From assembly GCA_017355425.1 (NCBI GenBank), contig CP070233.1, positions 4,381,501 through 4,445,500 of the forward strand: a DNA stretch of 64,000 bases. The letters are read 5' to 3'. The stretch is from Dolichospermum sp. DET69. Its GTDB lineage: Bacteria > Cyanobacteriota > Cyanobacteriia > Cyanobacteriales > Nostocaceae. The notes below the pieces were generated by a model. It made no database searches. It was not told where the DNA came from and saw nothing but the letters and a program-made list of their open reading frames with translations. The translations under genes and the position numbers were made by a program. This document shows, one piece after another, positions 1-64,000 of the stretch (position 1 is the stretch's first letter; every line of letters begins with the position of its first letter).

Positions 1-1
1 T

Positions 2-691
2 CTGGCAGCAGCAACGGATTTAGTCGGTTATAAAAATTATATTAATTTAATCGGTTCTCTGGCAGATGGTAAGTGTGTCCATGAATCAGATAATCGAGTA
101 GAAGCAGAAAGAGCGTATCAGGCGTTGGACTTAGCCGCAGCCGGAAAATATGTAGCGGTTGTGTCTTCTGGCGACCCCGGTATTTACGCAATGGCAGCGG
201 CAGTTTTTGAGGTTTTAGACCAATATAATAAACCAGAATGGCAAACTATTGATATTCAAGTCGCCCCTGGTATTTCCGCTATGCAAGCCGCAGCAGCCAC
301 CATTGGTGCGCCTTTAGGACATGATTTTTGTGTGATTTCCCTATCTGACATTTTGAAGCCTTGGGAAATTATCGCCCAACGAATCACGGCTGCGGCTACC
401 AGTGATTTTGTAATTGCTTTTTACAATCCTGTATCCAAAGAACGTACTTGGCAACTAGCGGCCGCAAAAAAGATTTTAATGGAACACCGAAAACCTCATA
501 CTCCAGTCGTGTTAGGGCGAAATCTAGGGAGAAAGGGAGAACAAGTCCAGGTTATTACCCTGGAAGAGTTAGAACCGACATTAGCAGATATGCGAACTGT
601 GATTATTATCGGTTCTTCCCACACTCGACAAATTCAGCAGGATAATAATGTTTGGGTTTATACTTCCCGCCGATATAACTCTGAAGAATGA
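2..691 (+). CDS. cobJ: Precorrin-3B C17-methyltransferase, 3' part (5' end outside window)
   Basis: The reading frame is open from base 2 and ends at the TGA at 689-691, so the gene enters from the left and its start is not visible. CobJ/CbiH transfers a methyl group from S-adenosylmethionine to C17 and contracts the corrin ring in cobalamin synthesis. The visible 229 residues include the tetrapyrrole-methylase segment SSGDPGIYAMAA, the VAPGISAMQAAAA segment with PLGHDF, and the late VIAFYNPVSKERTW and TVIIIGSSHTR stretches, all typical of this family. In many cyanobacteria this domain is the C-terminal half of a CbiG-CobJ fusion; whether that holds here cannot be seen. No other cobalamin gene follows in the window. 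Confidence 0.88.
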   Translation: MAAATDLVGYKNYINLIGSLADGKCVHESDNRVEAERAYQALDLAAAGKYVAVVSSGDPGIYAMAAAVFEVLDQYNKPEWQTIDIQVAPGISAMQAAAATIGAPLGHDFCVISLSDILKPWEIIAQRITAAATSDFVIAFYNPVSKERTWQLAAAKKILMEHRKPHTPVVLGRNLGRKGEQVQVITLEELEPTLADMRTVIIIGSSHTRQIQQDNNVWVYTSRRYNSEE

Positions 692-922
692 TGTTTTTTA
701 TATTAATCAAAATATCATTTAAACTTTTATTTCTCCCTTCTTCTTCCTTCTTCCTTCTTTCTCCTGACTCGGTGACTCCTGACTCCTCTTATTAAGATAT
801 AATTCACTTAATTATGTCTAGTTTATATCTGAAAAAGACTTGATTTTTTTATTCTCATCATTAACAATAAAAGCATCATGTTTCAGACATGATTGTAGCC
901 AATAAAAGTGACAGAAGCCCTT

Positions 923-947
923 AAATGTCCGCTCTTGCGGACATTTT
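923..947 (+). terminator. Hairpin, probable terminator downstream of cobJ
   Basis: AAATGTCCGC and GCGGACATTT form a 10-bp stem with a TCTT loop, followed by TT. It lies 230 bp after cobJ. The rest of 692-1316 has no gene I can support. It holds pyrimidine-rich low-complexity sequence near 730-790 and a small repeat element (next entry). Confidence 0.5.
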
Positions 948-972
948 ACTTATTGAATAATAATATATTGAC

Positions 973-1102
973 TATATCAATACCTTAGCCATTTTTGTGT
1001 AGGTCGGTTTTCGTCCCTCAACCCGACGTATTTGTTGGGTTTCGTCACTCAACCCAACCTACGAATCAATGATTTTTTGGATGTGGCTAAGATATTGCTA
1101 TA
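973..1102. repeat. Small inverted-repeat element (MITE-like)
   Basis: The left side reads ATATCAATACCTTAGCC and the right side GGCTAAGATATTGC, which are near-complementary ends about 130 bp apart. Between them is the dispersed cyanobacterial motif pair TAGGTCGGTTTTCGTC / CAACCCAACCTACGA (1005-1065). The left 16 bases recur at 62532-62547 just before rre1. No coding capacity. Confidence 0.45.
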
Positions 1103-1316
1103 TTAATTGTCATAAAATAAAGGGCGAGGTTTGCCCCACCCATATAAATATATTTCATTCATTTTTTTTCTTGAGATAGTATTGATTAATTTGGTAAATT
1201 TATATAGCGGTATGCAGTTGAATGAGATACGAAATTTTCCTAAAAAACCATACAGAAAAAGACTTTTAACTCTGTTCCCTGTTCCCTACTATAATATTCA
1301 CCAAATTACCAGAATA

Positions 1317-1865
1317 TTAACAACTACCAGCCCAAGTTATCCAGGTGTGGGATAACCCTATATGCAAAATTTCTCCGGTTATCTCAGATTCTGTAATGAT
1401 TATTGTTGTTAAATCAACGCCCATAAATTCTGCTTCATTGATATTGCTATCAATTAAATTAGCGTTATGGAGATTTGCACCTCTAAAGTCAGCACCACTG
1501 ATTTCTGCTTGACTCAGATTTGCACCTACTAGGGTTGCTGAACTTAAAATTGCAGTTCGCAAATCAGCACGATTCAGATTGGTTTTTCTCAAATTGACTC
1601 TGGTTAAATCAGCGCCTATTAAGTTAACTTCACTTAAGTTTGCATTTTCCAAATTTGCTCTAGTTAAATCAGCATTGGTTAAATTCGCTCTACTGAGATT
1701 ACAACCACTCAAATTTGCTCGACTAAGATCAGCACCGCTTAAATCTGCTGCTTCTAAATTTATTCCTCTCAAATCAGCACGTCTTAACATAGCTTGGTGC
1801 AGATTCATTCCAGGAAAGTCCCTTTCTCCTGATTTATACGACTTCAGGAGTTTTTGAGTATCCAT
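1317..1865 (-). CDS. Pentapeptide-repeat protein
   Basis: The 182-residue product is mostly A(D/N)LXX repeats from about residue 25 to 145 (for example LRGINLEAADLSGADLSRAN), which fold as a right-handed quadrilateral beta-helix. Such proteins are very common in cyanobacteria. Most lack a known partner, and none can be assigned here. No signal peptide or transmembrane segment is seen. The last 35 residues (ITESEITGEILHIGLSHTW) leave the repeat pattern. The gene stands alone, and the antisense reading frame across the repeats is a shadow. Confidence 0.9.
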   Translation of the reverse strand: MDTQKLLKSYKSGERDFPGMNLHQAMLRRADLRGINLEAADLSGADLSRANLSGCNLSRANLTNADLTRANLENANLSEVNLIGADLTRVNLRKTNLNRADLRTAILSSATLVGANLSQAEISGADFRGANLHNANLIDSNINEAEFMGVDLTTIIITESEITGEILHIGLSHTWITWAGSC

Positions 1866-2045
1866 ATTTCCACCTTATTATATCTACAGGTGAGTATTGC
1901 ACTTCCCAAACCACAGAAAATTACTTGAGTTTCTAGCGACCAAAATTTTAGCTAAAAATCATATATTTATTATACTGTTATTAAGAAATTAATTAAATAA
2001 ACGTTACAATTTATTTGGTTTATGAAAAAATATAGAATTCCTTAA

Positions 2046-2663
2046 ATGACAGCTAATTTAATATCTAATTCCACCGCTGATTTTATTAACTCCTTGTCCC
2101 TTGCTGCTAATGCGTATCGAGAAGGAAATCAAGTCCCCTCCGCTGAAATAATAGTAAATGCGTTGCTAGAAGCAGAAAAAACCGCAAAACAGCAAAAGTT
2201 AAATTATCCTTTTGTATCTCTCGGTGGTAAATGGCGGCTTTGTTTTGCTACTGGTACTAAAAAAGTCAGAAGTCGTGGGGGAATTATTTTAGGTAAGGGT
2301 TGGTATGTACCAAAATTCACGAAAATTCATATTTGCTTTAGTCCTACGGAAGAACAGAATTTAGAAAAAGGGGAAATTGCTAATCAAGTCCAATTGGGAG
2401 CAATATTATTTAAATTGACTGGACCAATAAAATATTTAGGAAAAAAGAATTTATTGGCTTTTGATTTTATCCAAATGCAAATTAGTTTATTTAATTGGAT
2501 GTTTGTTAATAAACAGATTAATGCCCATAAAGTTGAAATTGCAGATTTTAATGATCAACCCATAGCTAAATTACCTTTTTTTGCTTTCTTTTTAGTGACT
2601 GAAGATGTGATTGCTGCTCGTGGGCGTGGGGGTGGTTTAGCTCTTTGGATTAGAGACAATTAA
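2046..2663 (+). CDS. Conserved-looking hypothetical protein, possible fibrillin/PAP-like
   Basis: A 205-residue soluble protein from an ATG at 2046. I do not recognise it firmly. An N-terminal helical stretch (residues 1-52) leads to GGKWRLCFATGTKK, then beta-rich sequence and the C-terminal FLVTEDVIAARGRGGGLALW. A helical lead-in, then WRLxxxT, then a late one-domain barrel loosely recalls plastid-lipid-associated (fibrillin) proteins of cyanobacteria, but the resemblance is weak and is inference only. It is followed by a small membrane-protein gene in the same direction 260 bp later, with no sign of co-transcription. Confidence 0.6.
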   Translation: MTANLISNSTADFINSLSLAANAYREGNQVPSAEIIVNALLEAEKTAKQQKLNYPFVSLGGKWRLCFATGTKKVRSRGGIILGKGWYVPKFTKIHICFSPTEEQNLEKGEIANQVQLGAILFKLTGPIKYLGKKNLLAFDFIQMQISLFNWMFVNKQINAHKVEIADFNDQPIAKLPFFAFFLVTEDVIAARGRGGGLALWIRDN

Positions 2664-2922
2664 TCTTTTTGGTAATATAGCAAGAGTCACCGAATCACCG
2701 AATCAGGAGTAAAATTGACTTGGTGTCTGGCTTTGAATTTAGATTCTGTAATAGTAATATATTCTGAGTGTCACGTATAAATACTACTAATTTTTGTTTG
2801 ATTTTGCCTCTTGTTGCCAAGCTTAATAAAAATCGTAATGAGAACTTAACACCATCTGGCAACAGAAAGACTAAAATCAGAACGGACAGATTAGCCCTGT
2901 AATAAAGGAGGCTTAGAAAACA

Positions 2923-3063
2923 ATGTCCGATTTAAATCGCGGAATTATGAAATTTCAAGGTGCAGATTCACCTAAACTGATTACAATCTCCACTGTGGTA
3001 CTTTTAGGATCAATTGCCGGCCTGATTATTTGGGCGCTTACTGCCGCTTATGCGCTAGGCTAA
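2923..3063 (+). CDS. 46-residue single-span membrane microprotein
   Basis: An ATG at 2923 is preceded by AAAGGAG at 2904-2910, a good ribosome-binding site. The product begins MSDLNRGIMKFQGADSPK and continues with one hydrophobic helix (about residues 19-44, LITISTVVLLGSIAGLIIWA) and ends AAYALG. Size, a soluble N-terminus and one membrane span match the small subunits of photosystems, cytochrome b6f and NDH-1, but the sequence is none of the PsbX/J/K, PetG/L/M/N or PsaX proteins I can recall. A photosynthetic-membrane role is inference. Confidence 0.7.
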   Translation: MSDLNRGIMKFQGADSPKLITISTVVLLGSIAGLIIWALTAAYALG

Positions 3064-3304
3064 ATTCCTTGAATAACATTCGGGACACTAGTAAACAAGA
3101 TTTTCATTGTTCTCTAGTGTTCTGTAACGGGAAACAGGGAACAGGGAACAGGGAATTTTAAATTATCTCGAACCGGAAAAAGTGTTTGAGCTTTTTTGGT
3201 ATCAAGGCTTATTATTTTGATAATATCAACCTTGAGCAGCTCTGTAAATATTGATTTATAAGGGTTTTATGTTGATTTGGCAATTCATTTTTGTTAATTA
3301 CAAA

Positions 3305-3789
3305 CTTAGAGGTTGTTTGATAGCTTGCGTGGCGTAGCCATAAAGTGTTTCGCTGTGACTTTAGGCACTTTTAGATCCCCCCTGACAAGTGTAGGTTTTT
3401 TACAATTGGGTTTTATGCGGGACTTGGAAGACAAGGAAGGAAAGTAGACAAGGGAGTGTGAAGAGAAAGAACCGGAAAATTCTGCCCGCTATGTTCCCTG
3501 CGGGCGCAATCATCACTTATTACCAATTAGCCAACTTTCTGGATGATTAATCAGTTTTAATTCTTCTTTGTTCTTCTTCCTTGTCCACTTTCCCTCCTTG
3601 TCTACCAAGTCTGGCCCCTATTATAAATCTCAATTTAAAAAACCTACACCTGTCAGCCTAACCCCCCTAACCCCCCTAACCCCCCTTAAAAAAGGGGGAA
3701 CGGTCATCAAAGTCTCCCTTTTTAAGGGAGATTTAGAGGGATCTAAAACTTTTGATACCGACAAAAGAACTTTTTAAACATCCTCTTAG
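3305..3789. repeat. Nested MITE-like repeats in the 3064-3827 gap
   Basis: The outer ends CTTAGAGGTTGTTTGA (3305-3320) and TTTTAAACATCCTCTTAG (3772-3789) are inverted copies of the ends of another element at 12710-12890. Inside lies a second element (3382-3656). The remaining gap sequence includes GGGAACAGGGAACA tandem bits near 3128-3155. No gene is supported in 3064-3827; the open frame at 3568-3777 lies inside the repeats. Confidence 0.5.
3382..3656. repeat. MITE-like element, copy 1 (CTGACARGTGTAGG ends)
   Basis: Terminal inverted repeats CTGACAAGTGTAGGTTTTTT (3382-3401) and its near-perfect complement (3637-3656) differ at one base. The complementarity continues inward: GACTTGGAAGACAAGGAAGG (3421-3440) pairs with the segment 3593-3612. 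The middle (about 3456-3578) is unpaired and non-coding. A second copy is at 7197-7393. Confidence 0.7.
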
Positions 3790-3827
3790 AGTGTGTCATC
3801 AAATTTTAAATTTTAGATTAGAGAATC

Positions 3828-6695
3828 ATGATTAATTTTTTGGGTATTTTAATTATTTTAATTGTTTGTCCACTTTTAGGAGCAATCCCGCTAATTGGCT
3901 GGATTACTTATGCTCTGAGTGGCAAGAAATTAGCCAATGTGGGTACAGGAAATATTAGCGTCGCAGCCGCCTTTTATCATGGTGGTAAGTTGGCGGGAAG
4001 TATCTGTGTCGTCTCTGAAGCCCTCAAGGGTGTTGCTGTTGTCACAATTGCCCAATATTGTTTTCCTTTAGAACCAGTATGGGAAATTATTGCTTTAATA
4101 GCCTTGGTTATCGGTAGATATGTTGCTACTAAAGGAGCGGGAACAACCAATGTGGCTTGGGGACTGCTGGCCCATGATCCCTTAGTAGCCGCTTTTGTCA
4201 GCTTGATTGCAGCTATTGGCTTTTTAATTACTCGCTCCAAAGAAACAATTAAATTAGGGGTATTAGTCATATTTCCCCTATTTGTGGGGATTATCCATTC
4301 CCAGGATATACCGAGAATCATGGCTGCTTTTGCTTTATCGGGGTTAATTTACTGGATTTATAACCAAATTCCTGATGATCTTAACCTCCCAGTTGAGGAA
4401 GCAAATCCAGAATCCCAACAGATGATGCAATATTTAAGTAATGAGGATAAGATCATTACCTTAGATGATGATTTAGATGGGGAAGTCGTAGGAGCTAAAG
4501 CTGCGACATTATCGCAAATTAAACGTTGGGGCTATTCAGTTCCTAAAGGTTGGGTACTAGGTCCTGATGATGATCCCAACTATTTAATTGATTTTCTGCA
4601 ACCGTCGTCGCTTTCACCTTTAGTCGTCCGTTCTTCAGCAATTGGGGAAGACTCCCAACAAGCATCAGCGGCGGGACAATATGAAACAATTTTAAATGTT
4701 ACTAGTAAGGCAGAACTCCGGCAAGCGATCACTCAAGTCCAAGCCTCCTATAATCATCCCAGTGCCGTCGAATATCGCCGTCGGAGCAGTTCAGAAGAGG
4801 CGGCCATGGGGGTACTCATTCAACCACAAGTCCAAAGTGTATTTTCGGGGGTAGCTTTTAGCCGAGATCCTATTTCTCAACAAGGTGAGGCTGTAGTTAT
4901 AGAAGCTGTATCTGGTAGTCCCTCTCAAATTGTGTCGGGAAAAGTGACACCAGAACAATATCGAGTCGTGGTTGCTGATAATGAAAAATTATCTTGTCTG
5001 CAATTTGAAGGTAGTGGTAAAGTTTCCGAAGCATTAATTAAGCAAGTTGCATACCTAGCTCGGCGCTTGGAAAAACGTTATTTGGGTGTTCCCCAAGATA
5101 TTGAATGGAGTTATGATGGGCAAAACCTGTGGGTATTACAATCAAGACCCATCACTACGCTTTTACCCTTATGGACAAGAAAAATCGCGGCTGAGGTGAT
5201 TCCGGGAGTTATTCACCCCTTAACTTGGTCTATTAATTCTCCTTTAACCTGTGGTGTGTGGGGAGAAATTTTTAGTATAGTTTTAGGCGAACGGGCTAGA
5301 GGCTTAGATTTTACCAAAACAGCAATACTGCATTACTCTAGAGCTTACTTTAATGCTTCCTTATTAGGAGAAATCTTTTTGGAAATGGGATTACCCCCAG
5401 AAAGTCTGGAGTTTCTGACTAGAGGTGCAAGTATGAGTAAACCGCCAATGGATTCCACTTTGGCTAATTTACCAGGACTGACAAAGTTACTCAAGCGGGA
5501 ACTTGATTTAGACAAAGATTTTAAATCGGATTATCGTCAAGTTTTTATCCCTGGATTGACCCAATTATCAAATGTGGTGATTGCAGAATTATCTCTAGAT
5601 CAGTTATTAACTAGAATAGATTTAATTCTCAACTTATTACACCGGGGTACTTATTATAGTATTTTAGTCCCCTTGAGTGCAGCTATCCGCCAAGCGGTTT
5701 TGGGGGCAAAGGAAGAACAAATTGATAATAGTGTTACCCCAGAGGTAGCATCATTAAGAGCTATGCGTCTTTTAGCTGCGGATGCTAAACAAATCTTAAT
5801 AGCTGGTAATTATGAGTTTAAACCAGAACAAGTATTTGCACAGTTGGCAGAAACGCCCCAAGGGCAAAGGATTTTATCTGAAATTGACGAATTAATCGAG
5901 GATTATGGCTATTTGAGTGAAGTAGGTACGGATATTTCTGTTCCCACTTGGCGAGAAAATCCTCAAATAGTTAGACAATTATTTGTGCAGTTGCTGCAAG
6001 CTCCTGAAGTGCTAAATTTAGCTGATGCTCGGACTGAACAGGCAAATTTAGTCCAAAAACGCGTTGATCTCAAAGGTAGGGTAACGGAAGTTTATTCCCG
6101 CTTGTTAGCTGAATTACGCTGGACGTTTTTAGGTTTAGAACAGATTTGGCTTCAGTCTAGAGTGTTAGGAGAACAGGGAGATATCTTCTTTCTCAAGTTA
6201 GATGAAATTCGCAATTTAATTATTAATCCAGATGTGGCTTTTAGGAATAGCTTATTGGAATTAGTTACCAACAGGCGATCGCAATTTCTCCAAGATAGCC
6301 AAATTATCCAAATTCCCGCCGTTGTTTATGGTTATAACCCTCCTCACCCCATTGCCCCTGTAATTGATCCATCTGATAATATTTTATTAGGTATTCCTGC
6401 CAGTCAAGGACAAATTCAAGGACGGGTGAAAATAGTCAGAACTTTGCAAGAAGCCCATGATATTGATAAAAATACTATCCTTGTAGTCCCTTACACAGAT
6501 TCCGGTTGGGCGCCTATTCTAGTGCAAGCTGGGGGGTTAATTGCTGAAGTTGGTGGTAAACTTTCCCACGGGGCAATTATCGCCCGTGAATACGGTATTC
6601 CTGCTGTTATGGATGTGCGTGGTGCTACATACCTGCTGCAAGATGGCCAGCAAGTCATCATTGATGGATACAAGGGGACTGTGGAAATACAATAG
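3828..6695 (+). CDS. PlsY-like membrane domain fused to PEP-synthase / rifampin-phosphotransferase-like enzyme
   Basis: A 955-residue fusion. Residues 1-185 form several membrane helices resembling the acyl-phosphate:glycerol-3-phosphate acyltransferase PlsY (GAIPLIGWITYALSGKK, VGTGNISVAAAF). The third PlsY motif is degenerate: GRYVATKGAGTTN stands where GH...KGGKGVAT is expected, so acyltransferase activity is doubtful. Residues about 215-440 are an ATP-grasp PEP/pyruvate-binding domain (GAKAATLSQI, VVRSSAIGEDS, SGVAFSRDP, IEWSYDG...QSRP). A middle domain of unknown substrate follows. The C-terminus is the phospho-histidine swivel domain (GGKLSHGAIIAREYGIPAV, His914). The order ATP-grasp, middle domain, His domain, without the PEP barrel, is that of rifampin phosphotransferase. 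The protein is likely a membrane-tethered ATP-dependent phosphotransferase; its substrate is unknown. Confidence 0.8.
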   Translation: MINFLGILIILIVCPLLGAIPLIGWITYALSGKKLANVGTGNISVAAAFYHGGKLAGSICVVSEALKGVAVVTIAQYCFPLEPVWEIIALIALVIGRYVATKGAGTTNVAWGLLAHDPLVAAFVSLIAAIGFLITRSKETIKLGVLVIFPLFVGIIHSQDIPRIMAAFALSGLIYWIYNQIPDDLNLPVEEANPESQQMMQYLSNEDKIITLDDDLDGEVVGAKAATLSQIKRWGYSVPKGWVLGPDDDPNYLIDFLQPSSLSPLVVRSSAIGEDSQQASAAGQYETILNVTSKAELRQAITQVQASYNHPSAVEYRRRSSSEEAAMGVLIQPQVQSVFSGVAFSRDPISQQGEAVVIEAVSGSPSQIVSGKVTPEQYRVVVADNEKLSCLQFEGSGKVSEALIKQVAYLARRLEKRYLGVPQDIEWSYDGQNLWVLQSRPITTLLPLWTRKIAAEVIPGVIHPLTWSINSPLTCGVWGEIFSIVLGERARGLDFTKTAILHYSRAYFNASLLGEIFLEMGLPPESLEFLTRGASMSKPPMDSTLANLPGLTKLLKRELDLDKDFKSDYRQVFIPGLTQLSNVVIAELSLDQLLTRIDLILNLLHRGTYYSILVPLSAAIRQAVLGAKEEQIDNSVTPEVASLRAMRLLAADAKQILIAGNYEFKPEQVFAQLAETPQGQRILSEIDELIEDYGYLSEVGTDISVPTWRENPQIVRQLFVQLLQAPEVLNLADARTEQANLVQKRVDLKGRVTEVYSRLLAELRWTFLGLEQIWLQSRVLGEQGDIFFLKLDEIRNLIINPDVAFRNSLLELVTNRRSQFLQDSQIIQIPAVVYGYNPPHPIAPVIDPSDNILLGIPASQGQIQGRVKIVRTLQEAHDIDKNTILVVPYTDSGWAPILVQAGGLIAEVGGKLSHGAIIAREYGIPAVMDVRGATYLLQDGQQVIIDGYKGTVEIQ

Positions 6696-6885
6696 AGATC
6701 TGGTAAAAATTAAATATGCGTTTTCTAGAATCCTTGTAGATTCCATAGATTAATTCTCTCATTAAACGGCGATCGCAATCCGGTAACTTAAATTTTTGTA
6801 GCACTCGGTCTAAAGCAACACCAGCACAAGCTTCTTTGTGTACTTCTTTGAGGGCGATAAAGGCAACTTGACGAGGGGTTGTCAT
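6658..6885 (-). pseudogene. rsmB: Truncated N-terminus of 16S rRNA m5C methyltransferase RsmB
   Basis: The minus-strand frame begins MTTPRQVAFIALKEVHKEA, continues with VALDRVLQKFKL and DRRLMRELIYGI, matching the NusB-like N-terminus of RsmB/Sun (residues 1 to about 48). It then runs into unrelated sequence and stops inside the end of the preceding fusion gene. The family is normally about 450 residues, so the catalytic methyltransferase domain is gone. The remaining 3' part was probably removed by a deletion that joined it to the fusion gene. An intact copy elsewhere in the genome is not excluded. Confidence 0.75.
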
Positions 6886-6956
6886 GGAATATCAGGTGAT
6901 TTAGTTCAGAGTTGTCATTATACCTGCCAACATAAGCTCAAGGAGCAAATACTTAG

Positions 6957-6983
6957 GGTGCGTTAGTGGTAGCGTAACGCACC
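6957..6983. repeat. Dispersed palindrome GGTGCGTTA...TAACGCACC
   Basis: GGTGCGTTA and TAACGCACC are separated by nine bases. This is a common dispersed cyanobacterial motif. The gap 6886-7196 otherwise shows nothing I can assign. Confidence 0.5.
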
Positions 6984-7196
6984 AAATAATAACGGAAAAC
7001 GATGAAACATGGACTGATGTTATACAGAGGATAACGTAATGCAGCGCCATATCTCGGAGATTCTTCACTTCGTTCAGAGTAACAATTTCAACACTTTTTT
7101 AGTGTACGAACAGTATTGATTGCTAGTAGTTCGTCAAATTTATTTTGACGGGTAATGATAGGAGAAAACTTCTGTTTTTCCCTCCCCTACTCCCCC

Positions 7197-7393
7197 CTCA
7201 CAAGGGTAGGTTTTTTACATTGTCGTGAGGGCAAGACTTGGAAGACAAGGCAGACAAGGTGGCAAGGGAGGAAAAGCGGACAAAATAAACCATAAACTGA
7301 GTATTTTGTGGATAAAATCCACCTTGTCTACTATCCTTCCTTGTCCTCCTGGTCTTGCCTTTACAGAAAATATTAAAAACCTACACCTGTCAG
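7197..7393. repeat. MITE-like element, copy 2
   Basis: Ends CTCACAAGGGTAGGTTTTTT (7197-7216) and AAAAACCTACACCTGTCAG (7375-7393) are inverted. The inner arms GGCAAGACTTGGAAGACAAG and the segment 7323-7359 are also complementary with mismatches. It is the same family as 3382-3656 but shorter in the middle. The open frame at 7225-7452 lies within it and is not a gene. Confidence 0.65.
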
Positions 7394-7538
7394 CCTACTC
7401 CCCCTGCCCCTCTTCTCCCCCTGCTTGCCTTTACCCGTCATTTTTGGATTGACAGACTACTAGTGGTAGTTTTTGCTTTTCCAATCAGCAGACAATATTG
7501 TATACTTGACAATACATAGTCTATTTAACATCATATAT

Positions 7539-7700
7539 ATGCTAGAAAAGCAATTGGTTGAATTTGAGCTAGAAAATGGCGGTAAATTCCTAGTGGAAAT
7601 TGAGGAATCAGAAGATACATCTCTTGCTACTGAGAGAGTCGCTTTACCATCTGGGCGAGAAACGCAGTGTACCAGGATTTATAGATTGTATGTCAACTGA
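7539..7700 (+). pseudogene. Trypco1-like (trypsin-co-occurring) domain, truncated
   Basis: An ATG at 7539 gives MLEKQLVEFELENGGKFLVE, then IEESEDTSLATE, ending after 53 residues. The start resembles the Trypco1 / CU044_2847 family (hydrophobic strand, E(D/N)GG, LVE(I/V)), small proteins encoded beside trypsin-like proteases in bacterial conflict systems. The family is usually about 90-110 residues; here the second half is missing and the frame runs into the next gene, overlapping its start by 11 bp. It is therefore probably a remnant. Assignment to the family rests on about 35 residues. Confidence 0.5.
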
Positions 7701-8712
7701 AAATTACTTTCAAACCTTTAGAAGTGCGCTCGCTCGCATTTATAATAAAAACTGTAAAGTTGTTGGCGCTGATTTTTTAGTGAATCAGTACCATCTTCTT
7801 ACCTTCCGTATCTTTGGCTTTCCCCAAGGACATGATCTTGGTGTCTGGGCTAATGATGAACTGCTTGATGTCCAAGCTACTCACTCGATACAGATAGAAG
7901 CCATTAAAGTTCCTAGATATCAGATTGAGCTTGGTTTTAGTGATTCTCCTGTGTGGGATAAATCATTACAGGGAGTTGTGGGTATGGCTGTACCCGCAGA
8001 GAAAAGGCGAGAAGGAGTCAAAGCGGCATTTAGGATGCCTACAACTGTGTTAAATAGTGAACTGCTTGATGCCCAAGCTACTCGCTCGATACAGATAGAA
8101 ACCATTAAAGTTCCTGGATATCAGATTGAGCTTGGTTTTAGTGGTTCTCCTGTGTGGGATAAACCATTACAGGGAGTTGTGGGTATGGCTGTACCCGCAG
8201 AGAAAAAGCGAGAGGGAGTCAAAGCGGCATTTAGGATGCCTACAACTGTGTTAAATGGTGAACTGCTTGATGTCCAAGCTACTCGCTCGATACAGATAGA
8301 AGCCATTAAAGTTCGTGGATATCAGATTGAGCTTAGTTTTAGTGGTTCTCCTGTGTGGGATGAATCATTACAGGAAGTTGTGGGTATGGCTGTACCCGCA
8401 GAGAAAAAGCGAGAGGGAGTCAAAGCGGCATTTAGGATGCCTATAAATGTGTTAGTGGAAACTGGGGATTTCTTAAATCAAGCCATGCAGCAAAAACCAA
8501 TAAATTCTTCTCGTTCTTTTAATCGAGTACAAAAAATTAAAGTCAGGCAATTGGAAAAACGTTTCGCAATTTTAGAAATTGATTATGAAGCAGTTTATAA
8601 CCAATTGAATGAAACACTAGATGCTGAATTTAAAAATAAAATACAGCTAAAACTGAAGAGAATTGAGCAAGAGATGAATGATGTCTTTGGAGAGTTAAAA
8701 ATGATCGGGTAA
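7690..8712 (+). CDS. Degenerate trypsin-like protease with triplicated active-serine segment
   Basis: From the ATG at 7690 the 340-residue product begins MSTENYFQTFRSALARIYNK, a usual lead-in for trypsin-like proteins of cyanobacterial conflict systems. The GxGFLV...HxLTCAHV region is reduced to GADFLVNQYHLLT followed directly by FRIFGFPQGHD, so the catalytic histidine segment appears deleted. Then come three tandem 67-residue units, each carrying the serine-loop motif GFSGSPVWD (GFSDSPVWD in unit 1, SFSGSPVWD in unit 3) and LQGVVGMAVPAE. The last about 75 residues form a charged helical coiled-coil-like tail (LEKRFAILEIDYEAVYNQL). It is probably not an active protease. Confidence 0.7.
   Translation: MSTENYFQTFRSALARIYNKNCKVVGADFLVNQYHLLTFRIFGFPQGHDLGVWANDELLDVQATHSIQIEAIKVPRYQIELGFSDSPVWDKSLQGVVGMAVPAEKRREGVKAAFRMPTTVLNSELLDAQATRSIQIETIKVPGYQIELGFSGSPVWDKPLQGVVGMAVPAEKKREGVKAAFRMPTTVLNGELLDVQATRSIQIEAIKVRGYQIELSFSGSPVWDESLQEVVGMAVPAEKKREGVKAAFRMPINVLVETGDFLNQAMQQKPINSSRSFNRVQKIKVRQLEKRFAILEIDYEAVYNQLNETLDAEFKNKIQLKLKRIEQEMNDVFGELKMIG
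7858..8460 (+). repeat. Three in-frame 201-bp tandem repeats within the trypsin-like gene
   Basis: Units start at 7858, 8059 and 8260, each with GAACTGCTTGATG(T/C)CCAAGC. Spacing is exactly 201 bp, 67 codons, so the frame is kept. Units 2 and 3 are the most alike. Each unit encodes the serine-containing loop and the following strands of the trypsin fold. Confidence 0.95.
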
Positions 8713-8756
8713 AAATTTTATTACAAAAGTCCGCCAATAACCGACCTTAAGTATAA

Positions 8757-8849
8757 AATTTATCCAACAGGTTTTGGTTTAATGAAGGAGTTTTAGCCCA
8801 GACAACACAACTCATATCAGTTACAGATATTGCCAATTTCCTAAATACT
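8757..8849 (+). pseudogene. Coding-like fragment left of the IsrB element
   Basis: After a stop at 8754-8756 the frame reads NLSNRFWFNEGVLAQTTQLI, then SVTDIANFLNT up to the element. On the far side of the element, 12396-12446 reads EYDVEELLENCVEFLV and a stop. If 8850-12395 is removed, the two pieces join in frame. This suggests the element interrupts a gene, but I do not recognise the protein and the left boundary is uncertain by one base. Confidence 0.3.
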
Positions 8850-8850
8850 G

Positions 8851-9057
8851 GTCAATAACTCAGGGCTGAAGCCACTGAGCTTGTAAGAAATCAAGGCTTA
8901 CGTGTTTGACTAGCTCATCGAGACGCAATTTGGTACGAACTTCCAGATACTTCCCTAGTCTGGATTATCTTCAAGCTATCTTGTAATAGCGTTGGTTAAA
9001 GCCAAGACATCTTGATTGCGTTGAGCGAAGGGACATTAAACTTTACTCGAAGGATTA
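8851..9057 (+). ncRNA. Putative IsrB omega-RNA (5' exon of intron-split region)
   Basis: It starts with GTCAA (8851), pairing with TTGAC that closes the first domain. Inside are hairpins CTCAGGGCTGAAGCCACTGAG-like (8859-8879, stem CTCAG/CTGAG) and GTAAG/CTTAC. The equivalent region of the elements at 61329 and 63232 has the same layout with different paired bases (GTCAG/CTGAC; AGCTTG/CAAGCT), which is compensatory change. IscB/IsrB omega-RNAs are encoded upstream of the protein with the guide taken from sequence left of the element; here that would be the bases ending AATTTCCTAAATACTG. The 3' part is cut by the intron at 9058. Confidence 0.6.
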
Positions 9058-11239
9058 GTGCGATTCGTTGTTAGCTGAATCACGGTATCCAGCCCGTACA
9101 TAAGCTAACCAACCCAATCTAGAAATAGAGAAAGGTTGAACTCTCGGTCTGATATGGGTGCAAGTCCCATCTGCCAGACTCAGGTATGACTCCCTATCTG
9201 CCTACGATGACCCGACTCGGCTTCGGGAGGTCGAAGCTAGGAACAGGACGCAATCAGACATCCGTTGTGGGGTGACACTGGCGTTAATGGGGAGTTCCCA
9301 CGGTGAAACAGAGCCTGGAAAAGCAACTTATCGAGAGGCGGGACACAATACAAAAAACCCGACCTCATTGGAGTTAATTCCCGCCGCATCTTAGTCCCAT
9401 AGCGGTACGAGTCCAGGGATTCCAGTGGTTGAAATGGCTACACCTAACGGAACTAATAATCAACCGAGGGAACGAATAAAAACGGATTGAGGGTCTAAGG
9501 GCGGTCGAACCCTACAAGTAGGCTGGACGAGCAGCGGAATTCCCTCAATCCGGGTAGGACAGACCGTAATTGGTCTGAGGTGTTCAGAATACACAAACTG
9601 GAGCAGAGCATGATTGGACACAGAGACAACTCTAGTGAATCTTGGAAGACCTTACCCTGGAAGAAATTCCGCCGTAACTTATTCCGCCTACAAAAACGAG
9701 TGTACAAAGCGGTTCAAGTTGGAGACAAGCGCAAAGCTAAGTCCCTACAAAAGCTGATTCTGAAATCAACCGCAGCGAGATTAATGGCTATCCGTCAAGT
9801 AACACAGCTAAACGCTGGTAAAAAGACCGCAGGAATTGATGGCAAAAAGTCCCTTACCTTTAAGGAACGCTTTGAGCTTAATGAACTGCTAAAAGCATCC
9901 GTTAGCAACTGGAAACACCAGGAACTAAGAGAAATACCCATCCCCAAAAAGGACGGTACGATGAGGATGCTGAAAATCCCTACTATTGCAGACAGAGCTT
10001 ACCAATGCCTTGTCAAATACGCATTAGAACCAGCGCACGAGGCAACCTTCCATGCTAGGAGCTACGGGTTTAGGACGGGACGTTCAGCGCATGACGCACA
10101 GAAAATCCTGTTCATAAACCTATGCTCTGCGCGAAATGGAATAGATAAAAGGGTTATAGAACTCGATATCGAAAAATGCTTTGATAGGATAAACCACACC
10201 GCCATCATGGATAGACTCATAGCTCCCAAGAGCATAAGACAAGGTATTTTCCGATGTCTCAAAGCCGGAGTCAACCCAGAATTTCCTGAACAGGGAACGC
10301 CTCAAGGCGGAGTGGTAAGTCCACTACTAGCTAACATCGCTTTAAACGGCATTGAAAGCATCCACAGATATAAAGATGCCGGAAGTAAAGTAATAGAACC
10401 AACAATCCGATACGCGGATGACATGGTGATAATACTCAGACCTCAAGACGATGCCACAGAAATACTTGACAAAATCAGTCAGTTTTTAGCAGAGCGGGGA
10501 ATGAAAGTCAGCGAGAAAAAGACAAAGCTAACCGCCGCGACAGATGGGTTTGATTTCCTCGGCTGGAACTTTTTAGTCCAGAAAAACGGGAAGTTTAGAT
10601 GCGCTCCATCAGTGGACAATTTTAAATCTTTTCGCAAGAAAGTAAAATACATCGTCAACAACTCGAATTATGGTGCTACCACAAAGGCTGAGAAATTAGC
10701 CCCTGTAGTTAGAGGCTGGAGGAATTACCACCGCTTCTGCAAGATGGACGGGTCAAGAAACTCGTTATTTCACATCCAAAACAGAGCATTTAGGGTATTC
10801 AACAAGGAAACTAAACAGAATCGCTATACCAGTAAGCAATTACTAGATAAGGCGTTTCCAGCAGTCCCTTACTCCGAAAACAAACACATCAATGTCAAAG
10901 GTGAGAAATCACCTTATGACGGAGATTTAAGTTATTGGAGCGAACGTAACAGCAAGCTCTATAACAACAATACCTCTAAAGCCCTCAAACGGCAAAGCCA
11001 TAAATGTGGTCATTGTGGTCTTAAAATGCTCAATGATGAGAAGGTACACTTACATCATGTTGATGCCAATCATAACAATTGGAAACCAAACAACCTTCTA
11101 GCAATTCATGAAAGCTGCCACGATTATATTCACATGAGCAAAAACGAAAGCTAAGAACATCGGAAGCTGGGTGCAGTGAAAGCTGCACGCCCAGATTTAA
11201 CAGAGAGGGGCGCGGGATAATACCCGCCCTCGACTCTAC
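9058..11239 (+). mobile_element. Group II intron (about 2.18 kb) with maturase gene
   Basis: The 5' end GTGCGATTCG matches the group II consensus GUGYG. Domain V is at 11165-11196 (stem GCTGGGTGCAGT, GAAA loop, GCTGCACGCCCAG). Domain VI follows (11200-11239), with a candidate branch-point A at 11233, seven bases before the AC end (CTCTAC, ending 11239). A possible EBS1, TAATC near 9455, is complementary to GATTA just before the 5' splice site. The intron lies between the omega-RNA-like region and the isrB start codon. The exact splice sites are inferred. Confidence 0.8.
9610..11154 (+). CDS. ltrA: Group II intron reverse transcriptase/maturase with HNH endonuclease domain
   Basis: Multifunctional intron-encoded protein needed for splicing and retrohoming. 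I chose the ATG at 9610 (GGAGC eight bases upstream) over an in-frame GTG at 9580; this gives 514 residues. It has RT motifs in order: REIPIPKKDGTMRMLKIPT, SYGFRTGRSAHDA, LDIEKCFDRINH, GTPQGGVVSPLLANI and the catalytic RYADDMVII. The maturase X domain follows (APVVRGWRNYHRFC). The C-terminal HNH endonuclease is CGHCGLKML...LHHVDANHNN...LAIHESCHDYIH. All key motifs are present and there are no frameshifts, so the intron may be mobile. Confidence 0.95.
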   Translation: MIGHRDNSSESWKTLPWKKFRRNLFRLQKRVYKAVQVGDKRKAKSLQKLILKSTAARLMAIRQVTQLNAGKKTAGIDGKKSLTFKERFELNELLKASVSNWKHQELREIPIPKKDGTMRMLKIPTIADRAYQCLVKYALEPAHEATFHARSYGFRTGRSAHDAQKILFINLCSARNGIDKRVIELDIEKCFDRINHTAIMDRLIAPKSIRQGIFRCLKAGVNPEFPEQGTPQGGVVSPLLANIALNGIESIHRYKDAGSKVIEPTIRYADDMVIILRPQDDATEILDKISQFLAERGMKVSEKKTKLTAATDGFDFLGWNFLVQKNGKFRCAPSVDNFKSFRKKVKYIVNNSNYGATTKAEKLAPVVRGWRNYHRFCKMDGSRNSLFHIQNRAFRVFNKETKQNRYTSKQLLDKAFPAVPYSENKHINVKGEKSPYDGDLSYWSERNSKLYNNNTSKALKRQSHKCGHCGLKMLNDEKVHLHHVDANHNNWKPNNLLAIHESCHDYIHMSKNES

Positions 11240-11247
11240 CTCTCTTA

Positions 11248-12369
11248 ATGCGAGTACCCGTAATTTCAGTAGACAATACGCCATTAATGCCAACTAAACC
11301 AAGTCGTGCAAGACGATGGATCAAAGATGGTAGTGCAATCGGCAAATTCGACAAACTTGGCATTTTCTATGTCCAGTTATTAGCCGAATCAAGTAATACC
11401 GAAACGCAAGAAATAGTTCTTGGTTTAGATCCTGGCAAACTTTTTTCAGGTATAGCGGTTCAATCCAAAAAGTTCACCTTGCAGATGCTACATTTAGTTC
11501 TACCATTCAAAACAGTCAAAGACCGGATGGAGCAACGATCAATGATGCGACGTAGCAGACGAGGAAGGCGAATCAATAGAAAGCTATCTTTCAGTAACCG
11601 TAATCATCGTCAAGCAAGATTTGATAATCGTCGTGGCTCAAAATTGCCTCCAAGTATTAGAGCAAACAAAGACTTGGAATATCGAGTAATTAGTTTACTC
11701 CTCCAACTTTACCCCATAAAAACAATTGTTATTGAAGAAGTAGAAGCGCGAGGCAATAAAGGCTTTAGTCCCGTTATGGTTGGGCAGAGATACCAAATTG
11801 TCCGACTATCACAACTTACAAATGTCGTTTTAAAGAAGGGCTGGGAAACATCAAACCTTCGTAAGCATCTGAGATTGCACAAAGAAAAATCCGATAAATC
11901 TTTGCAAATACCAGAAACGCACGCTGTTGATGCAGTAACGTTAGCTTGCTCTGAATTTGTTAAATACCAGACATGGGAAGGAGCTAAAAATCATGGCGCA
12001 TCTTGGGTAGGAAATGCAGATGTCACTGAATCCCAATTCACCATTGTCCGTCGCCCACCAATTAGCCGTAGACAATTACATTTGATGGCTTTTAGCTCTT
12101 ATGGTAATCGTCGGAAATATGGAGGCACTACAACCCGTCATGGTTTTAGAAAAGGTGACTTTGTAAAAGCTAGTCAAGGCAATAAAACCTTCTTTGGCTG
12201 GGTTAGTGGAGACACTGAAAAACAAGTTTCAGTTAGTGATGCTAATTGGAAAAGATTAGGACAATGCACTGTTAAAAAAGTTAAGTTGATACAACGATCA
12301 ACAGGTCTAATTATCACGGCGGTTAAAACCGCCCGTGTCGCTTCCCTCTGGTGCACGCTTTGTGACTGA
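11248..12369 (+). CDS. isrB: IsrB-type RNA-guided nickase (HNH-less IscB relative)
   Basis: A 373-residue protein. The N-terminal PLMP domain is visible as NTPLMPTKPSRARRWIKDG (residues 10-28). RuvC-I is VLGLDPGKLFSGIAV (Asp61). An arginine-rich bridge helix is RRSRRGRRINRKLSF (101-115). RuvC-II is TIVIEEVEARG (Glu163/164). RuvC-III is ETHAVDAVTLACS (His225, Asp228). Only about 50 residues separate RuvC-II from RuvC-III and contain no HNH motif. This is the layout of IsrB, described as a nickase guided by an omega-RNA of about 300 nt. The C-terminal domain (FRKGDFVKAS...FGWVSGD) is that of IscB/IsrB target-recognition regions. The last 18 codons are read from the element's right-end repeat. 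No good ribosome-binding site lies directly upstream in the intron; after splicing, GAAGG would lie about 12 bases before the ATG. Confidence 0.85.
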   Translation: MRVPVISVDNTPLMPTKPSRARRWIKDGSAIGKFDKLGIFYVQLLAESSNTETQEIVLGLDPGKLFSGIAVQSKKFTLQMLHLVLPFKTVKDRMEQRSMMRRSRRGRRINRKLSFSNRNHRQARFDNRRGSKLPPSIRANKDLEYRVISLLLQLYPIKTIVIEEVEARGNKGFSPVMVGQRYQIVRLSQLTNVVLKKGWETSNLRKHLRLHKEKSDKSLQIPETHAVDAVTLACSEFVKYQTWEGAKNHGASWVGNADVTESQFTIVRRPPISRRQLHLMAFSSYGNRRKYGGTTTRHGFRKGDFVKASQGNKTFFGWVSGDTEKQVSVSDANWKRLGQCTVKKVKLIQRSTGLIITAVKTARVASLWCTLCD

Positions 12370-12395
12370 GTTTCCCACTTACCGCGAGGTCTTAT
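12319..12395 (+). repeat. Right end of IsrB element
   Basis: The palindrome GCGGTTAAAACCGC (12319-12332), then CGTGTCGCTTCCCTCT, GACTGAGTTTCC and CACTTACCGCGAGGTCTTAT. The palindrome and following sequence are shared with 61698 and 63546 (plus strand), and the last 20 bases with 63731-63750 (minus strand). The palindrome overlaps the end of isrB. Confidence 0.8.
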
Positions 12396-12446
12396 GAATA
12401 TGATGTTGAGGAATTATTAGAAAATTGCGTAGAATTTTTAGTCTAA
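12396..12446 (+). pseudogene. Coding-like fragment right of the IsrB element
   Basis: Seventeen codons, EYDVEELLENCVEFLV and a stop, immediately after the element. They may be the 3' end of the gene whose upstream part lies at 8757-8849. Not recognised. The rest of the gap to 12709 shows nothing clear. Confidence 0.3.
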
Positions 12447-12709
12447 GAAAATAGATCAGAAAATACTTACTACAGCTTCTATCATTTTAGTTTCCGTGAT
12501 TTCATTAACAAAATATAGAACTCAAACCCATCCCATAGAGAGATGATCCATACCAGAATTTGAAATAAATTATAACCGTATGTACTTAAATAACATACAT
12601 CTTAAATCCCCTCGTCGCTTGCGGGGAGGTGGGGTTTTTGTATTTAAATCTGGTAGGTTGGTTTGAAGTTAGGAAACCCAACATTTACGGACTTTTGTTG
12701 GGTTGTCGC

Positions 12710-12890
12710 TTAGAGGATGTTTGAAAAGTTTTGGGCGAATATAATTCGCTACTACACAAGCAAAGTCCAGATGGTGCGTGGACTAACGAAAAATTAAGGT
12801 TATTTAACCCACGAAGGTGGGTTTTGTCTGTGTAGCTGTGACTTCTAGTCGCCAGGTGGGTATAAATTAGACTTTTCAAACACCCTCTTA
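12710..12890. repeat. MITE-like element with AGAGGRTGTTTGAAAAGT ends
   Basis: The ends TTAGAGGATGTTTGAAAAGT (12710-12729) and ACTTTTCAAACACCCTCTTA (12871-12890) are inverted with about one mismatch. The inner AACCCACGAAGGTGGGTT hairpin is a widely dispersed cyanobacterial sequence. It is related to the outer ends at 3305/3789 and to a single end at 36498. No gene is supported in 12447-12957. Confidence 0.65.
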
Positions 12891-12957
12891 ACTCAACCTA
12901 CAAAAACTCTTAACCGAACAGTATTGACATCAATTCTGAATTCATCTCAATTAAATT

Positions 12958-14208
12958 GTGAGAAAAAAGAGATTATTTAACTTTTTAGGATTGGTAATCA
13001 CAATAGCGATCGCTATTATTAGTTGTCAAAATTTGCTATTACCAAAATCATCTCCACCTATTACCGTTAAACTCAGTGGTTGGATAGGTAATCCCCTAGA
13101 ACAAAAACTTTTAAAACAGGTAATCCAAGACTTTGAAAGGCAGCATCCACAGATAAAAGTCAAGTATGAAGCGATCGCTGATCAATATATGGATGTGATT
13201 AAAACCCGCTTAGTAGGAGCAGCGGCCCCAGATGTGTTTTATTTAGATGCGCTAGAAGCCCCTTTTCTAATGGGTCAGAATGTCCTAGAACCCCTTGATA
13301 ATTACATTAACCCCAAATTTGACCTAACAGACATAGAACCCAATTTACTCAAAAGTTTTAAATACCAAAATCATATTTATGGTCTTCCTAAAGACTATTC
13401 TACCTTAGCTTTATTTTATAACAAACAAGCATTTACGAATGTTGGTTTAACTAGTCCTCCCACTACCTGGGAACAACTACGTACCTATTCAAAACAGTTA
13501 ACAGGCAAACTTAATAAATATGGCTTTGGTGAAGTTCCCGAATTAGCGCGTCAGGCATATAAAATTACAGCTTTTGGGGGAGAAATTGTAGATAAAAAGG
13601 GTTATGCTACCTTTGCTAATTATCCAGGGTTACAGGGTTTACAATTAGTAATTAACCAATATCAAAAAGATCGATCATCTGCTCAAAAATCTGATGTCGG
13701 GACAAATTCCGGGAGTGAAATGTTTGGACAAAATAAAGTAGCAATGGTAATAGAGGGTAATTGGGCAATTCCCTATCTCCAAGAAACATTCCCCAAACTA
13801 AAATTTGCGACAGCAGAGATTCCTAAAATTAATCATCAAAAAGCAACAATGGTTTTTACTGTAGCTTACGTGATGAATAAACAAGCACCGCATAAAGCGG
13901 AAGCCTGGGAACTCATTTCCTATCTGACAGGTAAAGAAGGGATGAAGAAATGGACAGGGACAGGATTTGCATTACCAGCCCGTAAATCAGTGGCACAGCA
14001 GTTAGGTTATGATCAAGATCCTTTGAGAGCGCCATTAGTAGCAGGAGTTGATTATGCTACGCCTTGGCAATTAGGTAAATATCCCGCCACAATTATCAAC
14101 AATTTTGATAATCAGTTTATTAGTGTTTTGCTAGGACAACAACCATTAAAACAAGCCATGTTAAAGGCACAAAATACAGCAAATCAGCAAATTCAGGCGG
14201 ATATCTAG
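12958..14208 (+). CDS. Sugar-type ABC transporter solute-binding lipoprotein
   Basis: A 416-residue extracytoplasmic binding protein of the MalE/UgpB family (SBP_bac_1), starting at GTG 12958. The signal peptide ends in a lipobox (IAIISC, Cys23). The mature protein shows QVIQDFERQHPQIKVKYEA, GAAAPDVFYLDALEAP, YGLPKDYSTLALFYNKQAF and VMNKQAPHKAEAWELISYLTG, typical of this family. Two permease genes follow, forming a binding-protein-dependent importer for a sugar or compatible solute. The order matches the ggtBCD cluster (glucosylglycerol, sucrose, trehalose uptake) of Synechocystis, but the substrate cannot be read from sequence. Confidence 0.88.
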   Translation: MRKKRLFNFLGLVITIAIAIISCQNLLLPKSSPPITVKLSGWIGNPLEQKLLKQVIQDFERQHPQIKVKYEAIADQYMDVIKTRLVGAAAPDVFYLDALEAPFLMGQNVLEPLDNYINPKFDLTDIEPNLLKSFKYQNHIYGLPKDYSTLALFYNKQAFTNVGLTSPPTTWEQLRTYSKQLTGKLNKYGFGEVPELARQAYKITAFGGEIVDKKGYATFANYPGLQGLQLVINQYQKDRSSAQKSDVGTNSGSEMFGQNKVAMVIEGNWAIPYLQETFPKLKFATAEIPKINHQKATMVFTVAYVMNKQAPHKAEAWELISYLTGKEGMKKWTGTGFALPARKSVAQQLGYDQDPLRAPLVAGVDYATPWQLGKYPATIINNFDNQFISVLLGQQPLKQAMLKAQNTANQQIQADI

Positions 14209-14229
14209 GGCTTGCTGATAGCGTAGTTA

Positions 14230-14257
14230 GTAGGGGCGTATTGCAATACGCCCCTAC
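14230..14257. repeat. Dispersed perfect palindrome with TAGGGGCGTATTGC arm
   Basis: A perfect 28-bp palindrome (arm GTAGGGGCGTATTG). A 30-bp copy lies at 46923-46952 and a degenerate one at 46771-46799. Here it lies between the binding-protein gene and the first permease gene. Confidence 0.9.
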
Positions 14258-14356
14258 AGGAGTTAGGAGTTAATGAACCACGTATCCCTGACGGGACTGG
14301 AGGGATACAGGAGCGTTCCGAAGGAATAGGACACGAAGGAAGAAAGAAGGAAGAGA

Positions 14357-15244
14357 ATGTTTAGGATCAGCAGAAAAATCAAGGACAATTTTACAGGTTA
14401 TTTATTCATAACTCCCAGTCTTTTAGTTTTAGGCACATTTGTAATTTTGCCTATTCTCTATTCTGTATTTCTTTCCTTACACAAAGTGCAAATGTTGGGA
14501 GGTATTAACTATCGTTTTATTGGTTTGGGTAATTTTCATCGGTTGTTAACAGATGAAAGAGTAGGAATTGCTTTAAAAAATACAGCAGAATATGTGGCAA
14601 TTGTTGTTCCTATTCAAACTATTTTGGCTTTAGGTTTAGCTGTGACACTCAATTCTGGCATTCATGGTAAAAATTGGTGGCGGATTCTTTACTTTTTACC
14701 CACTGTCACATCTTCGGCTGTATTGACCTTAATTTTTATGTGGATTTATAACACTAATGGACTACTAAATAATTTTTTAGCCTTTCTAAAATTGCCTATT
14801 TATAATTGGTTGGGAGATCCAAATGTTGCCCTCAAAGGGATTATGATCATGAATATTTGGTCAACAGCACCGTTTTTTATGGTGATTTATTTAGCAGCTT
14901 TACAGGATATTTCTCAAACACTTTATGAAGCCGCAGAACTTGATGGGGCTAATGGTTGGCAACAGTTTATTTATATTACCTTACCTTTATTACAACCTGT
15001 GACTTTCTTTGTGATGGCTATGGGGATAATTGGTACTTTTCAATTATTTGATCAGTCTTATATATTTTCTGGGGGAACTGGTGGACCAAACAACGCTACT
15101 CTCACTTTAGTTTTGCTAATTTATCAAACCGTATTTCGGAATTTACAAATGGGATATGGGGCAGCAATTGCCTTTTTATTAGCATCTGTAATTATCATCC
15201 TCACATTAATTCAGCGGCAATTTTTTGGAGGCTATAAAATGTGA
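14357..15244 (+). CDS. ABC sugar transporter permease (MalF/UgpA-like)
   Basis: A 295-residue inner-membrane permease with six predicted spans; the first is LFITPSLLVLGTFVILPILYS. It has the EAA loop contacting the ATPase (ALQDISQTLYEAAELDGANGW, about residues 181-200). It overlaps the next permease gene by 4 bp (ATGTGA type), a sign of translational coupling. The preceding binding-protein gene is 148 bp upstream, with a palindrome between. A purine-rich GAAGGAAGAGA lies before the ATG. Confidence 0.9.
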   Translation: MFRISRKIKDNFTGYLFITPSLLVLGTFVILPILYSVFLSLHKVQMLGGINYRFIGLGNFHRLLTDERVGIALKNTAEYVAIVVPIQTILALGLAVTLNSGIHGKNWWRILYFLPTVTSSAVLTLIFMWIYNTNGLLNNFLAFLKLPIYNWLGDPNVALKGIMIMNIWSTAPFFMVIYLAALQDISQTLYEAAELDGANGWQQFIYITLPLLQPVTFFVMAMGIIGTFQLFDQSYIFSGGTGGPNNATLTLVLLIYQTVFRNLQMGYGAAIAFLLASVIIILTLIQRQFFGGYKM

Positions 15245-16077
15245 CTAAAATCTTTAATTCTTTATATTTCAAAGTTATATTATATATTTTCCTCACAGTT
15301 TATGGAATTATTACTGTAATTCCTTTTCTCTGGGCATTTTCGGCATCATTTAAGCCTCTATCAGAGATTATTAATGGGGAGTTTAATTTTATCCCCAAAC
15401 ATTTTACTCTCGACAATTACAAACAAATATTTCTGCAAGAACCTCTATTTGGGCGGTGGTTTTTTAACAGTGTCATTATTGGCGTTAGTGTCACGATTTT
15501 AAATTTGCTATTTAACTCAATGGCAGGTTATGCCCTAGCCAGATTACACTTTCAGGGTAAACAGTTCTGGTTTTTCCTGATTTTGGCAGTGTTAGCAGTA
15601 CCAGCGCAAATTACCCTTATTCCCACATTTTTAATTTTAAAAGCGATTGGTTGGCTAAATTCATACCCAGGGATGATTGTTCCTAGTATGGTTAATGCTA
15701 CTTTCATTTTTATGATGCGGCAGTTTTTCGTAAATTTCCCTAGGGAATTAGAAGAAGCTGCTCAATTGGATGGTTTAAATGCCTGGGGAATTTTTTGGTA
15801 TATAGTTTTACCTTTAGCTCAACCAGCATTAGCCGCGCAAGCGGTTTTTGTATTTATGGGTAGTTGGAATAATTTTTTGTTACCCATAGTGATTCTCTTT
15901 GACCCGGAAATGTTTACTTTACCTTTGGGACTAAATACTTTTAAAGGTCAATATATTAGCTATTGGAACTATATTATGGCGGCTTCTATGGTGTTTACCC
16001 TGCCAGGTTTAGGTATTTATGCTTTCTTTAACCGCTACTTTATCCAAAGTGTTACTTTTACAGGTGGTAAAGGTTGA
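15241..16077 (+). CDS. ABC sugar transporter permease (MalG/UgpE-like)
   Basis: A 278-residue permease starting with GTG at 15241 inside the end of the upstream gene. It has six spans and the EAA loop (FPRELEEAAQLDGLNAWGIF). The pair forms the heteromeric membrane channel. No ATP-binding subunit follows; the next gene is a nitrate-type binding protein. The ATPase is therefore encoded elsewhere, as with the shared GgtA/MsmK-type ATPases. Confidence 0.9.
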   Translation: MTKIFNSLYFKVILYIFLTVYGIITVIPFLWAFSASFKPLSEIINGEFNFIPKHFTLDNYKQIFLQEPLFGRWFFNSVIIGVSVTILNLLFNSMAGYALARLHFQGKQFWFFLILAVLAVPAQITLIPTFLILKAIGWLNSYPGMIVPSMVNATFIFMMRQFFVNFPRELEEAAQLDGLNAWGIFWYIVLPLAQPALAAQAVFVFMGSWNNFLLPIVILFDPEMFTLPLGLNTFKGQYISYWNYIMAASMVFTLPGLGIYAFFNRYFIQSVTFTGGKG

Positions 16078-16414
16078 GAAGTCAGGAGGTAGGGGCGCAG
16101 GGCCTGCGCCCATCATCTAGAAGTTTTAAAAAATGGTTATCATCCGATTCATCTATGGATGAAGATATTAATTTATAGTCAACATCAAAATTATCTATTT
16201 ATATCCTTTTTATGTAATTAAATAAACCTAAAAGTACGGAAACCATAGTTATGAATAATCATTACTATCAATTAAATACTATATATTAAAAACTTTGCAC
16301 AAAATGAAGCCTAAATTATAAATTTTTACTTATGTATCCAATATAATATTTATTTAATAAATACCTTGCCAAGTTGATCTATTTGTTAAAAAAACCTGTA
16401 AACTAATTTTAATT

Positions 16415-16516
16415 GGTTCAGAGATGGAAAACCATCTTACCCAGCGACCCGAAGTAATTAAACTTTGTTCCCATAGCGAAATCAGCCTTTTGATCTATTA
16501 AAAGGCTAGGTTTTTA
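16415..16516 (+). promoter_or_regulatory. Structured leader with attenuator-like hairpin upstream of nrtA
   Basis: GGTTCA is followed by the hairpin GAGATGG-AAAA-CCATCTT, then GACCCGAAGTAA. A hairpin AGCCTTTT...AAAAGGCT (16484-16507) follows and runs into AGGTTTTTA, like a terminator. The arrangement is that of a riboswitch plus attenuator. GGUUCA...ACCCGAAGUAA faintly recalls the glutamine riboswitch core (CGUUCA...ACGGAAGUAGG), but it has an extra base and changed positions, so this is only suggestive. I found no strict NtcA site (GTA-N8-TAC) in 16078-16610. Confidence 0.3.
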
Positions 16517-16610
16517 GTGTATTAGCAAGAAATCATTGTAATCTTGCTTTAATTTTGATATCCAAAATTTATAACTAAAAAATAATTTTAGTAAATCTAG
16601 GAGCTATAAG

Positions 16611-17993
16611 ATGTCCGACTTTTTAAATCCAATTAACCGCCGAAAATTTATTACTATAGCTGGAGTTTCTGCCAGTGCAGTATTACTTAAAGGATGTTTG
16701 GGAAACCCACCAGAAACAGGTAACAGTGGTGGCAATTCTGCACAATTGGCTGGTCAAGTAGCAGCTAATATTAACCCAGAACAAAAACCAGAAACTACAA
16801 AAGTTAAGTTGGGATATATTCCCATTGTAGAATCTGCACCTTTAATTATTGCCCTAGAAAAAGGCTTATTTGCTAAACATGGGATGACCGGTGTAGAACT
16901 TTCTAAACAAGCTTCATGGGGTTCTGCACGGGATAACGTCGAAATTGGTTCTGCTGGTGGTGGTATTGATGGTGGTCAATGGCAAATGCCTATGCCACAC
17001 TTAATTACCGCAGGTTTAATCACTAAGGGGAATAAACCCATCCCCATGTATGTACTAGCCCAATTAGTTACACATGGTAATGGAATAGCGATCGCTAATA
17101 AACATTTAGGGAAAGGAATTAGCTTAAAACTGGATGCGGCTAAACCCTTATTTGCCCAACTTAAATCTTCTACACCTTTCACAGCCGCTTTTACCTTTCC
17201 CCATGTTAACCAAGATTTATGGATTCGTTACTGGTTATCAGCAAGTGGAATTGACCCAGATACAGATGTCAAATTGTTGACAGTACCTGCGGCACAAACC
17301 GTTGCTAACATGAAAACAGGCACAATGGACGCTTTCAGTACCGGCGACCCCTGGCCATTCCGTCTGGTTAATGACAAAATTGGTTTTATGGCCGCATTAA
17401 CAGCCGAAATTTGGAAAAATCACCCCGAAGAATATTTTGCCATGAGAGGTGACTGGGTTGAGCAAAATCCCAAAGCTACAAAAGCCTTATTAAAAGGGAT
17501 TATGGAAGCCCAACAATGGTTAGATAACTTTGACAACCGCAAAGAAGCAGCGGGAATTTTAGCTGCTAAAAAATATTTTGGCTTATCTTCACCAGACGTT
17601 TTAGCTGACCCATATCAAGGTAAATATGACATGGGTGATGGTCGAAAAATTGATGATAAATCAATGGCTGCTTATTATTGGAAAGACGGAAAAGGCAGTG
17701 TTTCTTATCCTTACCAAAGTCATGATTTATGGTTCATAACTGAAAATGTGCGTTGGGGATTCTTGCCCAAAGATTACATTACTAATGGTGCGGCCAAAGC
17801 CAAAGAATTAATCAAAAAAGTTAACCGCGAAGATATTTGGAAAGAAGCCGCTAAAGAATTAGGAATATCTGCGGCTGATATTCCTACCAGTACATCTCGT
17901 GGAGTAGAAACATTTTTTGATGGGATTAAATTTGACCCTGAGAAACCAGAAGAATATCTCAAGAGTCTGAAAATCAAAAAAGTTAGCGTTTAG
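16611..17993 (+). CDS. nrtA: Nitrate/nitrite (or bicarbonate) transporter binding lipoprotein NrtA
   Basis: A 460-residue substrate-binding protein of the NrtA/CmpA family. The N-terminus [22 protein letters not shown] has a Tat-like RR and a lipobox-like LLKGC, so it is exported and probably lipid-anchored. A Gly/Ser/Asn-rich linker follows. Family segments are [36 protein letters not shown] and [15 protein letters not shown]. Residue 269, in [11 protein letters not shown], is lysine. A lysine there contacts nitrate in Synechocystis NrtA, whereas CmpA differs, which favours nitrate. It is the first gene of nrtABCD. nirA and narB are not adjacent, unlike the common nir operon. Confidence 0.82.
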
Positions 17994-18033
17994 TTATTAG
18001 TCAGTAGTCATTAGTAAATTTGAGGAAGCATCC

Positions 18034-18870
18034 ATGACCGTAGTTCAGAAACGTTCTATAAGTCCTAAACTGGAGAATAAATTTTTATCGGGTTTGCAAA
18101 AGCAACTTCCTGAACTTATCCCTCCCTTGATTGCATTAGCTATTTTTCTAGCTATTTGGCAAGTATTTTCTTGGACTCCAGGGGCAACTTTACCAGGACC
18201 AATCCAAGTTGTTCAAGATACTTGGATCTTAATTTTATATCCCTTCTATGACAAGGGAGGCACTGATAAAGGGTTATTTTGGCAAATTTGGGCTAGTTTG
18301 CAACGGGTGGCTATTAGCTATACCTTAGCGGCAATTGTCGGTATTGCTTTGGGTGTTTTGATTGGTGTGAATAAAACCATGTCCAAAGCTTTAGATCCTC
18401 TATTTCAATTACTCAGAACAGTACCGCCTTTAGCTTGGGTTCCTATTTCTTTAGCTGCTTTAAGACAAAACGAACCAGCCGCATTATTCGTAATTTTCAT
18501 TACCGCAATTTGGCCAATTTTAATTAACACTGCGGTGGGTGTAACTCAAATTCCCGACGATTACAACAACGTTGCTAAAGTTTTACAACTTTCTAAAAAA
18601 GAATACTTTTTTAACATTCTCATTCCTTCTGCATTACCCTACATTTTCACAGGTTTAAGAATTGCCATTGGTTTGGCTTGGTTGGCGATTATTGCGGCAG
18701 AAATCGTTATGTCTGGGATTGTGGGAATTGGCTTTTTTATCTGGGATGCTTATCAAAATAACAACGTTAGTGAAGTTATTTTAGCTCTAGTTTATATCGG
18801 TGTTGTTGGTCTAATTTTAGATAAACTCATGGTGGCACTACAAAACTGGATTTTACCAGAACAAAAATAG
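18034..18870 (+). CDS. nrtB: Nitrate-type ABC transporter permease NrtB
   Basis: A 278-residue inner-membrane permease of the NrtB/CmpB/SsuC type. The N-terminus is cytoplasmic (about residues 1-30) and the first span is IPPLIALAIFLAIWQVF. Other family segments are LPGPIQVVQDTW, PLAWVPISLAALRQNEPAALF, and the EAA-type loop NVAKVLQLSKKEYFFNILIPSALP. GAGGAAG precedes the ATG by about 8 bases. It starts 40 bp after nrtA and is almost certainly in the same operon. Confidence 0.88.
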   Translation: MTVVQKRSISPKLENKFLSGLQKQLPELIPPLIALAIFLAIWQVFSWTPGATLPGPIQVVQDTWILILYPFYDKGGTDKGLFWQIWASLQRVAISYTLAAIVGIALGVLIGVNKTMSKALDPLFQLLRTVPPLAWVPISLAALRQNEPAALFVIFITAIWPILINTAVGVTQIPDDYNNVAKVLQLSKKEYFFNILIPSALPYIFTGLRIAIGLAWLAIIAAEIVMSGIVGIGFFIWDAYQNNNVSEVILALVYIGVVGLILDKLMVALQNWILPEQK

Positions 18871-18902
18871 TTAGTAGTCATTGGTCATTAGCTAATAGCA
18901 AA

Positions 18903-18990
18903 AAAATGACCAATCACCCATTACCAACTGACAACTGACCACTGACAACTGACAACTGACCACTGACAACTGACCAATTACCAATTACCA
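18903..18990. repeat. Short tandem repeats (STRR-type) between nrtB and nrtC
   Basis: Repeats of AACTGACAACTGACC, with variants AACTGACCACTGAC and ending CCAATTACCAATTACCA. Such heptamer-based arrays are typical of heterocyst-forming cyanobacteria. They fill most of the 126-bp gap within the nrt operon. Confidence 0.9.
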
Positions 18991-18996
18991 AATAAT

Positions 18997-21000
18997 ATGT
19001 CTGTATTTGTTGCTGTTGATCAAATTGATAAAATTTTTGAATTAACCGGTGGCGGTCAATATATCGCTCTTAAAAATATTAATTTAGAAATCAAAAAGGG
19101 TGAATTTGTTTCTCTGATTGGTCACTCTGGCTGTGGTAAATCAACTCTTTTAAATATGATTGCTGGGTTAGATTTACCCACAGAAGGTTTAGTAACTCTG
19201 GAAGGACAAAGAATTAAAAAACCAGGTCCAGATAGAATGGTAGTATTTCAAAACTATTCGCTTTTACCTTGGCGAACTGTCAGAGAAAATATTGCTTTAG
19301 CAGTAGATTCAGTATTCAATGGAATGCCCGCAGCCGAACGCAAAGAAATCATCGAACGGCATATAGATATGGTGGGTTTGCGTCCCCATGCTGATAAACA
19401 ACCAGGGATGTTATCTGGTGGACAAAAACAACGGGTAGCGATCGCTCGCGCCTTGGCAATTCGTCCTAAACTATTACTATTAGATGAACCCTTCGGTGCA
19501 TTAGATGCCCTAACTCGCGGTAATTTGCAAGAACAATTGATGAAAATTTGCGAAGAAAACCAAGTTACCGCAGTTATGGTGACACATGACGTAGACGAAG
19601 CCGTTTTGTTATCTGACAGAATTGTCATGTTAACCAATGGACCAGAATCGAAAATTGGTGACATTTTAGAAGTAGATATTCCTCGTCCTCGCAAACGCAT
19701 GGAAGTAGTAAAACATCCCAGTTACTACACATTGCGGAGTGAAATGATTTACTTCCTCAACCAACAAAAACGCATCAAGAAAATTCGGGCGCGGAAAACT
19801 TCTGCAATTGTCCGACATGGGTTAGAAAAAGTTAATTTAGAAATTGGTTTCTTACCCATCACAGCTTGCGCCCCCCTCGCTATTGCTAAAGAAAAAGGCT
19901 TTTTCATTAAACATGGTTTAGATGAGGTTAATTTAGTCCGGGAAAGCAGTTGGCGAGGAATTGTAGACGGGATGACAGGGGGATATTTAGATGCGGCACA
20001 AATGCCCTCTGGGATGCCAATGTGGTTAAGTTTGGGAGGAAATAAAAATGAACCCTTACCAGTTGTCACAGCCCTGACAATGACCCGCAACGGTAACGCC
20101 ATCACCTTAGCAAAACGTTTTTATGACGAAGGTGTACATAGCTTATCCGACTTCAAAAAATACCTCCTCAAAACCCGTGAACAAACACACAGAATGGGTG
20201 TAGTTCATCCCGCATCCATGCACAATTTACTCCTCCGTTATTGGTTAGCAGCAGGTGGGATTGACCCCGACAGTGACGTGGCTATGAAAAATATCCCTCC
20301 TGCTCAAATGGTAGTAGATTTAAAAGGTGGAACTATTGACGGTTATTCTGTAGGTGAACCTTGGAATTATCGGGCAGCAGTTGAAGGTTCAGGCTTTACA
20401 ATTGCCACCGATTTAGAAGTTTGGTTAGGACACCCTGGTAAAGTTTTAGGTGTGCGAGAAGATTGGGCAGAAGCTTATCCGAATACTCATATTGCCTTAA
20501 CTAAAGCCTTACTAGAAGCTTGCCAATATTGTGCAGATCCTGCCAACGCCCAAGAAGTTAGGCAAATTTTAGCAAGTCGGGATTATGTCAGCACAGATAT
20601 TGAATACATCCAACTCGAAAACCCCAATAGTGATACTTGTGACTTAGATCATCCTATGCGGGAATATGCCCATCACCAATTTTATTCCGAGTCTGCGATT
20701 AATCGCCCCAGTCGGACTGAACAAATTTGGATCATGACTCAATTAGCGCGTTGGGGTGATACACCTTTCCCCAGAAATTGGGTAGAAATTGTCGAACGAG
20801 TATGTCGAGTTCGTGTTTTCAGTACAGCAGCCAGAGAACTGGGTTTAGATATTAGTTATACCCGTCAACCTATCCAACTATTTGATGGTAAACCTTTCAA
20901 CGCTGACGACCCCATTAGCTATCTCAACGACTTAGAAATTAAACGCGACTTCTCCATAGCTGAAGTAGTCCTAGATGCCCCCAGAAGAACAGCAGCTTAA
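18997..21000 (+). CDS. nrtC: Nitrate transporter ATPase fused to NrtA-like domain (NrtC)
   Basis: A 667-residue two-domain subunit. Residues 1-265 are an ABC ATPase: Walker [10 protein letters not shown] (42-50), Q-loop [10 protein letters not shown], signature LSGGQKQR (139-146), Walker B LLLLDEP (159-165). Residues about 280-667 are an NrtA/CmpA-like substrate-binding module ([20 protein letters not shown]...). This fusion is diagnostic of NrtC/CmpC, in which the extra domain is thought to regulate transport in response to the substrate. It pairs with the smaller ATPase NrtD. The gene follows the short-repeat array. Confidence 0.92.
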
Positions 21001-21047
21001 AACTTCCTTTCTTCCTTTGCGCGAAACTTTCTACCAATTACCAAACA

Positions 21048-21884
21048 ATGCAAGACCGTAACTTGAAATCTACCAACACCGCTACAACCAGTCTTCAGCC
21101 CTTCCTAGAAATTAAAGACGTTTGCAAAGTTTATCCCACCAAGTCAGGACTATTTACCGTCCTTGATGGTGTTAATCTCAACGTTGAACAAGGTGAATTT
21201 CTTTGCGTTATTGGCCACTCTGGTTGTGGTAAATCAACGCTGTTAAACATGATTTCTGGTTTTAATTTCCCTACAACTGGACAAGTCTTATTAGAAGGAA
21301 AACCAATTACCAAGCCTGGTCCCGATAGAATGGTGGTTTTCCAAAACTATGCTTTATTACCTTGGAGAACGGCTTTTGAAAATATTTATTTGGCTGTAAA
21401 TGCAGTTTATCCAACTAAGCCGGAAGCTGAAAAACGGGCTATTGTCCGGGACCATTTAACAATGGTAGGTTTGGGTGACGCAATGGAAAAGAAACCTATG
21501 CAAATGTCTGGGGGAATGAGACAACGGGTTTCTATTGCGCGGGCTTTAGCTATTCGTCCCAAAGTGTTGATTTTAGATGAACCTTTTGGGGCATTAGATG
21601 CTATTACTAAGGAAGAATTGCAAGAAGAATTGTTGAAAATTTGGGGTGATAATCGTTGTACGGTTTTGATGATTACCCATGATATTGATGAGGCTTTATT
21701 TTTAGCTGATAAGTTGGTAATGATGACCAATGGACCTCATGCCAAAATTGGAGAAGTGATGGATATTCCTTTTGCTCGTCCCAGAGATAGAGCGAGAATT
21801 ATGGAAGATCCTCAATATTATCAATTGCGGAATTATGCGTTGGACTTCTTGTTTAACCGTTTCGCTCATGATGATGTAGGTTAG
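21048..21884 (+). CDS. nrtD: Nitrate transporter ATPase NrtD
   Basis: A 278-residue ABC ATPase without the extra binding domain. It has Walker [20 protein letters not shown], the signature MSGGMRQRVSIARA and Walker [14 protein letters not shown]. It is the last gene of the operon, 47 bp after nrtC. It forms the heterodimeric ATPase NrtCD under permease NrtB. Immediately after it begins the large 254-bp tandem array, which probably contains the operon's transcription end. Confidence 0.92.
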   Translation: MQDRNLKSTNTATTSLQPFLEIKDVCKVYPTKSGLFTVLDGVNLNVEQGEFLCVIGHSGCGKSTLLNMISGFNFPTTGQVLLEGKPITKPGPDRMVVFQNYALLPWRTAFENIYLAVNAVYPTKPEAEKRAIVRDHLTMVGLGDAMEKKPMQMSGGMRQRVSIARALAIRPKVLILDEPFGALDAITKEELQEELLKIWGDNRCTVLMITHDIDEALFLADKLVMMTNGPHAKIGEVMDIPFARPRDRARIMEDPQYYQLRNYALDFLFNRFAHDDVG

Positions 21885-21895
21885 TATATTTTGGG

Positions 21896-24800
21896 CGAAC
21901 ATCAACAACAATCCTGAAAATCCTTAAATCGGTGGACATCCTGATTCAGACAATTACAATTTCAACCTCCCAACAATAATCTATAAATTACGAGGATTTT
22001 TGCGTATTTCTTGTCTGAATCAGGATAACCAGGATTAGAGGATTTACAGGATGTTATTGTCTATTATTAATAAACAATCGCAATTTTTGGATGAAAGAGA
22101 ATCTACTGTTATTATAATTATCATTTTTTATCTTTCAATCCTCACAGAAAAATCATCAACAACAATCCTGAAAATCCTTAAATCGGTGGACATCCTGATT
22201 CAGACAATTACAATTTCAACCTCCCAACAATAATCTATAAATTACGAGGATTTTTGCGTATTTCTTGTCTGAATCAGGATAACCAGGATTAGAGGATTTA
22301 CAGGATGTTATTGTTTATTATTAATAAACAATCGCAATTTTTGGATGATAGAGAATCTACTGTTATTATAATTATCATTTTTTATCTTTCAATCCTCACA
22401 GAAAAATCATCAACAACAATCTTGAAAATCCTTAAATCGGTGGACATCCTGATTCAGACAATTACAATTTCAACCTCCTACCAATAACCTATAAATTACG
22501 AGGATTTTTGCGTATTTCTTGTCAGAATTAGGATAACCAGGATTAGAGGATTTACAGGATGTTATTGTCTATTATTAATAAACAATCGCAATTTTTGGAT
22601 GATAGAGAATCTACTGTTATTATAATTATCATTTTTTATCTTTCAATCCTCACAGAAAAATCATCAACAACAATCCTGTAAATCCTTAAATCGGTGGACA
22701 TCCTGATTCAGACAATTACAATTTCAACCTCCCAACAATAATCTATAAATTACGAGGATTTTTGCGTATTTCTTGTCTGAATCAGGATAACCAGGATTAG
22801 AGGATTTACAGGATGTTATTGTCTATTATTAATAAACAATCGCAATTTTTGGATGATAGAGAATCTACTGTTATTATAATTATCATTTTTTATCTTTCAA
22901 TCCTCACAAAAAAATCATCAACAACAATCCTGTAAATCCTTAAATCCTGGACATCCTGATTCAGACAATTACACTTTCAACATCCCAACAATAACCTATA
23001 AATTACGAGAACTTTTGCGTATTTTTTGTCAGAATCAGGATAACCAGGATTAGAGGATTTACAGGATGTTATTGTCTATTATTAATAAACAATCGCAATT
23101 TTTGGATGATAGAGAATCTACTGTTATTATAATTATCATTTTTTATCTTTCAATCCTCACAGAAAAATCATCAACAACAATCCTGTAAATCCTTAAATCG
23201 GTGGACATCCTGATTCAGACAATTACAATTTCAACCTCCTACCAATAACCTATAAATTACGAGGATTTTTGCGTATTTCTTGTCAGAATTAGGATAACCA
23301 GGATTAGAGGATTTACAGGATGTTATTGTCTATTATTAATAAACAATCGCAATTTTTGGATGATAGAGAATCTACTGTTATTATAATTATCATTTTTTAC
23401 CTTTCAATCCTCACAGAACATTCATCAACAACAATCCTGAAAATCCTTAAATCGGTGGACATCCTGATTCAGACAATTACAATTTCAACATCCCACCGAT
23501 AACCTATAAATTACAAGGATTTTTGCGTATTTCTTGTCTGAATCAGGATAACCAGGATTAGAGGATTTACAGGATGTTATTGTCTATTATTAATAAACAA
23601 TCGCAATTTTTGGATGATAGAGAATCTACTGTTATTATAATTATCATTTTTTATCTTTCAATCCTCACAAAAAAATCATCAACAACAATCCTGTAAATCC
23701 TTAAATCGGTGGACATCCTGATTCAGACAATTACAGTTTCAACATCCCACCGATAACCTATAAATTACAAGGATTTTTGCGTATTTTTTGTCAGAATCAG
23801 GATAACCAGGATTAGAGGATTTACAGGATGTTATTGTCTATTATTAATAAACAATCGCAATTTTTGGATGATAGAGAATCTACTGTTATTATAATTATCA
23901 TTTTTTATCTTTCAATCCTCACAAAAAAATCATCAACAACAATCCTGTAAATCCTTAAATCCTGGACATCCTGATTCAGACAATTACACTTTCAACATCC
24001 CAACAATAACCTATAAATTACGAGAACTTTTGCGTATTTTTTGTCAGAATCAGGATAACCAGGATTAGAGGATTTACAGGATGTTATTGTCTATTATTAA
24101 TAAACAATCGCAATTTTTGGATGATAGAGAATCTACTGTTATTATAATTATCATTTTTTATCTTTCAATCCTCACAGAAAAATCATCAACAACAATCCTG
24201 AAAATCCTTAAATCGGTGGACATCCTGATTCAGACAATTACACTTTCAACATCCTACCAATAACCTATAAATTACAAGGATTTTTGCGTATTTCTTGTCA
24301 GAATCAGGATAACCAGGATTAGAGGATTTACAGGATGTTATTGTCTATTATTAATAAACAATCGCAATTTTTGGATGATAGAGAATCTACTGTTATTATA
24401 ATTATCATTTTTTATCTTTCAATCCTCACAGAAAAATCATCAACAACAATCCTGAAAATCCTTAAATCGGTGGACATCCTGATTCAGACAATTACACTTT
24501 CAACATCCTACCAATAACCTATAAATTACAAGGATTTTTGCGTATTTCTTGTCAGAATCAGGATAACCAGGATTAGAGGATTTACAGGATGTTATTGTCT
24601 ATTATTAATAAACAATCGCAATTTTTGGATGATAGAGAATCTACTGTTATTATAATTATCATTTTTTATCTTTCAATCCTCACAAAAAAATCATCAACAA
24701 CAATCCTGTAAATCCTTAAATCCTGGACATCCTGATTCAGACAATTACACTTTCAACATCCCAACAATAACCTATAAATTACGAGAACTTTTGCGTATTT

Positions 24801-25857
24801 CTTGTCAGAATTAGGATAACCAGGATTAGAGGATTTACAGGATGTTATTGTCTATTATTAATAAACAATCGCAATTTTTGGATGATAGAGAATCTACTGT
24901 TATTATAATTATCATTTTTTACCTTTCAATCCTCACAGAAAAATCATCAACAACAATCCTGAAAATCCTTAAATCGGTGGACATCCTGATTCAGACAATT
25001 ACAATTTCAACCTCCCAACAATAATCTATAAATTACGAGGATTTTTGCGTATTTCTTGTCAGAATCAGGATAACCAGGATTAGAGGATTTACAGGATGTT
25101 ATTGTCTATTATTAATAAACAATCGCAATTTTTGGATGATAGAGAATCTACTGTTATTATAATTATCATTTTTTATCTTTCAATCCTCACAGAAAAATCA
25201 TCAACAACAATCCTGTAAATCCTTAAATCGGTGGACATCCTGATTCAGACAATTACAATTTCAACCTCCTACCAATAACCTATAAATTACGAGGATTTTT
25301 GCGTATTTCTTGTCTGAATCAGGATAACCAGGATTAGAGGATTTACAGGATGTTATTGTCTATTATTAATAAACAATCGCAATTTTTGGATGATAGAGAA
25401 TCTACTGTTATTATAATTATCATTTTTTATCTTTCAATCCTCACAGAACATTCATCAACAACAATCCTGAAAATCCTTAAATCGGTGGACATCCTGATTC
25501 AGACAATTACACTTTCAACATCCCACCGATAACCTATAAATTACAAGGATTTTTGCGTATTTTTTGTCAGAATCAGGATAACCAGGATTAGAGGATTTAC
25601 AGGATGTTATTGTCTATTATTAATAAACAATCGCAATTTTTGGATGATAGAGAATCTACTGTTATTATAATTATCATTTTTTATCTTTCAATCCTCACAG
25701 AAAAATCATCAACAACAATCCTGTAAATCCTTAAATCGGTGGACATCCTGATTCAGACAATTACAATTTCAACCTCCTACCAATAACCTATAAATTACGA
25801 GGATTTTTGCGTATTTCTTGTCAGAATCAGGATAACCAGGATTAGAGGATTTACAGA
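21896..25857. repeat. Tandem array of about 15.6 copies of a 253/254-bp unit
   Basis: The anchor GGATGTTATTG(T)CTATTATT recurs with its ATG at 22051, 22305, 22559, 22813, 23066, 23320, 23574, 23828, 24081, 24335, 24589, 24842, 25096, 25350 and 25604: spacing 254 bp, or 253 in three cases. Each unit holds two arms of an about 40-bp inverted repeat (AATCCTGAAAATCCTTAAAT... and TGTCTGAATCAGGATAACC...) around a conserved AT-rich core. Three units (starting 22813, 23828, 24589) share the one-base deletion (ATCCTGGACATC for ATCGGTGGACATC) and the linked ACGAGAACTTTTGCG variant, showing multi-unit duplication. The 60-residue frames in the units are not supported as genes. The last copy ends inside the DUF2330 gene. 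Confidence 0.97.
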
Positions 25858-27221
25858 CCCAACCAAGCTAAGAAATTATCCCACAAAGAAGTAGAAAATT
25901 TTCTGCCAGGTATTTGCATTTTTTGGCGAATATTTTGAATATTCCAGTTAGTAAGTCTAGCGAGAGTTTCAGCTTCTTTTTCCAATCTCTGATTCAAAGA
26001 ACGTTGATATTGTCGTCCTGCACTACATTGGACATTACCTGTAAATGGGTGTTGTAAAATATAACGTCCTTGAAAAGATTCCCGTTGGGAAGTTGCTTGA
26101 AACATCAAATCTTCGGGAAATTTATTTCTGGTGTAACGAACGTGCAAGCGAGTAATGAAAACACTACTGCTAGGGAAACGAGAACGAAAAGTGGGAGATA
26201 CTGGTCTATCACTATTATTATCTAACCAAAATACACCAGCTTGTTTTAATTCTTCATTATTGAGTGGTTCCGCAGAACAAGGATCACAACTACTCATATC
26301 CCAAGCATATTCCAGAAAGCCGACTTTTTTATCTTCTTTGGTGTAGGAAGTTTGGAACATGGATTTATAAAAATCACCAAATTCACTTTTCACATAAACA
26401 GGAATATTCACATCTGAAGGAACTTTAACGGTGCGATAATTAGTAATTTCTGCCTGTCCTTGGGGTGAGAGAATATAAACAACTAAATCTTGTTCTTTGG
26501 TGGCGTTAATCATTCCTAAACGAATCGGTAACATGAATTTAAGTGATTCATAGGAAATTTGTAAAGGACGCAGTAATTGATAACCTGATTCGGCAAATTT
26601 ATCTAAGTTGACTTTAGCAACAAAGAATTTCATGGCAGAACGAATATAGGGTTTTAGTAATTCCTTTGCCCCTTTAGGAATTTTATAACCATTGCGGTTC
26701 AGCCAAATTTCTAGTCCACCGGATTCTTTAGCACTGAGGATGACAATATCATATTCACCAACATTAAATTTGGCTTCAACAGTTACACCTAAATTGCTAT
26801 CTCTCCTCATTTTATTTGCTGAACTTTCCATTCTTCCTCCTGCTAACGGTGCGGGCATATCTGCCATTTTTTCCATGACAGCACAGGGGTCAGAATCGAA
26901 ATATTCAACTAATCTGGGGGCGCTAAAAGCATCTAATCTTTCAATAATTTTCGGTTCGGCTACATGAACTTGTTCTTTTTTTAAAACAGTAGGAACAGGA
27001 ATAACAACAGCAAAATCTTTAACATCTCCTTGAAAATCGTTAGCCATTGTTAAGACGGTGCGATTTCCATCTCGCGCCAGTATAACTTGAGAGGCTTGGT
27101 TATAGAGTTTTGTATCAGCTTTAGCTACATAAAATCCACAAAAAGCCCAAGCTGTAGGCGCGAAACACAGCAAGGCTAAAATTGCAGATATTAAGGGCAG
27201 AAATAGGCGAAAAAGTTGCAT
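25851..27221 (-). CDS. DUF2330 exported protein
   Basis: A 456-residue protein with a signal peptide (LFLPLISAILALLCFAPTAWA, cut near residue 26) followed by FCGFYVAKADTKLYNQASQV, then VILARDGNRTVLTMANDFQG and FAVVIPVP, the hallmark of DUF2330. SCDPCSAEP near residue 315 contains cysteines that could pair in the periplasm. Function is unknown. It overlaps the repeat array: the final Leu-Gly-Leu codons abut the array and the stop codon TAA comes from the repeat itself, so the native C-terminus may have been cut. A gene for an NQR2/RnfD-like membrane protein lies 9 bp upstream, probably in one operon. Confidence 0.85.
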   Translation of the reverse strand: MQLFRLFLPLISAILALLCFAPTAWAFCGFYVAKADTKLYNQASQVILARDGNRTVLTMANDFQGDVKDFAVVIPVPTVLKKEQVHVAEPKIIERLDAFSAPRLVEYFDSDPCAVMEKMADMPAPLAGGRMESSANKMRRDSNLGVTVEAKFNVGEYDIVILSAKESGGLEIWLNRNGYKIPKGAKELLKPYIRSAMKFFVAKVNLDKFAESGYQLLRPLQISYESLKFMLPIRLGMINATKEQDLVVYILSPQGQAEITNYRTVKVPSDVNIPVYVKSEFGDFYKSMFQTSYTKEDKKVGFLEYAWDMSSCDPCSAEPLNNEELKQAGVFWLDNNSDRPVSPTFRSRFPSSSVFITRLHVRYTRNKFPEDLMFQATSQRESFQGRYILQHPFTGNVQCSAGRQYQRSLNQRLEKEAETLARLTNWNIQNIRQKMQIPGRKFSTSLWDNFLAWLGL

Positions 27222-27230
27222 TTTGATACC

Positions 27231-28073
27231 TTAATTGATGATAGTTAATTGATTATTTTCTGCTGGTAATTCTGTCTTATTCTCCCAAGAAAATCTTGGC
27301 GTAATCCAGAATTTATCTAATAAAATAGTTAATGGTGCTAGGGCAAATAAAGCCCAAAAAACAGCAGTGGGTATAAAGAAAAAATTCCGCAAAATAAACG
27401 TTAATAAGGCAATAGATATTGCCCAAATAATTCTACTCATGGGGGAATTGGGAATTGAACGAGGATCTGTCACCATAAATAGAGAAAATAACAGTAAAGA
27501 TCCACTCATTAAATGATGGAAATAAACATCCCAAGTCCAACCTAACCAAAGATTTCTAATAGCAGCTAAGAGAGAATAAGCACCTAAAAAAGCGGCGGTA
27601 GTATCCCAACGGCCAACCCGTTGTAAAATCATGCCTCCAGTCCCCACAAATAACAACGCATACCACCATTCTTCCCCCCATTGTCCTGGGGAAACCCAAG
27701 CATCATTAGTGAGGGTAAGAACGGCAACAATGCCAAAATTAGCAGGATTAAAAAAATGCTTTTCACCAACTTTAAAGACAAATTTACTCGCTATGGCTGC
27801 AAATCCAGCTAAGGCCATGGTTGGCCAATGATCAACCCGTAGTAATAAACTAAGTCCTAGAGAGGTAATGAGGGGACTACGAATATTAATTAGTTGTAAG
27901 CTGTCTGGGGATTTAGTGATCAATGAGCAGATGATTTGAGTTATAATGCAGGAGGCGATCGCCACAGCAATAAATTCTGGATGTAATGTCCAGTCTCGCG
28001 TCCCAATTCCCAAAATTAGAAATAAACTCAGAAAGAGAATTTGATAATCTCGAATATCTTTGCACAATATCAT
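27231..28073 (-). CDS. NQR2/RnfD/RnfE-family membrane protein
   Basis: A 280-residue polytopic protein with about eight or nine spans. The family segments are KHFFNPANFGIV, LTNDAWVSPGQWG and LFSLFMVTDPRSIPNS. Members of the Rnf/Nqr D-subunit family carry flavin in electron-transport complexes, but the cyanobacterial stand-alone form lacks the other subunits. The SGAT-type covalent-FMN threonine of NqrB/RnfD is not evident. It is probably first in an operon with the DUF2330 gene; the pair suggests a shared envelope redox role, which is inference. Confidence 0.8.
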   Translation of the reverse strand: MILCKDIRDYQILFLSLFLILGIGTRDWTLHPEFIAVAIASCIITQIICSLITKSPDSLQLINIRSPLITSLGLSLLLRVDHWPTMALAGFAAIASKFVFKVGEKHFFNPANFGIVAVLTLTNDAWVSPGQWGEEWWYALLFVGTGGMILQRVGRWDTTAAFLGAYSLLAAIRNLWLGWTWDVYFHHLMSGSLLLFSLFMVTDPRSIPNSPMSRIIWAISIALLTFILRNFFFIPTAVFWALFALAPLTILLDKFWITPRFSWENKTELPAENNQLTIIN

Positions 28074-28178
28074 TTTCAGTCCAGGAATTACCCGCAGATT
28101 TCCTCCTAATTTAAACCTATGGGATCCAAAATTAGGTTGTTGTTACAGTTTTTGTTACAAACTTATTTTTAAACTCGA

Positions 28179-28285
28179 TATAGCGTTTCTTTTGTTGAGT
28201 GAGATACAAGAACCCCACCCCCAACCCCCTCCCCGCAAGCGATGAGGGGGCTATGATTTACCTCATTCAAGTGCATACCGCTATA
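28179..28285. repeat. MITE-like element (TATAGCG...CGCTATA ends), copy 1
   Basis: It starts TATAGCGTTTC and ends ACCGCTATA, with the inner block ACCCCACCCCCAACCCCC, CCCGCAAGCGATGAGGGGGC, flanked by GTGAGATACAAG / TTTACCTCATT. A copy with changed but still complementary ends is at 44161-44265. Confidence 0.7.
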
Positions 28286-28289
28286 AATA

Positions 28290-28321
28290 ATGTAGAGACG
28301 TTCCATGGAACGTCTCTACAT
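28290..28321. repeat. Palindromic hairpin before polysaccharide deacetylase
   Basis: A perfect 32-bp palindrome with arm ATGTAGAGACGTTCC. A looser relative (AGAGACG...CGTCTCT) follows asnS at 53644-53669. It lies 20 bp before the ATG at 28342. Confidence 0.8.
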
Positions 28322-28341
28322 GAGATTCTAGGAGATTTTTA

Positions 28342-29001
28342 ATGGAATTTGCTCCCCTATTTCCCCTTGTTTACCGGATTCTCCAGCCCACTTTTCCCCA
28401 TTGTCTATGGGGTGGAAACTCAAGCTGTAAGACTATTGCTCTCACTTTTGATGATGGACCTCATCCCCAATACACACCCCAGGTATTATCCGTTTTAAAC
28501 AGGTACAAAATTACCGCTAGTTTTTTCTGGTTAGGAAATTGTGTAAATCGGTTTCCAGACATTGCGAAAACAGTCAGCGAACAAGGACACTGGATCGGAT
28601 TACATGGTTATGAGCATGATTCTTTTCCCTTCCTTTCCCCAACTCAGTTAAAACAGAGTTTAGAAAAAACCCAAGTTGCTATTTACAATGCTTGTAATTT
28701 ACAACCTGAACAAGTGCGAGATGTGCGTCCTCCTAATGGTTTTTTTACACCTCAAACATTACAATTATTTCAACAGTGGAATTATCGTCCAGTTATGTGG
28801 AGTGTAGTTCCTGAAGATTGGGTTCTTCCTGGTGTAAATGTGGTGATAAATCGAGTTATGAAGCAAGTTAAAAACGGTTCATTAATTGTGTTACATGATG
28901 GCTATTTTGGGGGCAAAGATGTGGCAGAAACTATTAATATTTTGATTCCTAAATTATTAGAACAAGGTTATAAATTTGTGACTATTGATAGTTTGTGGTA
29001 A
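28342..29001 (+). CDS. Polysaccharide deacetylase family protein (NodB domain)
   Basis: A 219-residue CE4 carbohydrate esterase. Motif 1 is LTFDDGPHPQYT (catalytic base and metal-binding Asp), motif 2 HGYEHDSFPFLS (expected metal-site H-x3-H pattern is HGYEH), motif 3 RPPNGFF, and a late LIVLHDG. Such enzymes remove N-acetyl or other acyl groups from cell-wall or matrix polysaccharides. No clear signal peptide is present. Its 3' end overlaps the 3' end of the oppositely oriented truncated mltA by 45 bp. Confidence 0.9.
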   Translation: MEFAPLFPLVYRILQPTFPHCLWGGNSSCKTIALTFDDGPHPQYTPQVLSVLNRYKITASFFWLGNCVNRFPDIAKTVSEQGHWIGLHGYEHDSFPFLSPTQLKQSLEKTQVAIYNACNLQPEQVRDVRPPNGFFTPQTLQLFQQWNYRPVMWSVVPEDWVLPGVNVVINRVMKQVKNGSLIVLHDGYFGGKDVAETINILIPKLLEQGYKFVTIDSLW

Positions 29002-29775
29002 TAAAGATAAAGCAAAACTAAAACTACATGTTAATTTGAGTTTGGCTGAACCTTGAATTTGAATCATATAAGGTTCAAGACGATCTCTAAACCAAAATAA
29101 CTCCAATCCTTTTAATTGACCCTTGCTACTTTGTAAACCATCTGCACCTTCTAATTCTAATCTGGTAGGATGAGGTTTAGCCCAAGATGCTAAATCAGCA
29201 GGATAGCGATAAGCAGGATAACGAAATTCTTTTGTTGGTTGACGACTAGCTAAATATAAAGGTTCATAGTAAGCGGTAAATAAAACCGTTCCTTTCTTAT
29301 CTCTCCCCACAGATTGATAAAAAACAAATTCTTTTTCTATAGCTGCTTGTAGTGCTTGAGCCGATTTTGTGGAAATCAATAATTGCCGAAATCTTTGCAA
29401 ACTATTATCAACTCTTTCTCTGGTAATTTCTGATTTTTGATAAGCTGTAACTGCCCTTTCTGTTTGCAAATATTGGAGACTGTAATCTATAGATTGTAAT
29501 AGGGCTTTTTTATCAGCAACTTCATCATTATTATCATCATAAATTGCCTGATCTAAACAAGAAATATCTTCTTGACAACAGGTAACTGGTACTCTGGGAA
29601 TAAGTATCGGTAATTTCTTTGGAGTTGGATTGACTAATGCTGGTAAATTCCATTTTCCTAACCGACATTCTGGGGAACTAAGTTCTTGATTGGGCAGTGG
29701 CTGTATGCCCACAATCAAACTTGCCATAAATATGGGTAAACTAATAGTAATGTTAGCAAATTTCTGGCTATTCAT
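28957..29775 (-). pseudogene. mltA: Truncated murein transglycosylase A (MltA)
   Basis: A 272-residue frame. The signal-like N-terminus ends near QPLPNQ. MltA segments are present: RERVDNSLQRFRQLL, TAYYEPLYLASRQPTKEFRYP and LEPYMIQIQGSAKLKLT. After that point the sequence becomes unrelated (CSFSFALSLLPQTINSHKF) and stops. The 3D domain with the catalytic aspartate, about 100 residues in the family (usual length near 380), is missing, so the enzyme should be inactive. The deletion has brought its end against the polysaccharide deacetylase gene. It follows pxcA with an 8-bp overlap. Confidence 0.8.
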
Positions 29776-31081
29776 TCATGTTATGGTAGGTAGCAACGGC
29801 AGAAGGTGAAATCCGATTCAAATAGCGGAAAATCCAATATTTAAAGATCGTATCTAAAATGACGGGAAATGTGGCAATAAATAAGAAAATAAAATCATGA
29901 TTTGCGGGTAATCCCCAATGTCGTGATATTCCTTCCAAGAGAACTTCCCAACCATGAGGAGAGTGAAAGCCGACAAAAACATCGGTAAATAAAATGATAA
30001 TAAATGCTTTAGCACTATCACTTAAACCATAAACTACATGATCAAAGAACTCTTTTAATACAGCGATAGAAGATTTACTAAGGAGTAATAAAACAGTAAA
30101 GGCAATTACTGCAAAAATATCAGCAAATACATTTTTAATGGCATTATCACTTTCTTCGCGAAATTCTTCTTTTACTTTCTCAGCTTTCTCCTTCATTTTG
30201 GTTTCTAATTCTTCAGTTGCCAGCGGGGGAGCATTACTAATTAAGGATTCAAATTTAATTCTTTCTTCAAACCTTTGTAATGCTAATAGTCCTTCTTCTT
30301 CCATCTCTCCATTTAAGAAAACTTCTACTGTTTTCTCATTTCGGAAATGTTCTACCAATGGGCCAACAATTAAAATTTTTGATACTTGATGTGTAAGTAG
30401 AGGAACAATAATCAGGAGGAGGATAAGCCGAATTGAGATAATACTTCTTTGTTTGGCTTTACGGAAATTTTTAACTACATCTTGTTCAGAATCTGGATCT
30501 AATTCTACTTGTAAACGATTGATTGTGTTGAAAATTGAGCGGGGTAAAATACCTGTAGTATTGGCTTTTCCCTTTGATATATTTTGGTTAACTTTCTGCG
30601 ATCTTTGTGGGGTAAATTGTTGAGATTTAATTAAATCTGTGGGTGGTTCAACAGTTGGAGAATTGGGATTTTCATAATTTGTACTTATATCATTATTAGT
30701 ATATTTGCAGGTAACTTGATCAATGAATTCTAGTTTCTCTAAAATTAATGCTGGGCTAGAATATTCTATACCGACTTTTATGGCAGCTTTTTGTTTAGAT
30801 TCATTAGAAAACCACCGACTGGCTTTAAATTCTGTCAGCCGCATTTGTACAATTTTTAATAACTTTTGCAAATCTCCTTGAAAATAATCCATCACACTGG
30901 CGCTGTGCATGGTAAATTCGGAGTCTATTTTGTTACCATTGAAGTGTTTATCTTCAATTTCTTTAATTTTTATAGCGGCTTGATAGGCTGTATCTAAAGA
31001 ACGTTCTGGTGTCAGTAGATACCATTTGTAAGCAGCCAGTAAAAAAGGGTATATTTTTTGGCTAAACACGGTATTTCTCAT
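29768..31081 (-). CDS. pxcA: Proton extrusion protein PxcA (CemA/Ycf10 family)
   Basis: A 437-residue envelope protein. The first 210 residues are soluble; they are followed by membrane spans starting at IISIRLILLLIIVPLLTHQV, a charged middle, and late spans VFADIFAVIAFTVLLLL, FIIILFTDVFVGFHSPHGWE and FIFLFIATFPVILDTIFKYW. The FHSPHGWE segment is typical of CemA/PxcA. PxcA is needed for light-induced proton extrusion and, indirectly, for inorganic carbon and nitrate use. The C-terminus ends RYLNRISPSAVATYHNM. The length and composition are normal. Confidence 0.92.
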   Translation of the reverse strand: MRNTVFSQKIYPFLLAAYKWYLLTPERSLDTAYQAAIKIKEIEDKHFNGNKIDSEFTMHSASVMDYFQGDLQKLLKIVQMRLTEFKASRWFSNESKQKAAIKVGIEYSSPALILEKLEFIDQVTCKYTNNDISTNYENPNSPTVEPPTDLIKSQQFTPQRSQKVNQNISKGKANTTGILPRSIFNTINRLQVELDPDSEQDVVKNFRKAKQRSIISIRLILLLIIVPLLTHQVSKILIVGPLVEHFRNEKTVEVFLNGEMEEEGLLALQRFEERIKFESLISNAPPLATEELETKMKEKAEKVKEEFREESDNAIKNVFADIFAVIAFTVLLLLSKSSIAVLKEFFDHVVYGLSDSAKAFIIILFTDVFVGFHSPHGWEVLLEGISRHWGLPANHDFIFLFIATFPVILDTIFKYWIFRYLNRISPSAVATYHNMNE

Positions 31082-31139
31082 CGAGATGATTATTTAGGAT
31101 TATCCACTAAATTCTTAAACTTAAGTTAACGCAAAAACC

Positions 31140-33308
31140 ATGCTTTCTGATTCTCTTTGGATTTTTGGTACTAGTCGTAGTGGTAAAACTACTCGCTTGA
31201 TAAACCAGTTTAGTGCTTGGTTACAAATTGATAATCAAGAATCTGATTTATTTTATAATAAAAATATTCACAATTCCTTACCTCAACCCATAGATAAAAC
31301 TGCAAATTCACACCAAAAAGAACTAAGTATTTTATTATTAGCTGCTAATGATGATACCCGACGGGAATTAGCTGATAGAGTTACTACTTTAACATTAGGA
31401 AAATATCCTCTTCGCGTAAAAACAGCTTTGGGTTTTTTCCAAGATGAGGTAATTTTATTTTGGCCGTTATTAATTGATTCGTTGTCAATCAAAGCACAAT
31501 TTTCAGTCAGATTGCGTCCAGAAACAGAACAAGAATTGGCAACAAAACTCTGGAGTTCTCGGTTAGATGCGGAAGTTTTGCGACGTGTAGGTATAAATGA
31601 GTATCGGTTGGTGAGGCGTATCCTGGATTTATGGCAATTAGCAGCTTATAGCGGTGTACCCTGTGAAGATATTCCTCAAATTTTGCACAGTGGATTAGAA
31701 AATGATTCTATCAATTTAGAACCGGAATTTTTGGGTGATTTGCTACTAAGTTGGCGCAATTGGTGTTTGGAACGAGGATTATTGACTTATGCACTCATTA
31801 CCGAACTGTATAACCAAAATTTACTGACTCATAATACCTATCAACAGCATTTGCAGCAACGCTATCAAGGTATCATAGCAGATGATGTGGATGATTATCC
31901 AGCGATCGCTGCTAACTTATTTGAATTTTTATTAAATGCTGGGGTAATAGGGGCGTTTAGCTATAATCCTCATGGGGCTATCCGTTGGGGTTTGGGGGCA
32001 GATCCTCAGTATTTATCCAGATTATCTGAGCGTTGCCAAGTAGAAAATTTAACCTCTATACCTGCAAATAGTTTGGGCTATTCTCTAACTGAGCAAATGG
32101 TAGAATTGGTCACACAGCCAATGACAATGTTAACTTTACCAAGTTGTGTAAAGCCTATTCAAACCAATTCCCGCGCCCAGCTATTACGTGAAACAGCCGA
32201 GATAATTATTGATGGAGTCAAATCTGGGGAAGTAGCAGCGGATGAAGTAGCAATTATTGCACCTGGTTTAGATGCGATCGCTCGTTATACCCTAGTAGAA
32301 ATATTAACCAAACAAAATATTGAAGTTGCATCTCTCAACGAACAACGCCCTTTAATTAGTTCATCGGTAGTCAGAGCATTACTCACCTTAATGGCTCTAG
32401 TGTATCCCGGTTTGGGACGGTTGGTAGATAGGGATGCAGTAGCAGAAATGTTGGTTGTTTTGAGTCAATATCAAACTCAAGATGGGCAGGAAAAAGAATT
32501 CCATCACTCTAGAATAGATCCGGTGCGGGCTGGGTTAATAGCAGATTCTTGTTTCGTTCCCCACCCCGATACACCCGATTTATTACCAGTGAGAACCTTT
32601 GATCGCTGGGATAGAATTGGCTATATTGCCACTCAGGCTTATGAAGAAATATTACAATGGATGGCCGAACAGCGGGAGCAATATCAACAGCGTCTTCTCC
32701 TCACCCCCATTTTTCTCCTCTACAAAGCCATTCAAGACTTTATCTGTAATGATAAAAACCCCTCATATCAAGAATTAGCAGCATTACGAGAATTACTAGA
32801 AACTGCCCAACATTACTGGGAAATAGACACCCGTTTAAGACAAACGGATTCTCTCTTGCTTTCAATGCATACACCCGAAACTCTTAGCATTACTATTACT
32901 AACTTTATTCAACTGCTGCGACGGGGGACAATTACCGCCAACCCCTATCCAGTGCGTCCTATCGGTAGCAATAGAAAAGCTGTAACTTTAGCAACTATAT
33001 TTCAGTACCGTGCAAGTAGAAACAATCACCGTTGGCATTTTTGGTTAGATATTGGTTCACCACTATGGGCTAAAGGTGGTGCTGCCACCTTATATGGTGC
33101 TACCTTATTTTTACGGGATAGGTTAGGACAACCTTGGACAGCAGAAGATGAACAATTAGCCGAAGAACAAAGATTACAAAGAATTATCGCCGATTTGCTG
33201 GCGCGTGTGTCTGATAAATTGTATTTGTGTCACAGTGAATTAGCCGTAAATGGACAGGAACAAATAGGACCTTTATTACCTTTAGTTCATTCCTGCGAAG
33301 TGGTTTAA
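31140..33308 (+). CDS. SF1 helicase-like ATPase of cyanobacteria (UvrD/AddB-like)
   Basis: A 722-residue protein with a P-loop at the N-terminus (FGTSRSGKTTRLI, residues 9-21), a Walker-B-like YQGIIADDVDDYPAIA, and a C-terminal half with helicase-like segments (VAADEVAIIAPGLDAIA, LNEQRPLISSSVVRALLTLM). The architecture recalls the inactivated or nuclease-free relatives of UvrD/PcrA and AddB. The precise role, probably DNA repair or recombination, is inference. It is divergent from pxcA with a 58-bp gap. A rho-independent terminator follows. Confidence 0.65.
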   Translation: MLSDSLWIFGTSRSGKTTRLINQFSAWLQIDNQESDLFYNKNIHNSLPQPIDKTANSHQKELSILLLAANDDTRRELADRVTTLTLGKYPLRVKTALGFFQDEVILFWPLLIDSLSIKAQFSVRLRPETEQELATKLWSSRLDAEVLRRVGINEYRLVRRILDLWQLAAYSGVPCEDIPQILHSGLENDSINLEPEFLGDLLLSWRNWCLERGLLTYALITELYNQNLLTHNTYQQHLQQRYQGIIADDVDDYPAIAANLFEFLLNAGVIGAFSYNPHGAIRWGLGADPQYLSRLSERCQVENLTSIPANSLGYSLTEQMVELVTQPMTMLTLPSCVKPIQTNSRAQLLRETAEIIIDGVKSGEVAADEVAIIAPGLDAIARYTLVEILTKQNIEVASLNEQRPLISSSVVRALLTLMALVYPGLGRLVDRDAVAEMLVVLSQYQTQDGQEKEFHHSRIDPVRAGLIADSCFVPHPDTPDLLPVRTFDRWDRIGYIATQAYEEILQWMAEQREQYQQRLLLTPIFLLYKAIQDFICNDKNPSYQELAALRELLETAQHYWEIDTRLRQTDSLLLSMHTPETLSITITNFIQLLRRGTITANPYPVRPIGSNRKAVTLATIFQYRASRNNHRWHFWLDIGSPLWAKGGAATLYGATLFLRDRLGQPWTAEDEQLAEEQRLQRIIADLLARVSDKLYLCHSELAVNGQEQIGPLLPLVHSCEVV

Positions 33309-33325
33309 GTAATTAAAAATTAAAA

Positions 33326-33355
33326 CCCCTAGATTAAGTTCTAGAGGCTTTTTTT
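33326..33355 (+). terminator. Rho-independent terminator, bidirectional
   Basis: Stem CCCCTAGA / TCTAGAGG with an AAGT-type loop followed by CTTTTTTT. It lies between convergent genes and could serve both. Confidence 0.75.
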
Positions 33356-33379
33356 CAAAATCTATTTTTCATTGCTTTT

Positions 33380-33778
33380 TTAGCAAGCCCCATTACCATT
33401 AGAAGAGTTCATCCCATTAGAAGAGTTAAGATCCATAGGAGTTATACTAGTTCCTGATTGATTCAAACTGAATGAACCGGCAGGATCTGCATTAAATATG
33501 GCTGGACTAATTCCCGGCTTTGTTGTTGAAGAGTTATATAAAAGAAACTCTCCCGGATAAGTACCGCTCTCCCCCGGTTTTAAAGTTTGTTGTTGTAGGG
33601 GTAACTTCTCCCCAAAATTGTAAAAAGTTCTGGGTGCTTGTGTATTATTTTTCAGTGTAAATCCTCCAGCAATATTAGCAGCTTGTTCAGAACTTAATTC
33701 AGACAAACAATTTTCATCAAAGCTAAATAAAGAAGCATCTTTTTCTGTTTTGGAAGTTGGCAAATTTGTTTGCAACAT
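33380..33778 (-). CDS. Small protein with double-glycine leader (possible RiPP/secreted peptide precursor)
   Basis: A 132-residue protein. Residues 24-39, ENCLSELSSEQAANIAGG, form the acidic helical leader and double-glycine cleavage motif seen in bacteriocin/RiPP precursors and other peptides exported by C39-peptidase ABC transporters. The predicted mature part (about 93 residues, starting FTLKNNTQAPRTFYNF) is neutral and rich in Ser, Asn, Pro and Gly, with a single Cys at the very end (NGNGAC). No modifying enzyme or transporter gene is nearby. Function not known. Confidence 0.7.
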   Translation of the reverse strand: MLQTNLPTSKTEKDASLFSFDENCLSELSSEQAANIAGGFTLKNNTQAPRTFYNFGEKLPLQQQTLKPGESGTYPGEFLLYNSSTTKPGISPAIFNADPAGSFSLNQSGTSITPMDLNSSNGMNSSNGNGAC

Positions 33779-33850
33779 AATCTTATATCTCCAAAATAAA
33801 ATAACTGGAATTAACCTGCTATAAAAAGCTTATGTTTTAATTAAATTACT

Positions 33851-33895
33851 TTAATTAACCCTAAGTTAGATATATTAATTAACCCTAAGTTAGAT
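33851..33895. repeat. Two 21-bp direct repeats upstream of the leader-peptide gene
   Basis: TTAATTAACCCTAAGTTAGA plus T occurs at 33851-33871 and again at 33875-33895, a 24-bp period. They lie about 75-115 bp upstream of the GG-leader gene (minus strand), where a regulator could bind. The rest of 33779-34052 shows no gene. Confidence 0.7.
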
Positions 33896-34052
33896 GAATT
33901 AAATCAAGATCATGAGAGATATTAGATTTAGTGAAGTAGAACAATTTCTTTGCAAAATAGGTTCTATAAAAATACCAACAACAGCTTATTTTGCATCACC
34001 GTCCGCTGATGCAGATGACGTTATACCGAACCGATGCTACTTAGTTTTGTGT

Positions 34053-34085
34053 AGATCCCCGACTTCTTGAAGAAGTCGGGGATCT
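34053..34085 (-). terminator. Hairpin terminator after the glycine-oxidase-like gene
   Basis: A near-perfect inverted repeat (AGATCCCCGACTTCTT / AAGAAGTCGGGGATCT) directly downstream of the minus-strand gene. Similar hairpins are dispersed; a related one is at 52181-52213. Confidence 0.7.
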
Positions 34086-34092
34086 TGAAAAT

Positions 34093-35262
34093 TCAAGAAT
34101 GAGAATCTTCAGCTAAGATCATTTCTCGAATGGCTGTTGCTGTTGCAGGTGCGAGTAAGACACCATTGCGATAGTGTCCAGTAGCCAGCAAAACATTAGT
34201 AAAACCGGGTAGTTTATCAATTACTGGTGCTGGTCTGCCTTCGGGACGGGGACGCAATCCTGACCAAGTACGGAGAACTTTCGCTGCGGCTAAATCTGGG
34301 GTAAAGGCGATCGCTTGTTGTCTAACAGCATCCAATAATTCTGGACTAGGCGATACTTGATCTTCATCATCGGGAAATTCTACCGTTGCCCCCACCCAAT
34401 AATCACCATTACCCATCGGTACAATATGCACATCATTACCAGTAATCACCGGTTGAAAATCAGGATTTCCTAAAGTTCGTCCTAAACTTAAATATAAAGC
34501 CTGTCCCAGCACTGGACGGATCTGCACCATTTGATCTAATTGGGCAGTTAAAGCCGTTGAACCCAAACCGGCTGACACGATAAACCAATCAGCGCTAACT
34601 TTACCCTCTGTAGTTTCAATAAAATTACATTTATGAGCCGCTCCCAATCCTTTTTTGATATGTAAGGGTGTTGGTGGTGGTGGTGGTGGGGTTTCTGTGC
34701 CAGTGACAGATACACCAAATTTGAACTTTACACCATTGCGTTGGGCGGCATCTACTAAAGATACAGTTAAAGCTGTGGCATTTAGTTGTAAGTCTTGGGG
34801 AGAATAGACAGCGCCAATAATTTGCGGATGACTAACTTGGGGACAAAATTTTTGTAATTGTTCTTGATCCCAAACTTGTAATTCCCAACCTTGAGATTGA
34901 CGAATTTCCCGCAGTTGTTCCCATTCCGACAGTACCTCAACGCCGCTTTCCAAGGGGTGATCTAAATCTTCTGACAACAGCATCACAATTCCTTGACGAT
35001 TACAAGGGATTTTTCGCCCTGTAATTGCTTCTAATTCAGGAATCAAAGTTCCATAGCGTTCAATGCTACTTTGTCGCATTCGCCAAGCACTACCCTTAAT
35101 TTTACTGCTAATTACGCCCATTAATACACCGAGGGCGGCACTAGTAGAACCTTGTGCGGGTTGTTTTTCCTCGAAAACAGTGATATTTAAACCTTTAACT
35201 TGGCTGAGTTCATAGGCGATCGCCGCCCCAACTACACCACAGCCGATAATTACTACATTCAT
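34093..35262 (-). CDS. FAD-dependent amino-acid/glycine oxidase (ThiO/DadA family)
   Basis: I chose the ATG at 35262 (MNVVIIGCGVVGAAIAYELS) rather than an in-frame start 51 bp upstream, because the FAD Rossmann motif GCGVVG should lie near the N-terminus. The product has 389 residues. Family segments include QGSTSAALGVLMG, SPQDLQLNATALT and the C-terminal TWSGLRPRPEGRPAPVI and GHYRNGVLLAPATA, which match glycine oxidase ThiO of thiamine synthesis. An odd insert TGTETPPPPPPTPLHIKKG, encoded by a GGT-repeat tract, lies near residue 200 and looks like low-complexity expansion in a surface loop. Confidence 0.8.
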   Translation of the reverse strand: MNVVIIGCGVVGAAIAYELSQVKGLNITVFEEKQPAQGSTSAALGVLMGVISSKIKGSAWRMRQSSIERYGTLIPELEAITGRKIPCNRQGIVMLLSEDLDHPLESGVEVLSEWEQLREIRQSQGWELQVWDQEQLQKFCPQVSHPQIIGAVYSPQDLQLNATALTVSLVDAAQRNGVKFKFGVSVTGTETPPPPPPTPLHIKKGLGAAHKCNFIETTEGKVSADWFIVSAGLGSTALTAQLDQMVQIRPVLGQALYLSLGRTLGNPDFQPVITGNDVHIVPMGNGDYWVGATVEFPDDEDQVSPSPELLDAVRQQAIAFTPDLAAAKVLRTWSGLRPRPEGRPAPVIDKLPGFTNVLLATGHYRNGVLLAPATATAIREMILAEDSHS

Positions 35263-35428
35263 GGTTTTTACGCTTGAGTCAGGGGGTGAAGAATGAAGAG
35301 TCTTCCTCTCCACCCTATCACCCTATTACCTCAAGATTTTGTGATTCAAGACTCGAAGCCAAGAAGAAGCAGGGAAAGCCGGGGAAGAAATTTATTTGTT
35401 CCTTCTCCTGACTCGGTGACTCCTACTT

Positions 35429-35881
35429 TTAGCTACTTTTTTCAGGAACTAGTTCTAAGAAGTTGTCAATATCTACAAAAACTTCTTTGTACTTAGTTAA
35501 AGCTAGGCTAGTATTACCCGTAGAGGCAGCTTGATCTACTCTTACTAGATCCTGTAACAAATCTTTGCTGATTTGCCGGGCTTTAGCTTGATTTTGCCGT
35601 GCCAAGTTAGGAATGATATAAGTCATATTTAACCTAGCTTCTGTCATTGGTCCATGGATGAAATTGCCCACTTTAATCCATTCACCTTGAGAAATCAGGT
35701 TTTTCAATTCGGTCGAGCGATCGCGCACCATCTGAATTCCCGGAACATATTCCTGAATTTTTGCAACTTCCGCTGCTGTATAAGATGGTGGTACAGTAGC
35801 AACACTAGGACTACCACAACTAATTAAAAATGTTGCTAATAATACAAAAATCAGTGAAAAGATAGAACGTTGACGCACCAT
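35429..35881 (-). CDS. psbQ: Photosystem II lipoprotein CyanoQ
   Basis: A 150-residue lipoprotein. Signal peptide with lipobox LATFLISCGSP (Cys22). The mature four-helix region includes EVAKIQEYVPGIQMVRDRST, EWIKVGNFIHGPM and ARQISKDLLQDLVRVDQAAS, typical of cyanobacterial PsbQ on the lumenal side of photosystem II. It helps stabilise the oxygen-evolving complex. The length is normal. Confidence 0.92.
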   Translation of the reverse strand: MVRQRSIFSLIFVLLATFLISCGSPSVATVPPSYTAAEVAKIQEYVPGIQMVRDRSTELKNLISQGEWIKVGNFIHGPMTEARLNMTYIIPNLARQNQAKARQISKDLLQDLVRVDQAASTGNTSLALTKYKEVFVDIDNFLELVPEKSS

Positions 35882-36019
35882 AAATGGAAATTAATTTTTT
35901 GTTTGTTTACAGATTCACAGTGTTATTTTAGATCGCTATGTAATTAACCGTTACAGTTAAATCAGGTTTTTCTGTCCTTATCTTCCCCACAGACCAACCG
36001 AATATAGGAGTATTGTTGA

Positions 36020-36448
36020 GTGAACGCAGCCGAACAAGCCACAAATTTGGAATTTGCCAGCAAAATTGCGACAGTAGTAAATCTATTTAAATACGAATTT
36101 CCTGATCTCAAATCTGATCTTAAACCTTGGCACAATGACCCAGAAACCAGAGAATTAGTAGACCCAGATTCCATAGATATTGGATTTCATTTTCCTGGTG
36201 TTAGCAAATCTTGGCGCAGTCGGAGTATTTTAATTCAAATCCGATTTTATCAAGATCCTGTAAATAATCATCGTCGCGCTATTGGTGTAGAAGCTGCTGG
36301 GTTTGATCATCGTGGTGAAGTTTGGCGACTTTCGACAGTGGAAATATGGAGTTTTGTTGGCGATTCTCTACCCTCTGCTGAAGTTGGAGAAAAGTTAAAA
36401 CAGGTTTGTCGGCAAATTTTAGAGGTGTTTAATCGGCCAAGTGAGTAA
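36020..36448 (+). CDS. Conserved cyanobacterial hypothetical protein
   Basis: 142 residues from a GTG at 36020 (GGAG at 36007-36010). Soluble alpha/beta protein with KIATVVNLFKYEFPDLKSDL, DIGFHFPGVSKSWRSRSILI and IGVEAAGFDHRGEVWRLST. Not recognised by function. It diverges from psbQ, with the promoter region 35882-36019 between. Confidence 0.7.
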   Translation: MNAAEQATNLEFASKIATVVNLFKYEFPDLKSDLKPWHNDPETRELVDPDSIDIGFHFPGVSKSWRSRSILIQIRFYQDPVNNHRRAIGVEAAGFDHRGEVWRLSTVEIWSFVGDSLPSAEVGEKLKQVCRQILEVFNRPSE

Positions 36449-36495
36449 AAATCATGATCTTTTCTGCTCATCTAACGCCCATTCCCACCTTTGCT

Positions 36496-36906
36496 TTAAG
36501 AGGGTGTTTGACAACTACCATCTACACAGTATGCTGATTGATAGGTTTGCAATCGCTTACCAAACAAGGTATAACGGTTATCCCGAATTTGTTCATAAAA
36601 CCTATCTCCTGCCCATTTCATCCCCGGTAAAGCCCGATAAGCCTCGACAAATAAGCTTCCCATAGGTAATAATCGCCCAATTTCCTCAGCCGCATTACTA
36701 CCCTGCCAACGTCTTTGGGTAGCATTACCATCAATTAACATCATCCCCTGTTGACAATCTGTAGTAGTAATTTCCCATTGGGATAATCTCTCCTCATCTT
36801 GCATAGGAACGTAACGAAAGAGCTTTCCTTGGTCTAAAGTCTCCAACAACTGCACTAAAGTCACACAAAGATTGCAGTTGCCATCATAGATAACATAGTA
36901 AGTCAT
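36496..36906 (-). CDS. DCC family thiol-disulfide oxidoreductase-like protein (DUF393)
   Basis: 136 residues with the family-defining DGNCNLC motif (residues 8-14, CxxC), then LETLDQGKLFRYVPMQDEER and GSNAAEEIGRLLP. DCC proteins are thioredoxin-like; activity is mostly inferred. The C-terminus has two more cysteines (YCVDGSC). A single MITE-type end (AGAGGGTGTTTGACAAC) overlaps the 3' end of the gene at 36499-36515. Confidence 0.88.
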   Translation of the reverse strand: MTYYVIYDGNCNLCVTLVQLLETLDQGKLFRYVPMQDEERLSQWEITTTDCQQGMMLIDGNATQRRWQGSNAAEEIGRLLPMGSLFVEAYRALPGMKWAGDRFYEQIRDNRYTLFGKRLQTYQSAYCVDGSCQTPS

Positions 36907-37063
36907 AAAATTAGTCGCTATAGTATGTTTTTGGTAAGTATCTGACTTTTAAGTGCGTACTTGTGAATTTATCTGTATATACTGTACTATATAAAAAGTT
37001 AAAAAACTACTGCTGATTTAGCGATTTATAAATGCCATTCATTATTAATAGTGAGGTAAAATC

Positions 37064-37780
37064 ATGACTCAAAATACAATTAATTATGTAATTCATGATA
37101 GAAATTCTCGGTTTCATAGTCAAATTGATTGGCTCAATAGTTATCATACATTTTCCTTCAGCAACTTCTATGATCCCACGCGGATGGGATTCCGTTCTTT
37201 GCGAGTAATTAATGATGATCTCATAGCTGCTGGTGCAGGATTTCCGACTCATGGACATAAAGATATGGAAATTCTCACTTATGTTTTATCAGGTGCAGTA
37301 GAACATAAAGATAGTTTAGGCACAGGTTCGGTAATTCTTCCCGGTGAAGCCCAGGTAATGAGTGCAGGAACTGGGATTATGCACAGTGAATTTAATCCTT
37401 CTCCAACTGAAGAATTACATTTACTGCAAATTTGGATTTTACCAAATCAGCAAGGACTAAAACCTAGATATGAACAAAAAGCTTTTCCCATAGCAGAAAA
37501 GCAAGGAAAATTACGTTTAATTGCCTCTGAAAATGGAAGAGATGGATCTGTAATTATTTATCAAGATGTCTCTTTATATGCGGGAATTTTAGCAACAGGT
37601 GATGTTGTAAATTATCATCTTCAAGATCATCGTTATGCTTGGTTACAAATAGCTAAAGGTAAAGTAAATTTCAATAATCACGAATTGCAAGCCGGAGATG
37701 GAGTAGAAATTACAGGAGAAGAAAAAATCACAATTAGCAGTAATTCAAGCTCAGAAATATTGCTGTTTGACTTAGGGTAA
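37064..37780 (+). CDS. Pirin family protein (YhaK/YhhW-like)
   Basis: 238 residues, bicupin fold. The N-terminal cupin holds the metal site: FPTHGHKDMEILTYVLSGAVEHKDS and GTGIMHSEFNPSP, giving the usual three His and one Glu. The C-terminal cupin is less conserved. Some relatives show quercetinase activity; the role in cyanobacteria is unclear. The ATG is preceded by GAGGTAAA. A hairpin follows at 37790. Confidence 0.92.
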   Translation: MTQNTINYVIHDRNSRFHSQIDWLNSYHTFSFSNFYDPTRMGFRSLRVINDDLIAAGAGFPTHGHKDMEILTYVLSGAVEHKDSLGTGSVILPGEAQVMSAGTGIMHSEFNPSPTEELHLLQIWILPNQQGLKPRYEQKAFPIAEKQGKLRLIASENGRDGSVIIYQDVSLYAGILATGDVVNYHLQDHRYAWLQIAKGKVNFNNHELQAGDGVEITGEEKITISSNSSSEILLFDLG

Positions 37781-37789
37781 AATACCATA

Positions 37790-37806
37790 GGCGGGGTTTC
37801 CCCGCC
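37790..37806 (+). terminator. GC-rich hairpin after the pirin gene
   Basis: GGCGGGG-TTT-CCCCGCC, 7-bp perfect stem, 10 bp past the stop codon; followed by short tandem TTTGGGTTTCCTAA units. Confidence 0.55.
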
Positions 37807-37929
37807 CTCAGTTTGGGTTTCCTAATTTGGGTTTCCTAATTGGGGTCTCCCCACCCTCAATTGTATTTCTACCTGAAAATCTAGAAATTTATTAAACATT
37901 CTGACTTCTGCTGAATCATAATTAATTTT

Positions 37930-39636
37930 CTAAAACAGAAAGTATCTTTGTGCCATTGGTAAAACTGTTGCTGGTTCACAAGTTAATAATTCACCATTCG
38001 CACGGACTTCGTAGGTTTCAGGATCTACCTCAATATGAGGTAAAGCATCATTTAATTTCATGTCTAGTTTAGTAATTTGACGAGTTCCTGAAACTGGAAC
38101 TGCTAACTTTCTTAAACTTAATTGTTGAGGAATTTCTCTTGCTAAAGCTGCTTGAGAAATAAAAGTTAATGATGTTGCATTTCTCGCACCCGCAAAACTG
38201 CCAAACATTGGTCGCATATATACAGGTTGCGGTGTGGGAATACTAGCACTAGCATCACCCATTTGTGACCAAGCAATCATGCCTCCTTTAATGACAATTT
38301 GCGGTTTGACACCAAAAAACGCAGGTGTCCACAAACACAAATCCGCTAATTTTCCTGCTTCTACTGATCCCACATATTCAGAAATACCATGAGTAATTGC
38401 CGGATTAATTGTATATTTAGCGATATATCTTTTTGCTCGTACATTATCCGCATTACCATCCCCAGCAAGGCTTCCCCGTTGTATTTTCATTTTGTGTGCT
38501 GTTTGCCAAGTCCGAATTATGACTTCACCTACCCGCCCCATTGCTTGTGAGTCAGATGCAATCATACTAAACGCGCCTAAGTCGTGAAGAATATCTTCCG
38601 CTGCGATAGTTTCTCTCCGAATCCGAGATTCAGCAAAAGATACATCTTCAGGAATACTGGAATCTAAGTGATGACATACCATCAACATATCCAAATGTTC
38701 ATCTAGAGTGTTGACAGTGTAAGGACGGGTGGGGTTAGTAGAAGATGGTAAAACGTTACTTTGTCCGCAAACTTTGATAATGTCTGGTGCGTGTCCTCCT
38801 CCAGCCCCTTCCGTGTGGTAGGTGTGAATAGCACGATGTTTAAAAGCGGCAATAGTATCTTCAACAAATCCGGCTTCGTTGAGGGTGTCAGTGTGAATTG
38901 CGACTTGCACATCATATTCATCAGCAACGGTTAAACAAGTATCAATTGTGGCGGGAGTCGTTCCCCAATCTTCATGGAGTTTTAACCCCATTACTCCAGC
39001 TTCAATTTGTTCTATTAGTCCTTGGGGTTGACTTGTATTGCCTTTCCCTAAAAATCCTATGTTGACAGGGAACGCATCTGCGGCTTGCAACATTCGGTAA
39101 ATATTCCAAGGTCCAGGAGTACAAGTTGTGGCATTTGTTCCTGTGGCTGGTCCTGTACCTCCACCAATCATCGTTGTGATCCCTGATGCGATCGCTACTT
39201 CAATCTGTTGAGGACAAATAAAATGGATGTGGGTATCAATTCCCCCCGCTGTCAGAATCATTCCTTCTCCTGCTAAAGCTTCAGTCCCCGGACCAATAAT
39301 GATATCTATATTGTCTTGAATATAGGGATTTCCAGCTTTACCAATTTTGTAAATTTTGCCATCTTTAATGCCGATATCTGCTTTAACAATTCCCCACCAA
39401 TCGAGGATTAAAGCATTAGTAATCACTAAATCTACAGCACCATCAGCGTTAGAAATTGGGGATTGTCCCATGCCATCTCTAATCACTTTACCACCACCAA
39501 ATTTCACCTCATCTCCGTAGGTTGTGAAATCCTGTTCTACTTCAATAAATAATTCTGTGTCTGCTAATCTAATTTTATCACCTACTGTGGGTCCATAGGT
39601 TTCAGCATAAGCGCGACGATCCATTCTGTATGGCAT
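37930..39636 (-). CDS. ureC: Urease subunit alpha
   Basis: The 568-residue catalytic subunit hydrolyses urea to ammonia and carbamate in the cytoplasm. Nickel-ligand regions are visible: [14 protein letters not shown] (two His), the carbamylated lysine in [28 protein letters not shown], and the ligand Asp in [11 protein letters not shown]. The catalytic His is in MVCHHLD. It starts [20 protein letters not shown] as usual. It is the last gene of the ure cluster, separated from ureB by a 400-bp insertion. Confidence 0.97.
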
Positions 39637-39690
39637 ACTTTATCCTTTTTTTAATTAAATAGAGTTATGGGCAAAATTTTAGCTTAAACA

Positions 39691-40040
39691 GTAGAAGCCT
39701 CTCACCTACCCGATAGGGAGGTGATGAGATGAATACGCGGAAGTGACGAATTGCCCAACGAGCAAAATTAAGCGCAGCTTAATCAGTATTGTTGGGCGAT
39801 GTTAGCGAAGCGGCACGAAGTGCGGAATGAACACTTTCTTGATTTTTTTTCAAATATTTGATATAATCCTTGACAGTAGGTGTAACTCAATTAAATGCAC
39901 CAAAAGCAGCCTATCAAAAAAGTTAAAAATTATCTCAAAAAGTCCCTAGGGCATAGGGCTTTAAAGCTCGGTTAATGTCTTCATAGAGGAGTCGCCGAGA
40001 AGCCTACACTCACCTGAAAGGGAGTGTGTGGAGTATGTCA
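39691..40040 (+). mobile_element. TnpB-type (IS200/IS605) element remnant between ureB and ureC
   Basis: The right end reads GAAGCCTACACTCACC, a hairpin (ACACTC...GGAGTGT), then GGAGTATGTCA. This form is common at the 3' end of cyanobacterial TnpB genes, where the omega-RNA (reRNA) scaffold lies. A similar block, GAAGCC, hairpin TCACCTACCC/AGGGAGGTGA, GAGATGAA, is at the left (39694-39732). Upstream of the right end, CCCTAGGGCATAGGGCTTTA (39941 on) may be RNA scaffold. No TnpB or TnpA frame remains. Orientation is opposite to the ure genes. Assignment is by recall of similar ends. Confidence 0.5.
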
Positions 40041-40343
40041 CAGACTTCCATTAATTTTGCCGTTGAATCCATATATCTGACGAGTACCAATGAGGGGAAC
40101 TAGAGTAATTTCTTTTTCATCTCCTGGTTCAAATCTCACGGCTGTACCTGCGGGGATATCTAATCTCATTCCTCGCGCTTTTTCTCTGTCGAAAATTAAA
40201 GCAGTATTAACTTCAAAAAAGTGAAAATGCGATCCTATTTGAATGGGTCTATCTCCTGCATTTGCTACTATTAATTTAGTAATTGGACGACCTGCATTTA
40301 ATTCAATTTCCCCTATTGGGGTGATGATTTCTCCGGGTATCAT
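40038..40343 (-). CDS. ureB: Urease subunit beta
   Basis: 101 residues, [58 protein letters not shown], typical single-domain UreB. It is a structural subunit of the (UreABC)3 complex. Its stop codon touches the mobile-element remnant, and the last residues ([10 protein letters not shown]) lack the usual longer tail, so the insertion may have altered the C-terminus. Confidence 0.95.
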
Positions 40344-40357
40344 AATTTTTTCCTAAT

Positions 40358-40591
40358 TTAAAGATTTTCTAAGAATTCTACAAAGGGTTGGAAAGCTTGC
40401 GGACATCTTTCGGCAATATCTTGATATCTAGCACTTCCTAATATTATACGAGCATCACTAGAACCTCGATATTTTTTACCATAGGTTTGAAAAATTTTCT
40501 GGGTCTGAATCCCAGACGGATTGATTCTGACTCGGTGACTCCTGACTCCTTCTTCAAGAGATGTACCCTCTACATAAATTTCAACTTTCAT
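40358..40591 (-). pseudogene. Degenerate DUF4276/RloB-like (TOPRIM) partner protein
   Basis: 77 residues. The start MKVEIYVEG is the TOPRIM first strand with its glutamate, as in DUF4276 proteins. The end YGKKYRGSSDARIILGSARY plus QDIAERCPQAFQPFVEFLENL fits the C-terminus of that family (about 200 residues). The middle is replaced by sequence translated from a dispersed repeat (DNA GACTCGGTGACTCCTGACTC, also at 767 and 35408). It overlaps the upstream ATPase gene by 4 bp, so the two were a coupled pair. Confidence 0.55.
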
Positions 40592-41790
40592 GGAAGTCTC
40601 TCTAATTCATCACTACGGTGTAATTGTTCTAATTCATCTGAGCCAAAATCATCAAGCATATCAATTAAAACTTGAGAATTTCCAGGTTTAATAAACTTTG
40701 CTTCCCCATTTTCTTTTCTAATTACTGCAATTTGAGAAATATCAAACTGCGTCAAAAAATAAGATGAATGAGTTGCCAATAAAATTTGTGTGCGTTCACA
40801 AGTTTTCTCAAATAAGGCAGCTAAAACAGGTAGTGTCCGTGGATGTACACCTTGATCTGGTTCATCAATACAAATTAACGATGGTGGATTTGGCAGTACA
40901 CATAAACAAATCCAACAAATTAAACGCAAAATTCCATCTGATAAATCCGCAAGACTTAACTCTTGATCAATACCTGATTCTTGCCAAAAAGCTATAACTT
41001 CTCCTGGTCCACCACGAGCTTTTACGGTTAAACCTTTAAAACCAGGAATTACAGAACGAAGATGTTGTTGTAGTTCATCAAATGCTGTTCTATGTTCAGT
41101 CATTAAATAGAAAAGAACTGAACTCAAATTACCTGCATCTTCATGTAAAATTGGTTCTTGTTCAATGGGAACTGATTGACGAATCTTCTGATTTCCTATG
41201 TTAAAAGAACTATAAAACCTCCAATCACGAATATATTCACGTAAGTTATATAAAGCTTCTAATGATGGATTTGTTATCGTATTCAGCGTTAGTTGATTAG
41301 AACGCTTTAAAGCAATCTCTTGTTTTAATTCATCTTGTGTTAAAGCTGTAAATCCTTTTTCTCCAGGTTCTCTAATAACACCTTTATTACCCTGAATATC
41401 CATATATATGTATGGATTACTATATTTATCATTAAAAGGTTTAGATGATTCTACTCTTTCATAGGAAACTTGGGTTCTACCAACCGGTCCCATAAGTTCC
41501 CCTAAATATCTAATACCAATTGGACGACCTGTATCAATTTCTATATCCCATTCAAACTTAGCTGGTCCTGGAATATGAAAAATCTGCTGCCCAATAGCAC
41601 CAGTAATTATTTCAGGAGGGATATCGTAATAAAGACTATCTCGCAAAAATTTGAGAAATTCAAATAAACTTGATTTTCCTGCCCCATTAGCACCAACAAT
41701 AATTTCTAATGGTTGTAATGGAGCTTCCAAGTTTCTAAAAGGACGATAACCTCGAATATTGACTGATGTTAATCGGTATGGTGCTACCAT
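40588..41790 (-). CDS. AAA family ATPase (OLD/RecF-like, AAA_21), probable defence-type
   Basis: 400 residues. Start VNIRGYRPFRNLEAPLQPLE and Walker A VGANGAGKSSLFEFLKFLR (residues 32-50). A split-domain middle is followed by SLADLSDGILRLI (signature-like), Walker B SLICIDEPDQGVHPR and LATHSSYFLTQFD, as in SMC/RecF-type ATPases. Partnered by a small TOPRIM-like protein (overlap 4 bp), it has the composition of two-gene ATPase plus TOPRIM systems linked to phage defence. It lies inside the urease operon between ureA and ureB, in the same direction, so may be co-transcribed with urease. Confidence 0.8.
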   Translation of the reverse strand: MVAPYRLTSVNIRGYRPFRNLEAPLQPLEIIVGANGAGKSSLFEFLKFLRDSLYYDIPPEIITGAIGQQIFHIPGPAKFEWDIEIDTGRPIGIRYLGELMGPVGRTQVSYERVESSKPFNDKYSNPYIYMDIQGNKGVIREPGEKGFTALTQDELKQEIALKRSNQLTLNTITNPSLEALYNLREYIRDWRFYSSFNIGNQKIRQSVPIEQEPILHEDAGNLSSVLFYLMTEHRTAFDELQQHLRSVIPGFKGLTVKARGGPGEVIAFWQESGIDQELSLADLSDGILRLICWICLCVLPNPPSLICIDEPDQGVHPRTLPVLAALFEKTCERTQILLATHSSYFLTQFDISQIAVIRKENGEAKFIKPGNSQVLIDMLDDFGSDELEQLHRSDELERLP

Positions 41791-41834
41791 GTTGTTACCT
41801 CAATTTTTTTCTCATATATTTAAGTGATTTTTGA

Positions 41835-42137
41835 CTAACAAATTGGATTATGTACAGTTACTAACTTTGTGCCATCAGGAAAAGTGGCTTCTACTTGGAC
41901 ATCATGAATCATTTCTGGAATTCCTTCCATGACATCATCACGAGTTAATAAAGTTGTTCCATAACTCATTAAATCTGCCACGGTTTGACCATCTCTTGCC
42001 CCTTCCAAAATCGCAGCAGAAATAAAAGCAATCGCTTCTGGATAATTTAATTTTAATCCTCTATTTTTTCGTCTTTCCGCTACTAAAGCAGCAGTAAAAA
42101 TTAATAACTTATCTCGTTCTTGCGGTGTTAGATGCAT
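41835..42137 (-). CDS. ureA: Urease subunit gamma
   Basis: 100 residues from [21 protein letters not shown] chose this ATG at 42137 over one 69 bp upstream because all UreA proteins start here. Segments [33 protein letters not shown] and [14 protein letters not shown] are diagnostic. It follows ureD by 31 bp. Confidence 0.97.
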
Positions 42138-42168
42138 TTTTTTCTCCCCTGTGTCTGAAGTAGTTTGT

Positions 42169-43008
42169 TTAAATTTGCCATACTCTCGGAATACAATTAC
42201 CACCATTTAGACAAGATACTCGGAACATTTGCCAAATATTTGTAAACCAACTTCTGACTTCAGATGTAGAATTACCACGATATCGGCACAAAAATCCATG
42301 TTGTAAGCGAGTTACCCCAGCATTAGAGTTTTGAATGATTAAAGAACGCGCTTGGTTAATGATTTCCTGTGATATTGGCAAACCAACACTAATAAAACTA
42401 CCCACAACGGGGTTTCCCGCTAAACCATGAGGACTATGAAATACTTCTTCGCTACCGGGGACAATTTGCCTATCAATCCATAGGGGAATACCATTTTGCC
42501 AGATTTCCGTGTGCGATCGCATCTCTCCCTGTAAAAACTTTTCTCCCCTGGCACTTCTTCCAAATCTCGTAATTTCCCAGCCCAAATAACTTGCATCTGT
42601 AGCTAATTCTACCCGCAAATCTTGGCGATAAATTGCCCCATTAAATAAAATCGTTTCTTGGGGTAAATATTCTAAACAAGCATGAGCATCAATTTGAATA
42701 TCTACGATTTGTCTTGCTAATAGCCCGTTACTACGATATATTTTACTTGCGGCTGCGGTGGTAATTAATGCCTTTGTCTGGGGTTGGAGGTGAATTTGGG
42801 AAGATAAGCGATCGCCCCCCACAATGCCGCCAGCAGTGTGTAAAATCACACTATGACAAACTTCTTGTCCTTCTGGATAAAAAGGGCGTTGTACCTTAAA
42901 AGGGGCTTGATGGTGGTTGTAAATCAACTGAGTAGAATCTTGGCGTTTAGCATAAACTAAGTTAAGTTTGCCATGCCAACCTTGTACTGTGTAGGGGTTA
43001 TCAATCAT
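42169..43008 (-). CDS. ureD: Urease accessory protein UreD
   Basis: 279 residues: [53 protein letters not shown] and [14 protein letters not shown] are diagnostic of UreD/UreH, which scaffolds nickel delivery to apo-urease with UreF and UreG. It is the first gene of the ure cluster in the window. ureE, F and G are not present here. Confidence 0.95.
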
Positions 43009-43071
43009 TTAGAGCGTAAAGTAAAAATTAATCACCTGATTTGTCCACTTAAACATATTATTCAATAATTT

Positions 43072-43812
43072 ATGACAATATTTTGGTTGGCATTAGCTGG
43101 CATTATCGGCTGGTTTATCAGTTTACTAGCTGGTGGTGGGAGTTCATTAATTCTCATGCCCATTGTGGGAATGTTCATAGGGGCAGCAGCTATTGCTCCT
43201 GTAATTACTATCAGTGGCATATTTGGCAACAGTGAACGAGTATTTGTCTATTGGCAAAAAATTAATTGGGATGTTGTCAAATGGGAGTTACCCGGAGCAG
43301 TTTTTGGCGGAATTTTAGGAGCATTTACACTCACAAAAATTAAATTAGATTGGTTAAATATTTTAGTTGCCATATTTCTCATTTTTTCGGCTATAAGTTA
43401 CTTCTTCAAAAATGAGGAGAAATCTTTTACCGTCCAAACTTGGTACTTTCTCCCAGCAGGTTTTGCTTATGCTTTTTTATCTGGTTTGATAGGCAGCATG
43501 GGGCCTGTATTAGCTCCACTTTATATTAACTATGGCTTACAAAAAGAGGAATTACTAGCAACTCAGGCAACAAATCGAGTGATTGTTCATCTCGTCAAAG
43601 TGGTTGTCTATGGTTTTTTTGGAGCTTTCAAATTACCATACATTGGTTATGGAATTGTCCTTGGTTTGGCTGCATTACCTGGCAATTACTTGGGACATTT
43701 AGTTCTGCAAAAAATCAGTGAAAAACAATTCCGTCAATTGGTGATCTCCTTTGTCATGTTCAGTGGAATGCTGATTTTATGGCAGCAAAGAGAATTATTA
43801 CCTTTTTGGTAA
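43072..43812 (+). CDS. TauE/SafE (TSUP) family permease
   Basis: 246 residues with about eight spans. The first repeat contains SLLAGGGSSLILMPIVGMFI and TISGIFGNSERVFVYWQKIN; the second LIGSMGPVLAPLYINYGLQK and ATNRVIVHLVKVVVYGFFGA. Family members export or import sulfite, sulfonates, acetate or other anions. It is divergent from ureD with a 63-bp gap; a link to urease is not evident. Confidence 0.9.
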   Translation: MTIFWLALAGIIGWFISLLAGGGSSLILMPIVGMFIGAAAIAPVITISGIFGNSERVFVYWQKINWDVVKWELPGAVFGGILGAFTLTKIKLDWLNILVAIFLIFSAISYFFKNEEKSFTVQTWYFLPAGFAYAFLSGLIGSMGPVLAPLYINYGLQKEELLATQATNRVIVHLVKVVVYGFFGAFKLPYIGYGIVLGLAALPGNYLGHLVLQKISEKQFRQLVISFVMFSGMLILWQQRELLPFW

Positions 43813-44160
43813 AAATAATGTTTTCTACATTTTTCCCATTTGAATTGTCTTCTATTTATTTCTAAATATACTTGCTGCTCTTCAAATGGCAAATCTTTAA
43901 CTAAGTAGGTGAACAGAATAAAACCAATCTGTGTAAAGAAAAGTAAAATCGCCCAAACCCTCTTCAATCTTGCCTTTTGCCTCTTGCCTCTTGCCTTGCC
44001 ATAACGACAATTTTTAATGCTAACCTACTTATATATAGCGGTTATCGTGGGGATGCAATACAATCGCGGGCAGGGAAACCCCACCCCCTACTAAAAAATA
44101 TTCTTGATTATCTTCAATCAATTTTTCAATTTTCAGTCTAATTAGTGTTTGCATTTATTT

Positions 44161-44265
44161 ACAGCACTTCCTTTGTGTTATGAGGTACAAGAACCCCACC
44201 CCCAACCCCCTCCCCGCAAGCGATGAGGGGGCTAAGATGTACCTCATAAGAGCGAAAACCGCTGT
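44161..44265. repeat. MITE-like element (ACAGC...GCTGT ends), copy 2
   Basis: Inner block ACCCCACCCCCAACCCCC and CGCAAGCGATGAGGGGGC is identical to the copy at 28179-28285, whereas the ends have changed from TATAGCG/CGCTATA to ACAGC/GCTGT while keeping complementarity. The rest of 43813-44270 has a single TATAGCGGTT end at 44035 and no gene. Confidence 0.7.
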
Positions 44266-44270
44266 AACTA

Positions 44271-45785
44271 TTAACTTTGAGCTTGAATTTGTCTAACTAC
44301 TGTCAAAGCTGAATAACTCACTCCCGCAGTTCCTTCTCCAGGATGAGTTGAATCCCCCACTAACCACAAATTATTAATAGGTGTCCGATTCGCAAAACCA
44401 AAGGGGCCAAAGGTAGGAATTCTTTGCCCAATACCACCAACAATACCCCCTTCCCGTCCTGTAAAATGCTCAAAGGTACGAGGTGTGGCAGCTTCTACAT
44501 AAATGATAGTTTCTGGTTTCAAGTAGAAATATTCAGAAAGTTTGGATATTGCTTCTTGAGTAAATTTTTGTTTTAACCCTTGATAATCTTGAGTATGCCA
44601 CCAGGGAGTAAAATCAACAAAGGAAGAAGCAATAATTGTGGCTTTTCCTATTGGTGCGCGGCCGTCTCCTTCATGACTTACAGAGACAAACAGAGAATTG
44701 TTTTCACCAATAGGTTTATTAACATCATATAAAAATTGTAAATGCGGTGGACAATTAGGAGGAATTGCACTTTTTTCTACACCCAAATAAACTACAAATG
44801 CACCGGAAGCTGGGGGGAGTTTTTCTACTCTTTGTTTATATCCAGCAGGAGCATTTTCTCCTAATAATTGAACTAAATTTTGAACGGTGACATTTGCAAT
44901 TATATGTTCTGCTGTTTGGGTCCAAGTTTCTCCGGTTTTCTGATTTTTAATAACTACAGCGTTGGCTTGGCCATTTTCAACTTTGATTTTTTCGACGGTG
45001 TGACGCATTAATAATTTGCCACCATCTCTTTCTAAGGATTCTACCAAGCGATCGCTCAATACTTGCATACTCCCTTGCAGATGATATAATCCCTGGGGTG
45101 ATTGGGACACACTCAAGGCTGTAGCTGCATAAAGTAAAGCGGTTTCTTCGGCGCTGACTTGAGAATATAACTTCAGTTGTAAATCTAAAAATGTCCGCAG
45201 TCTTTTGTCCTTTCCTAACCCACATAATCGTAAAGCATCCCCTACAGTAAATAATGTGAAAGGTGCAGTAATCAAGGTACTCGGACGCACTGCTTGGATT
45301 AATTGTCCTAAATCCCATAAATTCCGGGGTGGTAAAACAGGATCACGTCCTTGAAATTCCCAACTAGCATTAAATAAAGTTGTTAATAATTGCCAAAAAG
45401 ATTCACTACCAGGAAACTGTTTCTGGCGTTCTGCTTGCCATTTCTGAGGATCACGCCAGACATTAATCGGTGTTGACTCTCCCGGAAGATATACCGCACA
45501 AGCTGGGTCACAAGGCGTGGCTGCGGGTAATTCTATATTTAATTCTGAGAAAATGCGGTGATGAATTCCCCCAGGTTCTAAACCTGCAACTTGGGTTGCA
45601 CCAACATCAAAGATAAATCCTTGACGTTTAAAGGTGGAAGCACAACCACCAGGAACTATTGCTTGGTCAAGAATTAGGACGTTATAACCTCTGTGTGCCA
45701 ATAACGCCCCGGTTGTAAGTCCACCTATACCCGCACCGATAACGATAACGCGGGATTGATTTTTTGTATGAGTAAGATTTGACAT
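44271..45785 (-). CDS. crtD: Carotenoid C-3',4' desaturase-like FAD oxidoreductase
   Basis: 504 residues. N-terminal FAD-binding motif VIVIGAGIGGLTTGALLAHR (residues 13-32) and GGCASTFKRQGFIFDVGATQ. C-terminal NNLWLVGDSTHPGEGTAGVS is typical of phytoene-desaturase-like enzymes. The GATQVAGLEPGGIHHRIF segment fits CrtD (myxoxanthophyll pathway, Synechocystis slr1293) better than CrtH isomerase (which has GASMIFG). Acts on the cytoplasmic/thylakoid membrane face. Confidence 0.78.
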   Translation of the reverse strand: MSNLTHTKNQSRVIVIGAGIGGLTTGALLAHRGYNVLILDQAIVPGGCASTFKRQGFIFDVGATQVAGLEPGGIHHRIFSELNIELPAATPCDPACAVYLPGESTPINVWRDPQKWQAERQKQFPGSESFWQLLTTLFNASWEFQGRDPVLPPRNLWDLGQLIQAVRPSTLITAPFTLFTVGDALRLCGLGKDKRLRTFLDLQLKLYSQVSAEETALLYAATALSVSQSPQGLYHLQGSMQVLSDRLVESLERDGGKLLMRHTVEKIKVENGQANAVVIKNQKTGETWTQTAEHIIANVTVQNLVQLLGENAPAGYKQRVEKLPPASGAFVVYLGVEKSAIPPNCPPHLQFLYDVNKPIGENNSLFVSVSHEGDGRAPIGKATIIASSFVDFTPWWHTQDYQGLKQKFTQEAISKLSEYFYLKPETIIYVEAATPRTFEHFTGREGGIVGGIGQRIPTFGPFGFANRTPINNLWLVGDSTHPGEGTAGVSYSALTVVRQIQAQS

Positions 45786-46063
45786 AGTTCAACTTCGCTG
45801 ACTATAAATTGAGAATTAACTTTATAATTCTTCATATTACTAATCATTAGTTTACATAAATTATTTGTTTAGTGCCAGAGTTAACAACTATCAGAAATAG
45901 CAAATGTCTTTTATTTGTGACACCAAAAAACAGGGAAGAGGTTGAAAGTCTATTAGTATATGGCTTTTTTCTGGAAATTTTCAACTCATGACATTGCGTA
46001 TAAATGTATTTTGTCTTACATTCATCTAAAAATTATTGAGGTGAGTATTTGCAGTATTATCTA

Positions 46064-46708
46064 TTAATAACTAACTTCCAAATTACGTAAAATCAAATCA
46101 GCCCTGGGTGTAAACCCATCAGCATATTCAGCCGGAAATTGGGTAATTACATAAAATGCTTTACCCTTTTGTTCTCCAATGTAGATACTACCAACAATGT
46201 TTTTGCCTTGGCTAAAAACAATCTTTTCTTTTACCCAAGGATAGAATGTATTCTTTGTCCGACTCACTACGCGCCATTTATTGCCAGAAATTAACCCATT
46301 TTTGCTATTGACAAATTTGCTAACTTGTGAATATTTCTGAAAATTATTCAAAAAAGCAAAGTGAACATAAGCATTTTCATTTTTTTTATTACCAAAGTTA
46401 GCAATAAATTCAACTCCTTGTCCTTCCTCAGAACTACTAGATGTTACTAAAAAATCGTCTGAGGGAAAGTAGGTACTAAAACTAGGGTTTTGGTACAGCT
46501 TGAGTGTAATTGTGCTTTTTTCCCCTTCTATATATAAGGTGGCTTTTTTTGTTGCTGGTTTAGTTGACTGGGTTTTTTGACTAGCCAATAATATTGTTTG
46601 ATTACTGGCTAGAGGATGATTTTTACCAAGTTGCCCAGAGGCTAAATTAGGAGTAGCTAATGTTAATATTACTAGGCTTGTTGGTATTATACAGTTAAGA
46701 TGATTCAT
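46064..46708 (-). CDS. Exported hypothetical protein
   Basis: 214 residues, with a signal peptide (TSLVILTLATPNLASG, cut near residue 25), a low-complexity Lys/Thr stretch (KTQSTKPATKKATLY), then beta-rich sequence (KSTITLKLYQNPSFSTYFPS; VKEKIVFSQGKNIVGSIYIG). Not recognised. Probably periplasmic. Preceded by a 318-bp gap holding palindromic repeats. Confidence 0.65.
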   Translation of the reverse strand: MNHLNCIIPTSLVILTLATPNLASGQLGKNHPLASNQTILLASQKTQSTKPATKKATLYIEGEKSTITLKLYQNPSFSTYFPSDDFLVTSSSSEEGQGVEFIANFGNKKNENAYVHFAFLNNFQKYSQVSKFVNSKNGLISGNKWRVVSRTKNTFYPWVKEKIVFSQGKNIVGSIYIGEQKGKAFYVITQFPAEYADGFTPRADLILRNLEVSY

Positions 46709-46770
46709 TGCTAATATTTTGATTTTTTACTAAATAAAGACCTAAACTTGAGTTCAGTTATGTAATATTC

Positions 46771-46952
46771 GGTAAGCGTATTGCAATACGCCTCTACTTG
46801 TCAGTATAAGACATAAAAACCTATCGGGGGACTCTTGAAAAGTTACGCCTGTCAGAGATGATTCCGTCATTCGTGGCCAACGGGATCAGGTCCGGAACTA
46901 TACATCTAAGGCAATGCCTGAAAGTAGGGGCGTATTGCAATACGCCCCTACT
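46771..46952. repeat. Two copies of the GGGGCGTATTGC palindrome in the 46709-47027 gap
   Basis: A degenerate copy (GGTAAGCGTATTGCAATACG..., 46771-46799) and a perfect 30-bp palindrome (46923-46952, arm AGTAGGGGCGTATTG). Same family as 14230-14257. No gene is supported in this gap. Confidence 0.85.
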
Positions 46953-47027
46953 GCGGGGAGTGCCAATACCAACTGTGAGGAAGTAAAGAGTTTCTATCCT
47001 GTTTTCTACTATAGTACAGGCGGTTGA

Positions 47028-47513
47028 TTAAGACATCGCTTGAATGATGTAATCAAAGTAAGGTGCAGTTTCGGCCGCGTCTTCTGTATTCAATAAATCC
47101 AAGGACGCTTGTTTGAGAGAAGTGATAGCTTCTACCATTCCAGGAACAGGAACACCTAGAGAGTTGTACATTTCCCGCACACCAACCAAACCAATTTTTT
47201 CAATGGGATCTTTGTCACCAGCAAGTACGCCATAGGTAATTAGGCGTAAATACCAGCCAAAGTCCCGAATACACAAAGCCCGCTGTTTTTCACCGTAAGC
47301 ATTACCACCGGGGGCGATAAAGTCAGGGCGTTTTTGCCAAAGTTTTTTGGTGGCTTCTTGAACGATTTTTTTCTCGTTTTCTGAAAGGGTAGCAGCGATT
47401 CTTGTCCGCTTTACACCTGTTTCCAAAAATGCTTTGATGTTTTTGAGTTCGCCACTGCTGGGGTAACGCAGTTCTTCGTCAGCTTGGAGAATAACTTGGC
47501 TAATTACAGTCAT
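47028..47513 (-). CDS. apcD: Allophycocyanin alpha-B chain (ApcD)
   Basis: 161 residues of the phycobiliprotein fold. The bilin-attachment cysteine is in [14 protein letters not shown] (Cys84 region). [40 protein letters not shown] and [19 protein letters not shown] fit ApcD rather than ApcA. ApcD is one of the terminal energy emitters of the phycobilisome core, passing excitation mainly to photosystem I. It is monocistronic here. Confidence 0.93.
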
Positions 47514-47674
47514 GATTATCTAAATGACCTGAAATATTTATATTTGCTAGTTTACCGACTTAGAGGAACATTAGTGAAGTGTATGGGAAGATAGGGATAA
47601 ATGAATTTACAATTCGACATTAAGGAACACTGCCCAGAAGGTGAGAAAGTTCCCTATTCCCTAACAACTGACTA

Positions 47675-49048
47675 ATGACTAATACAATGTGGCGACAAGA
47701 TGAAATTATCGAACTGGAAATTACTGATTTAAGCGACACTGGTGACGGTGTTGGACGCTTTGAGCAGCGGGTGGTTTTTGTTCCTGATACGATACCCGGC
47801 GATCGCTTACTTGTCAAATTATTCAATGTTAAGCCAAAATACGCTTATGGTCAGGTGCAGGAATTATTGCAAGCCTCGCCTCAACGGGTGCGACCAAGCT
47901 GTATTGTCGCTGATAAATGCGGTGGTTGTCAATGGCAACATATTAATTATAAGTACCAGTTAACAGCCAAACAAAATCAAGTAACTCAAGCTTTAGAAAG
48001 AATTGGCGGTTTTGTTAATCCACAAGTAGATCCAGTCTTAGTCGCTGCTGAATCCTTTGGCTATCGCAACAAAGTTACTTATCCGATTGGTATGTCTGCA
48101 ACATATCAGGTACAAGCTGGTTATTACCATAAAGGTACTCATAAATTAATCAACTTGAATCAATGCCCCGTGCAAGACCAGCGGTTAAATCCTTTATTAG
48201 CTGAAATCAAATTAGATATCCAAAAGCAGGGTTGGACAATTTATGACGAAACTCGGCACAAAGGATTAATTCGCCATTTGGGTTTACGCATTGGCCGCCG
48301 CACAGGGGAAATTCTGCTAACTTTGGTCGTCAAAGATTGGAATTTACCAGGAATTGAAACCCAAGCACAACAATGGTTACAGCGTTATCCTCAGTTAGTA
48401 GGAGTCTCTCTTAACCGCAATAGCGATCGCACAAATGCTATATTTGGATCAGAAACCCGTTGTCTAGCTGGAATTCCTTACCTGAGAGAAAAATTCGCCG
48501 GACTGGATTTTCAAATTGGACCAGATACCTTCTTCCAAGTGTATACAGAAACAGCCGAGGCACTTTTAGAGGTAATTCAATCAGAACTAAATTTACAAGG
48601 TCATGAAGTCCTAGTAGATGCCTATTGTGGTATAGGAACTTTAAGTCTGCCCTTAGCCAAACAAGCAAAGCACGTCACCGGCTTAGAATTGCAATCAACA
48701 GCAGTAGAACAAGCAATTGTCAATGCCCGAGAAAATGGAATTAATAATGTGACATTTCAAGTAGGTGCAGTGGAAAAAATTCTCCAGAATTTGGAAATTA
48801 TACCAGATGTGGTCTTGCTTGATCCGCCCCGAAAAGGATGTGAAGCTAACGTTATCAAAACATTAAGAAATCTGAAACCATCTCGAATTGTTTACGTCAG
48901 TTGTAAAGTAGCCACTCTTGCCCGTGACCTAAAGTTACTTTGCGAAGATGGACTATATAGACTGACAAGGGTGCAACCTGCCGACTTTTTTCCTCAAACT
49001 GCCCATGTAGAAGCAGCCGCTTTTTTGGTGTTATCAGAACCAGGATAA
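47675..49048 (+). CDS. rlmD: 23S rRNA (uracil-1939-C5)-methyltransferase RlmD/RumA family
   Basis: 457 residues. N-terminal TRAM domain (IIELEITDLSDTGDGVGRFE...). [4Fe-4S] cysteines at 76, 82, 85 (SCIVADKCGGCQWQH) and 164 (LNQCP). SAM-binding DAYCGIGTLSLPLA, then LLDPPRKGCE and the catalytic cysteine in VYVSCKVATLARDL. Uses SAM to form m5U in 23S rRNA; bacteria have several paralogues (RlmD, RlmC, TrmFO replaces TrmA), so the exact site is inferred. An in-frame ATG at 47687 is an alternative start. The ISH3-like element is inserted 62 bp downstream. Confidence 0.92.
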   Translation: MTNTMWRQDEIIELEITDLSDTGDGVGRFEQRVVFVPDTIPGDRLLVKLFNVKPKYAYGQVQELLQASPQRVRPSCIVADKCGGCQWQHINYKYQLTAKQNQVTQALERIGGFVNPQVDPVLVAAESFGYRNKVTYPIGMSATYQVQAGYYHKGTHKLINLNQCPVQDQRLNPLLAEIKLDIQKQGWTIYDETRHKGLIRHLGLRIGRRTGEILLTLVVKDWNLPGIETQAQQWLQRYPQLVGVSLNRNSDRTNAIFGSETRCLAGIPYLREKFAGLDFQIGPDTFFQVYTETAEALLEVIQSELNLQGHEVLVDAYCGIGTLSLPLAKQAKHVTGLELQSTAVEQAIVNARENGINNVTFQVGAVEKILQNLEIIPDVVLLDPPRKGCEANVIKTLRNLKPSRIVYVSCKVATLARDLKLLCEDGLYRLTRVQPADFFPQTAHVEAAAFLVLSEPG

Positions 49049-49110
49049 AATTAGTTACTTCTTTACCAAAATTTAAATCAAAAATTTGTAGTCTAGTGAA
49101 TACTCATAAT

Positions 49111-50633
49111 CAGTAAACCAAAAAGTTTTTTCCTGAAGGGAGATCGCCAAATACTGTGTAGTATAAAATACTTTTTTATTCCCGATACTCTAATCAGCAG
49201 ACATAGTATAGATAATAATTACTTATGATTAGCTGGTTAATAATTTCTTGACGCTAACCGGATGGAATATAAATGCTTTCAACGACTTGATATTTCTTCT
49301 GTAGGGCTTGAGATAAAAAGGCTAACATCTGTTTGAGTGTAAAAAGTGTGCGATAAATTAATCTACTACCTTTCCTTTTACGACTGATTTTGAGCCATAG
49401 TAGATTCACCCAGATGTTAATTAGAAGAAAGGATATTCCAATGAATAGTAATCTCAAGACTGGATTTTTGTTATTCGTCTTAATTCGACAAATATTTTTC
49501 AGACGATAACTGGTTTCAATGCCAAATCTTTTTCGATAATCTTGATAGATATAATTTAAATTTGTTTTGACCTTATAAGCAACATAAACAAAGTATTGAA
49601 CCCCATGCTTTTTATGCTTTCCCTTTCTATATTTACAGACGATCCATAAATCAAATGTGACAAAATCATCTTTGTCTCTTGTAATAGTATAGGTAGTTTT
49701 ATAACTTTTTTTACCCTTGAGGAATTGTTTGATTCCTCCTTTTTTTCCAGTCTTGATAGCAGGCATAAGAAAGGGAATATCTAATGCCTGTAACCATCTA
49801 ATTACAGGAGTATTAAAAAATCCCCTATCCAAATAGAGTTTTTTTACATTTATTTTTAGGGATTCAAGTTCTGCTAATAAATAAGTAATTAAAGCCACAC
49901 TAGTATCTAATTGGCGAACACCTCTTATTGCTAGAGTTACACGCTTATTATTACTAATAACATATAAAGTGGCATAGGCATAAAATGAATTAGTACCAGA
50001 TTTAGCTTCACTTCGATATATGTAGGGTAATTCTGACGATGTTGGTTGACCATAATAACAAATTAAATTTAAATCAATCGCTATTTTCAAACACCCTTTT
50101 TTTAATCCTAAAGGAATTCGACTTTTTAATGCTTGATTTATTTGCGCTTCTAATTCCTCAAAATTGTTAATTTTATTGAGATGATATCTAATATCATTAG
50201 CTGTCGGAATATTTTTTAACAATTTAGCTGTGTTTTCAATACTGTCTCCAGTGCTGGCTGCTTTAACCAGAATCTCGAATAAAGTTTGTTGGTCACAGGC
50301 TCCTTGCGTTTCAATCGAAAAATTTTCTACTAAACACTGAATAACCTCATCAAGAGTTTCTGAGTCGGTTAAAACGAGTTCTTCTGTAGACTCGCCCCGC
50401 GTGGCTTTTGTTAGAGATGAAACAGTCAATTTTTTCAGCCAATATGCTACACACTACTTTCATCATTTCATATTTTGATCCAGTGCAAATTATGATAACT
50501 ATTTCTTATATATTTGGTATTCTATAGTACATGAGTATCTGTCGTATTTTGTTAGTGATGCCTGCTGCGTCTGTAGCAATAGCGTCAGCACTCCGTAAAA
50601 ATCACTCTTTGGGAAAAACTTTTTGGTTTACTG
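49111..50633 (-). mobile_element. Complete ISH3-like insertion sequence with 5-bp target duplication
   Basis: Terminal inverted repeats CAGTAAACCAAAAAGTTTTT (49111-49130) and AAAAACTTTTTGGTTTACTG (50614-50633) are perfectly complementary over 20 bp. The element is flanked by ATAAT on both sides (49106-49110 and 50634-50638), a 5-bp target-site duplication. Total 1,523 bp with one transposase gene. Confidence 0.95.
49254..50429 (-). CDS. DDE transposase (ISH3/IS4-like)
   Basis: 391 residues. DDE residues likely in IAIDLNLICYYGQP (first Asp), KLYLDRGFFNTPVI (second Asp) and YRKRFGIETSYRLKN (Glu), the last being the YREK-like motif of IS4-related families. N-terminal helical region (1-110) is DNA-binding. 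The frame is intact, so the element may be active. It lies on the minus strand within the 1,523-bp element. Confidence 0.93.
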   Translation of the reverse strand: MTVSSLTKATRGESTEELVLTDSETLDEVIQCLVENFSIETQGACDQQTLFEILVKAASTGDSIENTAKLLKNIPTANDIRYHLNKINNFEELEAQINQALKSRIPLGLKKGCLKIAIDLNLICYYGQPTSSELPYIYRSEAKSGTNSFYAYATLYVISNNKRVTLAIRGVRQLDTSVALITYLLAELESLKINVKKLYLDRGFFNTPVIRWLQALDIPFLMPAIKTGKKGGIKQFLKGKKSYKTTYTITRDKDDFVTFDLWIVCKYRKGKHKKHGVQYFVYVAYKVKTNLNYIYQDYRKRFGIETSYRLKNICRIKTNNKNPVLRLLFIGISFLLINIWVNLLWLKISRKRKGSRLIYRTLFTLKQMLAFLSQALQKKYQVVESIYIPSG

Positions 50634-50772
50634 ATAATGCTAGAATGAAATCACATAAAAATAGAAACTCATTTTGTTTTAAAGAAATCGAAGCTGCATA
50701 GACTCTTAAAAAAGGTAAATAGAATTGTGTTGATTACAAACCAGCAGTTAACGAGAATATCTTTCTCTTCCC

Positions 50773-50813
50773 GTTCAAAGATAGCAGTTTTTATTCATCT
50801 GCTATCTTTGAAC
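50773..50813. terminator. Strong 15-bp hairpin in the 50634-51001 gap
   Basis: GTTCAAAGATAGCAG and CTGCTATCTTTGAAC form a perfect 15-bp stem with an 11-nt T-rich loop. It is followed by AGATTAACTTT rather than a T run, so could be a terminator or a processed RNA. No gene is seen between the insertion sequence and 51002. Confidence 0.45.
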
Positions 50814-51001
50814 AGATTAACTTTAACAAATTGTAAATAAGCCATAATGAATTATCCTGCTAAGTGTCTATGTTTTAGCATTTTTATAAATTTAGTTTTA
50901 CAGACGGAAGTTTGAAAGCGGCATGACTACCTAAATTTTGATCAGAATGCCTGAAAAAGCAAACTGATGTCTAGCTAAATAAAAGCTACGGGGTTTCTCT
51001 T

Positions 51002-51451
51002 GTGATTACCATTTCTCTTCGTCCAGTTGGGCGTTATTGGGGGACAATTAGTTTTGCCTCCACTCTTTATCTTTGTCCAATCCTAGATTTACTCTTGACT
51101 GATATTCCCGCAAAATTACAATCAGAACTGCGACTAGGACTTCAAGAAGCCCTAGTAAATGCCGCTAAACATGGGAATAATCTTGATCCCGGCAAATCGG
51201 TCGTAGTTCGTTTCTCTTTAGTAGATAATCAGTATTGGTGGATTATCTCAGATCAAGGTAGCGGCTTCACTCCCTCCCTCGAAGGTGATAGTGATCCCAA
51301 TGACTATTTACCACCAGACGAAGCAGAAAGTGGACGGGGTATGTCTTTACTACATCAGATTTTTGATCAAGTAAAATGGAATCGCAAAGGCACAGAACTC
51401 ACGCTTTGTAAGCAATTACAAAGCCGTCGGTTATTATCTTTGCGACGGTGA
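51002..51451 (+). CDS. Anti-sigma-factor/switch-protein kinase-type ATPase (RsbW/SpoIIAB-like)
   Basis: 149 residues from a GTG at 51002. GHKL ATPase motifs: LRLGLQEALVNAAKHGNNLD (N box), WWIISDQGSGFTP (G1) and ESGRGMSLLHQIFDQVKWN (G2). Such proteins phosphorylate anti-anti-sigma (STAS) partners or bind sigma factors in stress signalling. No partner gene is adjacent. Confidence 0.85.
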   Translation: MITISLRPVGRYWGTISFASTLYLCPILDLLLTDIPAKLQSELRLGLQEALVNAAKHGNNLDPGKSVVVRFSLVDNQYWWIISDQGSGFTPSLEGDSDPNDYLPPDEAESGRGMSLLHQIFDQVKWNRKGTELTLCKQLQSRRLLSLRR

Positions 51452-51487
51452 TAGGGAACAGGAGTTTTTGAATTCTTAATTCTTAAT

Positions 51488-51748
51488 TCATTTGTGTCCG
51501 TGAGTTGGGCAAGGAGGGGCGGAAATTGACTTATCTAACCAGCCTACAGCTTGTTGTAGCCTTGCCTGTGCTTCTTGGGGTTCATTTTTAACCAAAAATA
51601 CCATTGCAGCGGCTGCCTGTTCACTAGCGCGGGCATTGCGGTTAGACTTGAGACGATGCCAATCATCAGGAGAGATACTCAACCTTTCCATGAGAGCTTG
51701 TGCTAGTTCTAGAGTGCTAACTTCATTTAGTTGGCTAGTTTGAGACAT
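51488..51748 (-). CDS. Conserved cyanobacterial hypothetical protein (DUF6439-like)
   Basis: 86 residues, helical: LAQALMERLSISPDDWHRLK, ASEQAAAAMVFLVKNEP, EAQARLQQAVGWLDKSI, and a C-terminal PPCPTHGHK with Cys and His. Widespread in cyanobacteria as I recall; no function known. Convergent with the preceding kinase-like gene. Confidence 0.7.
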   Translation of the reverse strand: MSQTSQLNEVSTLELAQALMERLSISPDDWHRLKSNRNARASEQAAAAMVFLVKNEPQEAQARLQQAVGWLDKSISAPPCPTHGHK

Positions 51749-51814
51749 AAGACTAAGTGCCGAGTTAAGAGTAAAAGTTATGATTTAATCATCATAGCTA
51801 ATGACTAATCACCA

Positions 51815-52159
51815 ATGACTAATTTAGAGGAAGATCCCCAGTCAGATTTTGCACGGGAACTAGAGGAAGTAGAGACTTCACTGCGATTCTTGAAAGATAG
51901 ATATACCCAAGTGCAGAAAGATGAACTACAAAAGGCACAATGGCAACAAGAATTAAAGAATTTAAAGCAAAATAGAAAGCAGACTCCAGAAATTAAAGCT
52001 GAGTTAAACCGTATTCAAAAACAGTTGGAAACCTTAGAAATAAACCTAGAAAGCCAGTTGTTTTCTTGGAGTACCCTGAAAAGACCTTTTTGGCAAGCTA
52101 TCCGTTTTGGTGGTTTAGGCGTTATTATAGGTTGGTTATTAAAATCTTGGGTGGGGTGA
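51815..52159 (+). CDS. Hypothetical coiled-coil protein with C-terminal membrane anchor
   Basis: 114 residues. Residues 8-80 are highly charged heptad-like sequence (ELEEVETSLRFLKDRYTQVQ ... ELNRIQKQLETLEINLESQL). The C-terminus AIRFGGLGVIIGWLLKSWVG is one hydrophobic helix. This suggests a tail-anchored structural protein. It lies 76 bp upstream of the asnS region, with a hairpin between. Confidence 0.65.
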   Translation: MTNLEEDPQSDFARELEEVETSLRFLKDRYTQVQKDELQKAQWQQELKNLKQNRKQTPEIKAELNRIQKQLETLEINLESQLFSWSTLKRPFWQAIRFGGLGVIIGWLLKSWVG

Positions 52160-52180
52160 TTTTAAAAATCCCTAATTAAA

Positions 52181-52213
52181 AGATACCCAACTTCTCAAAG
52201 AAGTCGGGTATCT
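52181..52213 (+). terminator. Hairpin terminator between the coiled-coil gene and asnS
   Basis: AGATACCCAACTTCTC...AAGAAGTCGGGTATCT, about 14 bp of stem with mismatch. Same type as 34053-34085. Confidence 0.65.
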
Positions 52214-52244
52214 GAAATTCTTTAAAAAACACAAATTGTATAAA

Positions 52245-53636
52245 ATGCTAAATCGCCGTATTGCTGAAATATTAAGAAGTGGAAAACCGGAAGAAACTTT
52301 GGTAGTCCAAGGTTGGGTAAGAACAAAACGCGAATTAAAAGGATTTGCGTTTTTGGAAGTTAATGATGGTTCATCTTTAGGTAATCTGCAAGTTGTTATT
52401 AATCAAGATTTACCAGATTATCAAGAAATATTAAAACAAATCAATACAGGTGCTTCTGTTGAAGTATCAGGAGTCCTAGTAGCTTCCCAAGGAAAAGGAC
52501 AAAGCATAGAATTAAAAGCTGATGAAGTGAAAGTATACGGAGACGCTGATCCTGATACCTATCCTCTGCAAAAGAAACGTCATTCCTTTGAGTTTCTGCG
52601 AACCATAGCTCATTTGCGTCCTCGAACTAACTCCTTTGGTGCGGTATTCCGGGTGAGAAATGCTTGCGCGACTGCTATCCACCAATTTTTTCAACAACGG
52701 AGCTTTTTATGGGTACATACTCCCATTATTACTGCTAGTGATTGCGAAGGGGCTGGAGAATTATTTAGCGTTACTAATTTCAATTTAAAGAATGTTCCGA
52801 AAACAGAAAATCAAGAAATTGATTATAGCCAAGACTTCTTTAGTAAACCTGCATATTTAACAGTAAGTGGCCAATTAGAAGCCGAAATTATGGCTATGGC
52901 TTTTACTAATGTTTACACATTTGGTCCCACATTCCGCGCTGAAAATTCTAATACTTCCCGTCACTTAGCCGAATTTTGGATGGTTGAACCAGAAATGGCT
53001 TTTTGTGATTTAGAAGGTGATATGGATTTGGCTGAGGAGTTTCTTAAATACATTTTTAAATATGTGATGGAAACTTGTCCTGAAGACATGGAATTTTTCA
53101 ATTCACGCATTGATAATACTGTTTTAGAAACTGCGAATAATATTATTAACAATCAGTTTGAAAGATTGACTTATACAGAAGCAGTCAACCTTTTAGAAAA
53201 AGCTGATGTTAAGTTTGATTATCCTGTCAGTTGGGGTGCAGATTTACAATCAGAACATGAACGTTATTTAGCGGAACAACTGTTTAAAAAGCCTGTGATT
53301 GTCACAGATTATCCCGCGCAAATTAAAGCCTTTTATATGCGGTTGAGTGACGATGAAAAAACTGTTCGTGCTATGGATATTCTCGCACCAAAAATAGGCG
53401 AAATTATTGGTGGTTCACAACGGGAAGAAAGACTTGATGTTTTAGAAAAACGGGTATTAGCACAAGGTATGAACCCGGAAGATTTATGGTGGTATTTAGA
53501 TTTGCGTCGTTATGGTACCGTTCCCCATGCTGGTTTCGGTTTGGGGTTTGAAAGATTGGTGCAATTCATGACGGGTATGGGGAATATTAGGGATGTGATT
53601 CCGTTCCCGCGCACACCAGAAAATGCGGAGTTTTAA
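52245..53636 (+). CDS. asnS: Asparaginyl-tRNA synthetase
   Basis: Class IIb aminoacyl-tRNA synthetase, 463 residues from the ATG at 52245; a TTG nine bases upstream is in frame but less likely. The N-terminal OB-fold anticodon-binding domain is [20 protein letters not shown]. Motif 2 is [20 protein letters not shown], motif 3 [15 protein letters not shown]. AsnRS rather than AspRS is supported by the short, AsnRS-type insert ([17 protein letters not shown]). Charges tRNA-Asn in the cytoplasm. Confidence 0.95.
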
Positions 53637-53643
53637 TGAACTT

Positions 53644-53672
53644 TAGAGACGTTGGAAATAGCGTCTCTTTTA
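53644..53672 (+). terminator. Hairpin terminator after asnS
   Basis: AGAGACG-TTGGAAATAG-CGTCTCT followed by TTT; 7-bp stem just after the stop codon. Confidence 0.6.
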
Positions 53673-53686
53673 AAAATCTTATTTTT

Positions 53687-54097
53687 CTAATTACCAATTT
53701 TTCCGTTTAACCAAGTTACCAAATCAGCAACTTCAGAAAAATCAAATAACGCTTCTCCCAAATCTTCTAATTGTTCAACAGATAGTACCTGCACTTTCTG
53801 AATTAATAATTGATCAACATTTCCAAAACGGCGATTTAGAAGACGCAAAATTAAACTTTCTTCACCTAATTTTCTACCTTGCTGCAAAATATCTTGATAA
53901 ATTACAGATTCTTTCATAATATCCTCCCGGAGAAATTGACGAACCAAATCTTTTTCAAACCGTAAACCTGCGAGAACTTCTACACAACCAGCAATATTTT
54001 GTTGCTGTTCCCTATCTGGAATTGTAGCGACTTTTTGAGCTACTTGGGATAATAAACTTTGTGCTGAGTCGGTGCGGGTTAAAGTTGCTAAGATCAT
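53687..54097 (-). pseudogene. C-terminal part of Rpn/DUF4351-type transposase-like nuclease
   Basis: 136 residues. The end, GEESLILRLLNRRFGNVDQL ... LSVEQLEDLGEALFDFSEVA, is the DUF4351 tail common in cyanobacterial Rpn-family (recombination-promoting nuclease) proteins of about 280 residues. The N-terminal PD-(D/E)XK nuclease domain is absent, so this is a fragment or a stand-alone remnant. Confidence 0.65.
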
Positions 54098-54164
54098 ATT
54101 AATTCTGTGTTAACTACCAATGTGATATAATAGGACTGAATCAACCTTTCCTATAAAAAATCTT

Positions 54165-54440
54165 ATGCCATCACCTAAGATTATAGAACTTGAACAAATA
54201 TTACAAACTTACTCCATTGAAGATAAACAATGGTTATTACAACAGTTAATTCAACAACTGGGATTAAATCATCAAGAAAAACCACCAGTAAATTATAAAC
54301 AACAAGCAAAAGGTATTATTGCAGAAACTATCAGTGAAGTTTTAGCTTTATCCAATGACTGTGAAGAGCAAGTTTGGCAAAAATTTTATGCAGCTAGTGG
54401 AAGAATATCGGAAAAATTAAATGAATCGGATTTCTTATAA
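54165..54440 (+). CDS. Antitoxin-like partner of PIN toxin
   Basis: 91 residues: IELEQILQTYSIEDKQWLLQ, LIQQLGLNHQEKPP, a C-terminal helical segment (AETISEVLALSNDCEEQVWQ). It overlaps the PIN-toxin ATG by one base (TAATG), the coupling seen in type II toxin-antitoxin operons. The family is not recognised with certainty; the call rests on position. Confidence 0.7.
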   Translation: MPSPKIIELEQILQTYSIEDKQWLLQQLIQQLGLNHQEKPPVNYKQQAKGIIAETISEVLALSNDCEEQVWQKFYAASGRISEKLNESDFL

Positions 54441-54883
54441 TGTCTTTTCAAAAATTTGATTCACCAATACCTTTAGTAATTGTAGATACATCTGTTTTCA
54501 TCTCGGCTTTACTGAGTAAAAACCCGAATAGTGCGCCTTGTAAAATTATTATATTCTGGCGAGGAGGTAGATTTAACCTAGTAATTTCTCCACAAATATT
54601 AGAGGAATTAGTTGAAAAATTATTAGCAAAAAATATTGATAAAACTGATATCAAAGATATTTTGACAGCCATTTTTTACACAGCAATTAAAATTCAAGGT
54701 ACTTATCAGGCGACAATCTTGGATAATATTGATCCTAACGATAATATGTTTTTAGCCGCAGCTTATGAAATTAGTGCTGATTATTTAGTTTCTCTTGATA
54801 AAAAACATATTCTGCCATTAAAACATTATCACGGAACACAAATTTTATCACCAGATTTATTTATCAGGATATTAGATAAATAA
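54440..54883 (+). CDS. PIN-domain toxin (VapC-like ribonuclease)
   Basis: 147 residues. PIN acidic residues: IPLVIVDTSVFISALLSKNP (first Asp), NLVISPQILEELVEKLL (Glu), NIDPNDNMFLAAAYEISADYLVSLDKKHI (two Asp). It belongs to the 'putative toxin-antitoxin system toxin component, PIN family' common in cyanobacteria. Predicted Mg-dependent RNase. Intact. Confidence 0.88.
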   Translation: MSFQKFDSPIPLVIVDTSVFISALLSKNPNSAPCKIIIFWRGGRFNLVISPQILEELVEKLLAKNIDKTDIKDILTAIFYTAIKIQGTYQATILDNIDPNDNMFLAAAYEISADYLVSLDKKHILPLKHYHGTQILSPDLFIRILDK

Positions 54884-54952
54884 AATCAGTATATTGTGTG
54901 AAATTTTATCAAGAGCATTTTGAATAATATTAGTATCTAATAAATAACCCAT

Positions 54953-55099
54953 TTAACCCCCGCGTTTTACAGATTCATCGAAAATTCTCATTTGCTCTGG
55001 AGTTAAATCATTGAGCATTCCTGAAACGAGATGTAAAGATAAAATTCTTTTAATCCGTTTCGTTAGTTCTTGTTCAGATATACTTGAACTGTCTGTAAA
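54953..55099 (-). pseudogene. Fragment of a small antitoxin-associated protein
   Basis: The minus-strand frame reads TDSSSISEQELTKRIKRILS, then LHLVSGMLNDLTPEQMRIFD and ESVKRGG, stop. It has no start codon and overlaps the end of the XRE gene in another frame. It looks like the C-terminus of a small protein often seen beside PIN toxins in cyanobacteria, left by deletion or frameshift. Confidence 0.45.
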
Positions 55100-55329
55100 A
55101 AATTACTAATGTTCATATCTTTTTGCTGACCAGAACAAATATCTTGAATAACAGCAGGAGAAATATTAACTTCTTCGGCTAATTGAGCAGTGGATATATG
55201 ATCATTATCCATAATAGAGATTAACAATTCAGATAGTAAAAATTCCTGATATCCTGCTGCAAATTTAGCTTTAAAATCGGGGCTTTGCATCATTCTATCA
55301 AGAGTTGATAGTTGTTCAATTTTCTTCAT
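55063..55329 (-). CDS. HTH antitoxin (HigA/XRE-like)
   Basis: 88 residues from the ATG at 55329, which has AAGGAG nine bases upstream. MKKIEQLSTLDRMMQSPDF, then SELLISIMDNDHISTAQLAE and EVNISPAVIQDICSGQQ form a helix-turn-helix. Upstream in the same direction is a truncated HigB-like toxin whose frame overlaps this start, the usual higBA order. Confidence 0.75.
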   Translation of the reverse strand: MKKIEQLSTLDRMMQSPDFKAKFAAGYQEFLLSELLISIMDNDHISTAQLAEEVNISPAVIQDICSGQQKDMNISNFLQTVQVYLNKN

Positions 55330-55467
55330 AATATGCTCCTTCTTGGTTACGTTTAATATAATCATTCATATAGTTGATAGCTTTTTCTTTCTGGTTTTCT
55401 GGTAATTTTTGTTGTTTTTTCTTAAAAGCATTGGTAACAATAATTTCAGGATATCCCAACCGACGTT
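55316..55467 (-). pseudogene. C-terminal remnant of a HigB/RelE-like toxin
   Basis: The frame RRLGYPEIIVTNAFKKKQQK, LPENQKEKAINYMNDYIKRN, QEGAYYEEN, stop, matches the C-terminus of phage-derived Gp49-like/HigB toxins (typically about 110-120 residues). Everything before it is missing; the next gene upstream ends just beyond. It overlaps the antitoxin start as in intact operons. Confidence 0.65.
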
Positions 55468-55483
55468 AGTATTCAGAATATTT

Positions 55484-58177
55484 CTATACTGCACCTTGAC
55501 GAATCATCTCAAAACCATACACATATATATCGGCAACTTTATAGCGTTTCTCTTTTTCGCGCCATTCAATAATACCAATCTCACTTAAAAAAGAAACAAA
55601 TTCTTCAAAACCTGCTATATCAGGCGCTAAATCTTGCCATACTTCTCGTAACTGTTCTTTAGATAAGAAAGCCAATTTACCCTTGAGAGAATCAAAAAAT
55701 TTAGTTAAATCAGGGTATTCCTCTTTAATTTCTTCGCAGCGGTTTTCTGATGCTTTTTTCAATCCAAATTCTAGCGATTTACCTTGAAGTAGGCGGTCTG
55801 TACGGAATTTGCTTGATGATTGTCCTTTATAGGTTAGTTCTTGTTCTTTTGCTCCTTTGAGGAATATACTTAAACTACGAGGAAAAGTAGTACCACTTGG
55901 GTCTGTTAATCGTTCATAAACCCATCGAGATACGTTTTTAGCACTCTTTCCACCTCGACGACGGTTTCCCCAAAGTAATTCTAATGCTTTATCAATCACA
56001 TCTTCACTAGCTTGATCAATACTTTCAACAGCAATAGGAGAGGATCGATCAACTAAATCCTTGAAATCTTTGGATTGTATTACTTGACGAAGTGCTAACC
56101 GTAAAAAGTCAATTTTATTCCACTGTAAAATAATATCGCGTCCAGTAAAATGACTTTTATTATCAAAACTTAAAAGATTCCATATATCCTCTCTCAAGAA
56201 AATTTTAAATCTAATTTCTGTTAATCTGTTAGCATCACAAGATTGAACTAATTGAAATAAGCCAGTGAGTGCTTGTTGTCTTATTCCTTCTCTTTCAGGA
56301 AAATCTTCATCTAAATCATCGTAAAGAAACCATAGTTTTTGAGAATTATTTCCGACTTCTTCATTAAGAAGAATGTTAATAGCATCTTTGACTATAAGAC
56401 ATAGTTCAGAGTTAGTAGATAATTCTAATAAGGCTTGAGTGCATTCAGACTGCCATTTTTCTTTAGGTAAATTATTGATGATTTTATTCAGTTCAGCAAA
56501 CTTTGTACCTTTCCTACCTTTAGGAAACTTAAATAAATGTTCCTGATGACATCTAAGCAGTAAATAAGCTCTCCATAAAGCTTCCCATGTGCCACTATTT
56601 TCCTGCAAATTTTTATGAATATATTCAAAATCCCCACGAGATGGGCGACTTTCCTGAAATCTACCATGTGCTGACAAAAATACAGTATTATCTAACCGTC
56701 CATGAGCTAGTTTTTGAGCAACAATTTTGTGTTTTAAAAAAAGCCAATATAACGCAGTTTTACCTGTTCCTTTTCGTCCTCTAATTAAACAAGTTGTGTC
56801 ATCTAAGAATCTTTCAAAATCAGTTGTACGCTGAAATAATAGGCTCAAATCTTGTCTTTGATCAGCAGCATTTACTTCAGGAAATTGCAGACTTTCAATA
56901 ATTTTCCATCGCTGATCTATAGTATTTAAAACATTGCTACGGTTAATTTCATCAGTTGTTTCATCAATTAAGTTAGCAATTTTAGTGTAGTAATCTTGCA
57001 TTCCTGGTGCAGGATAGCTGTCAGCTAAAGCAATTGGCAAAAGATAAGGAACTACTAAAAGTTCTTCTATTGAAGTTTGAGAATTATCTAAATCCGACTC
57101 ATCTTCATCTGTTTCATAGTTTTCATTGGTTGTCGTTTTTATCCTATTTAGCAATGATTCCCAAATAGATTTTACTTTAGATAAACCGATTTTAGTAACA
57201 TCAGGGACGGGAGAAAAAACAAAATTAATTGATAATTTATTAAGGTTTTGAAGTGATTGTAAAAGTAGTTCTATTCCCTGTTTATTCTGTTCATTAGGAA
57301 AAAGAAACATAATTGCTTCATCAGCAGCTTGGATTAATGATAAAGCTCCCCATTGATTAATTCCCGTTCTCGAATCAATTAAAAGAATATCTGGTTTTAA
57401 TTGTTCGTAAATTTCCCGCTTAAAAACAGTCCAAAGATTTTGATCTCCATCAATAACAGTATTAGCATGGAGATCATCAACCTTAGAAATATAATCAAGA
57501 CTAAGACAACCAGCAGGAACAACAAATAATCTTCCTTTAGCGTTTTGTATTCTCACTTCACCAAATATTTCAGTAATGAAAATACTCGGTTTTATTTCTT
57601 CTGGTAAATAGGAACGTTCATAAAAATAGTCAACAATTCCATATTTTGGTTGTGGTTGCAGGTTAAAAGCCGTACTTAAACCAGGTGCTTCTAAATCTAA
57701 ATCTACAGCCACAACTTTACGTCCCCGCATTGCTAAAATCCAAGCAACATGAGTTAATGCCGTAGTGCGTCCTACTCCTCCTTTAAAAGAATAAAATGTC
57801 ACTGTTCTGGGTAGACTAAGTTCGCGCTGAGGTGCTGTTGGTTGGTTTTGTGGGTTTGCTGCTTGGATAGCTAAATCTTGCCAAGTATGTATTGATGCTG
57901 GATCAAAAGTCTGTGGTGGTGAAATATTAAGTGATTCAGCTTCTTGAAGTGTATATAGGGAGAGAAAACCAGGAGATAAATGAGGAACTTGTGATTTAAG
58001 TAAGTTAGAAATTTGTTCTTTACGTTGAGGAATAGATAAACTTATAAAGCGATCGCTAACAATAGTCAAATTCAATAAACCAGATGTAGAAATATTTACA
58101 TCAACCCATTCCTGTGACTTCTGTACATACTGGTTTGTAATTTCCTGTTTTAGTAAAACCTGCCAATTTTCCTGCAT
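55484..58177 (-). CDS. KGGVGR-type MinD/ParA-like ATPase fused to second P-loop (STAND-like) domain
   Basis: 897 residues. N-terminal about 120 residues unknown. Residues 126-168 contain TFYSFKGGVGRTTALTHVAW and VVAVDLDLEAPGLS, a deviant Walker A with Arg for the second Lys/Thr position, characteristic of KGGVGR ATPases. A second P-loop, LIRGRKGTGKTALYWLF (464-480), with Walker-B-like WFLYDDLDED, starts a large AAA/STAND-like module. A C-terminal winged-helix-like stretch follows (LAFLSKEQLREVWQDLAPDI ... IGIIEWREKEKRYKVADIYV). KGGVGR ATPases occur in proposed bacterial conflict/signalling systems; the role here is inferred from that. A small protein gene lies 12 bp upstream in the same direction. 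Confidence 0.72.
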   Translation of the reverse strand: MQENWQVLLKQEITNQYVQKSQEWVDVNISTSGLLNLTIVSDRFISLSIPQRKEQISNLLKSQVPHLSPGFLSLYTLQEAESLNISPPQTFDPASIHTWQDLAIQAANPQNQPTAPQRELSLPRTVTFYSFKGGVGRTTALTHVAWILAMRGRKVVAVDLDLEAPGLSTAFNLQPQPKYGIVDYFYERSYLPEEIKPSIFITEIFGEVRIQNAKGRLFVVPAGCLSLDYISKVDDLHANTVIDGDQNLWTVFKREIYEQLKPDILLIDSRTGINQWGALSLIQAADEAIMFLFPNEQNKQGIELLLQSLQNLNKLSINFVFSPVPDVTKIGLSKVKSIWESLLNRIKTTTNENYETDEDESDLDNSQTSIEELLVVPYLLPIALADSYPAPGMQDYYTKIANLIDETTDEINRSNVLNTIDQRWKIIESLQFPEVNAADQRQDLSLLFQRTTDFERFLDDTTCLIRGRKGTGKTALYWLFLKHKIVAQKLAHGRLDNTVFLSAHGRFQESRPSRGDFEYIHKNLQENSGTWEALWRAYLLLRCHQEHLFKFPKGRKGTKFAELNKIINNLPKEKWQSECTQALLELSTNSELCLIVKDAINILLNEEVGNNSQKLWFLYDDLDEDFPEREGIRQQALTGLFQLVQSCDANRLTEIRFKIFLREDIWNLLSFDNKSHFTGRDIILQWNKIDFLRLALRQVIQSKDFKDLVDRSSPIAVESIDQASEDVIDKALELLWGNRRRGGKSAKNVSRWVYERLTDPSGTTFPRSLSIFLKGAKEQELTYKGQSSSKFRTDRLLQGKSLEFGLKKASENRCEEIKEEYPDLTKFFDSLKGKLAFLSKEQLREVWQDLAPDIAGFEEFVSFLSEIGIIEWREKEKRYKVADIYVYGFEMIRQGAV

Positions 58178-58189
58178 TTGATCACCTCT

Positions 58190-58423
58190 TTAAAGTTGAG
58201 TAGCTTGCTTCAGTAACCAACTTTTAATACTTGTATATGCGTATAACCAGCGTTTGTAATTTAATTCATCAGGTTCGATACTAGAATAACGCATATCTAT
58301 GAAATGTTGACCCATTGGATTTTCCACTTGATCAAGCCATTTTTTTCCTTCTGAAAAATTATCAATTTTAGATTTAAGTTGATTATGTTGTTTAAGAAGT
58401 TCTGTGTAACTATGTGTCCTCAA
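58190..58423 (-). CDS. Small protein co-transcribed with the KGGVGR ATPase
   Basis: 77 residues, helical and charged: SYTELLKQHNQLKSKIDNFS, LDQVENPMGQHFIDMRYSSI, NYKRWLYAYTSIKSWLLKQ. Not recognised. It lies directly upstream (12 bp) of the ATPase and divergently from the 58461 gene (37 bp), so the three probably form one unit. Confidence 0.6.
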   Translation of the reverse strand: MRTHSYTELLKQHNQLKSKIDNFSEGKKWLDQVENPMGQHFIDMRYSSIEPDELNYKRWLYAYTSIKSWLLKQATQL

Positions 58424-58460
58424 GTTCTGACTTGCAACCCCAGGTAGAGTATTAAAAATA

Positions 58461-58913
58461 ATGGGAAATTTATGGATACTTTCAAATGGTAGCCAATTCC
58501 AAATTCGTACAGATACTTTTCAGGATATAGAAAAAAACTGGTGGTGTCGGGTTTGCCCAAATAATCTTAGTGAAGTAGGAATAGATAACCCTGAAAGTGC
58601 TTATTTAATGACAGAGTTAGGTCTAAGACTCTATTCAAGTTTACGGTTTGCTCCTCCATTTCATTATGCTTTAGTTGGTGTAGAAGTTGATGAATTTAGA
58701 ACCCATAGTGAACTAATAGAAGATTTACCTAATTTATCTATTCCAGGATTAGTTTTATCTACAGCACTTGCACAGGAAGTGGAAACATTACCAGGTTTCC
58801 AACCGTTTAGTTCTAGTTATGTTTGGCAACCCTACAAGGGGGAAATTTATAATCCATTAATGACATCTCCAGACTTAAAACGTAAACTAGATGAACTTTT
58901 GACTGTGAATTGA
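58461..58913 (+). CDS. Hypothetical protein of the KGGVGR ATPase cluster
   Basis: 150 residues. MGNLWILSNGSQFQIRTDTF, ENWWCRVCPNNLSEVGIDNP-type segment with a CxxC-like WWCRVC, then LRLYSSLRFAPPFHYALVGV and LSIPGLVLSTALAQEVETLP. Not recognised. Divergent from the 77-residue gene with a 37-bp promoter gap. The position suggests it belongs with the ATPase system. Confidence 0.6.
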   Translation: MGNLWILSNGSQFQIRTDTFQDIEKNWWCRVCPNNLSEVGIDNPESAYLMTELGLRLYSSLRFAPPFHYALVGVEVDEFRTHSELIEDLPNLSIPGLVLSTALAQEVETLPGFQPFSSSYVWQPYKGEIYNPLMTSPDLKRKLDELLTVN

Positions 58914-58970
58914 ATTAAAGCTCAATATTCTCTCCGTGCCTGGAGCGCCTCTGCGTGAGACAAAAAAACA

Positions 58971-58992
58971 GCCGCCCCCTTACGGAAGCGGC
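58971..58992 (-). terminator. Terminator of the groESL operon
   Basis: GCCGC...GCGGC hairpin with a CCCCTTACGGAA loop, about 35 bp downstream of groL (minus strand), preceded on the plus strand by AAAAAAA, i.e. a T run on the transcript. Confidence 0.7.
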
Positions 58993-59025
58993 CATTATTT
59001 AAACTAGGAAAACTACTAAAAGATT

Positions 59026-60741
<1,716 letters not shown>

Positions 60742-60763
60742 TTACCCATCACCCATGCCCAAT

Positions 60764-61075
60764 TTAGCTAACGATTGCTAAAATGTCTTTTTCAGAAAGC
60801 AGTACATATTCTTCTGTCGCCAGCTTGATATCAGTGCCAGCGTACTTGGAGTACAACACTTTATCGCCAACATTAATGTCCATTGTTTGACGAGTACCGT
60901 CGTCATTCCGCTTGCCAGGTCCAACAGCGGCGATTTCGCCAACTTGGGGTTTTTCCTGAGCATTATCGGGTAAAAATAAACCGCCTGCGGTCTTTTCTTG
61001 GGGTGCGCTCACTTTAATGAAAACGCGATCGCCTAGGGGTTTAACGGTGGAAACGCTTAAAGATACGGCTGCCAT
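60764..61075 (-). CDS. groS: Co-chaperonin GroES
   Basis: 103 residues: [60 protein letters not shown]. Heptameric lid of the GroEL cavity. First gene of the operon, 25 bp downstream of the CIRCE operator. Confidence 0.98.
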
Positions 61076-61099
61076 ACAAAATTTTTTCTAAATTAGAAA

Positions 61100-61126
61100 T
61101 TAGCACTCTCGACTCATGAGTGCTAA
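61100..61126 (-). promoter_or_regulatory. CIRCE operator (HrcA-binding site)
   Basis: TTAGCACTC (61100-61108), nine bases, GAGTGCTAA (61118-61126), an exact match to the CIRCE consensus. HrcA repressor bound here shuts off groESL outside heat stress. Confidence 0.97.
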
Positions 61127-61328
61127 TTTAGCTTTATCTGGGACATAATGGCAATCATGGCTTGTGTACGGGTTTCCGAACTAAGGCTAGGGTGGCGATA
61201 CTTAAGTGCAAATATCCAATTATTTTAGTTGTCAGGGTTTGTTGCGTAAGTAATGAATATTTTGATATGGACAACTTTATTTGCAAACTTGGGAAATTGT
61301 TATAGAACTGTAATCAGGGATCTACTCA

Positions 61329-61745
61329 GTCAGTAACCCAGCCCTAAAGGGACTGAGCTTGCAAGAGAAATCAAACAAGCTGTACTGACCAGACCACCCT
61401 GGCATAGTCTAAGGGTAGCCGTTATTTGAGTCACGACACCCCGGAATGCGAAGCTAGTTCCCTGCTCTGTCGCTTGTGATTAAACAGTTCTAAGGTCACT
61501 GGAACAGTGTTGCAAGTCTAACAAGCTCTTATAACGCAGTCGAAGCTAACATTACCCCAGAAATGGGAGGCTATGAGTGAGCAAAACATTATGCGTACAG
61601 GGTTGAGAAATTTGAATCGGTAATTGTCCCGTTGAAAGTACATCACAACAGTACCCCGAATTTCCCAACTCCAAGGCGGTAATGAAAAAGATTCAATGCG
61701 GTTAAAACCGCCCGTGTCGCTTCCCTCTCAGGTCTAAAGACACTA
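61329..61745 (+). mobile_element. ORF-less IsrB-type omega-RNA element, copy B
   Basis: Starts GTCAGTAACCCAGCCCTAAA and holds the same RNA-like domain as copy C (63232) and the isrB element: GTCAG/CTGAC closing pair, CAGCCC.../GGGACTG, AGCTTG/CAAGCT, then GTAGCCGTTATTTGAGTCAC, AGTTCCCTG, TAACAAGCTCTTATAAC, GCTAACATTACCCCAGAAA. After a short unrelated stretch (61570-61695), the right-end palindrome GCGGTTAAAACCGC (61698-61711) and CGTGTCGCTTCCCTCT follow. The distal right end is partly deleted. No isrB or other gene is inside. Confidence 0.7.
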
Positions 61746-61803
61746 TAATGATCCACGAACAGTCATCTCATCCCTAAAACTACTAGGGAACGGGCAAGAA
61801 GGA

Positions 61804-61870
61804 ATAGGTAAAAGGCAATAGGCAATAGGTAATCACTAATTACCAATTACTAATCACCAATTACCAATTC
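61804..61870. repeat. Short degenerate tandem repeats (STRR-type)
   Basis: AGGCAATAGGCAATAGGTAA and TAATTACCAATTACTAATCA runs. The rest of 61746-62591 shows no intact gene; a short coding-like fragment lies at 62051-62143. Confidence 0.7.
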
Positions 61871-62050
61871 AAAAAAAAAACAGATAAATACTCAATTCTG
61901 TTACAAATCAGCTAGTCTAGAACTTAGGAATGCTGTTAACAAGGTCTGGGGGAGCGATAACCCCATCTGTTATAACACAGTCATTCCATAGACATTTTCG
62001 CAAATCAAGCCAAAAACTTGCGTGTTTGTTGTTCTAGAACGATAATAGTA

Positions 62051-62143
62051 GTTTACCTAGATGGGGTCTGGTATCGCCAATTAAACCCAGAAGTCATTAA
62101 AGTAGGTCATCCAAGACTAGTAGGTTGGCAAGTAGTATGGTGA
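62051..62143 (+). pseudogene. Coding-like fragment upstream of rre1
   Basis: The frame reads VVYLDGVWYRQLNPEVIKVG, then HPRLVGWQVVW and stop. It has no start codon in frame before the previous stop (about 61973). The composition looks protein-like, perhaps the C-terminus of a small cyanobacterial protein. Not recognised. Confidence 0.35.
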
Positions 62144-62591
62144 AAAAATCTGTATTTTTAACCCATGCTTGGCCAAAACATTCCCCGGTTGATTTTGAAC
62201 CTCTGATAGAGGCTTCACATCCGAAGGATAAGTAAAGCAGCAGTATGCCAATGGAAGCGCGGGTGAGTTTTGAGCTAGGGTCATCTTGAAAAAAATACCG
62301 ACTTGTGAATCACAAGGACGATAATTTAATCAAGGCTTTTGAGCCTGCACCTTTCAAATGGATCTATAATAACGCATTATAAAGACTACTGCTATACGTA
62401 TCCTTACTAGACTTTTTCCATTTACTTGCAAGTCTGTTGAAAGTGACTATCACTTTTAAGACTTCGGTGGGTTAAAGTAAGTTAAGTGGGAAAAAAGACA
62501 ACATCCGAAGTCATCCACCATACGGGATAACTATATCAATACCTTAATGGATCGAAGCGCAAGAAGTGCCACTGTTATGAAAGAACCCAGC

Positions 62592-63224
62592 ATGAAAGAC
62601 CACAAACGACTTCTACTGATTGATGATGACCCTAACCTCATCTTGCTGGTGAAGGATTACTTAGAGTTCCGGGGCTACGAAGTCATCACATCTGCAAATG
62701 GCTCAGAAGCTCTGAATCTTCTAGAAACCGAAGTTCCAGATATGATCATCTGTGACGTGATGATGCCAGAAATGGACGGATACACTTTTGTCGAGCAAGT
62801 ACGACAAACTGAACGCACTAGTTGGATTCCTGTTCTTTTTCTCTCAGCTAAAGGTCAAAGTGCAGACCGAGTGAAGGGTTTAAACAAAGGCGCTGACGTA
62901 TATATGATCAAGCCTTTTGAACCTGAAGAACTCGTAGCACAAGTAGAATCTTCACTGAAGCAAACTGTGCGTTGGAAAGAACATCAAACGAAAGGCGGTG
63001 ATAACGGTTCTCGCATCCAAGTTCCTTTCGATGTCCAGTTAACCCCCACAGAACTGAAAGTAGTCCAGTTTGTAGCCAGAGGTTTAGCAAACCGCGAAAT
63101 CGCTGAAGAACTAAATGTCAGTCAGCGAACTGTTGAAAGCCATGTGTCCAATATGTTGGGCAAAACCAATCTCCACAACCGGACTGAATTAGCACGTTGG
63201 GCGATTGAAAATCAAATGGCCTAG
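62592..63224 (+). CDS. rre1: NarL-family response regulator, Rre1/Ycf29 type
   Basis: 210 residues from the ATG at 62592 (MKDHKRLLLIDDDPN); in-frame ATGs at 62547 and 62577 are possible but would precede the conserved start. The receiver domain has acidic pocket Asp11-Asp12, phospho-acceptor Asp55 (IICDVMMPEMDGY) and the late Lys in YMIKPFEPEEL. The LuxR-type DNA-binding domain is LTPTELKVVQFVARGLANRE ... RTVESHVSNMLGK. Rre1 (plastid Ycf29) acts with Hik2/Hik34 in heat and salt responses and is known to act on groESL and similar genes in Synechocystis. It lies 1.5 kb from groESL and is bracketed by two solo omega-RNA elements. Confidence 0.78.
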   Translation: MKDHKRLLLIDDDPNLILLVKDYLEFRGYEVITSANGSEALNLLETEVPDMIICDVMMPEMDGYTFVEQVRQTERTSWIPVLFLSAKGQSADRVKGLNKGADVYMIKPFEPEELVAQVESSLKQTVRWKEHQTKGGDNGSRIQVPFDVQLTPTELKVVQFVARGLANREIAEELNVSQRTVESHVSNMLGKTNLHNRTELARWAIENQMA

Positions 63225-63231
63225 ATAGAAG

Positions 63232-63638
63232 TCAGTAACCCAGCCCTAAAGGGACTGAGCTTGCAAGAGAAATCAAGCAAGCTGTACTGACCAGATCACC
63301 CTGAGCATAGTCGTTTGCCTAGCATACAGAAAGTTAGGGTAGCCGTTATTTGAGTCACGACCCCCACCGAATGCGTAGCTAGTTCCCTGCCCTGTCGCTT
63401 GTAATTAAACAGTTTTCAGGTAACAGGAACAGTGTTACCGGACTAACAAGCTCTTATAACTGGTCGAGGCTAACATTACCCCAGAAATGGGAGTTGGTTT
63501 TTCAGGTTTCCAATCAAAAAACCTGACTAAAACTTAAGATTCAATGCGGTTAAAACCGCACTCTTCGGGATATTGCCACGTGTCGCTTCCTTCTCAGCCT
63601 TAAAAGGACTGAGTTTCCTGCATACCGCCAGGTTTTAT
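63232..63638 (+). mobile_element. ORF-less IsrB-type omega-RNA element, copy C
   Basis: Starts GTCAGTAACCCAGCCCTAAA eight bases after the rre1 stop codon. The RNA-like domain (63232 to about 63492) is very similar to copy B, ending in GCTAACATTACCCCAGAAAT. A short hairpin (CAGGTTTCCAATCAAAAAACCTG, 63503-63525) follows. The right end has GCGGTTAAAACCGC (63546-63559), GACTGAGTTTCCTGCATACC and GCCAGGTTTTAT (ends 63638), matching the isrB element. If the left boundary is the guide junction, the guide would be read from the end of rre1 (ending AATGGCCTAGATAGAA). Confidence 0.75.
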
Positions 63639-63730
63639 GAAGATTAACAGCTTTTTTATCCGCTTAATTAAATTGAAAAACGTTGAGTAAAGATAGCATA
63701 ATTTCTCGAATCTGTTCAGTCCCCACCTTG

Positions 63731-63829
63731 ATAAGACCTCGCGGTAAGTGAGAAACGAGCGCCTCTTTAGACCTGACAGCGTTGCGGCACGTAGCAAAAT
63801 TCCGAAGAGTGCGATTTTAATCGCCGTGG
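63731..63829 (-). mobile_element. IsrB-element right-end fragment, copy D (minus strand)
   Basis: On the minus strand it reads GGCGATTAAAATCGC, ACTCTTCGGAATTTTGC, TCAGGTCTAAAGAGGCG and CACTTACCGCGAGGTCTTAT (63750-63731), the last 20 bases identical to the isrB element end at 12376-12395. The omega-RNA part is missing. It faces copy C tail to tail, 92 bp apart. Confidence 0.7.
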
Positions 63830-63932
63830 TCTTTGTGTGATGATGGGGCTGTGAGTATGAATAACTTAGATGGTCTGGTATATTTGAGTGAACTAATCAA
63901 TATAGTTATACAGTAATTCGCTAGAACCTAAA

Positions 63933-64000
63933 TTAATTAGGGTTTACTGAAGGCTGAGATTGTTGAACTGCTGGTGTTTGTTCAGGTGTAGATTCTACTG
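63933..64000 (-). CDS. C-terminus of an unidentified gene (continues beyond window)
   Basis: The minus-strand frame open to the window edge reads VESTPEQTPAVQQSQPSVNP, Asn, stop at 63933-63935. A Pro/Gln/Ser-rich tail like this is common on periplasmic or linker regions. Product unknown. The gap 63830-63932 shows nothing else. Confidence 0.4.
   Translation of the reverse strand, partial: VESTPEQTPAVQQSQPSVNPN

Follow-up and report, generated by a model that had tools for sequence, protein, structure and literature searches.

The window, the whole 64,000-nucleotide stretch of Dolichospermum sp. DET69 DNA analysed here, carries on its forward strand an IsrB element (8851–12395; left end GTCAATAA, right end ..GGTCTT) whose limits are those at which homology among the copies in the same genome begins and ends. 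Outside the right end ATGA is present in 6/6 same-genome elements and fits an NTGA target-adjacent motif, which is that of the IsrB of Desulfovirgula thermocuniculi, DtIsrB (PMC9581776). The isrB gene (11248–12369, + strand) encodes 373 aa, in keeping with the about 350 aa of IsrB, with a PLMP-type N-terminal domain and a split RuvC; RRXRR (PF14239, E 8.4e-48) is the sole Pfam domain found, and there is no HNH. DtIsrB is the best relative with a solved structure (8dmb, E 1.1e-48) and, in the alignment to it, numbered by eye, RuvC residues D61, E163 and D228 (H225) are present. The IscB model NF040563 matches residues 5–176 only, with 95.1 bits vs a cut-off of 175. Thus the identification as IsrB in a preliminary description, made on the PLMP motif, the split RuvC and the lack of HNH, is borne out by the Pfam match and the alignment, as are the RuvC residues that it had suggested checking there. 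RNA-guided nicking by the protein is putative. Its dN/dS is 0.06–0.17 (13 comparisons, with dS >1 in four), a sign of purifying selection over the family, not for the period since the intron insertion dealt with below.

The omegaRNA scaffold (8851–9057, + strand) has the position immediately upstream that is characteristic of IsrB elements; in the intron-free copy C the match to the Rfam HEARO model, RF02033, stops 24 nt ahead of the ORF. The expected place of the guide, judged by analogy with IsrB, is just upstream of 8851. The window's own HEARO match, at 8851–9040, is full-length (E 6.9e-8 for 3,901 bases searched) but its 47.8 bits are below the curated cut-off of 83. Low scores (31.5–54.1 bits) are also obtained for the omegaRNAs of the five remaining close IsrB copies in the genome, so IscB-type RNAs may be what the model is tuned to. 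In a hand-picked alignment of 24 rows, 38 of the 47 predicted pairs have at least one compensatory change, and RNAalifold recovers from it, unaided, a terminal hairpin. The 5′ arm of this hairpin, AGGA (9051–9054), is followed by part of the loop, TTA (together 9051–9057, + strand), and the remainder of the loop, TC, with the 3′ arm, TCTT, is in the 3′ exon at 11241–11246 (+ strand), as placed by covariation in relatives and by empty- and filled-site junctions. Relatives have the covarying hairpin directly before isrB, with the Shine-Dalgarno in its 5′ arm. Its inner two pairs are formed in 33/33 distinct linkers of relatives, with AU/GC/UA exchanges, and 21 cells are double-changed, a number reached by 0/500 shuffles, with slid controls giving at most 6. 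The outer two pairs are broken in 14/33 and 7/33 linkers, and in the window itself the hairpin is weak, with 4 pairs of which one is G-U. The linkers of the relatives L110 and L123, each one base off the joined window linker in the stretch folded, give only -0.4 kcal/mol when folded alone, and a fold different from the terminal hairpin. An alternative register with a 6-nt loop was rejected (72.0% of cells paired; covariation 0.306 vs 0.307 for a +1 slide).

Between the two arms is a 2183-nt group II intron (9058–11240, + strand; GTGCG...CTCTACC). It has the GUGYG 5′ end, domains V and VI (11162–11239, + strand; RF00029 50.1 bits, gathering 40), EBS/IBS pairing, and at 9580–11154 (+ strand) an RT/maturase ORF with YADD. 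RVT_1 (E 5e-39), RVT_N and GIIM are all above their Pfam cut-offs, and TIGR04416 gives E 9e-88 and 294.7 bits vs a cut-off of 300. This product had been described as an intact RT-HNH protein; the RT/maturase part stands, but the C-terminus is HNH-like by eye only, the Pfam search having found no HNH there. How precisely can the boundaries be drawn? The empty site of copy C, which reads GGATTA|TCTCTTTATG, taken with the filled site of copy E, gives an intron of 9058–11240 and an insertion point ..CTCGAAGGATTA|TCTCTTAATG.. between the Shine-Dalgarno and the isrB start codon, so that the 3′ exon starts TCTCTTAATG and not CTCTCTTAATG. The intron had been placed precisely between omegaRNA and the isrB ATG, at 9058–11239; its location and 5′ end are as then stated, and its 3′ end is one base further on. 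The usual group II intron 3′ end is AY, from which this family departs with ACC. That end is confirmed by the joined exons of copy B being, base for base, an intron-free allele, and is the same in 23/23 full-length copies of the intron in the genome. The insertion point is also fixed, along with empty sites in this genome and in relatives, by the pairing of IBS2 (CTCGA, 9046–9050) and IBS1 (GGATTA, 9052–9057; both + strand) with EBS2 (TCGAG at 9331) and EBS1 (TAGTCC at 9392) inside the intron, at 5/5 and 6/6 positions, one of the latter G-U. Over the 23 copies, from a scan of which the EBS places were themselves picked and some of which are near-identical, EBS1 pairs at 128/138 and EBS2 at 100/115 positions, where permuted means are 103.7 and 50.4 and 0/2000 permutations reach the observed values. 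Self-splicing of the window intron is putative, exactness of insertion being only an indirect sign of it.

Since the HEARO match stops at 9040, the omegaRNA could be taken to be untouched by the intron, a view dropped because the terminal hairpin beyond covaries: the modelled part is uncut, and the hairpin is cut in its loop. The earlier claim that the intron splits the 3′ end of the omegaRNA has therefore held, and the split now has a more exact place. In DtIsrB the terminal hairpin SL7 holds the Shine-Dalgarno, and truncation of SL7/8 leads to less nicking (PMC9581776). Here the Shine-Dalgarno-like GAAGGA of isrB (9049–9054, + strand), assigned on anti-Shine-Dalgarno energy and its position in relatives, is in the 5′ exon. 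With an anti-Shine-Dalgarno sequence that is assumed and not taken from this genome, pairing is -6.0 kcal/mol for the spliced start vs +0.4 for the unspliced, in accord with the preliminary description, which had the site left behind in the 5′ exon and absent from the unspliced start. The value of -6.0 is unexceptional, the 5th percentile for random 25-mers of the window being -6.8, and translation without a Shine-Dalgarno is common in cyanobacteria. As the intron is in the hairpin loop, splicing would restore both the hairpin and the Shine-Dalgarno to ATG spacing. Transcription would begin upstream of the omegaRNA, and the intron would then be spliced out with its maturase, joining the hairpin arms, giving the omegaRNA its native 3′ end and leaving GAAGGA 10 nt ahead of the ATG, from which isrB would be translatable. 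It follows from the layout that unspliced RNA would present isrB without a ribosome-binding site of its own, with the omegaRNA core kept and the terminal hairpin unclosed. What this does to expression, and indeed splicing and a splicing-dependent translation of the nickase, we infer from the DNA.

Did the intron home in, or was it carried along? Five of the six close IsrB elements in the genome hold the intron family, copy C being intron-free; copy C2 has a tandem pair of introns, copy B an intron inside the ORF, and copy D a deletion that removed the isrB start codon and the initial ~28 codons between its two junctions. Besides the window, the elements with both junctions of the same insertion site are E, whose isrB is disrupted, and C2. 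That several elements share a site would fit the intron having come with one ancestral IsrB element and been copied with the composite. However, the introns of the window, E and both of C2 are 99.86–100% identical while joined exons are up to 25% different (window/E 74.71%, window/C2 91.05% identical), which argues that the intron homed in. Moreover, between C and E the exons are 98.64% identical, with the intron in E only, and the joined exons of copy B match 1,364/1,364 bases of L110, its intron-free ortholog in Dolichospermum sp. ST_sed8, where the element has the same location (shared 60-nt left flank), so that insertion in B was exact, in frame and recent. Composite transposition is refuted for E and B, and as a general account has hardly any probability left. 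Comparison of the copies thus establishes, at the level of DNA, retrohoming of a retargetable mobile group II intron into a multicopy transposon of the IsrB (OMEGA nickase) type.

The family, whose 23 full copies lie in a variety of genes and have EBS that for the most part fit their respective sites, may have spread neutrally wherever EBS matches, striking a multicopy, expendable IsrB and silencing isrB with no productive splicing. The missing start region of D and the disrupted isrB of E are in keeping with that, as is the finding that, among the matches listed from 217 family and 243 order genomes, a match spanning the junction at the window's site comes from this genome only. (A match to the junction pattern in genome G446 was set aside, as there is no isrB, omegaRNA or intron match there.) Yet the window's isrB is intact and retains its RuvC residues, the junctions are exact, with B precisely in frame, and near-identical introns look recently active. 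Homing generally requires spliced intron RNA. We consider silencing unlikely, though a serious candidate. A switch selected to limit nickase dose, between omegaRNA (the 5′ exon, released or unspliced) and spliced nickase mRNA, is appealing given an insertion between Shine-Dalgarno and ATG in the terminal-hairpin loop, a counterpart hairpin in DtIsrB that the PLMP domain contacts (PMC9581776), a related intron that, in a different cyanobacterial family, independently entered an IsrB element at the 3′ end of its omegaRNA, and a group I intron precedent for splicing that places a ribosome-binding site (PMC3984707). But 46 of the 47 start-bearing relative loci, some being one gene counted twice, lack an intron end within 62 nt ahead of the start, and introns of the family are also within isrB, iscB-like and tnpB reading frames in this genome, which points to opportunism; such a switch is improbable. 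A little more improbable still is a two-way alliance with the intron as omegaRNA processor, in which the first splicing step would free a defined 3′ end and full splicing would build the nickase mRNA and close the IsrB-binding hairpin, so that one ribozyme would set the guide-to-nickase ratio, with IsrB nicks helping to prime intron reverse transcription at new sites. As side observations, locus L157 (genome G015) has an isrB that is intron-free but decayed; introns L160–L162 of the same genus have partly matching 5′ exons and no IsrB match; and 18 records of a plasmid collection match the query, none over more than 80% of it, the part matched among the 15 listed (199–2396) being the intron, not the IsrB element.

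What we hold to be quite probable is that the intron retrohomed into the IsrB hairpin loop, that splicing restores hairpin and Shine-Dalgarno, and that this is a nested parasite which, presumably thanks to its splicing, is tolerated. Any dependence of the nickase on splicing probably arose incidentally, as the intron homed into an element present in many copies, rather than by selection for a switch; the family proliferates and retargets, and since this insertion is just one among its many, the 'coupling' may be passive. Even so, a presumably self-splicing retroelement sits within the region that controls an RNA-guided nickase, in a hairpin for whose counterpart in the studied relative a link between guide RNA and nickase expression has been proposed. 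The natural intron-free and intron-bearing pairs (C and E; B and its ortholog) make insertion and loss directly comparable and the splicing dependence of an OMEGA effector testable, and because OMEGA elements occur in many copies and their linkers are highly conserved, they may be landing pads for group II introns.

Nested mobile elements are already known, and a group II intron splitting IsrB omegaRNA from gene is a variant of them. DtIsrB resembles the window's element in its PLMP, split RuvC without HNH, omegaRNA directly upstream, Shine-Dalgarno in the terminal hairpin and NTGA-type flank; the excerpted account mentions no inserted intron, whereas the window's terminal hairpin is interrupted (PMC9581776). 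IStrons also join a self-splicing intron with an IS200/IS605-type element, but theirs is a group I intron that belongs to the transposon itself, and the host gene is spared (PMC4227781, PMC3984707); the window's is a group II retroelement, absent from homologous elements, that invaded a transposon. In the Clostridioides difficile group I intron controlled by c-di-GMP, splicing likewise sets a ribosome-binding site upstream of a start, though that intron is ligand-controlled and outside transposons (PMC3984707). The Thermosynechococcus elongatus group II introns, for which the excerpted account describes no omegaRNA or OMEGA-nuclease targets, have, like the window's family, multiplied by retrohoming with altered EBS, and they insert into one another (PMC2882425), where the window's has inserted into an IsrB element.

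The genome in which the window lies (G000:C1:4381501-4445500) comprises 6.04 Mb in two contigs, and within the window the IsrB element occupies 8851-12395, limits taken from six same-genome copies whose homology runs from GTCAATAA, or from just past it, to an ATGA that is itself outside. The isrB frame (11248-12369) encodes an intact 373 amino acid product with PLMP present, as the preliminary description had read it, and with RuvC acidic residues that align to those of Desulfovirgula thermocuniculi IsrB (DtIsrB), and the RNA-model comparison which that description proposed for the omegaRNA gave a full-length match to Rfam HEARO (RF02033) at a score under the curated cut-off. In copy C, an intron-free element, the HEARO match stops 24 nt short of the isrB frame. 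Those IsrB relatives that carry names are all cyanobacterial, Dolichospermum being closest; with the ortholog of copy B described below, this makes a Dolichospermum host very likely.

Between omegaRNA and isrB lies a group II intron at 9058-11240 that starts GTGCG and finishes CTCTACC. The preliminary description had the start right and the end, at 11239, one nucleotide short. Empty and filled sites in the same genome establish both the insertion and its exactness: copy C reads GGATTA followed directly by TCTCTTTATG, and copy E, with exons 98.64% identical to it, reads GGATTA, intron, TCTCTTTATG. Of 28 matches to the intron family in the genome 23 are full-length, and every one of the 23 ends in CTCTACC (window 11234-11240 and 22 others), the final C moving with the intron in every context. 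Group II introns usually end in AY, from which this terminus departs.

What does the insertion interrupt? Among 52 relative loci (L079-L130), five were left out as their match fell short of the protein start, and in 46 of the remaining 47 no intron end is present within 62 nt before the start (L105 is the one that has it), a count in which some loci are one gene held in two collections and introns farther upstream would be invisible. With L103 also left out, its motif being outside the frame used, 46 loci give 33 distinct linkers, and these establish a hairpin before the start, whose loop reads TTAT(N) and whose 5′ arm holds the Shine-Dalgarno sequence. It is paired in 84.1% of cells, with two-sided changes in three of four pairs; the inner two pairs form in all 33 linkers, and the outer two fail in 14 and 7. 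Its covariation score of 0.511 was reached by none of 500 shuffles, which do not keep relatedness, and slid controls that do keep it gave at most 0.246. Folded singly, most linkers though not all form the hairpin, and RNAalifold recovers it unaided when given a full-length alignment of 24 rows picked by hand (23 from those 47 loci, and the window element with its intron removed). Insertion is in the loop, between TTA and TC, and therefore parts the arms and takes GAAGGA from 10 to 2,193 nt upstream of the ATG. With an assumed anti-Shine-Dalgarno sequence, pairing is −6.0 kcal/mol for the spliced and +0.4 for the unspliced RNA, where random 25-mers of the window have a median of −2.7 and 5% of them reach −6.8 or lower. 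The earlier claims that the omegaRNA 3′ end is split, and that GAAGG comes near the ATG in spliced RNA alone, both hold on these results. The hairpin core, GGATTATCT, recurs inside the omegaRNA (window 8962-8970), as it does in 12 of the 24 alignment rows, window included.

Target pairing is likewise established. A scan of intron columns for pairing with the 5′ exon over 23 copies singled out one place each for IBS1 and IBS2. The window intron pairs with its own exon at 6/6 positions for EBS1/IBS1 (one G-U) and 5/5 for EBS2/IBS2, and the totals, 128/138 and 100/115, were reached in none of 2000 permutations, a test not fully independent as the places were chosen on the same copies, some near-identical. 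EBS2 pairing is poor, 1/5, in L065 and L073. The introns of the window, C2 and E are 99.86-100% identical and their joined exons only 74.7-91.1%, which establishes that each of these diverged IsrB copies received its intron in a homing event of its own.

Five IsrB elements hold six of the 23 full-length introns (two in C2, one each in the window, E, B and D), copy C being the sole intron-free element among the six close copies. That of copy B is at a second site, inside isrB at codon 29, and its joined exons are identical over 1,364/1,364 bases to an intron-free allele in Dolichospermum sp. ST_sed8, L110, with the left flank shared. Copy C2, on a 200,795-bp contig, has two introns in tandem (G000:C2:68991-73356, L046), 100% identical and perfectly abutting in one IsrB site; the second insertion took as its target the same 5′ exon once more or else the 3′ end of the first intron. 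Copy D (L056/L049) combines the 5′ junction of the omegaRNA-isrB site with the 3′ junction of the codon 29 site and is without the start codon and roughly the first 28 codons. Its intron, window-like in its 5′ part, is overall 97.0% identical to that of copy B, a pattern that recombination between two introns, with loss of the beginning of isrB, would produce. Beyond IsrB, three full-length introns are in genes of related nucleases: two occupy iscB-like C-terminal reading frames (under the curated cut-off for NF040563, at E 4e-32 and 3e-13; a Pfam search of these frames found no domain) and one is in tnpB (PF01385, E 6e-17). A relaxase gene and a DUF2887 gene hold others. Three introns, L066, L067 and L068, are mutually 100.0% identical; two are at the same codon of iscB-like C-terminal frames, and the third is in a relaxase gene, where the target is similar.

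Some features of the surroundings merit record. ATGA is directly 3′ of all six IsrB elements (12396-12399 in the window), and by eye its ATG resembles a host ORF start codon in C2, C, D and E, as if the target-adjacent motif picked gene starts. HEARO matches number 70 genome-wide at E <= 0.001; two above the cut-off, at window 61329-61555 and 63231-63479, have no nuclease ORF seen behind them and by eye share right-end sequence with the IsrB element. An ORF lying just upstream of that element (7600-8712) has at its C-terminus an Effector-associated domain 9 (PF19962, E 5.5e-21); by eye it also contains near-identical repeats, and the repeated segment bears a weak resemblance, below cut-off, to Trypsin_2.

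A match spanning the omegaRNA-isrB junction came only from the window's genome, both among the matches listed for 217 genomes of the family and for 243 of the order, searches in which no more than three candidates were scored for each genome, so that diverged cases may escape, and which at order level did not list copy E itself. A second intron-bearing case is G091, a genome of the same order and another family: its 2,153-nt intron, 77.7% identical to the window intron over 2,115 aligned bases, is inside the omegaRNA end between GGCGAAGAGACTT and AAACAATTTTGGGTTATACCAAATCATG, 16 nt 5′ of the position in the G091 linker that corresponds to the window's site. EBS1 (AAGTCT) and EBS2 (TTCGC) there, compared by reading, fully match their own site, and the G091 isrB has a frame change near residue 230. 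In titles and abstract starts among the matches listed, no group II intron in an IscB or IsrB element is described, most subscription papers and all preprints being outside that scope. A 2024 study reportedly deals with how IStron introns and guide RNAs conflict, and a 2021 paper is said to treat OMEGA systems.

The intron would splice out of the omegaRNA-isrB transcript, and splicing would restore both the omegaRNA hairpin and translation of the nickase. Is this a regulatory switch? Probably the coupling was not selected as one; we think it real in the trivial sense that without splicing isrB is out of reach of its own Shine-Dalgarno sequence. A precedent is a group I intron that puts a ribosome-binding site in place when it splices (PMC3984707), and T. 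elongatus introns retarget through changes in their EBS (PMC2882425). As reported for DtIsrB, the terminal hairpin SL7 carries the Shine-Dalgarno sequence, SL7 and SL8 contact the PLMP domain, and SL7/8 truncation lessens nicking (PMC9581776). By position the hairpin entered here may be the SL7 counterpart.
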